64,000 nt of DNA from Isoetes taiwanensis. Lineage: Eukaryota; Streptophyta; Lycopodiopsida; Isoetales; Isoetaceae. Numbering within the stretch: the first letter of the stretch is position 1; every line of letters begins with the position of its first letter. Below, in pieces: positions 1 to 64,000 of the stretch. Location of the stretch: contig JAJEKV010000032.1 of NCBI GenBank assembly GCA_021234155.1, forward strand, positions 12,850,283 through 12,914,282. Direction: 5' to 3'. The notes beneath the pieces were generated by a model that was not told where the DNA came from, ran no database searches, and saw only the letters and a program-made list of their open reading frames with translations. The translations under genes and the position numbers were made by a program.

Positions 1-25
1 CAGTGCTATCTGGGATAGAATGAGA

Positions 26-1712
26 ATGAGAATCGTCCACTGAGGCCAATCGGCCTATGGGACCCACAAGGAGCGCAGCAAACTTATTACTATCCGGGTT
101 AAAAAAACCCCGCCCCGAAGGGTTTTCGAGGGAAAAACTGTGGCAGTAATAAGAATGTTGTCAAACTGTACAAGTATACACCAATGTATATATACATGTC
201 AAGTGTGTGCCCGAGGACATAGCTGATCTCGCATGTCCATAACCTCCTGAAGGTATGATCCTAGCACCCGTACGGATGCTGTGCTCAATGTCACATGTAA
301 CGGTTGGCCAGGCCTGACCAACTCAGTATAGCGCGTCCGAATTTGATCATATGCTGGGCAACTTTGAAGGGTATGAGATTCATCCTCAATGACTCCCATT
401 TGGCAAAGATTGACAGAGCACGCCCCGGCGTGGCTCACCAATCCATCCGCCTGCCTCAATTCAAGATGATGTGCCCCCGCGGCGAATGGAGGCAATGAGT
501 CTGCGCGACTTTTCATGGGCAAGTGGGCACGCAGTAGCATTGCGGGCCTCGCTCCAATGTGGGATTGATGTGGTCGGTAGTGTGTCGTCTTGACATGTTC
601 AAGGGCATTGGCATCCCAAAGCTTGCTAAGGAAGCAAGCGCCAAGATATTGCCTCAAGCTATGGTGATCTGGCCGCCTCCGCTTGCACATGTATGCACTG
701 CGTTCTCGCACATTCCATTTAGCCAACCATTGAGCTCTTTTTTCCTCCAAGAGGGCCTTGAGGCGCTATGCCCCATTGCCATGATATAAGCTAGTTTAGG
801 GAGACGAGCATCGCCCATATTGACCACCTTCCGAAAATAGACAATGTGGCGATCAAGGGGCCCTCTCCAAGAGGCAAGAATCTGCCTCCCGCAGTAGAAT
901 TTGATATGGGACCGTGGACTTCACCCCTAGTGCTCGTATTTAAGAAGGCTTTCTCGACTCGCTCCAAGTCATTCCAAGTAGCAAGTGATACCATTGGGCC
1001 CCATACTTCCACCCCGTGATAAAAAGGACAAAGCTCTATTAAGACCTTGAACAGTGTGACCGATGGGCCCAATCATACAACTCCGCTCTATGACTATTGT
1101 TTTGCATTGCATATAGTGCCTTCCAGCCTGCCGTCACTCGTAGTCGTATGGATGTGTCCCAGTGCATAGTAGAAGGAAACTTCACTCCCAAATACTTGTA
1201 TGTGGATGCAACTTCCACATTCTGGCCTTGGTAACTGAAGGAGGGGACCCTACCGACGCGGAAGATGATATGAAAACCACCTTAGTCTTGGCCAGGTTGA
1301 CGCCGCATATCACCGCTTGGCGTAATGTGTCCGTGGCATCGAGATGTCGTTGCATGTCCGCTGGTGTGTAAGCTAGGAGGTCCACATCATCAAAGATATA
1401 TTAACCTGTCTCGATGATCCGATAGAGAAGGTGAGCTCCATCGCCCCATTATCGCCAAGCCGCCTCTCCAATTGATCAATGTAAAGCCCAAACAATGTTG
1501 GGGAGAGAGGGCATCCCCGATTTAACCCCGATACTACTATCAAATGGTCGGGTTTGTTCATCGCGAACCGAACCCGAGCATCTTTCATATAGCTTGTACA
1601 CTGCATTCTGCAAATCTACAGGAACCCCCAGCTGTTGCAGTCTTGCCCATAATTTTTCCCAAGGCACAGTGTCAAACGCCTTCGCAAAATCCACAAAGCA
1701 ACAATATAGAAG
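26..1712 (-). mobile_element. LINE family A fragment: RT, C-terminal zinc motif, 3' hairpin and tail
   Basis: A 5'-truncated non-LTR retrotransposon on the minus strand. Reverse-transcriptase motif A (DFAKAFDTVPWEKLW, about 1640-1690) is followed by GCPLSPTLFGLYIDQLE (about 1490-1560), a degenerate DDV active site near 1385-1405, and a long connection region. Near 330-440 a C-terminal Cys/His motif (IEDESHTLQSCPAYD) resembles the zinc-binding end of plant LINE ORF2. The 3' UTR hairpin lies at about 80-155 and the tail is an ATTCTC-type microsatellite (about 12-35). Frames are broken several times. It aligns with the plus-strand copy at 52.7-55.7 kb; similarity stops near 1712, which marks the 5' truncation. 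RTE-like affinity is inferred from the GCPLSPTLFGLYID motif and the microsatellite tail. Confidence 0.88.
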
Positions 1713-4700
1713 GGCTTAGTACTCAGATTGTCTAGACTACTGTGGAGGTTCGCAGACTTTTCATGGAAGACGTAAGACACAAATTTGGTCATGTACAAAT
1801 TCTTTCTCAGATTGTCGTTGTTCAAGCATTCTCATAGAGTGAAGATTTTGAAAACCCGAATATGTAAGTCATGAATTATTTCATATACAAATTATTTTCT
1901 ATAGTATTATTCGAGTATTCATATGGATCTTTGCAGCGGACGGAGCTTTGGCTTTTGCATTCTTCGTCAACGTGCTGATACTTGGGTTTGCGAAATGCAA
2001 ATGTGCACCGACACATTGGCACGATCTTGTTGAGAAATGTTTGCTCCTTTGATTTTGTTTTTCATCGGCGTTGGATTTATACTCTTGCTATGTTTCTGTT
2101 TGAGAAGTTTAAGCTTTCACATAGAGCTTCTCAGATCCCTTTATTTTGCAAAGAAGTAAATCCTCCCTCTTTCTTCCTTAATCACTAATTCAAAAACCGT
2201 GGCTGTAGATGATGCTACCGATTCTAAAATCCATAATGTATTTTTGTTCGACTTTAAAAGGGCAAGGTGCAAATTCATTTCTTAGTTTCAGCCACATTTT
2301 TTGTTATGTTTGCTCTATAAGTTGATAAATAGTCAATGGATTCCCTAACCACAAAGAACTTTGTTTTCTAATTCTATTGCGATGTGACATGGTAATTGCA
2401 GGCACAAACTAAGTACGGTTTTTTAATTTGGGCTTAGAGACCTCTAGGATTTGCTCAAATAGCAATTGCAAATGGAAATAAATGAGCTGGGCCGAAGCAA
2501 TCCTGCAAGGAGCCTTTTCTTTGAGCATCGACATGGTGGAACAAGCATGAGATAGGTCTGCTATGTTTAAACTTTGTTCCTTGCTTTTTGGGCCTTCTAT
2601 ATCCTAATATTTTCTGTAGTAGAGTTATTAAAGAGGCCACTTTGCTCTAATTCAAGACAAGTCTTTGAGAGATACTCTTCTGGTCCTTCTGTGAGCTGCA
2701 TGTTTTGACTTCCTAAAGGTTAGAGGTTGACACCTTCATTTTGAAGAAATTAATAACCTGTCTATGCTAAGGTGTATTTGTGCAAATGTGCTCAACGTTC
2801 CAGCAGCTTTAATGAAATAGCTTAGGCTAGGCTGCTAGATTTCTTACCTCACTTAATACTAAAGACATGACAAACAGAAAATATGTCTTATCTACTCCCA
2901 GATTCAGTTATATGCCCTTTTAAAATGCTTTTGAATTTTCTATACCTACATATTTGAATGTGAATGATCTAGAACGTGCCTTTGTTTAATTTACAGACGA
3001 GTATTCTGATATATGTTTGTGCCAACTTATGGAGAAGATGCTTGACTCGAATCTCATTCATGCTCAAGCTGATTTGTGGTTGTCTTTCATTGTAGAGAGT
3101 AGTAAGTGGATGGCGCATATCAACAACATGCTGTTAAGTGTAAGGATATGAGATTGTTCAATCCATTGTATGATCTGGATCCCATATAGAATTTTATATG
3201 TGCAGCGCTTGGAGATGTCTTTGATTGCATCTCCATATTTCATATGGCCTCGATTCTTTTGTCAATAGTCTTTACCATGAGGATCTGTTGCTATGGTATA
3301 TATACATTGTTTATGTATTTAATTCCATTCTTTCTGTTGTTTTAATTGCCTTAGTCTAGAGCATCCGAATTTAAACATGCATTATAAATGTATTTAATTC
3401 ATTTCATCTGATGTTGTGCCTCTACTTTATTTGTGCTGAAAATGATATCCACAGAGAACTTTGTGTCTTGTTTCCCCAGACTATATGCTTTTATAGTAAT
3501 AAACTTGATACGTGGCTTTAATAGAGTAACCGTCAATGGCAATCGCTTGACTTAGTAAAGATATTCTTTAATACCTTCAGTTTCCACAAGTCCTTTTCTG
3601 GGTAATTCAAAGTCCCAATTTTGGACATTCTTGCTATTTGTATTGCACATTGTCAACTTGTTGAATGTGTGTCTTGACTCGCATGTAGGCTGGAGACATC
3701 AGATATGGCGACACAAGTTCATTAATTATTTCTTAAGTTCTTGGTTTAAATAAATTCTTGATTTAAGTTCTTGAAACATAAATATAGTAGCATCATCGTG
3801 GCATTCAATGTCCCAGGATAAGTTGAGTTTAGTTGAGATGGGCAGACCTAAGGTATGCGGTCAATAACATTGTTCATACATTTTCAATGTATCCAGAACT
3901 ATTGTTTATCATCGCAACTCTATTCATACATGAAATTGAATTGATACTCATAGTTCGCTCATATAGAGCCACTTGGTCTTCATTGTGGATCAAACTTATG
4001 TAAGCAATTTTCGCTCACTTTTCTCACCCTATGGTGGTCGAGTTTTTGTGCCTTCATGCGATTACCTCCATGGTAGTCGGTGGGTCTTTATGCTTTTAGG
4101 TGATTACCCCATACCAATGGCCTAACATCCTAGCTACCTGAGCTCATATTTGTTATACATCCTTCTATTTGAAAGCTTAAAGTTTTGAAAGCTTAAATAT
4201 TAGTCATGAAAATAGTGAATCAGAGGATTGTTGTCCTTTGGATTGGACATGCATATGCTTTATAGAACATTTAGAAGTGTATTTGGCAGCATGCAAAAGT
4301 GGTAATCATATGCTCTCAAATTTGAATTTAGATCATCTCAATTACTTGCACGTCAAACCACAAACCGTTTTCTAGAGTACATTGAGCTTCAATGTTCAGT
4401 TGTGAGTTGTGAGTGTTTGTACTTGGCTGAACATAACATAATCAGGTATAAGTCCTAAATACCATCTACACACGATCTATGCATTCAACAATATGTTAAT
4501 GAATCTTAAAAAGCTCCTCTATATTACCCTTGCCCCTCCCAACCACACTCTATTCTAACCAACAGTGAAATGACCACCTCTGCAAATTGTTACTTAGCCT
4601 GGCAACGCCGGACACCATACCTAGTTAATTATATAATTAGTTATTAATTAGCTAAGGTGGCAAAATTAGCTTAATTCATTAATGTGATTTTAGCATGGCT

Positions 4701-5237
4701 ACTTTTGGTTTATTTTATAATGACTAATTTACGCTTACGTACTCATGGTGACATGTCACGTGTAACATATAAATACGTGGAACGAAGGGGCAGATGGAGT
4801 GGACTACCCTAGCCATGATCCTATGCCAGCCAATGCCATTGTCATGATTTAGTCTGTTGTTCTTTTAAGGCCCTGACCGTTAGTCGACCCCTTTGAGTAA
4901 GAGTCCAGGGTAGAACCCTTATTTATGATGTATTCTACACGTTATGTTGATATTATATGATGCTCTCTTGATGATTGATGGGCCACCCTTCGAGCTGGCA
5001 TATTACTTATATGTATTGTTGCTAGTGCTAACATGTATGTATGCTTCTACCATATAGGATACCCCATAGAAGGTGTGGGATGAATGACACCTCCGTGCCT
5101 TTCACTCGGATACTTGGCCATCACAAGTGGTCCTAGTCAGACGAAGGGCCTTTCCTTGGTGATTGAGTTGCTATGGGAGGGGAATTTCCCGTATTTATAT
5201 GATGGGAGCATCGTATAGATTCGAGACGCATCACAAT
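1713..5237. other. Long AT-rich stretch without recognisable gene
   Basis: No open frame here resembles a known protein on either strand; the few ORFs are short and AT-biased. A palindromic AT segment lies at about 4620-4665. No RNA gene, array or mobile-element end could be supported. The last 400 bases could be the left LTR of the element whose primer-binding site is at 5238, but no matching second LTR was seen. Confidence 0.5.
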
Positions 5238-5252
5238 GGTATCAAAAGCCAT
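5238..5252 (+). other. Primer-binding-site-like sequence (initiator tRNA-Met type)
   Basis: TGGTATCAAAAGCCA differs at one or two positions from the TGGTATCAGAGCC site used by many plant LTR retrotransposons, where the 3' end of initiator tRNA-Met primes minus-strand synthesis. It would put a left LTR just upstream and gag downstream, where a broken ORF begins at 5838. No LTR pair was found: the 3' LTR start at 11298 has no similar sequence here. This may be the relic of a separate element, or chance. Confidence 0.4.
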
Positions 5253-5837
5253 GATCTTGGTAGACCAGATCATAGCACTGGCCATGTCCTAATTAGTTCG
5301 TTCGAATAGTCTCAAATTACTATGTATTATGCTCAAGTAGCTTAGGTGTACAAGGGATGAGATAATTAGGAAGAGAAATGTTGTAGAAAAAGAAGATGCC
5401 GTGTTGAGGTTTTGCCAATAAGAGGTCACTTGCTCTCAGAGGCCATAACTTTTGGTAGGATTTTGTGTCGTTGCATAGAGGGGACATTTGAATTAGCTAA
5501 AAGCCCCATCGGGAGGCACATCAGGTAAGATATTTTTAGGGTTTCCTTAAGTGTTGCGCTTCCATATTTTTTGAGTTTATTCGATTTAAAAGTCGAAAAA
5601 CATCATGAGCGCAACAATACCAGACGCGTATTTTTCTGCCATGTAAAAATTTTATACATTACAAAAAAAGGAAGTTTAAATTTTTTTTGGGTTGAATGCC
5701 TCTTCCTTCTCACTTTCCTTTTGTATTCCTTAGGAGCTAACCTGCCGCTATAGCCACGGGACTTTGGAGCCAAGCACACCGCCATAGCTGGCTGCTCCTG
5801 CACTCTTACCATAGCTGGACGCTGCCTTAAATCTTCC

Positions 5838-6482
5838 TTGGCATCTATCTTCTCCTCAGCTATGCCTCGTACTAAGCAAGCCCAGAGATATGCTACTTGT
5901 ACGATACCACAACTTTTTGCAGAGCTAGGATTTAACTTAGCCGGGGTCACTGACACTATCGACCTCATCCTTGACCAGGTAGCCCTCCGCTTTAATGGGA
6001 TTCCAGATACACTATCCTGTGTTCCAACTCATGGATGATTTTTTCATAAGCTTAATTCTATGCATGAAAGCTATACACTTGTGCAGGAGCTAGATCAAGT
6101 GCTGACCCTTACTAGACATTACCCTTCACAGATTGAGGCCGTTCGTGTTGAAGCGCAACGGATCATGGAATTGGCAACCACAATAGACGCCCAAGAAACA
6201 GCAGAAGGGTATCTAAAAGTTAGGGGCATCCAATATCTCTACCTGGGAGATGGGGACTGCATCATAGAAGGGGACTGCTTCACCATGCCCCTATACTCCT
6301 ACGATGATATCTGCCAGAAGCTTGTGTGGAAGGACATCTCCACTTACTTCATTCCCGAGCTTCTACAGCCCATCGAGCAGGAAATGGTGACCCATCCTGA
6401 CCGATACCATCCTGAGATGAATAGGAGAATTAACCTCCATCTGGCAAGAGAAAGTCATGCCCAATGGGAAGACCAAACATGA
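5838..6482 (+). pseudogene. Broken ORF of unknown function, one in-frame stop
   Basis: Two plus-strand ORFs (5838-6038 and 6060-6482) share one frame and are separated by a TGA at 6036-6038, so they form one interrupted reading frame of about 215 codons. The composition (acidic and leucine-rich, no membrane segments) looks protein-coding, unlike the surrounding AT-rich DNA. No family is recognised. The position, 600 bases after a primer-binding-site-like motif, would suit a retrotransposon gag, but no zinc knuckle or capsid motif is visible. A histone H3 relic begins 200 bases downstream. An internal MPRTKQAQR from 5862 recalls the H3 N-terminus MARTKQTAR, but the following residues do not continue as H3. 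Confidence 0.4.
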
Positions 6483-6699
6483 CGTTGATCAGCCAGCCTC
6501 GGTCCCTGGAAAAAGAAGGCATAAATATACTATATGTAAGCTCGAGAGTGGCTATAAAGTGTACCTCTAAGCCACGGGTGGAGTGAATAGGACCAAAGCA
6601 TCGGATCAGCGACAGGAACGGGTCCGAGATGCTGACCCCCTCTTCTTGCTATGCAAGCTCCTCCACAGGTGCGGGCTGCACCAAGGAAGCCCCATAGGT

Positions 6700-6952
6700 A
6701 AAGGCTAGGTACAGTAGCCTGTGGGAGATCCGCCAGAAGTTCACTGAACTTTTGATACGGAAGATTGCCCAAAAGTTCAAGACCGGCCTTAGATTCTAGA
6801 CTTATGCCATTCTTGCATTGCAAGAGGCAGCAGAAGACTATATGGTAGCCTTCTTTGCCAATGCCAACCTTTGTGCGATTCACGCGGAGCGCATTACCAT
6901 CATGCCAAAGGATTTGCATCTAGCATGGAGGATTAGAGGGGATAATCGTTAG
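6700..6952 (+). pseudogene. Histone H3-like pseudogene (C-terminal two thirds)
   Basis: The plus-strand translation gives WEIRQKFTELLIRK, then IAQKFKTGLRF, an in-frame TAG, and [35 protein letters not shown] and RIRGDNR followed by TAG at 6950. This follows histone H3 (LREIRKYQKSTELLIRK, IAQDFKTDLRF, LQEAAEAYLV, NLCAIHAKRVTIMPKD, LARRIRGERA) through alpha-N to alpha-3. About nine residues between LIRK and IAQ are missing, and the stop sits where canonical H3 has Gln. The N-terminal tail is not recognisable, although RTKASDQRQ near 6590 could be its remains. Intact H3 packages nucleosomal DNA; this copy cannot encode one. It lacks introns and may be a retrocopy. The NLCAIHA and TIMPKD motifs favour ordinary H3 over centromeric H3. 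Confidence 0.8.
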
Positions 6953-7260
6953 GATAACTACAACATGCTTGTTTGGTTCTGTAATACCATTGCATGCTTT
7001 TTGTATAAATACATTTGGCTAACTTTTATATCACATTTGCAAAAATGCTTGTGTTTCCACCATTTATTTCTCTCAGTGAACATATTCCTTAACACATTTA
7101 TCATTCCCTTTGTTTCTCAATGTTCCTGCTGACACCCACTTTTAACATATAGCAATCCACAAGGATTTTATTTTTTCACTTAGAAAGCTTTTGCCAAATA
7201 GATGCAAAACCCTCCTAGATTTGAAATTTGAAATCACATAGATTTCAAATTCCTAATGGA
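6953..7260. other. AT-rich spacer
   Basis: AT-rich DNA between the H3 relic and the family B LINE insertion. Nothing recognisable. Confidence 0.5.
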
Positions 7261-7277
7261 AAAATACACAGGCCAGG
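7261..7277. repeat. Left target-site duplication of LINE B insertion
   Basis: AAAAATACACAGGCCAG is repeated exactly at 8353-8369, flanking the family B LINE. The A-rich start makes the exact boundary ambiguous by a few bases. Confidence 0.9.
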
Positions 7278-8352
7278 CGTGTGCTCTTCCAGCTAGATTA
7301 TGCCTCAGTTTATCACCACTCTTCTCCTTTCTTGTGGGTTCCTCTACCTCCCCGCGTATTTGCCCTTGGTCGCCATCAGGCATGCTCTGACTTGAGGTTC
7401 GCTGGAGGCGAGCTTCTTTGGCTCACCTTGGAGGATTGGTATTGGGATGGTCAGCTAGCCGTGGGAGTTCTTTCGAGCTCGCGCTGAAGGACGATGGACA
7501 GGGCTATCGGGAACAAGTGGCGGGAGTATTCCGCTACACATACCTATAGTCCCTCGTGGTGATGTGGTGGTGCAAAGTTTGGAAGGTTCATCCGGATGTT
7601 GTATCTTCTTGTTTTGTGCGGTCTTGTTACCGGGTGTTGGCTATTCATGACACTCGCCCCTTCGTGCAAGTGGTCTCGCGGCTTCGAGGGTTCTCGATGG
7701 GCTTCGGTTTGGACGTGGACATGGAGCTCACTTCCCCACCGAAGGTCGGGTGCTTATGTGGCGGTGGTGCACCGCTGCCATCGTGGTGAATGTCCTTGTG
7801 AGTCGGGCTTTAGGGCCGGGTGTGAGCCCTCTTTGCCCTTGTTGTGGCCTTCATCGTGAGATCAGTAGAGCATTGTCCGGTTTTATGCCCTCACTTGCGG
7901 GTTGCCCGGGATTGGGTCGGGGCTCTGCTTTCAGGTGAGATTGAATAGCCAACAATTGCCGCTTCATGTATATCCCGGTGCTTGGCCGCCAGTCGTGACG
8001 GCAAAGAAGCCTTGCATCCGTCGCGGGTTTGGTTGGTGTGGTTGATTTGGAAGCGGCGGTTGTGGATCTTTCGGGGATTCAGCGGCCCTCGGATCTCCTC
8101 GATTCCTCGACTCGGTACAAGCTATTTCAAAGCTTTTTGGTGTTCCCGGGATTAGTAGAGCGGAAGTTTTCCATTTGGCGGGACTTCTTGGGTGTGGTAG
8201 ATGGTGATGGTCAGTTTGTACAGCAGTAGAGTTGCAGTTGTTGTGGAGTGTCGAGGTATCACTGTCTCTTTGGGGCAGTTCTCCTTCCTCCTCACTTGCT
8301 TTGTAACATTACCATTCTTTTAATATATTGCTGACACAGTTCTTCAAAAAAA
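7278..8352 (+). mobile_element. LINE family B (L1-like), 5'-truncated, with poly-A tail
   Basis: The insertion is bounded by exact 17-bp direct repeats (7261-7277 and 8353-8369) and ends in an A-run after CTTTGTAACATTACCATTC, as expected for target-primed reverse transcription. Its last kilobase matches the minus-strand copy at 60.4-61.8 kb, including the translated segments YASVYHHSSPFLWVPLP and LTLEDWYW, and the DVVSSCFV...TGCWLF region that corresponds to the C-terminal zf-RVT area of plant L1 ORF2. The frames are broken, so it is inactive. Plant L1 elements move by nicking at an A-rich site and priming on the poly-A tail; the target here is A-rich. It lies just upstream of a copia relic. 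Confidence 0.9.
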
Positions 8353-8369
8353 AAAAATACACAGGCCAG
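8353..8369. repeat. Right target-site duplication of LINE B insertion
   Basis: Second copy of AAAAATACACAGGCCAG, merged at its 5' side with the LINE poly-A tail. Confidence 0.9.
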
Positions 8370-8519
8370 AATAATTCACTTGCAGCTCTTGGGATCCCTC
8401 CTAGGATCAATCGAATGTTGACACCTCATCATTTTTAAAGGGTTTATTTCCCTTAGCTATTGGTTTTCTTATTTGTGCCCCATTTGCATGTTTACAACAT
8501 GATGAGTGTCTCTACATTC

Positions 8520-11297
8520 TTCAAGACAGATTAGCACATTCTGCTTCTACTCTACAAGGGGCCTATATGATTGCATCAATACAACAGACAACCGAGTCTC
8601 TTTGTCGTGCAAGATACGGTCACGTGGCTAGTTTGGGACTTCAAATGGTGAAAGGATTACCTATTTTAAATATCATGACCTGCATTGTCATGCATTAGAT
8701 TTGGTAAACAAGTTCAGATTCCATATTCATCTCAAGCAGAATTTCATGGAACTTCACCATTGCATTTGGTTCATTCTGATATATGTTACTTGCCTATTGA
8801 CTCTTTGGGTGGTAACAGGTATTTTATGCTTTTTTATAGATGATTTTAATAGGTTTACATGGGTGTATCCTATAAAACTGAAGTTTAAGCTTTTGCTACA
8901 TATAAAACATTCAGTTCTAGGGTTGAAAATGAGTTTTCTACCACTAATCAAAGTCTTGAGGACTGATAATACAAAAGAGTATTTGTCAACTAAATTTCAA
9001 GCATACTTAGACAACAAGGGAATGCATCAGGAATTGATTGTGGCATATGCACATTCTCAAAATGGGTAGGAGAGCATAGGAATAGTTCATTACTACATCT
9101 GGCACGTAGTATGGGAAAACACAACGCATTACCTTCACATTTTTGGACAGAAGCGGTCATGACTGCAGCTTATGTGTCAAATCATGCACCAACTAAGCCA
9201 TTGAAGCATATGACCTATTTGAGGCATCGTACAAACTCAAGCCAGATATATCTCATCTAAAGTTCTTTGGGTGTTTAGCATATGCCTCGTATCCTCGAGA
9301 AATTTTGCAAGAAAATGAGGGCAATTAAAGTTATTTTCATTGGATATGCTTGTAATATGAAAGTTTGAAGATGCTAAGATCTAGTTCACAAGAAAGTGTT
9401 TGCATTAAAAAGTGTCCATTTTATTGAGGAAAGAGTTTATTCACAAGACTTTTATAAGCCAAATTAAATGGATTATGAGAAGACAGTGTGTAATCTTTTA
9501 TTGGATGGTACATACATGGAAACACAACAAATTGTGACTCGTGATAGTTCACCTCAGGTATCTTCCATTTCTATTCCAATTGAGTTGACGAGCCTATTAC
9601 TACTAGTTCTGTTGAAGGGCTTATGCCAAAGTCTTGCCAATGAAAATAATATTTCATTTTCTGATTCTCATCACGTTTAGCTTTGCTTCCTAAAGTGGAT
9701 TATTTTACAAAATCTGCTTACTGTAATTTTAACAAAAGTGCTTCATGACAAGGAGCCTCTAAATTACCAGCAAGCAGCCAAGCATGACCACTGGATGAAA
9801 GCTATGGAAGAAGAGTTAAATATTTTGCACAAACAAGATGGTACCAATACATTGTGGTAAGAATATCATTGGAGAAAAATGGATATTTCGTACCAAGTAT
9901 CATGCTGAATGGCACAGTGTCCAAACACAAAGCTAGGTTAATAGCTAAAGGTTATACACATCAGGAAGGATTTAATTATAGTGATGTATTTGCTCATGTT
10001 GTCAGGCCGGATACATTAAGGGTTGTGTTAGCATTAGCTCAAGAGTGCCTTTCTGAATGGGGACTTAGAAGAAGAGTTATATATGCAATAACCATCTGGA
10101 TTTATGCATAAGGATAAACTTGAGCATGAGTGTCATCTTAAAAAGAGTTTATATGGTCTTAAGCAGGCACCTAGATGTTGGAACAAAAAGATTAATTCTT
10201 TTATTGTTGATGTGAGTTATGATAGATCACGTGCAGATCCTAATCTATATTTGAAATTTGAAAAAGGCAGAGTACCTATCATGCTACTATGTGTAGATGA
10301 TACCATTTATGACCTGCAGTGCAAATTCTCTTATAGAAGATACTAAGAAGGATCTTAAAGTCACATTACAGACTTGGAATTAATGCATTATTGTGTTGGT
10401 CGGAAAGGTGATAGATAGAAATAGGCATTTTTCTTTCACAACTAAAACATATCTTAGAAGTTTTGGGAAGATTTTTTATGCAAGATTGTAGACCTATTTT
10501 ATTACCTTGTGAGTCAAATCACAGGCTGTCTATAGAAGCTAAGATGTATATGCCACACTTTATATGCAATTAGTTGGGGTATTATTATATATTGAGAATA
10601 CCAGACCTGATATTGTTTATGTTGTGGGGGTCTTGTCAAGATTCATGACTAGACCTAAGGCTCCTCATTGGAAAGTAGCTAAGAAGATGTTACAATATTT
10701 GAAAGGTACAAGTAAGGAAAGCCTTCATTATACTAAATTATCCAATCCCAAATTGAGATTGTATTCCGACTTTGACATGGCTTCTACAAATCTTGAGAGA
10801 AGAAAATGTTTAACCAGATATGTATCTTTCTTTGGAAATAATACTGTCAGTTGAAAGTTAAAGAAATAGGGCTCAAATGGTATCAACACTACTGAAGTTG
10901 AATTAAAAGCTCTAACAATGATTGTTCAAGAGTTTCTATGTCTAGTACATCTTTATGAAGATATTTGTATCTATATCAAACCCGCATACCTATACTATGA
11001 TAATAGTGGGGCGATTTCGCATGCTAAAGACTACAAAATGCATTTGCAAATTAAACATGTGGACATTAAATTATGTTTTTTCAACAACCTCTTGAGAATG
11101 GCAGTATGATTTTGTTATATTGTGCTTATGAAATCAACTTGCAGATGGGTTTACAAAACCATTAGCAGGAAAACAGTTTTCTCACACGAAGGACATTTTG
11201 CATATTTCAGATGCCGATCTCAGACAGGGGCGATAAATTTGTTTCTAAGATCATGTTTGTTAGGTCAAATAATCAGCTATGCTGGTCATCGGGGGGG
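8520..11297 (+). mobile_element. Decayed Ty1/copia retrotransposon (pre-integrase to RNase H)
   Basis: The domains run in copia order. GAG-pre-integrase: ARYGHVASLGLQMVKGLP, about 8600-8660. Integrase: FIDDFNRFTWVYPIK and VLRTDNTKEYLSTKFQAYL, about 8830-9010, ending AYAHSQNG. Reverse transcriptase: HKARLIAKGYTHQEGFNY at about 9930, KKSLYGLKQAPRCWNKK at about 10140 and LLCVDDTIYD near 10290. RNase H: NTRPDIVYVVGVLSRFM at about 10590 and YYDNSGAISHAK near 11000. Integrase before RT identifies Ty1/copia rather than gypsy. Numerous frameshifts and stops, plus deletions between integrase and RT, make it inactive. A G-run at about 11290-11297 fits the polypurine tract just before the 3' LTR. The 5' LTR and gag are missing; the LINE B insertion lies at its upstream edge. 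Confidence 0.92.
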
Positions 11298-11500
11298 TGT
11301 TAATACGATATTGTTGTAGTTGTAGTGATGACACAGCAATGATGACTATGTAGTGACTAGGGGTGTATATATAGACGTCTAGTTCGACATATCAAGTATT
11401 CCTTCATATGAGCTTGCTATGTTCGTTCATACAATTCTTGCATGTATCATCATTTCTTCATACATGATATTTTACTTCATTAATACTAACTTAAAGAAGT
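11298..11500 (+). repeat. Probable start of copia 3' LTR (right end unresolved)
   Basis: TGTTAATACGATATTG follows directly on the G-rich polypurine tract, as plant copia LTRs begin with TG right after it. The right end of the LTR cannot be fixed because no second LTR is present for comparison; the coordinate given is only approximate. Confidence 0.45.
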
Positions 11501-11814
11501 ATCTCAATATGACTGGCCTTTATTCATTAAAGGGACATCGACTATAGAGACTCCATCAAATATATTAAGGGACCTCTATATTTAAAAAGTAAACCTATAC
11601 ATAGATCTTTACCTTTAATAAAAGGTGAATGGATATTTATATTAAGCGACCTGTTATGTGAAGGAAGGGGGACAACGATGGAATATAGATGGAGCATGAT
11701 ATACGTGGACGCCCTCGTATCTGCTACAGATAGACAAAGGGACCAAAAAGTTAATACATGCGACTACTTCAAAAAACAGGTTTTGCTATGGCGGTCATGA
11801 GCACTGAGTTTTCG

Positions 11815-12400
11815 AAGAATAGAATAGAATAGAATAGATTTTTTAACGTCCACAGAGACCAATAGGTCATGGGACCCATACAATGGGCTAGTACAATCAT
11901 TACTACTAGGATTAAAAAACCCCTGCCTTGAAAGGTTTTCAAGGGAAAAACCTTTGCAGTAATGATGATACTAGACAAGCGGAGATAATGACTACTGAGG
12001 GCTCGGTAATTGCAGATGTTTATCTAGAACCTCAAGTATGTATAAGGCCAAGTCATGCACAGATGGTGCTCTGAGAAGTTGTGGAAGCGTGGAATGGAAT
12101 GCTAAGGTCAAAAAATGATTCCGGACTATCTCAAAAGCAGGGCAACTCAGAAGAGTATGGCTTTCATCTTCAATAACCTGTAACTGGCAACAGGCACATA
12201 GTCTCGCTTCTCGCGGCAATTGCGGCCGCTCCCATCTCCGTAGCCTGTGGGACCCTGTGCGAATTGATGACGGGGAATTCGGCCATCCTGTCTATAAGAC
12301 ATTGAACAAATATCAAGGTTAGCAGTGGTTGTTCCATGAATGCAACTAGTTTCCAATTACCAACATCATCAATCCGTATCAACATCATTGGAATTCCGAC
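11815..12400 (-). mobile_element. LINE family A 3' fragment
   Basis: The minus strand carries the family A C-terminal zinc motif (CACCQLQVIEDESHTLLSCP, about 12120-12195), then the 3' UTR hairpin (about 11895-11970) and a tail of repeated TCTAT (11816-11838). It is an independent, diverged insertion: EDESHTL is kept but most flanking residues differ from the copies at 0-1.7 and 52.7-55.7 kb. The 5' break is near 12400 but uncertain. It is too short to encode RT and is non-autonomous. Confidence 0.82.
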
Positions 12401-12879
12401 CATTCAATGGAGCACCCCCACCCCCCTGTTATTCATATGGAGTTTCTAATGGTTCACGAGGACATCGATACATGGCCAAATATATATGATACACACATGC
12501 CAAAATACGTATGCATGCAACCCTCCCACGTCTAACAATTCACGAGGACATCCATATACACATGTCCAATGGTTCGCCAGGACATCCATATACACATGCC
12601 CAAACACACAGGATGCAACCCTTTCACCCTCGAAACCTTAGAACAGCTTCGTATTGTTCACTCTCAGTTAACCAAAACCTTCTATAAAACGAGTCGCTTA
12701 GCACGACGATCAAGATTGCCCAAATTAAACATCCAACGGTCCGAGCGTACTGATGGATGCTCCAGACGAAGATGCACTTAAAACAACCGGAAAGGGGGGT
12801 GGGGGGTTCCAATGATGTGGGTTTTTATTATGGTGCTATGCATACAAAATATATACGAAAACATGTACGGGATGTGCAA

Positions 12880-13268
12880 TTCATGTGTACGGAAAACTGA
12901 TGTAAACCTCTATAATGCTACAAATAGGAGGATGCAAAATAAGGGCCACAAGATTAGGCGATAAGGTTGGGATTTTGCAAAACCCAATATATCAATACTA
13001 AATGCAATATAATATAGCCATTTTTACTATCTTAATCCATGCATACACAATCCATGCAAGTACTTAGACAACAAAAGTAGGCAATAGAGACAATTTTACC
13101 AACCATTTTGTCATCTAGAAACATAGACACGTTAGTAGGGCCCCACTATAAGGGGGAAAAACACAATATAAGTAAAAGCAAAAAAACAATATAAGGAAAA
13201 GCAAAATTGAAGATGCACTAGTGACAATCGTATTCAACTTGAATAAGTTGTTTTCAAAAAGTGGTACT
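12880..13268. repeat. Dispersed repeat R1, copy 1
   Basis: Shares segments such as AGGAGGATGCAAAA, TTTTTACTATC and TAGAAACATAGACACGTT, in the same order, with 34560-35235. No coding capacity is seen. The similarity is patchy and suggests an old non-autonomous element. The 480 bases before it (12400-12880) hold nothing recognisable. Confidence 0.6.
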
Positions 13269-13274
13269 AATCAA

Positions 13275-13810
13275 TTTTTATTTTATTTTTTTAAGAAAAG
13301 GAAGTTTTTATATTTTATATAATAAAAAGTACAGAGTACAATGTTCCAAACTTCACAGAGGATTACCACAGGAGTAACCTCAACCTCTTCATCCTCTATG
13401 AACTGAAACTTATTCAAATGAGTAACAGCAAAACAAAAGAAGTATAAGATAGCTAACAATGGTTAAAGAAACCTGATTCTCAAAATGTTGTGTCTGAGGT
13501 GCATAGTAGAGTGTTGCATTGCCGGGGTCACAGATAGCCTAAAGCTGGCTAGGCTTAGTACAAGCCCAGCCGCCAGACTCCTCCCCTAAAAGCCTGGTGC
13601 AAGATATAGAAGCTCCTGTATAGCCCCCTAGCTCGGCAATCTCCACTGAAAGGGTCACCCTGTAAGGGAGATTGTCCCATCAAGGAGCCCATACATCCTT
13701 GATAAATAAGCACATCCATCTTGTTAATCATGGCAACTACTGCCAAATCTACCTGTATACTACTTTTGAAGTAGCATAGAAGACCGGCTATACCACCAGT
13801 TGTCACTGCA
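13275..13810 (-). mobile_element. LINE family C 3' fragment (L1-like)
   Basis: On the minus strand an A-rich terminus (13270-13330) follows a GTACTCTGTACTTTTTAT element typical of plant L1 3' ends. Upstream, about 13545-13640 matches 28685-28775 (CCCAGCCGCCAGA, GTGCAAGAT, CCCTAGCTCGGC in order), where LINE-like coding sequence is present. Only a decayed 3' piece remains. Confidence 0.55.
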
Positions 13811-15128
13811 CATTTTACTCTTACCGAGATACAAAGAAGTGAAATAAAGAAACAAATCAGTGTAAGAAGAGCAGCCTGCCACTCTGCTCATAGAAGCTGC
13901 CACCGCTTCATGGATTCTGGTCTCTCAGCTTTACTCAAATAAATCACCTGTGAATTGCATCAAATAAAATGCTGCATTGTCGGGGTAGGCAATCCAATTG
14001 AAGCTGGCTAGACAAACAAGGTGCTGCGCACGGAGGGTTGCCCTTCGGTGGCCCGAGAGTGTGTTTTCATGTTTCTTGCTATCGTTTTGTTTCATGGTTC
14101 TTGTTGGGTCATTTGATGTGTTTGGGATTATTAATGGTTTGAAAGGAGGGTTTTGTTTTGTGTTGTTTTATTTTCCTTTGTTTATGAATTGTGCATGGAC
14201 CAAGCCTATTTCTAGCATGGTGCTAATGACTTGAGATTCCTGACATGAGATTTTTATTATTCTTTTTGCCTGCAGCTTTACATACTTTGTAGGAAGAGGC
14301 GTTATTTGTTGTTTTTATGTTCTAAAGCATCAACAACAATTCCAAGACCTAGATATGACACCTTTAGAGATCGTAGCCATATATGAGCATTGATGCAGGG
14401 GGTGCGGTGCAGTGTAATTTCTAGTGGATGACCAAGACCAACAGTGCTAATTTGAAATTTCATTGATATGGTGTAAGAATGGTATCAATATAATGTAAGA
14501 ATGCTTGAGTCATAACTTATAGCCTAGATGTGTTGTTGGATTCCAGTAGCTTAAGTTTAAGATGTAATCACTTGCACAATCTCTAGCTTATAGTTAGAGG
14601 GAATGATGCAATACCCTTGCGAATTAAATTTGTAAGCATGTTAAAGTAGAATAATGAATAGTCTTCAATAACCGCATAACTCTTTGTAAGTTCTATGAAG
14701 CCAATAATATTAAATGTAAGCCTTGATAAGGAAAAATATTAACTCGCAACTTCATACACTGGCCTGTATTTTCTAGAGTGTAAGTCAGTGTATGTCCTTG
14801 TAGAACTCCAAGTTGTATTTTCTAGAATGTAAGTCATTGTATGTCCATGTAGAACTCCAAGTTGTATGCTGCAAATACAACCACATAGAAATAGGAGCTA
14901 GAATTTGTACGACATTACAACTGCTTTCATTGTCTGTTTAAGGTTAGATACCATTTCTGCAATTAAAGTAAAATCTCGAACCTATCAAATTCGTACCTAG
15001 CTCTATATCCTATAATTATCGAGATTACTCTTATACTAGCCTTCTACAAAAAAAATGTATTTTAATAAACAAAAAATCATAAAGCAATAAGGACATTGTC
15101 CAAACACGTAGTCTAACAACACCATAGA
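13811..15128. other. No recognisable gene; one 49-bp tandem duplication
   Basis: No supported coding sequence. At 14765-14862 a 49-bp unit (TGTATTTTCTAGA...AACTCCAAGT) occurs twice in tandem with a few differences. Confidence 0.5.
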
Positions 15129-15262
15129 TAAGATAAGATAAGATAAGATAAGATGAATTTTTACGTCCACGGGAACCCAACGGGTTATGGGACGGCACAT
15201 GCAAGGGCAACAGCCCATCTAAAACCTGGGGACTAGGCCCCATCACCAAACGATCATTCATA
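15129..15262 (-). mobile_element. Short LINE family A-like 3' end with TTATC tail
   Basis: A run of AAGAT units (15129-15153) is followed by CGTCCACGGGAACCCAACGG and GGTTATGGGAC, the same layout as the terminal bases of family A copies (tail, CGTCCAC, GGGACC). Read on the minus strand this is a 3' end with a (TTATC)n tail instead of (CTATT)n. No coding part remains. Confidence 0.6.
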
Positions 15263-15559
15263 TATGGTACAAAATGCAGCACCAACGATAGAGACAGAAG
15301 CAATGCTGAGACATATTTCCCTAGATCACCGCAAAGATGTCCATTTACCAGATGTATTGATGTTAACCGCGGAACAAAACACCAATAAAATCAAAGGGCC
15401 TGATAATCTTTGAGTTGCTAAAAAGTAGGTTTTGCTGCAAAACGAATTTGTTGGCAGAAGCGTCTTAAGAAAGTATAAATGGAGATGAATGGACTTATTG
15501 ACAACAGCACGACTAGAATTTCCTAGTACAACATGGAATTAAGATATTTATAGATTACC
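15263..15559. other. Spacer without recognisable feature
   Basis: AT-rich DNA; nothing supported on either strand. Confidence 0.4.
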
Positions 15560-15925
15560 TTCTTATCCACTTCCTCTGCCATTCATAAAATAGAAACTTT
15601 TCATCTGCCAGGGAGTAATACCCAAAAAGGGAGAGAACGTTTATGTGCTTAACTTTACCAAGAGTTTGCATCTCTGCAAGGAACTCCATGTTACCTTGAT
15701 TTTTAGCCTAGCTAAGCTTCTTCACAACAAGCGTACCTAATCGGGAGGAATTGCTTTATAAACGGTTTCAAATCCTCCATCTCCAATGATGTTGGTTTTA
15801 CGTAAATTGGCCAAAAGAATATCTCGCAAATGTGAGCCTAGAGAAAGGGATTTCAAAGGTAGCAATGTTGATGCTCAAGGGTTCCTTGAATTTGTCGGTG
15901 TTCTTTGATGGAGAGGCTAGAATCG
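15560..15925 (-). pseudogene. EMS1/BRI1-type LRR receptor kinase fragment (kinase N-lobe)
   Basis: Minus-strand translation in shifting frames gives KEPLSINIATFEIPFSRLT, NIIGDGGFETVYKAI (from DNA near 15780), a degenerate VVKKLS, AKNQGNMEFLAEMQTLGKVK and LFGYYSLADEKFLFYE. This follows plant LRR-RLK subfamily X kinases such as EMS1 (EPLSINIA.FE, NIIGDGGFGTVYKA, VAVKKLS.AKTQGNREF, ETLGKVKH.NLV.LLGYCS). It covers the ATP-binding glycine loop, the catalytic-lysine region and helix C; the rest of the kinase and the LRR ectodomain are absent. Stops and frameshifts show it is dead. In life such kinases sit in the plasma membrane and sense peptide or steroid signals. A donor-like GTAATC after WIRR suggests an ancestral exon end. 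Confidence 0.8.
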
Positions 15926-16139
15926 GGGCAGAGCATTTAGGTTGGCCTTTTGTTACGCCAAAAGAGACATGCTCTCTTGCTTCAAGACCATCCTAAATCG
16001 ATCACCACAAATATGAGACAAAAGATGGCAACTATACTTCCAATTCCCAAAATTACTTTTGAATCCACCAAAAGAATAGGCCTACAGCAACCCAATCCAA
16101 CAACAGTACTACACAGACCAGTGAAAGATGCATAACTTA

Positions 16140-16680
16140 AACTCTTGCAGCTTTCATTGAAGCTCGTAGTGCATGCATTTAGAATTTGATGAACATGGCC
16201 TCATCCGGTTTGAAGCCATGCAATCAAGCGTCTGTTGAAAAAGATAGTGGGCCTCTTTGAAAAAACCATAATGGGAATACGTTGCAACAATTGTATTCCA
16301 AGATATGACATCTTTCTCATCCATCCCGGTTGGAAAATCTCGGATGCATCATTGATTATCGGTCTTCCCATGCATATTGATGAGGGCATTCCCAACGATA
16401 GTTGCTGATTCAAACCCATACTATATAGCATGTGCATGAATTAATTTGCCTTCTGTTAAAAAAACTAAAGCTGGCACAACCGTTGAGAAGAACTATGTAG
16501 ATAATGGTGTTTGGACTCTCCTTTGCTAACTGCATTTGTTGATAAATGCCAAATGCCTCTTTTCCATAACCATGCTCTATATGTGCTGCAATCATGGTTG
16601 AACATGATATAATATTCCTTTTCTCGCATTTGGTTGAACACTTTGTGCACATCTTCAAAGCAAACCTCCTCTAGATGGAA
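16140..16680 (-). pseudogene. Pentatricopeptide-repeat (PPR) protein pseudogene
   Basis: The minus strand reads, across frameshifts, DVHKVFNQMREK, NIISCSTMIAAHIEHGYGKE, AFGIYQQMQL, PNTIIYIVLLNGCAS, then GNAL-like remains, EKDVISWNTIVATYSHYG, FFKEAHYLFQQ and ILNACTT. These are successive PPR units of the plant P/L/S type (VF..M..KN.ISW..MI..., P...T...LL.AC). About four repeats are recognisable. Intact PPR proteins bind organellar RNA in mitochondria or plastids for editing, splicing or processing. Several frame breaks make this copy non-functional. It lies just upstream, on the same strand, of the EMS1-like kinase relic; the two are unrelated genes. Confidence 0.85.
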
Positions 16681-18212
16681 TTATAATCTAGTTGTTGAGC
16701 AAATATTTGGCCATTCTAAGCCAGATGTCATTGAGGCTAGGAGAGGGCAAGAGCCAAGACTATTGCAGACCAGATATTTTGAACTCAAAGCAAGTAGCTA
16801 TTTGCAGCATGAAATTTCCTTAATGTCTGATAGCAATGTTAATAATCAACATTACCACATCCACTATTAAAACAACATGCCAGCAGAGAATGTTGTTACT
16901 GATCATATCACATCCAATATGAGGACAATGACATAAGTTCATGGCCATCCAAGATCCAAGTGACACCTGCTTGTTATGCAGCCTAGTGAAGACACATAAC
17001 AAAATATACAGAGGTGATTCCATACAATGGTCCTCAACCATGGCTATTTACTCTAAAACAGACCTTTAAAAATCCATGGGAACCGATCCTTTAATTCTGC
17101 TCAGGAAACCAAGCAGTTGGTTTTCCTCTGGGCTATGGAACAATTCATTCCAATTGTTTGGAAAACAAAGACTATTGTGACAACTTTAATGCTATTTACA
17201 ATTTTCTGTTCTGTACTTGCTACATTTTTGTCTGTTGCACTAAATTCTATCCCTCCCTAACACTCTGCAGCACCCTATCACGTGCTTATCTATAATGTGT
17301 AGAGCTTACCTACAAAATAAATTACAAAAGATTATATTACCATTGATTTGGGCCGATAAGGCATTTCCCAAGCAGTGAGACACAAGATGGGCCGTCCTTC
17401 CCAAACTCGCGGAAGTACTGAAAACACACAAGTGGAAAAAAATGGATAAACTGGCTACATAGAAGTTTGCTCCAAATAACTGACAGCCACTTTGAATCAA
17501 TCCACGTTCTCTCCCAGGTTCTGGTACCCCCTATTACCACAGTTTGTGCATAAATAAGTTACCAAGGTAACTGAAAGATGCAACTTAGCATATCAATTTC
17601 CTTTCACCAAATTTAGCATCATCTTCTAAGATCAAAGCACAATGCACCACTGATAAAACTTCAAAAGGCTGTGATGTCCCCATACAGGATTCGAGATATA
17701 AGGTCAACTATAAATGCAATAAATATGCATTTACAAAAACCTGCCTTTATTCCAATAATTGACAAATTCCTTAATCTACTTGTTCAGTCCAGAATTTATT
17801 GAGTCCATAAAGCAAGCTGATTTGAACCTAACAAATAACTGATTTAGATAGAGGCTCCCAAAATCTATCATATGAACTTTTCTATTACTGTCAGAATAGA
17901 AGTTGTTCTATAAGCAAGACGATTAAATATAGCATTTCACATTATCATTCGTTGTTTATAGAGCTACCTGTAACCAGTTGCTGCCGTCATTTTAATCTGA
18001 AACTTCTCGTCATAGGGTCGATTGAAAAACTCATGACTTACATCGAGCACGTCGTTCAAAAGCTTTTGAGAAATTCAATGGCCTTTCTGTGGATGAAGAG
18101 ACGTGAACAAAATTTACGAGAACTTGCCTACAGAAATAAGGAATGCAAGATTGGAGCTTCATCTGTCTTCCCAGTTAGCCGGTTCAAGCATCCCTGACCC
18201 ACAACGTAGGTG
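16681..18212 (-). other. Possible exon remnants of an unidentified gene
   Basis: Two minus-strand stretches look exon-like. At about 17347-17425 a tract ending TTTTCAG precedes a block reading YFREFGKDGPSCVSLLGK and then a GTAATA donor. At about 17965-18110 a block reads FERRARCKSHEFFNRPYD and KMTAATGYR before GTAGCT. The same orientation and spacing suggest one old gene. I do not recognise the family. The remaining sequence is AT-rich with no supported feature. Confidence 0.2.
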
Positions 18213-18345
18213 ACCGAGAATTTACAGGGAAGAATAGGTTTGTAGCAGTCACCAGCATATCCTAGGGATATTCTAGCATATACCTAGGATATGCCAAAAA
18301 CCCACATAAACAAGGGTTTGCCCCCCTAGGGGCAACCCAAAAAAT
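18213..18345. repeat. Dispersed repeat R2, copy 1
   Basis: About 130 bases shared with 28567-28700: ATTTACAG, TAGCAGTCA, CATATACCTAG, ATATGCCA, AAACCCAC, AACAAGGG, TTGCCCCC and AGGGGCAACCCAAAAA in order. It contains nested CATATCCTAGG/CCTAGGATATG inverted repeats. No coding capacity. The element type is unknown. Confidence 0.7.
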
Positions 18346-20129
18346 AAGTAAAAATAACTTGGTACTAATAGCCACAATATAAACATCAAAAAGAACTTCC
18401 TAAGGTCATCAGAACTCTCAAGAGTAGCCTCAACCACATGCTGCAAAATCCAAGGTAGTTGGCAGATCATGGAATGAGTGAGTTCCAGTAGGTGAAATCT
18501 AGTTAGAGGAAGGGAGGCATCTAGTTGATTTCATCCCAAGAAGGAGCTAATAACATATTGATGGACACTTTCAGAAGATCAGGGGCAACCCCTGCACATG
18601 CCTTACTGTCACACCTACCCTTATGGAAGTAATGCATGGAACGAAGGCAGTAAGAGCGACGATCTAAGCAAAAATATACTTGTGAACAATAAGGAATGCA
18701 ATATAAGCTTTTCTTAGATAAAATTTCAGTCTATACTTAGCCATAGCAGTCTATTGGGGTGATCTAGAGTGTTGAGAAACTGGCAATGGAACTCCTATAA
18801 CTGCACCACTGTTCAAGAATGTCTTTTTGCCTTTGAAAACTGCAGCATTCTTCAAGAATGTCTTTTTGCCTAAGACTATGTAGCATCTTACTATGGCAAA
18901 TGAGATATTGCCCTCCAAATCTGATAGCTAGCCTTAGTTTCTAATGCTTCACACTATATGGTTTGTATGGTTTGTTGTCTTCCACACTACATGGTTTGTT
19001 GTCTTCCTGATTAACAAATGCACAAATGCATTATGCGCAAAGAACATTTTAAATCTGACCATTGCAAGGCTTAACATGGATGGCTATCAAAATATGCCTG
19101 CCATAGCATTCATATACTATTACTATGCCTCTTGTGAACAACTTGAATATTTTGTTTCGTATAGTTGTAAATTTCAACGAACCTTGATGTATGTTTTCTG
19201 AAACGTGTAGCTGTAAAAGCGATGGGACTTCATCCAACGGATGGTGCTGAAGATCCCTAATAAAATTTATTCCATTCATTTTTTTTATGTAAGTGGTGAA
19301 CCACCAACTTAAATAATGGAGCCGTAACATCATTTTACCATCATTTTTAGCACCCCAGCCTAACCAAGCCTACACCCTTTCTTGCAATTCTAGCACCTCA
19401 GCAAAATTTGATGTGTCATACGAATAGCCATTAGATTTTGAGTTTTTTTATATCGACGGTCATCGAAATTAGAAAAAACCCTAAAAATGCACGGAGATAC
19501 TACGGGCTATTATTTTCCAGTCTTCTTCAATCGCGGTTTTCCTCTTCATCTGCTCCCTCTGGCAAGATCAAAGCATATTTGTCTCTCTCTTTTTTTTTTT
19601 TGTTGTGGCTCCATTTGCTGTTCATAATAGGACAATGTAGACACTGTTTGACGATTGTGATTCAATAAAAGAAATCGCTGCTTCAGCTTACCCTGTTTCC
19701 AGGAAAATCCTTGTTTTATTCATCTCAGACAGAGGCAGATATTTGCCGGATCATGAGCGAGCCAGGTATGCTTTCATTGCTTTTTCTTTGTGTTTTCTTT
19801 GCCGGATTTTCCACGCATTTTTCTTTGTGTTGGTGCGCCAGGCTTCGTCCATCATTTTTCTGCAGCATCAGTCTTCCAAGTAAATTGAGGTTGCCTTTTT
19901 TTTAAGCCATTGCCGAATTTGAGTCCTTGGTTTAAGATATACGAGACAGGAAGAAATGGCTCTGCCATGGCATTGCATCTTGAACTGGGTTTTTTTGTAT
20001 TCCATGATGTTTTCTTCTGCCAGGGTTGGTGGATCCTTTGGGAACTGGCCAGATGAATCTGGCCACAGTATGCTCATACTGTGCTCATACTAACCAAGCC
20101 TTTTAGCAAATCCCAGCTTCTGCTTGCTT
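18346..20129. other. No recognisable gene
   Basis: AT-rich; a TTCAAGAATGTCTTTTTGCC segment of 20 bases is duplicated near 18811 and 18852. No coding sequence, RNA gene or element end is supported. Confidence 0.45.
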
Positions 20130-20640
20130 CAATAGATCATAAATTCATTCCAGTTCTGATCCACAATGTAAGCCCATTTGTGAGTCCTTGATAATTGTGG
20201 AGAATATAGACTCTTCAAACTAGACTTCTCCAATATGGCCATACCTAGCATGCCATAACTTTTCTTGAGTGAGATCTTCTTGATACAACTCCAAGCATTA
20301 TGATGCAACTGAGTTTCAATAGCATACAGGCCTGCTGCATTCATGTGTTCTGTTAGTCAAACTTCAAACTTGCTGGCTGAATAAGATCAAAAGGATGGAT
20401 TGTGTAACATGTCTTTCCTTGACGAATATAATTGGCTTGCCTTCCCTATGGAATTTGGACGCTGATAATAGATTTGTCTACAAGTCTGAACGTAATGAAC
20501 ATCTTTGACCAACAATCTGTCTGCTGAAGAGATGAATTCAACATCCCCTTTGGGTTCAGGCTGGCTTTCAGTGCCATTTCCCATTGTAACAGTAAGAGAA
20601 TGATCCTCCTCGCAGTGCATTAGTAAATTCGACCTTCCCT
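20130..20640 (-). mobile_element. Ty1/copia fragment (pre-integrase region)
   Basis: The minus strand gives HSLTVTMGNGTESQPEPKGD, VEFISSADRLLVKDVHYV and, after a frame break, GLYAIETQLHHNAWSCIKK followed by a degenerate region with LEK.SLKSLYS. This matches the end of copia gag/protease and the GAG-pre-integrase domain (V.MGNG......GKGDV.F......L.VKDVLYV...GLYA.E...H..A). Integrase and RT are absent. The flanking sequence shows no LTR. It is a second copia lineage, in the opposite orientation to the 8.5-11.3 kb relic. Confidence 0.6.
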
Positions 20641-22714
20641 TTTATATAGTGTGAGTAACTTGAGATCTACCATTGGCAGCTCGTAAACAATATCCACTGC
20701 AAGTTTTTAAAAAGAGTGCATCCAAGCTTCGAGATTCTTTTTGAAAGCAGGGCACGTAGGAAGCCACAAACAAGGCCCTTAAATTACCGGTCTGTTATTG
20801 CCATCAGATAGAAGAGCATTTTTTTGTAACAGCGGGATTTCGATGTCTCTAAAAAAGGAAGAAGGAATTTTCGGTATTTAGGCATCTCTAGACGTGAAGT
20901 GGATTTTGACAACTTTTAAAAGAGGAACTATGGTGTTTTGACGTTTTTGTTGTGAAGTTATTTTGTTCTGTAGAGTTCAATTCTTCCTTCCGATGACTAT
21001 AGTTTATGCTGAATAGTGATTCTAATATCTTGTGCCATTGTTTGCTTATATGATGCAATAGGTATATGGAGCATTTTGTCTTTTTGTGCTCCATCCACAA
21101 ATCCATGGTAAGTCATCATGGTGCTTCTCCTTTCTAACGGCTTTTTATTCTTCCTTTTCTTTGCTCAGGTGTATGTCCTGTTGTTTCATCTTCTCTTCAA
21201 CATTTCTTCCTTTTATCGCTTTTTGACCAGTTGCAGGAAAGAACACGATGTGGCTGGATTACCTGTCCAGACCCCAGAGGCATAGTCTCAATGTTTAACG
21301 TAGACTAGGGCTTGTTTTTTTTTTCTTGCTTTCCTTTCCCGACTGGAGCTTCCTGGCTATGGTGCTGTCATACATCTGCCCATTTCTACATGACATTCCT
21401 ACTTCGAGAAGAAAGACCACGTAGAAGTATAGTGGGCGCAATGTGGAACCCTCATCTGCAAGACAAAAATGGAAATCTTACCTTGAAATCCAGGAGATTA
21501 TTCATCTTCTGCAACCCTGCACAATTGACCAAAGAATTCCTTCAATCAACACGGCTCTAGAAATATTCTATCTTAAAATTCAAGAGGTGGTTGATCTATA
21601 TTGGGCTGCAATTTTAAGCTGCACTGGATCTGAACTTGACAGCATTAAGGAGGAGAAATTATTACTTCACAAGCGACGTAGCTGCAATGCCTCTTTTTTG
21701 AGAGTTTGGATTAGAAAAGCTTGGCAGAATTTTTTGATTGAGATCCACATTCTTGTTCTTCACTTCAGATATTTCCAAGGATTTTGAGTTCAGCTCATTT
21801 CGTAACCTATGAACCTTCTCACCAAGGATGGTATGTTCTTCAACAGTTTTTGCATTTGTAGCTTGATTTTGAGTTCAGACATTCAGCCATTTCATGTGCC
21901 TCTGCAGTAGTCTTACGCTTATTTGCAACTTAAATACTAGGAGTTTCCATCCTGTTTCTCATACTCATTAACATTTTTGTAAAGAACGTTCTCATCTGTT
22001 TCCAACCTACATAAATCTTTTGCAGCAGACACGATTTCAATCTTCATTGCATCACATCTCTTTCATAACCATGTTGTAGCTTACATATTATGTGTATTGT
22101 GGTTCACTCTCGGACTCAGCCTTGGCGTCGGCGTGGGTTTGGGGCTTTCAAAGGGAGGCATTTTGAAGCCCATTCATATCTATGTCATTCTTCATGCATG
22201 TTGTGCTCTTGGGTGTAAGGATATTGCCTTAAAAACAAGCAGGGCCAGAGTTGAGTCCGTTATGGAGTGTGATAAGTTAGCCCATCATCACAAAAGGTAT
22301 AACTTGCAATCTATTGCATTGTGCGGCAGGCTTCTAATCATCCTGCAAGCTTACACCTTTCTATATTAGGGCCAGGCTGTCTATTTAATATGGTGCATAT
22401 TCTCTCCGGATTAAAGATTTCTTCCTTAGTGCCAGGTTGGTCTGGTTTATTAGCATAGCCAGTTTATTAGCATGGCATCAGGATGAATATATTGTTCAAG
22501 CTTCCACTTGGCTTCTACAGGAAAAGCTGACTTATTACGCCATGGCGAGGTAGCACTATTGCCTTTATAAGCAGAGCTTATTTCCTGTCAGGTACTTTCG
22601 CGTTTGCCATGCTTTTCAACTAGAGGTTCATGTGCTTTAGAAATACTTTCGTCTTTAGTTGGTACTTTCTTCTGCCCTGATATTGGTGAGTGTACAGGAG
22701 AAACTTTTTCTTCC
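20641..22714. other. No recognised gene; a few unassigned ORFs
   Basis: A plus-strand ORF at 21443-21787 (114 codons) and one at 22097-22369 with a glycine-rich SLGVGVGLGLSKG start have no recognised family and no supporting context. Both are treated as chance or unidentified relics. Confidence 0.35.
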
Positions 22715-23275
22715 TTTGTACCATAAGCAAGGAGAGTGTTGAGGAAATATATATGAATGTAAAGACACAACAACAAGGCTTTTAATACCTTTCTTTAGAA
22801 GCCCCACCAGTTTGGGTTAAAGCTCTTCTTCATTCAACAGTTGAATGATCTGCAAAAGTTCCCCAGATACACCTTTTATAGTGTTGGCTTTAGCACATGT
22901 GTCTTCTGGGGCGAAATGAACTTCCTCATTGACCGCAATGACCTCTTCATTAAGATCAAATATTTTTGGCCTAGCTTGATTGGCTATGCTTAAGAGGTCC
23001 TTAATTCCTTTTGGTTACACAGATTGCAGTCCTCTCTTTTTCTCTTCAACAATGCATTGGTTGCCACAGTTGTGCACATGCAAATCCAATCTATGTATTT
23101 GGTAGGTAATTTTGGGATCTACTGATTTTGTCCCCTGTTCTTTTGAAATTCTCCTGATACCTCCCCTTGGAGCATCCTTATAGTTGCTCGGATCAACCGA
23201 GAAAAGCCTAAGAACCCGAAAACTGGGTTCAGCATAAATATCAGCAAACATGCCCCTCTCTTTATGCAGAACCTG
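22715..23275 (-). pseudogene. OXP1: 5-oxoprolinase pseudogene (N-terminal hydantoinase A part)
   Basis: The minus strand reads FCIKRG, FADIYAEPSFRVLRLFSVD, PSNYKDAPRGGIRRI, VATNALL, a frame break, KDLLSIANQARPKIFDL, EEVIAVNEEVHF, IKGVSGELLQII, LNEEEL, GLLKKGIKSLVVVSLHSYIF and PQH. This tracks plant 5-oxoprolinase (DRGGTFTD.YAE, RVLKLLSVDP..Y.DAP..GIRRI, TTVATNALLERKG, NQARP.IFDL, KGVSGE, LLEKGI.CLAVVLMHSYT.P.HE). The intact enzyme is cytosolic and hydrolyses 5-oxoproline to glutamate with ATP in the glutathione cycle. Only about the first 200 of some 1,260 residues remain, with several frameshifts, a stop after EEEL and a lost KPSNLY segment. No introns are seen. Confidence 0.85.
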
Positions 23276-26200
23276 AACTGTCTATGATCTCTATCTCAGA
23301 AAACATTTGGACTTGAATTTGGAAAAAACGAACCCTATATAGAGGGACAGAAATTCTATATACAGATGGGAAAAGGCAAGCAACGAAGATGCCCATTTCT
23401 TACTGATGTGGTTCATATCCAAACATGCAGATGAGAGACTAATTCAAGAATATTTTGATGTCAACAAAAATGCATATTTAATTGTGTCATGTCATTTTAT
23501 TCAACTTTTGGCAGAATATAACAAGTCTGCTTGAAAAAAGCTGTTACAACTGATTCTCACATTTGCTAATAGGAATACTGTACTATTTACAAGTTAGGTC
23601 TCTTTACATTTGTGGATCTCATTAATGGTATTCTGTTATACTTGCTAGCAGTTACTATTCAGAAACAAATGTCTCCAATCCATATCTGTGTCCACATAAA
23701 TCCTCGTCGGCTACAGGCTGCTTAGCCAAGTTACTCCTGGGCTGTTTTATCGTGTTTTTGAATATCAAAAGGTAAACTTCTGATCCAAACAGTTTCTATG
23801 GCAGGAGATGACCGAGAAATAAAAGTCATATTCATGATTATTCAAAGTTTGATACATTTTCCGACTATGAATGCTTACGTTTTTGCGTTGCCTTTAGGTT
23901 ATGTATGCAATATTCACACTATTTAGATCTCCGCCTAAAAATGCTTGGATCGGTACCATGGTCTACCTCATGTGATTATGTTTGTTGACTATGAGATTAG
24001 GCATTTCTACTATTGTACTGCTGTACGTTGTTTGTTGACTTATTGGTAGTTGGAGCCACTTTATAGGCCTATCCGAGTTTGAGCCAATACCTTGGGCATG
24101 ATTTTTGCACCATTCGTTTATGTTCTTAGCGGAAATAGCAAAGTTAGTTGCTGCGATTCCAATTATAATGACCAACATTGTACTTTTTAGTTGGAAAAGA
24201 ATTCATTCCCATCTTTAAGTGTATGTCCACCTTTGCATTTTTCGAGCTTAACGATGTAAAAGCTTGATGCATAAGTTTTTGCCTTCTTTTGATGCATAAC
24301 TTTGTGCAAATTTTCATGTTGCAATCTCAATTAATGCCTTTGTCACCTCTAGGAGTACTCTATTCATGAATAATTAGCTCAATTACCTCATTTATGGGAA
24401 ATGTATTTTGTACCGAATGACCAATTTTTGGAGGAGCATTTCTTCAAAAAACATGCAAATAAATGCCTTTATGATCATGTTGTGGAAGTTTGTTGCTAAG
24501 ACAGATGCCATTGCAATTCACATTTTCATAGAGAGTTCTCAACATACAACCAACTGCAAAATACAAACAACTAATAGATGTCTCCTTCCTATGCCACACA
24601 TCATTTGAATGCCATGGTTGGCAAATGCAGGTGCTAAAGTATATTAAACCTTGTACGGGTGCACTACATGAAACAAACTCCAACATAGACACGCACTATA
24701 CATAATACACCAATACACATAATAAATCTCATTACATGCCGAGCATTGCCCCAATAATGTTGGGCACTTTAATAACCTTGATAATGTTGGGCACTTTCCC
24801 AAATGCATCCTTCTTCAGTTTATGCCTTAGAAATACCTTGGAGAAGTTCTTGCAGTTGAAGCTCATCCATGGATAACATTTATCTGAGCTTAGTGAAGGG
24901 CTTAATTCTTACATTGATCACCACTTGTACTTACAAAAATATCAAATAATATATTTCTAATTTATGCAAGTTTTTGAACTAAAAGAAAAGTCAAGCAATG
25001 TTGGGCAGGTTTTTCTAATGTTGTTTACAATCAAGTTTTCGTCTTGCCTTTGTCACTGATCTTTCTTTGTCCTTTGACTTTAATTTGCACCTTAGAACAA
25101 TTGTATTTACTTAATTGGAGAATTAGCTGGCAGCTTATCACCTATGTTCGTAAACTAGAGCTGGATAATAGTCATCTATAGATCCTTAAATTACACACGA
25201 TATCATCAATATGTGTTCTAACCATTTACACACAACCTAAACTTAATTGCACCATTGGCTTCCCTTACTACCATGGTTTCCATGAGATCCTTGTGTACAT
25301 AACAATAGCCATTTTTAATGTTTATTGTATACTAATGTATTCAAATTTTGCAGTTTGCCAAATATGCATGACTTGGTTCACATACTAAACTTATATGGTA
25401 TAGCAATCACAATATACTCGATAACGTGCAGACCAACTACGAAGAAGTATATAGACCAAACGAGAAACTTACGCAAAGGATTTACCAACACAAATATGCA
25501 TAGCATATCCTGTAGACCAACTATGAAGAATAGGCCAAACGAGAAACTTAAGGAACAGGATTTACCAATACAAAACAAATCCAAATAAGAAAATGTCCCC
25601 AGACATTTGCCAATGCAAACCATTTGGCGACTACTTTGAGATCGAGATCCTTCATACCACAACCTCCCAAATGGAAGCATACACAAATTTACGTTGCTTG
25701 ACTAGAACTATGTGAATAGTTCGTTTTTTTTATCTCTGCTTTTAAGCATTGATTTTGAGTTATACACTTTTGCAGGAATATCTTGATCTTACAAATGTGC
25801 TAGCAGGTGCCATCAAGCTTGAACATAAATTTTCATATTTCAGAATTTTGTCACTAAATTTGTCAACATGTAATTTAGTTTATATTATTCTTCATTGCAA
25901 TGCCAATATCCATTACCATTGCATAAAGATGCACTCTCACAAAAGCACTTTATCTTAGGTTTCTATATTTTGCAATGCCATTTCCTCTAGATCATTATGG
26001 ATGAGAAAAACATGGGTGTCTTGCTTGGCCCTTCATAGTTTTAGCTTGATCTTGCTCGGCCACAGCCCCTGGCGTGCCTTTTTGCTAGTACCCTGGTTAT
26101 GTGGAATAATATCTTCCTCGTATATAATAAATTGAGGATAATACAGCCTCACTTAAGCGTCCAAAGATAGCAAAATGGATAAAGATTTGATTGCCATAAA

Positions 26201-26321
26201 CATAAGCATGTGCAATCATTACTGGCCATAAACATAAGCCTTTATTGTCTTTCTGAATTGCCATTCTGTTTTTCTTTCCTAAGTAGATGAATAAGATAAC
26301 TGCAAGCCAAACGGACCATAC
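23276..26321. other. Mostly featureless; one imperfect tandem duplication
   Basis: At 25430-25577 a unit of about 84 bases (AGACCAACTA...GAAACTTA...GGATTTACCAA) is duplicated imperfectly. Downstream exons of the aspartokinase relic could extend into 26100-26300 (minus-strand FAIFGRL is weakly reminiscent of the next ACT segment), but this is not convincing. Nothing else is supported. Confidence 0.4.
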
Positions 26322-28060
26322 CTTTGCAAGAAATCCGTAATGCCCCAACATGCGGGTGCTTACAATATCCAACAGTGTCACGTTGGACTTGAGTACAATG
26401 CTTGTAAGAAGTGACTGCATGATTTTACCCAAAATAAGGCATCCGAGTATGTGGATTGGTACCATTCGTGAAAACAAACCTTGCTCAAGTCTCTTGTTTT
26501 GTTATAAGTGTCCCATTTTGCAAGGGTTTTGTAAGAATCCTTGACACGGACGAGGATATTTGCCTCTCTTGTTGGCCTCATTGATTGCGGGTGCAAAACC
26601 TATTGACCGGTTTAATTAACTTAAAAAAGAAGAAGAAGAAAGAAAAACTGAATATGTAGAGAGAAAAAGTATATGCTTGTACACGAGCAATCAAGTATGC
26701 AAGTTCTGCAGACTTCATCAAAAGTTAGAAATGGCAGCGGCAATGCATTTGAATGTATATTTGGATCACAGGTAAGCACGCCATCTACATCTTTCCGGAC
26801 CTAAAAGGTAAAGCTTTAGTCCAAATTTGGGATGAAAGCATTGAGCAGACCACATTAGGAACTTACCGGATTTCCCTTAGCCCAAGAGCTCTCCCTAAAG
26901 CGGTTTCGGTTAAATCACTTCCACCCTCGCCTAGGGTGGTTATTGCACTGTGTTCTTTCCCTATGGGACCAAGTAAAGGCGATGAATTTGAACTACCCTA
27001 CGATTTACATATAACTTTTCCGACACTCTCGATAAATAATACCTTCCCAAGGAATCCGGTGATTATAGGAATTGCGGGTTCATTATTCCGGTTATCAAGT
27101 AATGCCTTTGCTAATTTTGGGTAAGCATCTTCGAGGATATCGGCATTCATAAAATCATCCGTGGTAACAAATCCTATATCTGGTGCATCATACTAAAAGC
27201 CTTCCGGTGAGTCACAAAGACATTTATAATCATAACGTTTCTATGCATTTAGATTAAAGACACCGCTTTGACTTGGTCCAAGCTTGTTCAAATACACTTT
27301 GCAAAAATTCTTGAAGACATTCGCTCACCAAAAGAAACAAGATAATCCTTTGTGCGGTTTGTTAACTCTTTCATCAAAGAAATGCCTTTAAGAAGCCCTT
27401 CCAACTCTTCAATGAGACCTATCTGATTGTGTTGGACCAAAAACTTCATGAAGCGATTAGGATGTTGAAACTTTAAACCATGGAACTTACCGAAATTACA
27501 TTGACACTAATCCCAAGCTCGTCTACAAGATCACTTGATTGATTAAGCAAACAATATCAACAAGGCAACATGTTTGGCAACATGAGCATGATGATAAAAC
27601 TCATCAGCAAAGTAAATACCGTAAGTGTAGATCCTTCACAACATGAAGTTCCCCAATTGTACGTAAATTCCCAACTCCACGGTTAATTGCGGTAGCTCCG
27701 ACCTATGAAATAGGTAGAATGGTCTTGTTATTTATCTCTAGAAACAGATAATCTCGGGCTAAATCGAGTGCAAAAGATGTCATGTTGACAAGCGATGTAC
27801 AAATGCTTGCAAACTCAAGAAACAAAAATGTAGGTCCATATCATCATTTCATATAATGGGTTAAGCTTGGTACGATATAAGATGCTTATTTACCTTGAGA
27901 AGATTGTTAGTCGCCTTTCCCATAGCCGATAATACAATCACAGGCCTCTCATTTGGAAAGCTGGAAATCAAATTAGCCACCTCTTTTCATTCCGTCACGG
28001 ATGCCGAGGACGAGCCACCAAACTTCATAACACAAGTTAGCTCATTTGAAGGTTAGGTCT
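26322..28060 (-). pseudogene. AK: Monofunctional aspartokinase, intron-containing, degenerate
   Basis: At least eight exon-like blocks follow plant aspartokinase in order on the minus strand. 27894-28050: TCVMKFGGSSSAS and RPVIVLSAMGKATNNLL. 27620-27702: TIGELHVVKDLHLR. About 27275-27455: [31 protein letters not shown]. 27043-27195: DIGFVTTDDFMNADIL, PAIPIITGFLGK. 26867-26960: ITTLGEGGSDLTET. About 26690-26800: KDVDGVLTCDPNI. 26480-26599: HPQSMRPTREANILVRVK. 26322-26414: TSIVLKSNVTLLDIVSTRML, the ACT domain. Most blocks end at GT and begin after AG. The plastid enzyme makes aspartyl phosphate, the first step to lysine, threonine and methionine. Lesions: in-frame TGA after SASVTE, frameshifts after RIFA and at FDE, and a damaged donor after ELAY. 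Transit peptide and second ACT domain were not found. Confidence 0.88.
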
Positions 28061-28566
28061 TTGCCCGAAGTTGTGTTTCCAAATGCATTACATCTAGCAC
28101 GGTGATTTTCGATACATCCCTTAGACTTCTCACACACGAGTTACGGCATGCCCTTGCCTATCCTTAATCAAAACATTGGAGCTCAAAGATATTCCGATAC
28201 CCAAGTCGCTATTTTTAATGGGCACCACGAAATCTAAGGCGGGATGGCTACAAAAAAAGTCGACAAATGGGGAACCGGCAATGTGGGTTAGAAGCTACTG
28301 GCCGGGTGCCATTGCGGAGCACCATAATCGGGAAGCAAGATGAATCAAGGAAAAATAAGGGAGCTTCTTCACTGACCGAAAGTCTTTGGCTGAAGGGCAA
28401 TAATGCGGTGTCCGATCGGCCTTTCCCCCAGATGAATATGCGAAAAAAGCGGGGGGCAACGATGACATGGCGACTAGGTTCGGAGGGTCCATCAATCTTT
28501 GCGCTGGAGCAAGGAGCGAGCACCGGTTTCCCGGTTTCCACAGTTCTTCTCCAGCAACAGGGGCAA
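28061..28566. other. GC-rich stretch with long opposing ORFs, unidentified
   Basis: Between 28248 and 28566 base composition turns GC- and CpG-rich, and both strands stay open for over 100 codons (28248-28574 minus; 28267-28587 plus). Neither translation resembles a known protein. It lies 200 bases upstream of the first recognised aspartokinase exon on that gene's strand, so it could be the remains of its promoter, 5' UTR or transit-peptide exon, or an unrelated repeat. Simultaneous openness on both strands is a common effect of GC-rich DNA. Confidence 0.25.
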
Positions 28567-28700
28567 CCGAGCATTTACAGCCTATGATGGGTTTTTAGCA
28601 GTCATTGGCATATTCTGGGTATATATTGGCATATACCTAGCATATGCCATAAACCCACCTCAACAAGGGCTTGCCCCCTTAGGGGCAACCCAAAAATATG
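28567..28700. repeat. Dispersed repeat R2, copy 2
   Basis: Aligns with 18213-18345: GCATTTACAG, TAGCAGTCATTGGCATAT, ATATACCTAGCATATGCCA, AAACCCACCTCAACAAGG, TTGCCCCCTTAGGGGCAACC. It directly abuts LINE family C sequence at its right edge. Confidence 0.7.
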
Positions 28701-29222
28701 CCCAGCCGCCAGATTCCTCCCTCAAAAAGCCCAGTGCAAGATGTGTAATCTTCCTGCCTACATCATATCCCTAGCTCGGCTATTCTATTCAAATCAAATC
28801 CAGCAATTTATTTGCATAAAAACTAGAAAGCCCCAAAAGTGCCTGAGTACCTAATCTATTCTTAATACACATTTTGTCTTTCCGCCAGCAAGAAAGGGTA
28901 AGAGTAAATCCAAGATACTTCACAGAACTGCAAGACTTTACCTCTTCAGATGAAGCTTGCCCCGTACTAAACCGGAACATGAGCCCGCTTCAATTTGATC
29001 CAATTAGCCTGCATAAATCCCATCCATCCCAGGTCGACCCAGCCTCAAAGGAATCCTTTGAGAACTGCAAGGAAAGAGTGGGAAATGCAACCAAGACTGA
29101 CCCAAAGTTGAAGATCGCCTACAGACTACATCCCTGGAAAAATCTGGAGAAAACCTGTGATAATCAATCTTGCGGTTAGAAAGCATCATGGCCTGGCATC
29201 CAACTCCAGATCTTTGCTTCAT
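28690..29222 (-). mobile_element. LINE family C fragment
   Basis: The minus strand encodes MFRFSTGQASSEEVKSCSS and VKYLGFTLTLSCWRK, then KNRLGTQALLGLSSFYANKL (28800-28980). The V.YLG..L pattern followed by a basic, helical region matches the segment downstream of the RT core in plant LINE ORF2. The terminal part shares CCCAGCCGCCAGA and CCCTAGCTCGGC with 13545-13640. It is short, frame-broken and 5'-truncated. Confidence 0.6.
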
Positions 29223-29339
29223 GCCTCGCTGCTAATCCGGAAGCAAGGTGAAGCGGCGGTAGCCTCACCTCCGCCACCGCCCTAGCCGCTGCCGCTTCCG
29301 CTCATCCCCCTCCCCCCATAGTATGATATTAAACCGGTA

Positions 29340-29830
29340 CTAATCAATTTGAGTTCCATTGGCAACTAATAAATTTGAAGAAAAGAAAAAAAGACCGTGT
29401 AGCTCTTTATTAGAGATTATAAAAATAAATTTGGGTTTCACATCAAAAAGAAAAAAGAGAGAGAGGGACCATATTGGATTTTATTAGAGGCTACAAAAAA
29501 ATGCCAGGAATCCAATAGACATTCCTATACTTGAGCCTTGGCACCATAAACCTTTCTTCTTAACAAATGATAGTTCACATTTCCATATGCAATGGATAAG
29601 CTCTTATGGGCCAAGAGAATAATGTATAACTATTTTGTCCCCTCATAAATTCTTGATGTTGCATTTCTGTAATTAACCTTTATATTAACACTCACAAAGA
29701 AAATGAGAGCTGTGGAATGCCATCTACATTTTGTCTCCAATCCTATGGTGGCCCACCATTGTTGCATTGGTTCACTTTTTTAGTGGAATGTGCCGAGGTA
29801 TTGTCGAAGACCTTGTTTGATTCTAGGTAA
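29340..29830. repeat. Dispersed repeat R3, copy 1
   Basis: Shares, in order, ATTGGATTTTATTAGA, CCTTGGCACCATA, CTTGATGTTGCATTTCTGTA, GGTGGCCCACCATTGTTGCA and GTGGAATGTGC with 35320-35720 (a few substitutions). No coding capacity seen. It continues directly into repeat R4. Confidence 0.65.
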
Positions 29831-29849
29831 ACATTTTTCGGAAATTCTT

Positions 29850-31175
29850 TTCCCATGCATTAACTCAACCAAAAACCTTGATCTTGAATCATACAAACCT
29901 TCTTTAGCTTGGAGTTCTCCCAATGCTAAAACCTTCTTCAATCTCTAACTCTATTGCTAATTTACTTTTTTAAAAAGTTTTTATTGAAGTTATTTAATCC
30001 TTTAATTTTTCTTTAATTTCCTTGTGTCTTCTGTTTCCTTACCTATTCTATTCTATTCTATTCTATTCTATTCTATTCTTAATTCATTCTCAATTAGTGA
30101 CCAATATATATCTCGCTCACTTCCAAAACATGTTGCCACCTGGATATGGAGTCATCCTCATATTGTTGTGCATTGACCCCTCCTTCAACGGTGCACCAAC
30201 TTCCAAGGCGAATATGAAATCTTAGGCTAATCTTTATTTTTTCCTAGTTTTCCTATTCCTGTCACAGTTTTTCCCCCAAAAACCCTTTGGGGCAGGGATT
30301 TTTTTACTCAGACAGTGATACGCCTATTGCGCCTCCTTTTTGGGTCCCAAACGCCAATTGGTCTCCGTGGATGATGAAAACTCTATTCTATTCTATTCTT
30401 TTCTTCAATTGCATGTTAAAAATGTTGTTTATGTTTTGGCCCCTCCCACAACATTTAGGACAAAATACCGTACTCCAAATTGACTTGGCCTCCCATTTAC
30501 CATTCAAGGACCTCCATGAACTTCGTGAATTTTTTAAAGAAATTTTTACCTCCATCCATTTAACTTCGTCTGCTTTTACAGTGATGGAGACCTCAGATTT
30601 ACCATTCAAGAACCTTCACGAACTTCATGAATTCTCTAAAGAAGTTTTCTACTCCTGTCCACTTAACTTCGTTGACTCCAACATAAAGTTAGTGATAGAG
30701 TCATGGTCTATTGACAGATAGGTCCTAGCGATCATATTCCAAATGTCAATAGGATTCTGATCTAATTTTTTTTGCAAATTTCAATCTTTTGTCCAACATT
30801 AGAAGAAGACTTCAGGACCCTTACAAATGTTGTGCACGAACCTTCCTTCTTGAACAAGACCGTGAAACTCACTTTGTACCAGTCCCTTGGTTGTCATGTT
30901 CTTCTTTACTATCTATCTATCTCCATGATGTTAAGATTTCAAAATGATCACCCCTTTTGAATAGGGTGTCGTCCATTTGCTATATTTTGCCAACTTGGTC
31001 AATGGGTTCATGCATAAGAAAGGACATTGTCATTGTCATCCCCACTGTTCAACATTTATGTTAAGACTGTTTAAAACCTTTTTGTGCAAGAAATTTCTTC
31101 ATGTGTCTCCAATGCAATGTGCGTCACATCATTTTCTTAAGGCCCACATTGATGTAGATAATGATTAGTTAGTAT
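29850..31175. repeat. Long dispersed repeat R4, copy 1 (interrupted by a LINE end)
   Basis: Matches 43.9-44.9 kb and 46.2-47.3 kb over more than 1 kb: TTGCATTGACCCC, GGTGCACCAACTTCCAA, TATGTTTTGGCCCCTCCC, CCATTTACCATTC, ATAAAGTTAGTGATAGA and GGGTTCATGCATAAG. The minus strand has decayed coding traces (SITVKADEVKWMEVKISLK, VFCPKCCGRG), so R4 probably derives from a protein-coding element or gene family. A CTATT microsatellite lies at 30043-30080, and a family A LINE end is inserted at about 30258-30405. Confidence 0.7.
30258..30405 (+). mobile_element. LINE family A 3' end inserted in repeat R4
   Basis: Contains the family A hairpin (TTTTTCCCCCAAAAACCC...GGGGCAGGG, 30268-30305), then GGTCCCAAACGCCAATTGG, TCTCCGTGGATGATGA and a TATTC tail. 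The copies of R4 at 44.3 and 46.4 kb lack this block between TTTTTCCTA and the GCTAAAAAT segment, which shows it is an insertion. Only the 3' UTR is present. Confidence 0.85.
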
Positions 31176-32078
31176 CATTTTTATGTTACTTAATTAGGTA
31201 CAAAAATATATTTTTTTATAAGAGTGTAGGTACGTGGAAAAACGTATGCCAAGCTAATATTAGCTCATTGGCTGTTGATCTTGATATGCATATCAGACGA
31301 CTTGCGTAAGGGGCTAAATCTTGTCGTCACTCACAAACATCCATAATGGGATGCCACTATTTTTAAAAGCACGAATGGTAGAGACATCAGAATTGAAAAC
31401 CTTTGCCATATCCATGTGCGTACACACTTGAGTAAATTACATAGAAGAATGAGAATGAGAATGAGAAGAGGGCAACTTGTTGACGACTTGTCCATAACCA
31501 AAAGTTTAGAACCAAGTAAAACCCATCTCCAAATTTAATGCGAGTCCGGCGACAAACAGAGCCAATGCAAGCTCTGCTATTATTGCTTGATGCTAATGGC
31601 ATATCTGGTTGGGGCAGATTTAATGCAATGATAAGACAATGGCCAGATGGTGAAAAAAAACAAACAAGAGGGCATAAAGACAATAGACATAAGGAATTGG
31701 GCTCATAAAAGTGTTCTAGCCGCATTTACAAGAATTTCCAAGAGCATTTACAGCCCATCAAGAATATCAGCACAGAACTAGTCATCATAGTCTAACAGCC
31801 TGAACAGGCCCTCCCAATCTATGGTTATGTATAGGTATTGTATAGAAAACCCATAGAAGTCTGAGCTGGAGGTCGAGTTTTGACCCCAAATGACTCTACG
31901 TTTTTGGGTGCGGGTAAAATAATCTCAGGTTGAATGGTTTAGTTTTTAAGTTATTTTTGGAAAGCCCTGGCGATGATGATGGAGCAGCGGAGTGGCGATG
32001 GCACTGGAGGAGCTTTGGACAAAGGGATGAATGGGCCTGAAAAGCCGAAAGGGCCTAAAGGGCGGTTTGTTTATTTTT
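31176..32078. other. No recognisable gene; short GAGAAT microsatellite
   Basis: A (GAATGA)n-type microsatellite lies at 31447-31470. ORFs at 31387-31725 and 31973-32332 have low-complexity or unrecognised content. Nothing else is supported. Confidence 0.45.
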
Positions 32079-32212
32079 CTCCTCTCCGTATTTTTACGTT
32101 TTACGTTTTCGTTTTTTTCGTTTTTTACGTTTTTGTTTTACGTTTTACGTTTTACGTTTTACATTTTTCGTTTTTTTACGTTTTTTTTTACTTTTTACTT
32201 TTCGTTTTCCGG
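32079..32212. repeat. Degenerate TTTTACG/TTTTCG tandem tract
   Basis: About 130 bases dominated by TTTTACG, TTTTTCG and TTTTAC units; the pure part is at about 32130-32165. The ORFs it opens (Phe/Tyr/Val-rich) are artefacts of the repeat. Confidence 0.8.
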
Positions 32213-32555
32213 CTAACTTCCAACTACTCGATTCCTTTGTTGTTTTGGCTTCTCCCACAGACAACACTGTATTATCCAGATGACAGATTATCTAGCAAAG
32301 AAAGGGCACCTTCTGAGGGATTTTGCCCGTAAGATTTTTGAGCCATGCCAGAAATTTTGAGCCTTTTGCTTTGTTTGATGCGATTTCTTGTTGTGCTTTT
32401 GCTCAAGCTTTCTAAAACTTCCTACGGTAGGAGGGTTCAACACCCTTGGCTTGGAACTGTGTTGAATAGGGGTCTTGTTATTGTATTTGTTATAGCAGGG
32501 TATTTGTTTGGCAGCAGGCAATTGATTGCATCATGGACTCGAATTTATATTCATA

Positions 32556-32663
32556 CATCTTTCCTTCAAAAGGAAATAGCAAGAGAACTGGAAATAGTAT
32601 AAGCAAAATACATCTTTCCTTCAAAAGGAAATAGCAAGAGAACTGGAAATAGTATAAGCAAAA
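32556..32663. repeat. Perfect 55-bp tandem duplication
   Basis: CATCTTTCCTTCAAAAGGAA...GTATAAGCAAAA occurs twice with a 55-bp period and essentially no differences, suggesting a recent duplication. Confidence 0.9.
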
Positions 32664-34559
32664 GATTAATTTCTGTTGTGAGTGTGCAGAATGCCAAAGT
32701 TCAGGAAAATGGGTAAAGAAGTCTAGCTATGATGTTACATTTGAAATATTTAAGCTGCTTGCTTGGTGATTTTGGTAGGCATAGGTATGGATTGCTGCTT
32801 GATGTTCAGCAGGCTTGCATGCACAACACGGTTGCCGGAAAGGGAAGGAGTGCTTTTGTTAAAGGTTTGATTTAAACATTTAGGGGTTGTTCACGTGTTT
32901 GGAAGTGTTGTGGTTCTGCCTAGTCTGGCAGGGGGTTCAAATCCCCTTAGGAACTGTTTTGTGAGACGATTGTATATTGACCTGTATATTGACTTATTGC
33001 AAAGGTTAAACAATCTTATGCTGAGGCGGAAAAGGGGATTTTACCCCATCAAGGATTTGGTGGATGTTGTAGAATGTATAGGAAGGAAGGAATGTGGCGT
33101 GAGAATATTATGTGAATCAATGGTCCAAAACAAGCGATAAGGTTGAAAAGCGATAAGGTATACAAGGGAGATCCTAATCCAAGCTTTGAAGATATTAGCA
33201 GATGGAAGTTGTAACACAAGATTTGGTTGGCGCAGACCAACGGCAAGGGTAGTCCACCCCGTCTGCCACTCCATTTGCCCCTCATCGAGTCTCGACTGTA
33301 GCCTGCTGGGGACGTAACCCTAAAGGCTACTCCAAAGTTTCACATCCCTTAATTGTCCGATGAGGCAAGAAGGATGCTCCTTCCAAGGGGCATCTTGCTA
33401 GGCAGCTAGCGAGAGAAAGGCGCCGCCGCTCGTACTCAATCTAACTTCACTGAGGTGAGGCATCATCTAGGAATGGTCAAACCCATACCTTGCCCTCGCA
33501 CAGTGACGGTACACTTGCACACCATGGATCGCTCTGCAATCAGAACAAGTCCCCTATCCTAAACTAATCAAAGCCCTTAACTCACGATTAGGCCGACTCA
33601 TTATGCACAACGTGATGGCTTCTAGGCCTCTACCCCCCTTTCCCAAGCACAAGAGGTGCAAAACATAGCACCATACAACATTGTAACAATAGAACAACTG
33701 TTCTAGTATATCACATCTTATCCTAAGGAATACAAGGGTTAGTGTTCCTTAGTAGGTCATGCTTTAGGCTTAGAGGTCCAAGAACATCTATCACTAAAAC
33801 AGAGATGCAGTTTAGCTTTACTCCTACTGTTAAGCTAGGATTGACATGCCTAACATGATCCTTGACTAATCGCCACTGCAATATCCTGGCATGGTGATCT
33901 ACCTCAAAAACTATGGCGTTAGAGTAGCGCCTGATACATGCCAGCTTTACTCGAGCTCTAAAACTCTATCTTATTTTATCACTTAAATTAAGCCATACTA
34001 ACTTTTTCGATGCTGAAACGTCCCTCTTTTCTTAGATGGAAAGAGTGTCCTCGTATCAGCCATTTAATAATGATACTTATTTCCTTATCAGTGTGTTTTT
34101 CCTTGATCAATAATGCTTGCACACGATAGGAATTTCTCTAATGTAGGTGGATGTTCTATCTATAGGTAATGCATACAGCTATATATACAAATAATTAGAG
34201 TACGATCAAAATGCAATGATGGAAGATCCTAAATTGGCATGAACCATACAATTAGTTATACAGTCTATAATGAAAACTGTGAAACAAAATAGTTCTCTTT
34301 GAGGGCAAGATTTTGGAGATTTTTTTGTTGATTTTTATGTAATCATTTCTTATTTTTCTGTTATATGTACTTGTTATGTTGTTGTCATCCTTTATTGTTG
34401 TTGGGACATGTACGGGACTTGTATGATATGCATATCAAGGTGAGATTTGCTACGGACACAAAGCATTGCACTTTAAAGCAAATAGTTGACGCAGATGGAC
34501 ACTAGTTATGTGAAGATGCTCCAAACTTCAAATGGATGTCAATTTTCAGATTGCCATAA
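32664..34559. other. No recognisable gene; part GC-richer
   Basis: 33240-33680 is GC-richer than its surroundings (GGCGCCGCCGCTCG, TCGCTCTGCAATC) and could be part of an LTR or untranslated DNA, but no pair or coding sequence identifies it. A lone tRNA T-arm-like motif near 32926 lacks the other tRNA arms. The rest is AT-rich. Confidence 0.4.
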
Positions 34560-35235
34560 AACGAAAACAAACCTAGATATGCTACACATGGGAGGATGCA
34601 AAACAAGCCTTTGGGAGAACCCATCGTACCAATACTAGTGGTAATATAATATAGTAATTTTTACTATCATAATCCATGCAGGTGCTTAGCAAATGTGGTG
34701 ATCAGCGTTGGGCAAACTTTTTAGGTCCCATCGAAAAATTTCATACTGCTACTCTGGCCAGTTGGATATCTTGTGTTTAGAGCCGGAATTTTCTATTGCC
34801 TTAATAGCAAACCATAAGAAAACTTGCCGGAAAACTTCCTGCAATACAATAACTTAACCGAAAAATTTCCAATTTCAACCGGTTGGTTTATAGTGTTCAC
34901 CGGACTTTGCCCAACACTGGTGGTGATATGCTTAGGAACGTAGCTCATCAATGTATAGACAACAAAAGCAGGTAATGGAGACAATTATACCAACCATTTC
35001 TCAAGTAGCAATAGCAAAACCCCAATAACATTAAAAACATATTGGTATTGTTACTATCTTATAGAAAATCCATGGAAATGCTTAGACAACAAAGCATGCA
35101 ATAGAGACAATTGTACCAACCATTTTGTCGTCTAGAAACGTAGACACGTTTCTAGGACCCTACTACAAAAAAGCAGTATAAATAACAACAAAAACAGGGA
35201 TGCATTACTGATACTCGCATGCAACCTAAATATAC
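34560..35235. repeat. Dispersed repeat R1, copy 2 (internally duplicated)
   Basis: Aligns with 12880-13268. Within it, GAGACAATT(A/G)TACCAACCATTT appears twice (34977 and 35105), so this copy contains a partial duplication. No coding sequence. Confidence 0.6.
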
Positions 35236-35319
35236 TTATATTGAAGAAATGCTATTAGTCCATTTGAGTTTCTACACAAAAGAAAAGAGACTAACAAATT
35301 TGAGTTTTACACGAAAAAA

Positions 35320-35720
35320 AATAGACCACGTTGGATTTTATTAGATGCTACGAAAAGTGCTAGGAATCCAACCGACATTTTTGTAGCTCAGCCTTGGCAC
35401 CATAGGCGTGTGAGCTTATAATTGCATATGGAAATGTGAATTGACATTTGTGAAGAAGCAAGAGGCCAAGATAATTTGCAACTATCTTGATGTTGCATTT
35501 CTGTAGTAATTTTCATATTGACACTAACAATGAAGAACATTAACAATGAAAACGAAATTTGTCGAACGGCATTTGCATGTTGTCTTCAATACCATGGCGG
35601 CCCACCATTATTGCATTGGTTCAGCTCTTTTACTCTTTTTTTGTTTGTAGCATAGGAGAAAGTGGAATGTGCAAAGACACTTATTCATTTTTGTTTGTCG
35701 TGTAGGAGAAAGTGGAATGT
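35320..35720. repeat. Dispersed repeat R3, copy 2
   Basis: Matches 29340-29830 in order (TTGGATTTTATTAGATGCTA, GCCTTGGCACCATAGG, CTTGATGTTGCATTTCTGTA, GCGGCCCACCATTATTGC). Followed by a duplicated GAGAAAGTGGAATGTGCA at 35657 and 35707. Confidence 0.65.
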
Positions 35721-35739
35721 GCAGAGGTATTATAGGAGA

Positions 35740-37460
35740 AGCTTTTTATTCGGGTGAAGCGGCAATTCAGCAAGGACTAAAGTTGGTCTAAAGATTGCAT
35801 ATTTTGACTCATGGAGCTTGTATTAGCCTGGTCTTCTAAATCACTTATCTAGGGAATTGTGCATATGAAGATCGTACACTTGTCCAGGCGAAAAGAAAGG
35901 TGCACTTGTGAAGGGTTAGGTGTACGTTCTTTGGTTTTGGAGAACTAACGTTGTTAGTGCTTATAGAAACTAGGGTTGAAACTATTGATTTTGGAGAATT
36001 AACATTGTTTATTCTTGTAGATGCTCTTTGAAGGGTTAGATGTACATTCTTTGTTTTTAGAGAATTAGTTTGTTTATTCCCATTATAAAGACCTAGGAAA
36101 TATAGAGAATGACATGGTCGATGTTGGAAAGAGGAAAAACAATTCTATTCTATTATATTCTATTTTAATCTCTTTTTTTAGAAGAGGAGTTTGTCCAAGT
36201 GGCACTTCTGGCCAATAATGTGGTTCTGAATGAAGTTACAAAAACTCTTTTATATATATAGATAACTATCAACAAATTTTTGGTCAAAATTTTGAAAAAA
36301 TGTTGTGAAATTCAACAACTAGAGTTTTTTTGTTCTAAAAAATCTAAATAAAAAATGGCTTTTTTGCTAATGCAAGATCTCGATTCGAAGCTTGATCAGC
36401 CAAGTGTCAAACATACCTTAACACCAACTGTAAATAAAAGACAAAATGACATCGATGGCCAAGATTGAATTGACGATCAAGATTGAATCCAAAAGTAATG
36501 ACGAAGAAAGCCGTCTTTGCCTCGTATTCTGCAGAATACGATATAATAAACAATACTTAAGTATGTATATTAAAATTAAACTGCATCAAATGTTATACTC
36601 CATATGCTTTTAATCTGCCTCCTATGTCGAAATCCAAAGTAACGACGCAGAACGCGACAAAAGTGATGTCGAAGAAAGCCGCGGTTGCCTCCTTTTCTGC
36701 AGAAGATGACACAAGAAATAATAATAAGGTATGTATAATAAAATAAACTGCATAAAATGATAATAAGGTATGTATATTAAAATAAACTGCATCAAATGAA
36801 ATAACTCATACGTTGTTATACGTGTGGATGGCAGCTGTAACAACGAAAAGAATATGAATAGAACGTGATTGATGCATAGAAGAAGTTGCATAAAAGAAGT
36901 TGTTTGATGCTAGGTGAAGCCGCAATTTGGCGAGGACTAAAGTTGGTCTAAAGATTGCATATTTTAGCATATGTCCTAGCAAAATTACGCATATGAAGAT
37001 TGTATATTTGACTATGAAGATTGTATATTTGACTCGCAATATGTGTTCCTCTAGAGCACCTCTGGAGGCAAAAGGAAATTGTGGAATTGTGAAGGGTTAG
37101 GTGTAGATCCCTTGGTTTTAAAGAATTGGCTTTGTTTATTCACATAGATGTTTTACATAAGTGTCCAAAGGATGAATGAAGATGGAGTTTAGGAGGTAGG
37201 AAAAATATAGATGGATGTGGGAAAGAAGATAAAAAGTCATATATATTTTAAAATACATCTCTATTTGTTCTCAGTTTCGTAAGAGGAGATGTCCCGTATC
37301 ACTTTTTGGCCAATGTGGTTAAATAGTGTCGACCATTACCTTACTGAAAACCTGCAAACAAAAGACAAAAACACATGGACGGTCAAGATTGACATCGACG
37401 GCCAAGATTGAAATCCAAAAGCAATGACCGAAGCCACGGTTGCCTGCAAAATACGACACA
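35740..37460. repeat. Degenerate large tandem duplication flanking the MULE
   Basis: Blocks recur: AGGACTAAAGTTGGTCTAAA with AGATTGCATATTTT at 35774 and 36932; GTGAAGGGTTAGGTGTA at 35910 and 37089; GAAAGCCG...TGCCTC...TTCTGCAGAA at 36508 and 36671; and AATAAACTGCAT at 36741 and 36780. No gene is seen. The third related block near 37420 is the one split by the MULE insertion. Confidence 0.65.
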
Positions 37461-37469
37461 TAAATAATA
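37461..37469. repeat. MULE target-site duplication, left
   Basis: TAAATAATA, identical to 40499-40507; 9 bp is the usual Mutator target-site length. Confidence 0.95.
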
Positions 37470-37610
37470 GGAAAATTTCTAAAATTGCCCTTGTATTTAT
37501 GTGTAATTGTTAAAAAGCCCTTAATTTTGTTGTATTTGTCAAAATGCCCCACTTTTTTCTACGTATCTGATTTTTGGCTGAACGGCGGTGGCGGGAGCAC
37601 AGATCCGGCA
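37470..37610 (+). repeat. MULE terminal inverted repeat, left
   Basis: Starts GGAAAATTTCTAAAATTG and ends CAGATCCGGCA. Differs from the right copy at positions 3 and 18 only. Confidence 0.96.
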
Positions 37611-37740
37611 GAGAAACGGCAATTGCAGACATCAATTCGCCTATGTGTGTTGCGCGATCACTGATCCGGCAGAAGAACCGGCTTCCAGCAAGTAACGACA
37701 GCCCTAACTTCTTAGAATTCTCTCGATTCTTCACAAACAG

Positions 37741-37915
37741 GTAAGCTTTGGTTTTTGCATGCTTTTTATTTCTGTATTCTTTCATACTTGATAAACATTT
37801 TGGAGAAAAGGAATTCGGATTCTGAAAGTAGATCCAATTTCAGCTTAAATTAACTTCTGCACGTGTCTTTTACTGTGTTCTTTTTTTTTTTCCTTTTCTT
37901 TGTCCAATGTTGCAG
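37741..37915 (+). other. Predicted 5' UTR intron of the MULE transposase gene
   Basis: A strong donor (ACAAACAG|GTAAGC) and a pyrimidine tract ending TGTTGCAG bracket 175 bases; the ATG follows 23 bases after the acceptor. Transcription would therefore start before 37740, in or near the left inverted repeat. Confidence 0.65.
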
Positions 37916-37938
37916 GAATTTTTACAAGGGTTATCAAT

Positions 37939-39645
37939 ATGGAGCTAGTTAAAGGAACAGTATTTGATTCATTGACAGAGGTCAAAAATGCAGTTCGGAC
38001 AGATGCCATTGCATCATACACTGAATTCAAAGTTATTAAATCTGATAGATCACGGTTTAGGGTCAAATGCAGTGATGAGAATTGCACATGGCACTTATTT
38101 GCTTCTTTGATTGGTGAAGGCCCAAGATGTATGATTCGTTCAGTAGGAGTGCATAATTGTGGTGGCAACCAGCAGTTGAGCAATAAAGAAGCATCAGCTA
38201 GTTGGCTGGCAAGAAAATACCAGGAAAAGTTCAGAGAACATCCTCATTACAAGCCAACCGAGTTGATAGATGACTTTCGTAGAGAAGCTGGCGTTACTGT
38301 AACCTATACAGTTGCTTACAATGCGAAGGAAATAGCTATGGGCATCATTAATGGAGACTACAGAAGAGGTTACAGAAAATTACAAGCCTTCTGTCAGAAG
38401 CTTTTAGAAAGCAATCCAGGAAGTAGAGTTGCTCTTGAGGAGAGCAATGGACGTTTTTACAGGTTATTCTTTGCCTACGGAGCATGTTTGACTGGTTTTT
38501 TGAGTTGTAGGCCTTTTGTGGGATTAGATGGCACTTTTCTAACTGGAAAATATGTAGGTCATCTCATTTGTGCTATAGATATTGATGCCACAGGTAGTCT
38601 TTTCCCTATCGCATTCGGGGTCATTGACAATGAAAACACAGAGAATTGGGTATGGTTTCTGCAGCATTTACGCAATAGCTTGCAGGTGGACTCAAGTCTC
38701 ACGTTTGTATCAGATAGAGACAAAGGTTTGCAAGAGGCCCTTTATGATGTTTTTCCTGGCTTTCCAAATGCATACTGCATGAGGCACCTCGAAGCAAATT
38801 TGAAGAAAAAATGCAACAACACTGAGTTTTTGCATTTCTTCTGGGAGGCTGCACGAGTAAACACAGTCCCTGAATATGAAGAGCAAATAAGTAAGATGAG
38901 GAATTTGAATAATGCAGCAACAGATTGGTTATTAGAAACCACACCACCAAATAGCTGGGCTACTGCACACTTCCAGGGGCATCGGTTTGGTCATTTAACC
39001 TCTAACATATCAGAGTCTTTGAATTCTCTATTATTGAATGCAAGGGAGAAGCCTATAATTGCTATGCTCATTGATATTAGACAGGCTTTGATGGAGAGGT
39101 TTCACATACGGGGTACTGAAGCGAAGCAAGCATGGCAATCTGCAGGTCAGAGTGCACCATTTACTTTGGTACCTGAAGAAGAGAAGCGCATAACAGAATC
39201 GACTAATCGTGCAAGGCAGTATAGAATTTTACCATCAGATGGAATTGTGTTTGAGGTAATCACCCCAGAGCATAGACGAATAGTTGATCTACTGCACCAT
39301 ACATGTACTTGTTATGCTTGGCAACATAGAGGAATCCCATGCGCTCATGCTATGGGAGCAATTTTATGGCTGAAGAAACGTCCACAAAGTTATGCACATC
39401 CTGGGTATTACCTGAGAGCATGGCGTGATTCATATGAAGGTGCAGTTTTCCCCTTTGAGGATGTGAGAGATGATGAGGAGACCAATCTGAAACCTCCTGC
39501 TACACGTAAACCACCTGGTCGCCCAAAGAAAAAACGCATCCGTACTGAGGACCGCTTTAAAGAAATACGGCCATACCGCTGTTCTAGGTGTGGCCAATAT
39601 GGACGCCATAATCGTAAGAGTTGCAGAAATGCGATCACGGACTGA
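37939..39645 (+). CDS. MULE transposase with SWIM and CCHC zinc fingers
   Basis: An intact 568-residue frame from ATG at 37939 (MELVKGTVFDSL) to TGA at 39643-39645; the open frame extends upstream without another ATG, into a predicted intron. N-terminal residues about 25-60 (SRFRVKC, CTWHLFAS) resemble the MuDR DNA-binding region. The MULE transposase core follows: FVGLDGTFLTGKY (first catalytic Asp, about 198), FVSDRDKGLQEAL (second Asp, about 258), YCMRHLEANLKKK, and SNISESLNSLL (candidate catalytic Glu, about 358). A SWIM zinc finger (CTCYAWQHRGIPCAHAMG) lies at about 455-472, a basic PGRPKKKRIR stretch at about 525, and a CCHC knuckle (CSRCGQYGRHNRKSC) at about 547-561. It binds the element ends and catalyses cut-and-paste transposition in the nucleus. 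Domesticated FAR1/FHY3 and MUSTANG proteins share this fold, but the flanking inverted repeats show this is the transposon's own gene. A 3' UTR intron (39660-39758, GTATGT...ACGCAG) is plausible. Confidence 0.95.
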   Translation: MELVKGTVFDSLTEVKNAVRTDAIASYTEFKVIKSDRSRFRVKCSDENCTWHLFASLIGEGPRCMIRSVGVHNCGGNQQLSNKEASASWLARKYQEKFREHPHYKPTELIDDFRREAGVTVTYTVAYNAKEIAMGIINGDYRRGYRKLQAFCQKLLESNPGSRVALEESNGRFYRLFFAYGACLTGFLSCRPFVGLDGTFLTGKYVGHLICAIDIDATGSLFPIAFGVIDNENTENWVWFLQHLRNSLQVDSSLTFVSDRDKGLQEALYDVFPGFPNAYCMRHLEANLKKKCNNTEFLHFFWEAARVNTVPEYEEQISKMRNLNNAATDWLLETTPPNSWATAHFQGHRFGHLTSNISESLNSLLLNAREKPIIAMLIDIRQALMERFHIRGTEAKQAWQSAGQSAPFTLVPEEEKRITESTNRARQYRILPSDGIVFEVITPEHRRIVDLLHHTCTCYAWQHRGIPCAHAMGAILWLKKRPQSYAHPGYYLRAWRDSYEGAVFPFEDVRDDEETNLKPPATRKPPGRPKKKRIRTEDRFKEIRPYRCSRCGQYGRHNRKSCRNAITD

Positions 39646-40357
39646 TCTGTGGTACTGATGTATGTGTTCTTTCCGTCTACAAGAAAGACTGATTTATGTT
39701 AATGTTTATGTTATTGTTTTTGCAAAGTTTTGGTTGATCTTATCCTTCCTTTACGCAGATTTGCTTGACAACAATTATGAAGTGGAGCTGCGACTCAGAG
39801 TCACATGGATTAATGCCATAAGGTGTAGGTTAGTTCAAGCGTCCCTTCATAGAAGCATCTTTCTAAAATAATCTTATGTGTATTCAGCTACTTGTTTATA
39901 GTAGCTCAGGAAAATGTGTCTTGCAAGCTACCAACTGCATTATTTTTCTGATAACAGTGATCTTGTTTTTCTGAAGCTATCTTGTCTTTCTTGCTTTTAA
40001 GCTACGATCATGGTTCAGATCATGGTTCAACTGAAACATATTTGCAGAGTTTATGGTCATGGTTCATTATTTTTCTGATAACAGTTATCTTGTTTTTCTG
40101 AAGCATCATAAGCTAGCCAAGGATTTGGTTTAATTGTGATTTAGCATCATAAGCTAGCAAGGATTGGTTTGAGCCCAGACATTTGTGAATTATTTTCCTG
40201 GACAAATAATCATGGGGTACTGGAAATTGGACACACTGAAGCATGCGAAAAGTTACATCTGCAGAGGCAAGGGTGAAGAAATAGGCACAGAAGATTGGTT
40301 AAACTTCTGCCGGATCTGTGCTCCCGCAACAGACACAGGCAAATTGATGTCTGGAAT

Positions 40358-40498
40358 TGCCGGATCTGTGCTCCCGCCACCGCCGTTCAGCCAAAAATCA
40401 GATACGTAGAAAAAAGTGGGGCATTTTGACAAATACAACAAAATTAAGGGCTTTTTAACAATTACACATAAATACAAGGGTAATTTTAGAAATTTCCC
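40358..40498 (-). repeat. MULE terminal inverted repeat, right
   Basis: Reverse complement of 37470-37610 with two differences; ends TAGAAATTTCCC. Confidence 0.96.
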
Positions 40499-40507
40499 TA
40501 AATAATA
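40499..40507. repeat. MULE target-site duplication, right
   Basis: TAAATAATA, identical to 37461-37469. Confidence 0.95.
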
Positions 40508-41450
40508 TTTAAGATTGTATATGAAAATTGAACCGCACGAAATATTATACTTTATACGTTTATAATCCGTTTTATGTATAGTCCGCTATACGTGTCTATG
40601 GCAAGCTGTAACAGCGAAATCTGCAAAAGAACATGAATTAATTCAATCCGTTTTAGTTTCAGATTGCCGGCTGATCGGAAATTGTTTTGCGCTGCAGCGG
40701 CATGGTCACGTGAAGCGTCAGATATAGTTTGGTGGGAAATTGAATGTTCTAAAAATATAGTTTTATAATAATCGCTTGTTCAATCTCTGCTTGAAACCTG
40801 GCATATCGGCATTCCACGCAAATCCGTCATTTCTTTGCAGTCTTATCCACTCTTTTACAGATCGGCCCACCGTTTTAATCGTTGGGTTCTGACCAGAATC
40901 GTTTCGTTCGTAATAAAAGTTCTTGAAAATATATCCGTCTGTAACCGTTTCACCTCCAAATAGAATCAGATCCTATAAACAGCCCACATGGGTATAAACA
41001 TCAAACACAGTGTAACAGTTAGGACAAATCATACAAATCCAATTAAGGTTAGAAGCCACAAAAACAGTTTTGTGTTGCCAGTGCAGCCTCAATAATATAT
41101 TCTTCTTGCATTGACAAAAATTTCTAGTGGGTTTTGTGTATATACAACCTCCTCGCTGCAGTGGCCAATTACAAAAACTCTTAAAAAAATAATCTGTATT
41201 GTCTATATACACTTGTTTAAGCAGCACAAATGCTGCTGCATTGCAGTTTGGCAAAAGAATGGTTTGACGTTTTTGTGCCTGGATAGAATACGCTCTTTGG
41301 TAAGATTCAAACAGTTAAATCTTGAGCAGGTAAAGGAATAAATCTTGAGCAGGTAAAAGGGATAAAGAACTTGGATGGCAAAAGAAAAAAAGGAACAAAT
41401 CCGGCCCTTTGAGCTAAACAGATGAGGAAAAGGATACCACTGCTAAGTAG
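40508..41450. other. Spacer between MULE and the serine-rich gene
   Basis: No coding sequence is supported. The first 60 bases continue the interrupted tandem-repeat unit (ATACTTTATACGTTTATAAT). Confidence 0.5.
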
Positions 41451-41469
41451 ATTAGGCAGTAAAAACTTT

Positions 41470-43520
41470 GGGAAGAAAAAGCTATGATATATGCAGAGCT
41501 ATAGAGAAAGGATGAGCCTAGGATTTGTGGGTCGGATCATGCTGAAAACGTTATCTCTTCCAGCACCCTGTAACCTTCTCAAAGCACAAAACCTGGCCCC
41601 AAGAGCTGCAGTAGGAGCCTTTGAAGAAATATTTAAGAATCTGACAGAAGGTTGCCTGCAGAAGAAAGATAAACAAATCAGAATACAAGATTAAAAAACT
41701 AAAGACTCCACACAGGTGTAGAAATCTGGCTTAAAAAAACTCAAGGCTAAAAAGAATCTCGAATGCAGAATAGAAAGGGAAGATTAAAATAAGAAACATA
41801 CAATATAGGGCCAATATCGAACTTGTCAGAAGTAGATGCACTCTGCTCAGCATGATGATCAGTTTCTTCAACCTCTGATGCAAAAACAACCTTGCTCAAC
41901 CTGCTGGGACCTCTGCTGAATCCAGTGGAAGTGTAATTTTTGAAAGTAGGCCTTGGAACATAAGGAGATGAGCCTCTAGATCTGATACTAGCAGTAGCAG
42001 GGCTGGCCCGGGGCGGCGGAAGAACTTTTCTCTGTCCAGGAGCTACAGGGGCAAATTTTGAAGAAGAATTCTCTGCAGATCCATCATCCTCTGCTATGTT
42101 TTTTGAAGCTCTGAGAGCCTGCTCAGACAGGGAGGAAGAATTGCCTCTATGAAGGCGGCACCGGAACGATCCGGGGTGATTTGTGGGTGCACACAGGCAT
42201 GTCATCTTTTGAGCATTTGATACAGATCTTCCTCTTCCTCTTCCGACCACGGCCCGCATCGCCGTAGTCTTCATGGCTTTCAATCTCTCCGGCGACATCC
42301 TCGACCTCACTGGACTAGTTTCTTCACTTCTACAAGATGAGGAGGAAGATGGCACCCTCGAAGCAGCTGTAGCTATGGTGCTCTTCAAAGGTGCCTGGTA
42401 AAAATTTGATGCTTGCATGCTAAAATTGCACAACTCGGATTTGTCGAATTCGATTTTCTGACTGCAAGAATCAGACAGCCAGCAATAGCAAATCTATTAA
42501 CGGATTGTTCAATCTGCCTTTTTTTTTTAACTCGGCAAGGTAAAGGAAATAACAAGAAAGCCCCAAATCTCAAGAAAAATGCTTCACTATAAACCACTTA
42601 TCAAGCTGTTCAACCTCTTGTTGGATTTAATCACTGCCTATGCAAGAAATGAACTGGGTATTCCTCGAATCTAAAGGATGATACAATCCAATATGTAGAA
42701 AAAGAGGACATAGAGACAATTTCTTCAACTGGGTGTGTGCTCCTTGAGAAAATGAAAAGGATTGCCTCGGGCTTTAAGGATACTTGGTCTATAAGGAAAG
42801 AACTGGGAACACCGTAACTACAAAGCAAGGACCGAAAATGTGGAAAAAAAGCATGGACTATCTAAGTAGGTTCTCCAGAAACCGGGCCACATAAAAAAAG
42901 CAACACGTAACCGAATGCAACCAAGACACAGGGCCAAGAACAAGAGGCTAAAAGAACGCTTACCAAATTCTTTAGTTGCTCCAGGTCCGGCGAAACAAAC
43001 ACGTTTTCTGCTCCTTTTATTATTTCTCAAGATCAAGCAGAAGGGTTGTAGAAACAAGATAAGAGGCGGACGAACAGAAACCCAACACGAATCAGAACAC
43101 TTGGCGATGAAATAGGGCAACAGATGGATGGATTTGATCCGAAAATAGGTAAAATCTGGGTCAAAATCCGAAGGCGAACTTCTTAGATAAGAAAGTCGAC
43201 CAAGATCTGCCAGACGGGCCGATCAGACGGGTCGATCTGCCACGATTTAGGACCGGAAATGGATCGGATTGAAGGAAAAAGCTTGAGGAACGAAGAGCAG
43301 AAAAGAAAAAGAAAGGCGATCGCTCCTGAAGTGGAGGCAGGCCTCAAGATTTGTGGCTCTTTTATGGCCTCTCCGGCGGCCGCCGGAAAGTTGTGGCCTT
43401 CCGGCTTTATTACCGGACGTCTTTAACCGGCTCCTCCGGTCTCCGGCCGCCGGTTTTCTCGCCGTCGATCTCGCTCCATTATTGGTTATGCTTTTCCCTT
43501 TAAAGTTAAAACTCTCTCGG
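41470..43520 (-). other. Predicted transcription unit of the serine-rich protein gene
   Basis: On the minus strand a donor (TTTGGTAAGCG, intron from 42963) and an acceptor (TTCTTGCAG, to 42462) bracket a 502-base 5' UTR intron ahead of the ATG at 42418. A second donor (GTATGT, 41801) ends the coding exon and a CTTCTGCAG acceptor near 41660 opens a possible last exon. The probable first exon lies in a GC-rich stretch (43200-43480). Transcript ends are guesses. Confidence 0.45.
41802..42418 (-). CDS. Plant serine-rich protein-like, conserved CLC-HPGSFRCRLH motif
   Basis: ATG at 42418 (MQASNFYQAP) opens about 206 codons to a GTATGT donor at 41801; without splicing the frame reads on 18 codons to a stop at 41747. 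The N-terminus is Ser/Thr-rich (SRVPSSSSSCRSEETSPVRS), followed by MSPERLKAMK, GRGRGRSVS and the family signature CLCAPTNHPGSFRCRLHR (about residues 85-102), then a Ser/Pro-rich tail. Plant 'serine-rich protein-related' families of 100-200 residues share CLCSPTxHPGSFRCxxHR; their biochemical role is not established. No membrane segment or signal peptide is visible. This is the only host gene in the window with no visible damage. The C-terminus depends on the splice prediction. Confidence 0.85.
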
Positions 43521-43579
43521 TTTTTCTTTGTTCGCACGATTTTTTCTCGAAAGAAAAACCATTTATCCTAATTAATCTT

Positions 43580-44960
43580 TGGTTTGTTTAGAACCTTTCA
43601 TCTTTCAAAAATCTAACACTATGCTATAATCTGGTTTGTTTTGTTTAGAACCTTTAATCTTAATTTTCAACACTCTGTTTGTTTAAAACTTTTATTCTTA
43701 ATTTTCAAAAATTTAATAAAACTTTTAATCTTAATTTTCAAAAATCTAACTCTACTATTATTGCCAACAATTTATTTATATTATAATAATAGTTCGAAGT
43801 TTTTTTTAACACTAATTTTTTTTTTCTTTTTTTGTTTACTCTGATTTCTTTTACTTCTTTCATCTTTTGTTTCCCTTTTTTCTCAATATTGACGAAATAA
43901 GTATCCTCTCAGTGTAGAAAAATTTTAAGAGCCTACCGAAAAAATCTCCTACTATTCTCTAGATAATCGAATATTTCAAGTTTTCAACCTAAAATTGTAT
44001 CATCCTTATAGAAGGATGCATGAAAAGCTTTCGGAAAAAATTTCTGTTGTGTATAACTGAACGAATTTTTTTTAATTTTCTAATCAATAAAACCTTCTTT
44101 ACCTCAGAGTTCTCCCAACGGTGATTCTGCTCACTTTCAAAAATGTGGCGCCTTTAAATATTTAGAATCACTCTAGTGTTGTTGCATTGACGCCCTTCTT
44201 CAATAGTGGCACCAACTTCCAAAGTGATGTTAAACAGAAATCTTAATCCTTATTTTTTCCTAAATTCTCCCTTGATCAGATGCTAAAAATGTTGTTTATG
44301 TTGTGGCCCCTCCCCCAACATCTAGGACAAAATATCCTGCCCCACATTGAATTGACCTCCCATTTACCATTTAAGAATCTTCATGAACTTTATAAACTAC
44401 CTTCTTTAAATTAAATTGATTGTTATCCCATTCATTTAGCTTCGTCACCTAAAGTTATAGTGACAGAGACCTCAATTTACCATTCAATAAGCTTTATGAA
44501 TTTTGTAAAGAAGTTTTCTACTTCCATCGACTTAACTTCGTCCACTTGAGCATAAAGTTAGTGATAGAATCATGATCTATTGACAAATGAGCTGTGTAGA
44601 TTATGTTCCTAATATGAATAGAAAAGTGATGTAATTCTCTTGCAAATATAAGGCCTTTTCCTAGGTTAGATGAAGACTCCAAAATGTTGTGCAAAAAACC
44701 TTCATTTTCGAATAATCTATCTTAGGACCGTGAAATTCACTTTGTACAGAGTTTTTTGGTTATCATGTGGATGAAGGAAATCAATTCTTTTTGGGCCGCC
44801 CATAAGGTTAAACTCATGTATTGCAATAATCGCCATGTGTGACACAATAAAAATCAATCCTATTTTATTTTTTGGCCGCACATGTAATCCTCACGTGTGG
44901 TAAAGTGAGCGCAACCTAAACATTATAAAGTGTGTTTTAGATTAGCTCCAAACCTATATT
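43580..44960. repeat. Long dispersed repeat R4, copy 2
   Basis: Aligns with 29850-31175 and 45830-47310: TTTCAACCTAAAATTGTATC, AAAAATGTGGCGCC, AGTGGCACCAACTTCCAA, TTGTGGCCCCTCCCCCAAC, TTAAGAATCTTCATGAAC and ATAAAGTTAGTGATAGAATC. The minus strand shows a decayed frame with MWGRIFCPRCWGRGHNIN. No intact gene. Its left part (43580-43900) consists of diverged TTTAATCTTAATTTTCAAAA units. Confidence 0.7.
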
Positions 44961-45829
44961 GGGGAATAGATTAATGATTTTTCATTAAAGGAAAAATCAT
45001 TAATCCTATCTAAATATTTCTTAACCTTTGAAGCTTTAATCTTAATTTCAAAAATCTAAACACTCTACTATTGCCAGCATATATTTATTATAATGACCAT
45101 TAAATTCTTTTTTTTTCAATTTATTAAAACTCTTTCTCTGATTCCCTTTTGTTTTTTTTTTCTTCCCCTCTTTCTTCTGAATAATCTTTTGCTTCATGTT
45201 CTTGATCAATGATGTGTATGCGAACTGGCCGGATGGAGTGGTTTCCGACCGTAAAACGGCAAGTGGCCATGAGCGGTAGCTCCTCTATTATTTGTTGCCC
45301 AATTCGCCTTAAAAGTCTCTTGGTTTTCCTTCATTTGCACGGCTTTTCCTCAAAGGAAAAATCATTAATCCTATCTAAATATTTCTTAACCCTTGGTTTG
45401 TGTAGAACCAACACTCTACTATTGCCAACAAATTATTTATTATAATGGCCATTGAATTTCATTTTTGCTAATTTATTAAAACTTCTTCTCTGATTTCTTT
45501 TTATTTTTCTTTTTCTTTTTTCTTTTTCTTTTTTCTTTTTTCTTTTTGTTTTCTTTTCCTTTTTCTTGACCTTTTGTTTCCTTTTTTGATCAATGACAAA
45601 ACACGTACATGTATCCTCTACGTATGAAAAACTTTTTAAGCCTACAAAAAAGTCTCCTACAACTCTCGACATAGTCGAATATTTCAAGTTTTCAACCTAA
45701 AATTGTATCATCCTTATAGGAAATACATGAAAAGCTTTCATAATTATTTCTTTGATGCATAACTCAATAAAAATAAATTATTTTCTAGTCGATAGAAACT
45801 TTTTTTACCTCAGAGTTCTTTAACATCTG
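44961..45829. repeat. Tandem partial units of repeat R4 (copy 3)
   Basis: The segment AAAGGAAAAATCATTAATCC...TAAATATTTCTTAAC...CAACACTCTACTATTGCCA recurs at 44978, 45352 and 45870, each followed by a TTTATTATAA and T-rich tract, so R4 has expanded locally as tandem partial units. Pyrimidine runs at 45500-45570 are low complexity. Confidence 0.65.
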
Positions 45830-47310
45830 CTCACTTGGTTTTCCTTCGTTTGCATGATTTTTCCTTAAAGGAAAAATAATTAATCCTACCTAAATATTTC
45901 TTAAGCCTTGGTTTGTTTAGAACCAACACTCTACCATTGCCAACAAATTTTTTATTATAACGGCCATTAAATTCATTTTTTTTTTTCATTTTATTAAAAA
46001 AAATTCTCTGATTTTTTTCCTTTTTCTTTCTCTTTGATCTTTCGTTTCCTTTTCTCGATCAATGACGAAATATCTATCTTCTCTATGTGGAAACCTTTTT
46101 AAGCCTACCAAAAAAATCTTCTATTGTTCTCTACATAGTCAAATATTTCAATTTTTCAACCTAAAATTGTAACATCCTTATAGAAAATACATGAAACGCT
46201 TTCGAAAAAATTTATTCATAACTCAACAAAAAGAATTTATTTTCTAATCGATAAAACCTTCTTTAGCTCACAGTTCTCCCCACATTGATCCTACTCACTT
46301 TCAAAAATGTGGCGCCTCTGAATATTTGGAGTCACTCTCATATTGTTGCATTGACCCCCTTCTTCAATAGTGGCACCAACTTCCAAGATGAATATAAAAT
46401 GTTAAACATAAATCTTAATTCTTATTTTTTCCTAAATTCTCCCTTGATCATATGCTAAAAATATTATTTATATTTTGGCCCCTCCCCCAACATTTAGGAT
46501 AAAATATCCTACCCCACATTGAATTGACCTCACATTTACCATTTAGGAATCTTCATGAACTTTATAAACTACCTTCTTTAAATTGAAATAAATTGATTTT
46601 TATCCCATTCATTTAGCTTTCGTCGACGCCAGCCTAAAGTTATTGTGACAGAGACCTCAATTTACCATTCAATAATTAATTCATGAATTCTATAAAGAAG
46701 TTTCCTACTTCCATCCACTTAACTTCGTTCACTCGAGCATAAAGTTAGTGATAGAATCATAGTCCATTGACAAATAAGTTGTTTAGATAATGTTCCAAAT
46801 ATCAATAGAATGGTGACGTAATTCTCTTGTAAATATCAAACTTTTGTCCAGTTAGATGAAGACTCCAAAATGTTGTGCAAGAACCTTCCTTTTCAAACAA
46901 TCCATCATAAGACCGTGAAACTCACTTTGTACATAGTCCCTTGGTTACCATGTGGACAATAAAAATCAATTCTATTTCACTTTTTGTCCACCATGATGTT
47001 AAACTCATGTTTTACACTAATCATCATGAGTGAACACAACCTAAACATGATAAAATGGGTCTGTAGATTAGCTCGAAATCTACATTGAGGAATATGTGGT
47101 GGTCCATTAGCCATAGTGTGCCAAGTTGGCCAATGGGTTCATGCATAAGGACATTGTCATGTGCATAGTTCAACATTTGTTCTATGCACTAGTTAGAAGC
47201 TTTTTTGTACATGAAATTTCTTTGTGTGCCTCCAATGCAATGCTTGTGATATTGTTTCGTAAGGTCCACCTTGATGTCCATAATGATTAATTAGTATCGT
47301 AAAGTGTAGA
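45830..47310. repeat. Long dispersed repeat R4, copy 4
   Basis: The most complete copy apart from 29.85-31.2 kb. It ends with the shared GGGTTCATGCATAAG and CTCCAATGCAATG segments (47126 and 47230) seen at 31005 and 31110. The minus strand is frame-broken throughout. Confidence 0.7.
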
Positions 47311-47940
47311 TATGTTTAAAAACGAAAGATGCTAAGCTATTATAATCATATCTATCTTACGTACATAATCATGCTAGGTTGATGCTTTGGAATATTCACG
47401 TCACCAAGCCACCAACCCTAATCGTCCATTTCTCTCTCATCTTGGTCATCTTGGTCATCTATCTATCTATCTATCTGCACCGCTTTATTTCGTCTTTGCC
47501 AATGTTCCAGGTTGTATCCAGCTCGCATCGACGTGACGGCAATACCAGCTATGTAGACAATGCTTTGAGAGAATCTGCCCTTTGCTGAATCCACTGCCAG
47601 ACCTAGGTCGACGCCGTTGGAACAAGGGCGCTATACAGGGAAAAAATTAAGCACACTATATATTTTTTCATAAAAAATGGTTTGGCTATATGATGTATAT
47701 TTAGCTAAACTTATTATTATCATTACATTTATATGTATGTGGACTTGGCGAAACTTTTGAATTAAGTATTCCTTTAAACTTTTACTTGGCATTTTTTTAA
47801 AATAGAAAAAGCAAGAAATGTAAATTCTCGTGACGCGGACTTGTGATATACGCACACCAAAACACCGCATAGATAGGCTTTTCATTCATCACAGCAGCAG
47901 TATACATTGGATATATAATGTTGAAGTAAGGGGGGGTAGT
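47311..47940. other. No gene; short ATCT microsatellite
   Basis: (ATCT)n at 47456-47476. ORFs on both strands are short and unrecognised. Confidence 0.45.
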
Positions 47941-47989
47941 CGACCATAGGCACAATATCGGACTACTCCATACAAAGAAAAAATGATAA

Positions 47990-48110
47990 TATCGGCAAAA
48001 GGTGAGAAAAATGGCGACAGCTTCTCATTGGGATAAAAAACCCCGCCCTTTCGGGTTTTTAAGGAAAACCCTAATGAGAAACGGTCGTCGATGCTCTCGA
48101 GAGATTGTAT
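47990..48110 (-). mobile_element. LINE family A-like 3' hairpin relic
   Basis: The minus-strand sequence TTCTCATTAGGG...TAAAAACCCGAAAGGGCGGGG...CCCAATGAGAA has the family A hairpin layout with a different outer stem. No tail or coding part is attached, so it is either a truncated relic or a related element. Confidence 0.6.
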
Positions 48111-48416
48111 GTCGCGCCCACAACACACCGAAACAGATGACCAGTCCCTTATGAAGAATCCGAATGCACACATCTTTTTTCTAACCCTGCAAATACCAAA
48201 GAACAAATGCAAGTACCCATGAGTTTCGTCAGTACACAACTCCTTGATGACGTCTAGTTATGAAGGGAATCTGGTGGTGCGGGTCTGCAAGCAGTGATGA
48301 TGATACTTTTCTTTAGGAAGTAATTATTTGAACATAAAGATTTCTAAAAGACTAAACTTTCCATTCAAACAGTTAAACATACATGCTCAGGTAGACATAT
48401 GCAGTCTATAATAATA

Positions 48417-48860
48417 TTAACAGAAAAAAAAACTCAAGATAAATACAATGGTTAGTCGGGCTTTCTCAGACTCCTTTGCTGCAGCCTTGTCAAATTTCAC
48501 ATGGGAGCTCTCAAATGCTTCAGCAATAGTGTGCATCGACACTTTTTGTTTGAGATTATCTTTGGTTTTTGGAACTTTAATTTGCCGCTCTTCTATAATA
48601 TCTGTCTCTTTGGACAATAAAGCTCTATAGTGAGGCCCATCGCATGTAAAGCAACCTTTTGTCTAGGTGTAAATTCTATACTGGTATACAGAAAGCACGA
48701 TCCGGACATGTACTTTACGTGCTGAAAGTGCTTAGTACCGTCTGGACTTGTGACGTCTAACAGAATTCCAACAAAATTGGCATATATGAACAATAGTATA
48801 TGCAGCTCCGAATGGCAAGGATCGCTGACTAGGAGCTCCAAAGGCGCGGGAACTCCCATG
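48417..48860 (-). other. Possible retroelement gag relic with zinc-knuckle-like motif
   Basis: Two overlapping minus-strand frames (48593-48859 and 48417-48690) contain KGCFTCDGPHYRALLSKE, which resembles the gag knuckle of plant gypsy elements (GCFLCDGPHRARDCPKR); a CPKR in the neighbouring frame supports a frameshift. The following VPKTKDNLKQKVSMHTIAEA is unrecognised. No protease or RT follows. It is equally possible that this is an exon of an unknown gene. Confidence 0.3.
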
Positions 48861-48902
48861 GGGGGGAGGAGATCGATGGAGTTTCCTTTAGTGATAGGCG
48901 GG

Positions 48903-48999
48903 AGAATTTAGAATTTAGAATTTAGAATTTAGAATTTAGAATTTAGAATTTAGAATTTAGAATTTAGAATTTAGAATTTAGAATTTAGAATTTAGAATT
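48903..48999. repeat. (GAATTTA)n heptanucleotide microsatellite
   Basis: Nearly 14 uninterrupted copies of a 7-base unit, flanked by GAATTG/CAATTC palindromic sequence (48995-49080). Not the plant telomere repeat TTTAGGG. Confidence 0.95.
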
Positions 49000-49115
49000 G
49001 CAATTGGAGAATTGCAACTCCGATTTACACAATTTGAACAAATTTTGCATTGTTCCAATTGAATTCTCAATTTAGAATTGTAATTCAAGTTGTTAAATCT
49101 ATCTCGTGAATTTCA

Positions 49116-52100
49116 ATGGATAGCTCCCCTGAAAGCATCGACTCAACCAAAAGAAGGATTTTCTTGCAAATTCAAACTGAAAATGGAAGAAAATCTCGAG
49201 AGAGGAAGAGACGGACAGGGAAGAAAAACAATCCTCCTGCCAATAACAAAGATTGTGGTGTTTTGAGTGAAACAAGATTCCAGGAATTGTCAAAGAATTT
49301 GGAAGACTATTTCAGTGAAATTATAGATAATTTTTCCTCAAAGGTAGACAAAGGAAAGGCAGTATCGAGATTCTTCAAGAAGATCAAACATCTTCCACTA
49401 GATGTTGATGTGGCTAGATGTTGATGTGGCAAATCCAAAGGAAAATGCCCTTATGAGGAATTTAATTTTGAATGTGAAAGAGACTTTTTAAGCTTAAAAT
49501 TATGATAGAAATACTGATGTTCTTCAAGCGAAAAGGAGTACACTACAAATGGCTGCACCTTCAACAAAGGGAGTGAATTAATTAGCAATGGCAAGGCTTC
49601 TGTCTATTTCAAGAAGAATTGTGGCAGCAACATTTCAGAGACGTGTGTATGCGGAATTTGAAGCAGGTCCTTGGTCAATGTTTCAAAGGAGAAAAAGGTC
49701 TGATGCACTTTCAGATGAAGCAATAGCTAAGGTAAAGAATTTTTGGGATGAGAATACTAGGATCTCACCATATAAAAAACATGTGAAAAAAAAAATGTGA
49801 GTGAAACAGGTGAAAAGATTGACCATCCTATTCATTTGCTGTAGGCGGTACAAATAAGCACTTTCTGCAAATTTTCTTTCTGTATTTTGCATGATAATGT
49901 TGTTGAACCTATGTTATGATCAGTTGTAGTTCTATCTTCAATTCAAAAAAGAATATCTTGAGTTCAATATATGTCAGCAAACTTTTGAGAAGCTTAAATC
50001 CTAGCTATATTAGGAGATTGCAAGAAAGAGAGACTTGCTGCTGCCAGTACCACATGCACCTTGATTTTGTCATGCAAGCAATTAATAACATGAGGTATAA
50101 TCCATATAGTGTGCATAATGATTGCAAATGCACATGCAGAGTATGTGGTCAGGGTCCAACAAGCAATGCTAAGGACAATATTTTCAAATCTACAAGTGAG
50201 TATTGGAGAAACGTGGTATGTCCCAAAATAGAAGCGGATGAATGGCACAAACATGCATGTTTGATGCAAACCTGCAAGAAATATGGTCTCAAGAGGTAAA
50301 TGACTAACATGTCCCATTTATTGTTTAACTTTGCAATTCTTTAATATCTAGCTTCAATATTCTCTTACAATACTTTCTCTACTCCACTTTATACAGGATG
50401 GCAAAGTGTCCAAGGGAGAGCAGTAAATCATTAGAAAACTTGGTGGATTGCAAATTTTTTGAAAAAGTTAGTGTCGAGTTTGTGGTAGGAGGCTCACGTC
50501 ATTTATACTTGTGGATTCTACTACTTGCAGCAAGAAGCCGTTTCTAAAAGAAACCCTAAGAAAAAACCAACTAAAGTTACAAGGTTGGCCTACAAGACTG
50601 ATACCCCTTTTGAATTTTAGGAACATGCAAGAAAAACAATGGCCTCATTTGTGCCACACAACTACAATGCTCATTGGTAAGCCAAACAATTCAGACAATG
50701 TTTGGGAAGTTTTGGAGAAGACATAATAGTTTTTATAATTCATTTTGCATAAAACTATGGTTTCAAAATTCAGCAGGAAGCGCAATCATGTCACTGGTAC
50801 AATGATCAGGTATCCACTTTAGTTCATATCACTTACAGGTTTGGAAGGACACACATAAGTTATGAAAGATAAGAGGTGGATGGCAATAACATCAAGAAGA
50901 AAAGAAAAGATATGAAGCAAAAGGATGATAATAGAGAAATTATAAAAGACTGCCACTTCAAACATGCCACTTCGTTGGAGGCAAATGGTATTCAATATTC
51001 CAAGCATTACGTATGGCCAGATGGTTGTTCATCTGAATTTCAGTCTTCAAGACCATTCTATTTCTTAGGTAGGTGGTACAGAGATCATGGGAAGGAGATT
51101 ATTTGGAATTTTTTTGGCAGCTCGCATGGAAAAGGTGAGCATGATGGCCAAGGAGCAGTGGTAAAAAGATTTCTCACAAAGGAACAACTCAAGTATAACG
51201 AAAGAAAACTCCAATGTGCTGCAGATGTGGTTCGATTTCTAAATGGATTCTTTACCAACAACTCATCTGATTCTGATATACATAAGTAAATACTGTCACA
51301 TGTAAGTACTTAAAGCACTTGAAGCACTTATACCTGTATTTTATAGAAATTATTTTGCATGCTTTTTACGTATGTTTGTGATAATTTAATAGTTTTGTAC
51401 ATATTGAATTTGATTTATGTGCAAATATAATATTTTGAACTTTATTTCTTTCATTCTTCTTGAACTTTTTACTTACCTTTACATCATTTAGGCACTTTTG
51501 AACATTTATTGCATGCAAGTTCTTTTAGGAAATCGATCCTCAGAGTATAGATAGATCAGAAAGGTATTATGCTCAAACTCTCAAAGGAACAAATCAAATT
51601 CATTGCATTCGGCATTTTTATAGAGAAAATCCTTTGAAAGTTGCGCATAGACCTTTGTCATGTTTTTGCATGTCTTGCCAGCAAGGAAAGCAGGTCTCTT
51701 GCAGTATCAAATCTCCTATAGGAGGTTGGGTGACAAATGAGTTGGTTCCAACAAAAGCACAGCTACGGGAAATTCTTGAAAATGACATAGAGTCTGAAGA
51801 TGAGGAGATAGATAGTGAAGATGATGGTGACCATGAACTGATCAGTTCTAATGTGGAAGTAGGAGACAATTTTGCAGTAAATACAGAGGAAGACAATGAA
51901 GAGGGTGTAGACTTTTATGTCCTAAAATGTATTGAGCCCCAAAGAACATATTACTAGATAATTATGAAGATAGCTAGGGTTGTTTTTGGAATTGGTGAGG
52001 TCATACTTTCTAGATACTATTACAAACAATTGGAAGGAGAATTAAGATTTCAACTTCTTCAAGACAAGCCACTGGCTACAGTCTGCAGCCACCTCGTTAG

Positions 52101-52200
52101 GCTTGGCAAATTTAGCATGACTTTGGTGAAACATAACTTGTATAACATGGATGAACAGACATACCAACAAATAATGAGTAGCATGTCTTCAAGTTGCTAA
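49116..52200 (+). pseudogene. Decayed intron-containing transposase-like gene, invertebrate-type family
   Basis: Exon-like blocks, in order. 49116-49800: RRIVAATFQRR, KVKNFWDENTRISPYKKHVK. About 49975-50299: LNPSYIRRLQERETCCCQYH, CRVCGQGP. 50399-51289: MAKCPRESSKS, TDTPFEF, HNYNAHW, KQFRQCLG, FKIQQEAQSCHWYNDQ, WPDGCSSEFQSSRPF, WNFFGSSHGKGEHDG, GAVVKRFLTKEQLK. 51524-52200: GTNQIHCIRHFYRENPLK, HRPLSCFCMSCQQG and a C-terminal YYYKQLEGELRF. I associate this architecture (SP.KK, C.CxYH, DFAENY.F..QNE.Q..HW, DG....F, W.FF..SHGK...DG.G..VKR, RPLSCFC..C) with an uncharacterised RNase H-like/transposase-like family abundant in cnidarians and other invertebrates. Lesions: a 16-bp duplication at 49399, in-frame stops near 50617, 50677, 50743, 50870 and 51955. 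GT-AG boundaries argue against a retrocopy. Confidence 0.6.
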
Positions 52201-52680
52201 CAATTTAGAAAAATAGTGATTAAGTTGTATGTACGTATGAAAATCATATCAGTGTAAATAGAGCATCAATTGTGCAAAAAAGATCTAAAATATTCACTGC
52301 TTCACCTGGAAATTTGCTATTTTCATCCAGAAAACTTAACCAAACATGATCATGTTCATATTATATATCATCAGAAAGATCCCAGAGAGGGCTTTCCAAC
52401 GCAATAAAAAACACATAAAACAGAGTTCTAATTCAAAAGCTATGATAAAAAGCATAGTACCATCAAATCTGCACTTTGGAAAAAGGTATTCGGATTGAAA
52501 TTTACAAAAATCACGTACTTATCTTGATAGATCTGGGTGAAGTTATATGCCAATGGAAAGCTCTCTACATATCTTTCCAAAAAGCCCAAGATTATCTGAA
52601 TCTGACTTTTGTAGCTCAAGTTATGAGCATGGAAACAACTTTGACATTCTCTCTTTAGGGCTTCTCTTCAACCCATGAGA
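52201..52680. other. Spacer without recognisable gene
   Basis: AT-rich. The 60-codon ORF at 52476-52658 is unrecognised. Confidence 0.4.
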
Positions 52681-55600
52681 TTTGATCCCTTGACTGATGA
52701 TATATTGCAGCTGCGTCCTGCAGAAGCAGCTTGGCCACGGACATCAGATGACAATCAGGTCACACGCTATGGTAGACAATTGCTTTTGCTCTGTGGTATC
52801 TTTGACCTGGTAATCTGCAATGGACCGGCACGGTGGCCGATCCACCCTTAAAGAGCACTTGTAGACAGGAAAACCAGGGGGGAGGATCTAGCGTGGTGGA
52901 CTATGTGCTGGTGCCTGAGCAGGATATGCATGTCGTCAAGCACTTCCAGGTGGGAACAACTAATAGGGATGAAGAGATCGACTCAGACCACTTACCACTT
53001 TACTTGAAGTTGGCTTGGCAGGTTGTGCGAACCCCCTGTGCCACAACTCCTCACATGCCTCATTTGCGATTGGATTATGAACATGCGGGGCTTATGCCCG
53101 GATGCTTATAGATGACCGGCAGAAATTTTGCAATATCCTACACTAGAGCAACGAACGGCCGTTCTACCGACCGATGTGCTTAGGGACTGCGAGAGAGATG
53201 CTTTGGGATAAGCGCCCGCGACGGACCTCCAGAACACAACCTTCCCACGTAATCAATGGTTTGATGCGAGTGCAAGGAACACAAACGCCGGCTCCGCCAA
53301 GTCCACGCACCATTTTTACGCCCACATGCGGTCCGGACAATACCGCGTCTTCCTTAAAGATAAGAAAGCCGGTACATTGCAAAGACATCAAAGGGAAATG
53401 TTTTATCTCACGGAACGTCACCCCGGGACCTTCCTCGGGCGAAGGGTTCTTAGAAAGCGATGATGACCCACGGGGAACATCACTCCCGGCGGTGGAGGCA
53501 ATACTTGCAACAACTATCGACCCTCGGGGTGCACATGCGGCATTACCCCCGCAAGAAGGCCCGATCTTTGGAAATCACAGATTCGGGCGTGGAACAAGGC
53601 TTACGGCGTCTTGCCAATGGGAAAGCCCGGACCTGGATGGCATGCAAAGCGTAATTGCTTAAGTGGGCGGGGCCGTCCATAATACCGATCTTGCTGACCG
53701 CCTTGTTCAACAAGGCATTCTGAGGAAGGCTTCCGATGCGATGGACCAATAGCGAGTTGTTCCCATCTAAAGGCGGTGACCCAGACCGCCCCCAATTACC
53801 GAACAATCATGGTCGGATTCGGTGTTTGCAAAATTGCTTGCTGGGATTCTCGAGCAGCAGTTGACGGGCTGGGCAGAGGCAGCAGAGATACGGGCCCTCA
53901 CCCAGGCAGGATTCAGACCCCGACACTCAACCATTGACCACATCTTCACATTGCGAGCTCTGGTTGAAGCGGCCGAGGAACCGTCGGGATCTATATTGTT
54001 GCCGTGGATTTTGCAAAGGCATTTGACACCGTGCCTCGGGAAAAACTATGGGCAAGATTGCGGCAATTACCGGGGTTCCGGTAGATTTGCGAGAATGCGA
54101 TTAATGCGGGCTTTATGAAAGATGCTCTGTCGGTTTTTGCGGCCGACAAGCCAACCATTTGATAGTAGTATCGGGGTTCGCGGGGATGCCCTCTCTCCCC
54201 AACATTGTTTGGGCTTTACATTGATCAATTAGAGAGCTGGCTTTGGCGATAATGGGGGCGACGGGGCTCACCTTCTCTACCGGATCATCAAGCGGTTAAT
54301 ATATCGATGATGTGGACCTCTAGCTTACACACCAGCGGACATGCAACGACATCTCGATGCCACGGACACATTTTGTCAAGCAAGCGATATCTTGGCGTCA
54401 ACTTGGCCAAGACTAAGGTGGTTTTCATATCATCTTCACGACGGTAGGATCCCCTCCTTCCGATTCGAGGGCGAATGTGGAAGTAGCATCCACATACAAA
54501 TATTTGGGAGTGGAGTTTCCGTCTACTATGCCTTTGGGACACATCCATACTGACTCACGAAGTTATTTACACGGGCTGGAAAGCACTATATGCAATGCAA
54601 AACAATAGTCATAGAGCGGAGTTGTATGATTGGACCCATCAGTCACACTGTTCAAAGTCTTAGTGGAGCCCGTCCTTTTATACGGGGGTGGAAGTATGGG
54701 GCCCGATGAGTATCCCTCGCTACTTGGAATGACTTGGAGCGGTGCGAGAAAGCCTTCTTGGTAATGCGAGCACTAGGGGTGAAGTCCACAGTCCCATATC
54801 AAATTCTCTTGCAGAAGCGGGATTCTTGCCTCTTTGAGGGCGGCCCTTGATCGCCACATTGTCTATTTTCGGAAGGTGGTCAACATGGACGATGCTCGTC
54901 TCCCAAAACTAGCTTATATCATGGCAATGGGGCCACAGCGCCTCAAGGCCTCTTTGGAGGGAAAAGAGAGCTCAATGGATGGCTAGATGGAATGTGCGGG
55001 AGGAGGTGCATACATGTGCAAGCGAGGCGGTCGCCATAGCTTGAGGCAATATCTTGACGCTTGCTTCATCGGCAAGCTTTGGGATGCCAGCGCCCTTGAA
55101 CAGTCAAGGCAAAGACACTACCCGGCGCCACATAAATCCCACATTGGAAGCGAGGCCCACAATGCTACATGCGCACCCACTTGCCCATGAAAAGACCTTG
55201 GACTCATTGCCTCCATTCGCGAGGGGCACATCATCTTCGAATTGAGACAGCGGATGGATTGGTGAGCCACGTCGGGGCGGAGCTCTGTCAACGCCGCCAA
55301 ATGGGAGTCATTGAGGATGAATCTCATACCCTTCAAAGTTGCCCAAAGATATGATCAAATCCGGACGCGCTATGCCGAGTTGGTCGCCCGCCCAGCCGCT
55401 ACATGTGACATTGAGCACGCGGCATCCGATGCGGATGCTAGGATCATACCGCCGAGGAGGTCATGGACATGCGAGATCAGCTATGTCCTCGGGCACACAC
55501 TTGACATGTACATACACATTTATTTCATGATGATGTATACTTGTACAGTTTGACAGCATTCTTATTACTGCCACGGTTTTTCCCTCGAAAACCCTTCGGG

Positions 55601-55715
55601 GCGGGGGTTTTTTAACCCGGACAGTAATAAGTTTGCTGTGCTTCTTCTGGGTCCCATAGGCCGATTGGTCTCAGTGGACGATAAAAAAACTATTCTATTC
55701 TATTCTATTCTTCTT
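52681..55715 (+). mobile_element. LINE family A, longest copy: endonuclease, RT, zinc motif, hairpin, tail
   Basis: Plus-strand ORF2 remains in order. The C-terminal half of an AP-type endonuclease comes first (RYGRQLLLLCGIFDLVICNG, STCRQENQGGGSSVVDYVLV, DSDHLPLYLKL, about 52690-53020). Then a linker and RT: FAKAFDTVP at about 54010, DALSPQHC-type GCPLSP region at about 54190, and DDV near 54307. A connection region follows, then a broken C-terminal motif at about 55230-55345 (GVIEDESHTLQSCP). The 3' UTR hairpin is at 55560-55630, then GGTCTCAGTGGACGATA and a (CTATT)n tail at 55692-55712. Many frameshifts; dead. The sequence is GC-rich with many CpG-type substitutions relative to the minus-strand copy at 26-1712. 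The endonuclease indicates target-primed retrotransposition; the 5' end is missing. Confidence 0.9.
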
Positions 55716-56000
55716 TATCTATTTTTAGTGACTATACAATGATTTGGTAAAAAATAACCTCTGATAAAAATCTTTTTGATTAAAACCTTTTTTTTTTCAA
55801 CCAAAAAATTATAAAAAAACGTGCAAACGTAATGGTGTATTATACTACAATACCATTGCAAACTATATACTTTTAATTCCATAATTTTTTGGTTCCAAAT
55901 TTAGCTTGAGCATGAGACTTGTGATACCCTATTTTGAGTAACGAAGGTATTTAAAATTCTTGCAAGCTATCAAATTTAGCATACAAGGATGCATTTGAAA
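55716..56000. other. AT-rich spacer
   Basis: Nothing recognisable. Confidence 0.4.
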
Positions 56001-56004
56001 TCGA

Positions 56005-56300
56005 CTTTCAGTTATCTGTGATCCATCTTGCTGGCACCGCAGACAAAGATGCAGCTCATTGTTCGTACTGTCAGGAACTTCATCTGGGGTGGCACTGAAG
56101 AAGGAGCTGATATTAAAATTAGTTGGGCGAAGTGCATTATGCCTAAACTTTGTGGGGGGTTGGGGATGATTCACTTTCTTCTCCAGAGCAAGGTGCTGAT
56201 TTCTAAGTTTACATGGCGGATTCTAAATAATGCTGATAATTCTCCAGGTCTGCGTCTCATTTACCATCCTTCAACCATTCCGCAAATGCCGCAGTAAGCT
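56005..56300 (+). mobile_element. L1-like LINE fragment (post-RT region)
   Basis: The frame at 56028-56297 reads VRNFIWGGTEEG, KISWAKCIMPKLCGGLGMIH, LLQSKVLISKFTWRILN. This is the conserved plant L1 segment (.FIWGG......SW..C.PK..GGLG......QSK.LI.KF.WR) downstream of RT. It corresponds to the part of family B at about 61.7-61.85 kb. No tail is attached. Confidence 0.8.
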
Positions 56301-57041
56301 CTGGTAGTCTTATGTCTCTACCTTGCCGATGTAGCTTAATGTGGACCTCTATACAGCAGAAAGATAATAAAGCGGTCTAATTTGAGCAGTAGAATAGGTA
56401 AAAATATTCACTTGGTTAAATGCAATTCTTATAGATGAATGCATTAGAGGAGAGGGCTGGCATTTTGTTCCGGCTACTGATTATAAATGCGGGTTATAAA
56501 TTACTTACTCGTAATTGTGGCCATATTAGGGACAAGTGAGGATAACTTATGCTGGATAATTTGGCCTGTTTAACATTATGTACAGTTCGAACAGTCTTCT
56601 GAGTTGTAAAAGGCCACATGCTTCAAGTTAATTTGGCATGTCTCTGAGAAATAGCCCTAGCCATAATAGTGAAGCCCTCTGAACTAAGCATAGTGCTCAG
56701 GAGTGCAGTAACATTTTTTCTAGTTTCTACTGATACGTAAAGAATAATGCCTTAATTTTGCTTTTTGGAATATTTTTCTGAAGGGTTCACTATTTATTTC
56801 TGATCATAATGGCATTGTGATGGATGACGTTTGATAAAATAGAGATGAGATGCACTTCCAAATGGTTGCCACTATAAATTTGCTTGTAATATCCAACTTA
56901 CATCAAAAGGCTCATCTCCCCAACTCTAAATTTGCTTGTAATGTCCAATTTAACTCATAAGAATGTCTGACATTAGCATATCAGAATTGTGCCCAGTATA
57001 GAAAAAATGTACCTGGCAAGCATGTCTTTGCCACGACAATG
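56301..57041. other. No recognisable gene
   Basis: AT-rich; a TAAATTTGCTTGTAAT(A/G)TCCAA segment is duplicated at about 56875 and 56930. Confidence 0.4.
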
Positions 57042-57058
57042 AATATTCACAACAGGAA
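57042..57058. repeat. Left target-site duplication of LINE D insertion
   Basis: AATATTCACAACAGGAA, repeated exactly at 57974-57990. Confidence 0.92.
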
Positions 57059-57973
57059 TATGCATGCATATTCCAGTTGTAGAATTTATGCATGCGCATT
57101 CCCAAGCGAGGTGGAGGAGAGCAGGTATTATTTCTATTGAACAGTGGTATTTTGGTATTGACATTGCTCCTTGGCAATGGTTTCAGGAGACATATGGGTT
57201 ATTCGATAAAGATATCAGTATATGGGCTTATGTAGCAAGTGCTCTTCCTCTAATTAAGAAGGTGGGTAACAAGAGATTCTGGAACTTTGTTCAAGGTATT
57301 AAAGAAGGCAAGAAGCTAGTAAGTTCATGCTACAGATTGCTTACCTCCTCAAATACTTTATCACCTTCTCGAAAATGGCACTTACAGACTTTGCCTTCTT
57401 AATGGCAATCTATCTGGAACCTTGTTTGGTCTAAATATAATCCTCCAAAGGTAAATGTTCTACTTTGGCAGGTGATTCATCGCTCTTTGAGAGTTAATGA
57501 GATGGTTCATCGCTTTAAGCCGGGAGTACGCCCACTTTGCCCAATGTGTGGCGATTGCATTGAAACGTTGGACCTTTGTTTATATTTGTGTGCGGTGAGT
57601 AGTCTTAGGTCCCGGTCGCATTCTCTTTTGGAGTATCTTTGGATAGTCGGCACTTTCTTTTGGGTATTTATCCACATCGATTGGATTTGCTTCTAAAAGG
57701 ATTGCATTTCACATGGCAAAGTCTTGGCTAATATGGAGTGTATGGAAGGCGAAGGCGAAGAAAGGTCTTTTATGATAAGCGTATTTCTTCTCAGGTGGCG
57801 CTTCAAGAAATTCGTAAGAAGTTGTATAATTGCTATCTCCAATTGGCCTGATCGTATTAAAATTCCAATATGGAGTGATCATCTAAAAGTGATTGATGCC
57901 TCAGGGACATTTTTTACTTCTAGAAGTACTTTGTAATATTTTGAGTGTATAATATGAAGTAAAACAAAAAAAA
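57059..57973 (+). mobile_element. 5'-truncated L1-like LINE (family D) with A-tail
   Basis: Flanked by exact 17-bp direct repeats and ending in an A-run (57961-57975). The coding remains are the C-terminal domain of a plant L1 ORF2: WFQETYGLFDKDISIWAYV, GNKRFWNFVQGIKEG, then the zf-RVT region SIWNLVWSKYNPPKVNVLLW, QVIHRSLRVNEMVHR and the knuckle CPMCGDCIETLDLCLYLC. An in-frame TAA interrupts at about 57401. It starts with an ATGCATGC-rich inverted repeat (57060-57100). Related to, but distinct from, family B. Confidence 0.92.
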
Positions 57974-57990
57974 AATATTCACAACAGGAA
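57974..57990. repeat. Right target-site duplication of LINE D insertion
   Basis: AATATTCACAACAGGAA after the A-tail. Confidence 0.92.
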
Positions 57991-58474
57991 GAAAACATTG
58001 CTGGACGACATACCCATATGGTTAGAATGTGACAGCATCCTCTCAAACCCAAACCACCCATGGGGTCTAGGAATCCAAGGATCCAAAATCATCCATAAGG
58101 AACCATAGATCTTTCATTCTTAGCATGTATTAGGTAGTTATGCATAATGTAGAAGGGAGGGACAACTAACTAAGTATGATACGCAAGTGGAGCTTTATAT
58201 GGTTTTAGTTCGTCAGCCGCCTCTGCTAGCGGTGCCACCGAAAAAAATTGTAGTTTTCGCTAGGGTAATTGAGTATCATATGTTTCTTTTCCAATCCATT
58301 ACGAGATTTCAAATTGTTCTTCATATATGTAAGATTGCTATGTTGCTTAAAAAAATGTTATCCCATTGGCAAGCTTTAGAAATACACGTGAAATGTGATA
58401 ATATTTTGATCCTTCTTCTTTTCCCTTTCTACTAGTTTAGTCAATTTTTATTGACACCCTTAATGTATTTAGGT
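57991..58474. other. No recognisable gene
   Basis: AT-rich DNA between LINE D and the MITE; the ORF at 58187-58435 is unrecognised. Confidence 0.4.
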
Positions 58475-58477
58475 TTA

Positions 58478-58683
58478 GGCTACGTTCCCATGCGACTCCG
58501 ACCGGACTCAAGATTCAAAGGCAATAACCGGAGAGTTCAGAAATCCCCCTCCATTTCTGAAAAATCAAAGCCAGCCTTGGAAGTTGACCTCAAATTTTGA
58601 AGTTAAATATGAACATGGGAACTGGCTCGACTTCACCTTCGACAAGAAATTTGGAAGTCCGGTTGTTTCATGGGAACGTAGCC
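58478..58683. mobile_element. Tourist/PIF-Harbinger-type MITE
   Basis: A 206-bp element with perfect 15-bp terminal inverted repeats (GGCTACGTTCCCATG ... CATGGGAACGTAGCC) and TTA on both outer sides (58475-58477, 58684-58686), the usual PIF/Harbinger target duplication. It has no coding capacity. The inner ends also show inverted similarity around CCGGACT/AGTCCGG. Confidence 0.88.
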
Positions 58684-58689
58684 TTACTT

Positions 58690-59605
58690 TACCTACCTTT
58701 AATTTTACTAGTCCTCTTGTTTATACGATACGGAAAAAGTTAAAATAAAATAATTACGGTATGGTCCTTTTATCGATTGTAGCTTTTCTAGGTTAAACGA
58801 CCCCTTTTCCTAACCCGTCACTTTGATTGGTAACGACTTCTTCTTGGATACCAAAATAAAAAGTCCACTATTTGGAAGGGAACAACATGCATAATAAAAG
58901 AATAGGTAAAAAATAGTAAATGCCCATATGACGAGCCAAGTTGGGCTTTGATATGCATATGGGTATTGAATGGGCCTACAGAACCATTTCTTACAGCTTA
59001 CATCTCTGCAGAAGGCACGACAATTCAAAGTAGTGTCCAACACGGATGGTTCTTAGAAGACAAAATTGGTGGGGCTATAATTGTGGATGTGTTGGCTAGC
59101 CTCATTTTCAACATTTGGACTATATATAAAAGACAAACGGTGTAAGCTTATCACCTTCAATACATTAACACTACAATAAGGTGCATTTTTTGTTGTTGGC
59201 CGTTGGGATCACTTGTCTTGTCTTGTCCCTCCATAGTGGGCCACCTGAGTGGATCTACCTCCACTTTTTTATTCATTTACTCATACATTGCTTATATAGA
59301 AAATTGTGTACCAAATACTTTGATAAGATTTTGATATGGTATACCATCTTTCATGTAATACTCTATCTTCAAATTCAATTTGATGAACACTTCTCTAACA
59401 TGTCATGTACCATATTCAACTCGTGTTCTTATCAACATGGTCGCATGTTTAATGGCATGATTTGTATACCTGATCCCATAGTACTAGTTACATCTAGCAC
59501 TTGTTCAAATAGCATCTTAAGAAAGGGACATTGATGAGGATTAGAAGTAAAGAAAGGTAAGTAGAGATGATGAGCATTTTTAACATTCATCACATGTGTG
59601 AGATA
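58690..59605. other. No recognisable gene
   Basis: ORFs at 58948-59145 and 59181-59534 are unrecognised and AT-biased. No element end is supported. Confidence 0.4.
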
Positions 59606-59660
59606 CATAGATAGAATATCGTCCATGGAGACCCGATTGGCCATGGGACCCAAACAACAA
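59606..59660 (-). mobile_element. Terminal scrap of LINE family A
   Basis: TAGATAGAATATCGTCCATG followed by GAGACCCGATTGGCCATGGG corresponds to the tail and last bases of family A (CTATT tail, CGTCCAC.GAGACC.AT.GG.CATGGGACC). Similarity ends at about 59660. Confidence 0.65.
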
Positions 59661-59667
59661 AAAGGAG

Positions 59668-59905
59668 CACACAACAAGAAGCATACACACACATTATCAA
59701 CCATGCCCCATTCAAGTTGCAGAGCATTCCATATAACGGACTTGAAACCCCAACGGTATAACAAAAGTTGTTAAAGCCCAAGCAACCATCTCTTAACAAC
59801 AAGCATATACAAACTTTACCACACGTCTCATTCAACTTGCAGTGCATCCATATAACAGACTTGAAACCCCCGTTGAAACAGACATGATTGGATGGAACAA
59901 TGAAT
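59668..59905. repeat. Imperfect tandem duplication, period about 120 bp
   Basis: CATTCAAGTTGCAGAGCATT with CCATATAACGGACTTGAAAC (59710) recurs as CATTCAACTTGCAGTGCATC with CCATATAACAGACTTGAAAC (59830). An uninterrupted A-run follows at 59978-59999. Confidence 0.75.
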
Positions 59906-60335
59906 AGATGTATAACCAATCATGAAAGATGATTGAATTGAACAATGTGTACCCCCCACCTCCACACCTTTTGAAACAAAAAAAAAAAAAAAAAAAAAAC
60001 ATAGCTTTCTTGATCTTGTTTCAAGGTGATTAGGGACAAGATGCAATAAGCATTGTTGATGTGATTGCGTACGCCATATGTGCAATTAGATGCTGCCAAT
60101 GTTGTCCATCTGGCAAAATTGACTAGTTATGTCAGTTTTGTCAGATAGGAGCCACTGAATGCGCCACTCTTCAGGTTTGGTCGGCGTTGCGAGCATGATA
60201 TGTTGAGCTAATTACACCTGATCAGCCTCTATATTTGCTCTTGTTTATCGTCCTTTATCCCAAAGGTTCTTAATAAGCGAGATAAAATAAATCTGGTATC
60301 GTCATAGTTATACGTACAGATGTACAATTTCTCAA
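59906..60335. other. Spacer with a poly-A run, no gene
   Basis: Contains A(22) at 59978-59999, possibly the tail of an eroded retroposon, but no element body was recognised. Confidence 0.4.
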
Positions 60336-60337
60336 CG

Positions 60338-60424
60338 ACTTTATTACTGTTAAGGTTTTTTTTCAAAAACCCTTTGGAGCAGGGCTTTTTTAATCCTAAG
60401 CAGTAGTGGGCTTGTTATGCTTAT
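60338..60424 (+). mobile_element. LINE family A 3' UTR hairpin, truncated by LINE B
   Basis: TTTATTACTG, AAAAACCCTTTGGAGCAGGG and CAGTAGTGGGCTTG correspond to the hairpin and following bases of family A. Sequence identity stops at GCTTATT, where the poly-T (reverse poly-A) end of the minus-strand LINE B begins. Confidence 0.8.
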
Positions 60425-63400
60425 TTTTTTTTTTTTTGAAGAACTGTGTCATCAATATATTAAAAGAATGGTAATGTTACAAAGCAAGTGAGGAGGAAGG
60501 AGAACTGCCCCAAAGAGACAGCGATACCTCGACACTCCACAACAAACTCACAGAAAAACTGCAACTCTACTGCTGTACAAACTGACCATCACCATCTACA
60601 ACACCCAAGAAGTCCCGCCAAATGGCATTCCACTCTACTACTCCCGGGAACACCAGAAAGCTTTGAAATAGCTTGTACCTGAGTCGAGGAATCGAGAGGC
60701 CGCAGCCGCCAATCCCCCGAAAGATCCACAACCGCCACCGCTTCCAAATCAGCCACACCAACCAAGCCACGACAAATGCAAGGCTTGCCGCAAGAGCCAG
60801 CCAAGCACCAGATACACATGAAGCAAAGAATCGGCCGGGCTAGTCAATCTCACCAAAGCAGAGCCCTAACCCAATCCGTGCAGTACCGCAAGTGAGGGCA
60901 TAGAACCGCATAATGCTCCACGGTCTCAACGATGAAGGCCACAATAAGGGCGCAGAGAGGGCTCACACCCGCCTAAACCGACTCACAAGGGCATTCACCA
61001 CGATACAACGGTGCACCACCGCCACGAAGCACCCTAACCTTAGCCCGGTGGGGAAGTGAGCTCCATGTCCACGCCCAAACCGAAGCGCCATCGAGAACCC
61101 GGAAAGCCGCAGAGACCACTTGCTGTTCAAGGGGCAAGTGTGTCATGAATAGCCAAAGACCCGGTAAGAAGATCGCACAAAGCAAGAAGACACAACATCA
61201 GGATGAACCTTCCAAACCCGCACCACCACATCATCCCGAGGGACTATAGGTATGTGTAGCGGAAGACTCCCCGCCACGTGTTCCCGGATAGCTTGGCCAC
61301 GCCCCTCGAAAGCGAGCTTCGAAAAAGAACTCCCATGAAGCTAGCCGACCACCCCAATACCAATCCTCCAAGGTGAGCACAGCTTCGCCTCCAACGGGCT
61401 CAAGGTCCGAGCATGCACAAGTGGGTGCCCAAGGGCAAGTGCTTGCAGGGGGTAGAGGAACCCACAAGAAAGGAGAAGAGTGGTGATAAACCGAGGCATA
61501 ATCCCATTTGGAAGAGCACACGCACATGATCCCAAGCCCGCAACACTCACGCGGAGAAAAGGGGATGCGTGGGAAAGGTGGGAGACCATACAACAAAGGT
61601 GCCAGTGGCAACTCCACATGCATGCAGACGGTTTCCCAAACGCCACACAATGGCGAAGAGATCGGCAACAACAATGGCCGCACTGGGAGAAAATGCTCCA
61701 TCCTGCGAGAATGCTCCAAACAAACTTGGAGACCAACACCTTACTATGCAATACCAAATCCGAGAATGGCCAAGCCCCCATCCTCCCGGGCGGAGACACT
61801 TCCACCAAGCCACTTTAACAACTACCCCTTCATCATCCCCCCACACAAAATTTGAACAATCTTATCCAAAGCCACGTATCTTACCCTCGGGAGCTAGCAT
61901 CGCAGATGTTTGATACACATGAGTGCTACAAAATCCGACTTGGCAATAGTGATCCTACACCGCCATGGACAACTTGCTACCCTTCCACCAATTGAGGTGT
62001 TTTACGCAACCCTGCAAAATCTCATCCCACACCCTCCCTATGGAAACATCCCCTCCAAAGGGATACCCAACAGACTTAGTACACACATTACCCCGAAAGC
62101 ACCTTCCAAGGGAATAGAGCCAAACAAGGGGAGGCGAAGTCACCGGGCCCATAATGCGAGCACTTACCCCAATTCGAGAAGAATGCCACGAGGCCAAGGA
62201 GAAAGTATCCAACAAACCCATCACATTCCATAAATTCCTCTCTTCTTCCACCAAGAAGAGGAAAGTGTCATCGACAAACGGTTAATAATCCATTTGGCTA
62301 CCATCCCGCATCCAAGCCCATCCACCACTCCCTCCTCCACCGCAGACCAAAAACAATCGGAGGCGGTGCCCCGCCCAATCGTAGAACAAAAAGCGGCGCC
62401 AAAGGGCACCCCTCACGCACCCCTCGCCTAAGGAGAAAAAAAGGGAGGGTTCACCCTGGCACACCACCAGTAGCCCGCGGCCGACCTATGCGACTTCATG
62501 ACTATCTCGTAAAGCGTGGACCACAGCAACGCGCTAACATCATGGCATAAGAACTCCCAATGGACACTATCGTAAGCTTTGGCAAAGTCAAGCTTAAGAT
62601 AGGCAATGTCTTGACTCGTTCTTCCGCCCAATAAAGGCCCTCATAAGCCGTGGCAACATTAGTCAAAATGTTCCTCCCGGGGACAAACCTGGATCGCACC
62701 TTACTAATGGAAGAAGTCAACACCGGCTTCAACTTCTCTGCCAGGGGCTTTCGCAATAATCTTATACAGGAGGACAACAAGGAGATAGGCCTCCAATCAT
62801 TAATAGTAGAAGGCTTCTTAACCTTAGGAATCAAGGAAATGCATGCGGTATTCAAGATCTTATCCATTTGAGAAGACTGCAAAGAACTCAAGATACACGG
62901 GTACACCGACTCACCAGCCCACTCCCAATAAGTCCGAAAGAACTCCACGGGGGGATACCATCCAGCCCGGGACATTTATCCTTGGCCATGCACATACATG
63001 CCGCCGCTAAATCCTCTCTCGGAGAGCTCCCGCTCCAAGCTCTCTATTTTGTTGAGTCGAGAATAGATGGCTTAATGACCCCCAAAACAAGCTCCCCGCA
63101 TCTCGCTCATAAGGAAGAGTGCGCTTGTGCGAAAAACCCCGAGAAATGGGCATGCACATACCTCTCGCAAATCAGCGGGATCCTCCAAACATTCGTTCTC
63201 GTTCCCATTCCCGCTCCTCGTTCCGTCCCTCGCGTTTGCCTTCAGATTTTGGGTCAAAGTTCCCAAAAAGTTCCCGTTCCGGGTAACTATGCTCCAAAGT
63301 CCGGCCATCATGCAAAGCAAGGGACGCCATAGATGTTGTATATCGCCGCTGCCTAGCTGCTCTGAAGAACACCGACGAACTTGTATCCCCCTCCTTCAAC

Positions 63401-64000
63401 TAGGTAAGGGCAGCCTTCACCGCGTGCCTCCCGCGACTTTAACCCGCCTCGAGCAACAATACGCTGCAACACCGCATTCTCCCTAATGCCATCTTTTGCA
63501 TACAGAATCCTCTCCAACTCCTGATAGAGACCATGCAACTCCTGCCGCTCCTGCTGCACACGCTGCCTACCAAAGACCTTGGCAAAATGCTTCACCCTGG
63601 ACAACACAGTCACCATACCAGACATACCCTTCAGAGATGAAAAGGTATCAAGCCACAACTCCCGGCCTTTGGGCGAGAAATCCGCAGATCGACCCGGTAG
63701 GGTGTTCAAAGCGAAGCACCGTCCTAGAGGGCGAGAGGCAAGCGCACTCGACCGGACAAAACCTCGAGGGGGTAATGATCAGAAATGGAGGTAGACAGAA
63801 TGTTACTCCGGCGCAAAGAGGGCACACCATCTAGTTGCGCATGGGGAAGCATAATACCGGTCATGCCTAGCATACGCCTGGCCTGCACCAATCTGCCTAT
63901 TACAATAGGTGAAAGACAAGTCCCCAGGGACCTCAACCAAGGCCAAATCACGCAACAAAGCGAGACCATTGGTCCCTCTCAAACCCATGCACAACACGGG
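60425..64000 (-). mobile_element. LINE family B (L1-like), long copy running off the window
   Basis: The minus strand from the right edge reads as follows. Endonuclease end: GTNGLALLRDLALVEVPGD, FTYCNRQIG, ISDHYPLEV, about 63750-63990. Linker helix: QERQELHGLYQELERILYAK, about 63480-63560. RT fingers: KILNTACISLIPKVKKPSTI, NDWRPISLLSSCIR, SRFVPGRNILTN, about 62640-62870. Motif A: LKLDFAKAYDSVHWEFL, about 62560-62610. Later: QSKVLVSKFVWSIL near 61740, YASVYHHSSPFLWV near 61490, and the zf-RVT-like C-terminus at about 60900-61230. It ends CTTTGTAACATTACCATTC with a poly-A tail (60425-60437 on the plus strand as T's). Frames are broken. Plant L1 clade is inferred from domain order, DFAKAYD and the poly-A tail. 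The 5' end and second target duplication lie outside. Confidence 0.92.

Follow-up and report, generated by a model that had tools for sequence, protein, structure and literature searches.

The feature analyzed here lies in a 64,000-nucleotide stretch of the Isoetes taiwanensis genome (the window) and is best explained, with a probability of roughly 0.78, as a dead copy, truncated on its right side, of a land-plant DNA transposon that moves by cut and paste and most likely belongs to the Sola superfamily. Taken by itself, the feature is an ordinary dead copy of a superfamily that is probably known. The main surprise, which lifts the finding beyond such a copy, is a conserved second gene that converges on the transposase gene in related elements of the same genome.

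Structure and decay of the window copy

The window contains the decayed left half of an element belonging to group A, one of four groups described below. The feature exceeds the span of the first-pass annotation, as it begins with a left terminal inverted repeat and homology to other copies ceases only at its right boundary (Table 1). In blastn comparisons with two other group A copies (L011 and L012), identity is 82-90% across consecutive blocks from 48666 to 52208, apart from a gap at 48923-48979; the alignment to L011 is broken at the (TTTAGAA)n repeat. The left end carries A in place of the first G of GGGTGTAAATTC, the form found in other copies.

Table 1. Features of the transposon remnant in the window (exon names refer to the transposase gene)
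Feature	Position	Strand	Basis
Group A transposon remnant (left end and transposase gene; right half absent)	48665..52208	+	blastn against L011/L012
Left terminal inverted repeat AGGTGTAAATTCTATACTGG	48665..48693	+	comparison with ends of other copies
Tandem repeat of ~7 bp, (TTTAGAA)n, between left end and transposase start	48909..48999	.	sequence
Exon 1 (ISPYKKH)	49116..49853	+	sequence, alignment to L011
Exon 2, cysteine-rich (CCCQYHMHL...CKCTCRVCG)	49930..50295	+	boundaries inferred from AG/GT and homologues
Exon 3, short (MAKCPRES...)	50397..50466	+	boundaries inferred by eye
Catalytic exon (D1 / D2 DGCSSEF / D3 HGKGEHDG)	50531..51285	+	alignment with open copies
C-terminal exon (HRPLSCFCMSC and acidic stretch)	51520..52200	+	sequence, alignment to L011

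The six motif blocks on which the first-pass annotation was built are real, all being found in the order it gave and on the + strand: ISPYKKH falls within 49582-49800, CCCQYHMHL within 49907-50299, HWYNDQ followed by DGCSSEF/WNFFGSSHGKGEHDG in an exon read at 50516-51286, and the HRPLSCFCMSC block within 51529-51957. They are not a product of chance, because a 138-residue block of the transposase has at least 183 matches in the genome and the exons of L011 match the window consecutively. The plant origin of the DNA also holds, as a NAM/NAC domain has 91 exon-level matches in the assembly, a modest count that hints at a non-flowering plant.

The window copy is dead. In exon 1, a short duplication near 49414-49430 causes a frameshift and the splice donor reads AT at 49854; the catalytic exon has four in-frame stops, an 18-codon deletion and a histidine at the first catalytic position (IIHFA*), where open copies have aspartate (VIDFAENYG); the C-terminal exon has a single in-frame TAG at 51955; and the right half of the element, with the second gene, is missing by comparison with full-length copies. 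Nevertheless, 106 of the 133 catalytic-exon residues that are identical across five open copies of groups A-C, the three aspartates being among the 133, are retained. At sites where three group A copies agree, the window copy shows 2738 matches, 287 changes and 125 gaps. Among the changes, G>A (64) and C>T (44) occur most often, as would be expected of methylated, decaying repeats.

Related copies, terminal repeats and the Sola assignment

Searches of the plant's own assembly (1.66 Gb in 1110 contigs) revealed dispersed copies of the element. The count for the 138-residue block is a lower bound, since 150 of 5747 candidates from a first look were scored; many of the matches carry internal stops, and the best match apart from the window has E = 1.2e-66. 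The 336-residue catalytic exon has at least 122 matches, likewise a lower bound, with 120 of 9618 candidates scored. Identity and terminal sequences distinguish four diverged groups: A (the window and L002-L014), B, itself diverse (L015-L017, L074 and L077), C (L075 and L076) and D (L078, L081 and L082). Group D was read in L078, which has both ends, and in the partial copies L081 and L082; the catalytic profile finds L078 at E 4.9e-41, and L082 is 55% identical to the L011 exon across 200 columns. The five copies read from end to end measure 6.9-8.2 kb: about 6.9 kb for L013, L015 and L016, about 7.4 kb for L011 and 8.2 kb for L078. A genome search for intact copies with terminal repeats, as the first-pass annotation had proposed, recovered end-bearing copies, although no copy was shown to be intact over its full length.

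In groups A, B and D the elements are bounded by inverted ends of about 25-40 bp that start with GGGTG (GGGTG...CACCC), represented by GGGTGTAAATTTGATATTGGTACCC and its relatives; no ends were found in the two group C copies, L075 and L076. Insertion is accompanied by a 4-bp target-site duplication, which is perfect at 14 of the 19 distinct sites for which both ends were read; a single 4-bp match has a chance of about 1 in 256. Among the other five sites, L009 has one mismatch (TGAT/CGAT), and C1060a, C920, C907b and C1105 have no duplication. The duplications include ACCT, TGCC, ATAA, TTTT, ATCT, TATA, AGAA, TCCA, AAAA, ACTA, TCTT and TCAT, and the target is therefore not fixed.

Fourteen of these sites derive from left and right ends located genome-wide with group B queries (40 of 405 and 40 of 104 candidates scored, respectively) and paired by hand when on one contig, the nearer of two right ends being taken for C920. 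The paired ends span 6.2-14.3 kb, as measured from the positions of the ends, so that the elements are not all of one size. Sixteen pairs were read, 11 of them with a perfect duplication by a fixed cut, and they reduce to 14 distinct sites through the shared flanks of C1038/C1050 and C468x/C468y; the flanks of C907a are those of L016 in inverted orientation. Ten of the 14 are perfect. The fixed cut shows this for nine; the tenth is C907a, where the cut at the right end was one base short and where L016 gives the site as AAAA/AAAA. The remaining sites are L011 (TCTT, its right end taken from L073), L013 (ATAA), L015 (ACTA), L078 (TCAT) and L009. The count omits L010, L012, L014, L017, L074 and L082, where a single end was found in the piece, and L075, L076, L077 and L081, where none was found.

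In open copies, the transposase comprises a basic N-terminus, a weak helix-turn-helix (HTH_23 on exon 1 of L011, E 0.0017, below the Pfam cut-off), the motif ISPYKKHVRKH, the cysteine-rich exon, the catalytic exon and a C-terminal exon with HRPLSCFC..C. The catalytic exon contains VIDFAENYG, CHWHTDQVSILVHITYR, SDGCSSQF and WNFFASSHGKGEHDG, and three aspartates (D91, D205 and D246 in L017 numbering) are invariant in the five open copies. In the case of group D, L078 keeps D1, D2 and HGKG, and its frame breaks ahead of D3. Hydrophobic strands precede D1 and D2 and a helix-like stretch follows D3, so that the exon may be a ribonuclease H (RNase H)-like core with a DDD triad; the aspartate-bearing blocks lie in an RNase H-like order, which agrees with the RNase H-like nuclease originally suggested. 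The gene also appears to have introns, in line with the first annotation, given that GT donors occur at the same codon across pattern-matched copies: in 6 of 7 for exon 1 (L075 has AT), in 8 of 8 for exon 2 (groups A and B only) and in 14 of 14, the window included, for the catalytic exon. The transposase-like nature first proposed is supported.

Pfam and NCBIfam profile searches, run on exons of the window copy and on open exons from other copies, gave no credible match for the transposase. An IS21 model on exon 1 (E 0.028) remained below its cut-off, and Pro-kuma_activ on the catalytic exon (best E 0.0029, below cut-off) was taken as chance. Sequence searches of the PDB found no credible solved relative of the catalytic exon and returned no result for the N-terminal profile. 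No credible relative was found in phages by tblastn with the transposase, and the 13 plasmid matches at E 4 were attributed to chance. In viral contigs, searches by protein, alignment and motif pattern gave 16, 36 and 0 stretches, none of them a relative. In prokaryote genomes, alignment gave 81 stretches, again none a relative, and the motif pattern gave 24, whose proteins, in frame, reached no more than 9.6 bits with the transposase profile; four of the 24 reached E <0.01 in a tiny set preselected by the same motif, which was taken as chance. A literature search with the transposase motif strings returned unrelated papers only.

The excerpts of the literature available to us describe Sola elements as having a DDD transposase, 4-bp duplications, lengths mostly of 2-9 kb and ends of 11-1124 bp (PMC10741241), and divide the superfamily into Sola1, Sola2 and Sola3 (Bao et al. 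2009, through review passages). The Isoetes elements share the duplication length, their ends of groups A, B and D and the lengths of the five end-to-end copies fall within these ranges, and their putative triad in groups A-C may correspond to the DDD type. By this anatomy (duplication length, ends, size and triad) they are probably Sola elements, as compared with descriptions of Sola only. The four sites with no duplication, the group C copies in which ends were looked for and not found, and the spread of the spans weigh against this reading.

A DNA transposon of another superfamily, perhaps an unnamed one, that also makes 4-bp duplications is a possible but distinctly less probable source. 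It would accommodate the lack of a credible Pfam or NCBIfam transposase match, the comparison with Sola by description only, and a second gene that literature searches aimed at it did not find. The other 4-bp candidates that can be named differ: piggyBac and Kolobok target TTAA and were rejected, as no fixed TTAA occurs among the duplications here. Ginger was rejected on its TG...CA ends (PMC10741241, in the passages available), compared with GGGTG...CACCC here. The 4-bp duplication without fixed TTAA, the apparently DDD-type exon, the size and the ends all agree with the account of Sola in the same review passages, which favors the Sola assignment.

Sola is reported from land plants other than Isoetes. 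The excerpts at hand place it in the moss Physcomitrella, with seemingly few occurrences in flowering plants (PMC10741241), in Azolla (PMC6786969), in Ceratopteris (PMC6890710), in the conifer Cryptomeria, where 56.7 Mb are called Sola-2 (PMC11539532), and in Capsicum (PMC7076952; PMC9033089); in animals, they place it in bivalves (PMC10294476) and, as Sola-2, in Hydra (PMC12220107). Going by these sources, its occurrence in plants is not new, and both non-flowering plants and cnidarians are among the reported hosts. The first interpretation was half right: the transposase stands, and the expectation of few plant records falls, because the closest superfamily is already reported from several land plants.

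Recent horizontal transfer from an invertebrate was suggested by the association with cnidarian and arthropod genomes in the first-pass annotation, and the report of Sola in Hydra is compatible with it, proving nothing about these sequences. Divergence makes it quite unlikely. Nei-Gojobori (NG86) counts for the catalytic exons give pS of 0.72-0.93 and pN of 0.20-0.32 between groups A, B and C, which are near saturation at synonymous sites and coexist in one genome, pointing to long residence or several old arrivals; the reported spread of Sola across land plants, as far as the excerpts describe it, points the same way.

A convergent gene with RING-H2 and NIF/FCP1-like domains

The right half of the elements carries a second coding region on the opposite strand, which begins near the right end and converges on the transposase gene. 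It encodes, in order, a coiled-coil-like stretch (read by eye, with Pfam giving below-cut-off matches only), a RING-H2 motif, a basic stretch and a NIF/FCP1-like domain, and it may be either one spliced gene or two. In L015 and L016 the right half is broken into pieces that were recognised by eye. The RING-H2 (C3H2C3) spacing, C-x2-C..C-x-H-x2-H-x2-C..C-x2-C, is read in L017 and L076, and zf-RING_2 matches at the same place below its cut-offs (E 0.00068 in group D, 0.04 in C and 0.18 in B); an open frame in L015 starts within the motif. Against solved structures, the RING profile gave nine matches (best E 0.0093), eight of them to named RING/E3 proteins and the ninth to the AT5G66160 protein, which we take to be a RING-H2 protein.

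The NIF domain (PF03031) scores above the gathering threshold in all four groups, with E-values of 3.6e-14 (A, L011), 1.1e-12 (B, L017), 1.7e-16 and 1.2e-16 (C, L076 and L075) and 1.7e-20 (D, L078). Its best matches among solved structures, UBLCP1 and FCP1, are weak (E 0.011 and 0.08). The catalytic motif of FCP1/NIF enzymes is DxD. In all seven transposon copies read, covering groups A-D, the first HAD motif is instead DxN: DLNG in L011, L013 and L014 (A) and in L017 (B), DING in L075 and L076 (C), and DVNG in L078 (D). A host CTD-phosphatase-like gene with BRCT domains (L080) has DLDH. By analogy with known HAD enzymes, loss of the second aspartate suggests altered or lost phosphatase chemistry, and a functional phosphatase is made less likely by the DxN site.

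The association of the two genes was examined in 100 NIF matches (50 of the first 51 of one list, with the second piece of one locus dropped, and the first 50 of another) against 197 transposase matches, 150 for the 138-residue block and 47 for the 336-residue exon. A transposase match lies within 8 kb of 66 of the 100, among the matches listed (35 of 50 and 31 of 50 in the two lists, at median distances of 1.8 and 1.7 kb), compared with an expectation of 0.0019 (0.19%) for a random locus. All 66 pairs share one geometry, with NIF downstream and on the opposite strand, and none has any other. That the NIF/RING gene is merely an unrelated neighbour or a nested insertion might be argued from the 34 NIF matches with no transposase nearby among the matches listed and from one locus (L079) with a NIF domain and no transposase match, but this is very unlikely; besides the identical geometry, on which a captured neighbour was rejected, copies of groups A, B and D carry the gene inside their inverted ends, group C, where ends were not found, has it on the same side, and it has diverged together with the transposase, with pN below pS.

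In the NIF region, pS is 0.78-0.81 and pN 0.44-0.46 between groups A and C; in the coiled-coil/RING region, the values between groups are 0.72-0.80 and 0.48-0.55, the weakest of the estimates because the alignments reach only 30-36% identity. All between-group ratios are rough, since pS is near saturation. As judged from these counts, both genes show the lower pN that marks elements whose function is maintained through transposition, and retention of the second gene across groups with near-saturated synonymous sites suggests that it has a function for the element. Close copies (pS <0.16) give a defined ratio in eight pairs, counted over both genes; these ratios are 0.57-1.85, as expected of individual copies that decay once inserted. 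Between more distant group B members the ratios are 0.08-0.29, and comparisons of L015 or L016 with L077 yield none. A host gene family or domesticated transposase, to which donors at conserved codons and a catalytic exon that is strongly conserved from group to group might point, is highly improbable, given the many dispersed matches, a good part of them with stops, the inverted ends, the target-site duplications and the close-pair ratios.

Proposed mechanism and comparison with known systems

Full-length copies of groups A, B and D carry two converging coding regions between inverted ends starting with GGGTG. Their transposase would bind these ends, and the RNase H-like domain would cut and rejoin them with a 4-bp stagger. 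The second protein may be a retained partner whose target is the host or the transposase, with the RING serving as a ubiquitin ligase and the DxN site binding phosphate or the CTD in place of normal phosphatase activity. The window copy would have inserted, lost its right half and decayed. More speculatively, these elements could form a two-gene lineage, possibly outside Sola, in which the RING-H2/FCP1-like DxN protein is an obligate partner of the transposase: a built-in ubiquitin ligase and pseudo-phosphatase acting against host silencing or linking transposition to RNA polymerase II. Such a partner would have persisted in at least four deeply diverged groups within a single genome. We regard this extension as tentative.

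To our knowledge, domains of ubiquitin and CTD-phosphate signaling are an unusual cargo for a cut-and-paste transposon, and they raise the question of whether DNA transposons come equipped with factors that modify silencing or transcription in the host. Because the transposase has no credible Pfam, NCBIfam or PDB sequence match, such elements are likely to remain 'uncharacterised' in annotations despite their many copies. The search of the literature aimed at the RING/NIF gene gave nothing relevant within its coverage, which excludes most subscription journals, and the excerpts describing Sola make no mention of a convergent gene of this kind.

Among known systems, the arrangement resembles that of MuDR, the autonomous element of maize Mutator, in which two genes start near opposite ends and converge. 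Mutator duplications, however, are 7-12 bp long (PMC10741241, in the passages available), compared with 4 bp here, and no MULE Pfam match was obtained at E<=1, so that Mutator/MULE was rejected. EnSpm/CACTA, with CACTA/G ends and a 3-bp duplication, was likewise rejected in view of the GGGTG ends and 4-bp duplications. Kolobok offers a parallel as a DDD/E superfamily in which lineages encode additional proteins, with one encoded on the complementary strand; in the excerpt available, these accessory genes are nucleases, a helicase or KolX (PMC9587614), in contrast to the RING/NIF gene here. The second gene shares PF03031 with the FCP1/SCP (NIF) CTD phosphatases in all four groups and departs from them in its DxN motif, against DLDH in the host gene, and in the spacing of its RING-H2 motif it resembles the RING-H2 ubiquitin ligases.

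NIF domains across the genome

The NIF domain (PF03031), an FCP1-like phosphatase domain carried by the convergent second gene of the transposon, seems to have been amplified in the I. taiwanensis genome, where at least 151 matches were found in the plant's own assembly (150 scored of 3263 first-look candidates). Many of these matches are absent from the transposase lists, as far as transposase matches were listed. Besides the group D copy L078, the non-listed loci that were read comprise two group D pieces (L081 and L082), one host-like gene (L080), and one different locus (L079), whose NIF-like domain carries DMNG in place of the DxD motif. No transposase match was detected at L079, and the neighboring open frames have no significant Pfam matches; this locus may represent another repeat family using the same domain.

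Duplications in element copies and in the assembly

The group A copy L011 contains a direct duplication of ~0.37 kb (5203-5567 and 6185-6552, 90% identical), which takes in the beginning of the final transposase exon. A similar duplicated arrangement is present in L002 and L009. At a larger scale, two pairs of element copies, C1038/C1050 and C907/L016, lie on different contigs with identical flanking DNA; the assembly therefore contains large duplications or haplotype copies.

Other mobile-element-like sequences in the window

To the right of the transposon remnant, LINE-type reverse transcriptase-like fragments were read by eye at 52650-54000, and similar LINE-type-looking sequence adjoins the right part of the group A copy L012. 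The sole frame scanned within this interval, 53147-53659, gave no Pfam match. Elsewhere, two sub-threshold matches mark weak retroelement domains. The window also holds an uninterrupted Mutator-like transposase reading frame, in which the Pfam scan identified MULE transposase, MuDR DNA-binding, Transposase_mut, and SWIM domains.

Domain matches and reading frames at L079 and in the window
Feature	Sequence	Position	Strand	Evidence
Integrase core (rve), weak	window	8632-9066	+	Pfam E 3.1e-6, under curated cut-off
Mutator-like transposase frame, 598 aa	window	37849-39642	+	Pfam, PF10551 E 1e-21
RVT_1, weak	window	62505-62975	-	Pfam E 7.4e-6, under curated cut-off
NIF-like domain with neighboring open frames	L079	4382-8428	-	Pfam E 8.5e-21 for the NIF-like domain
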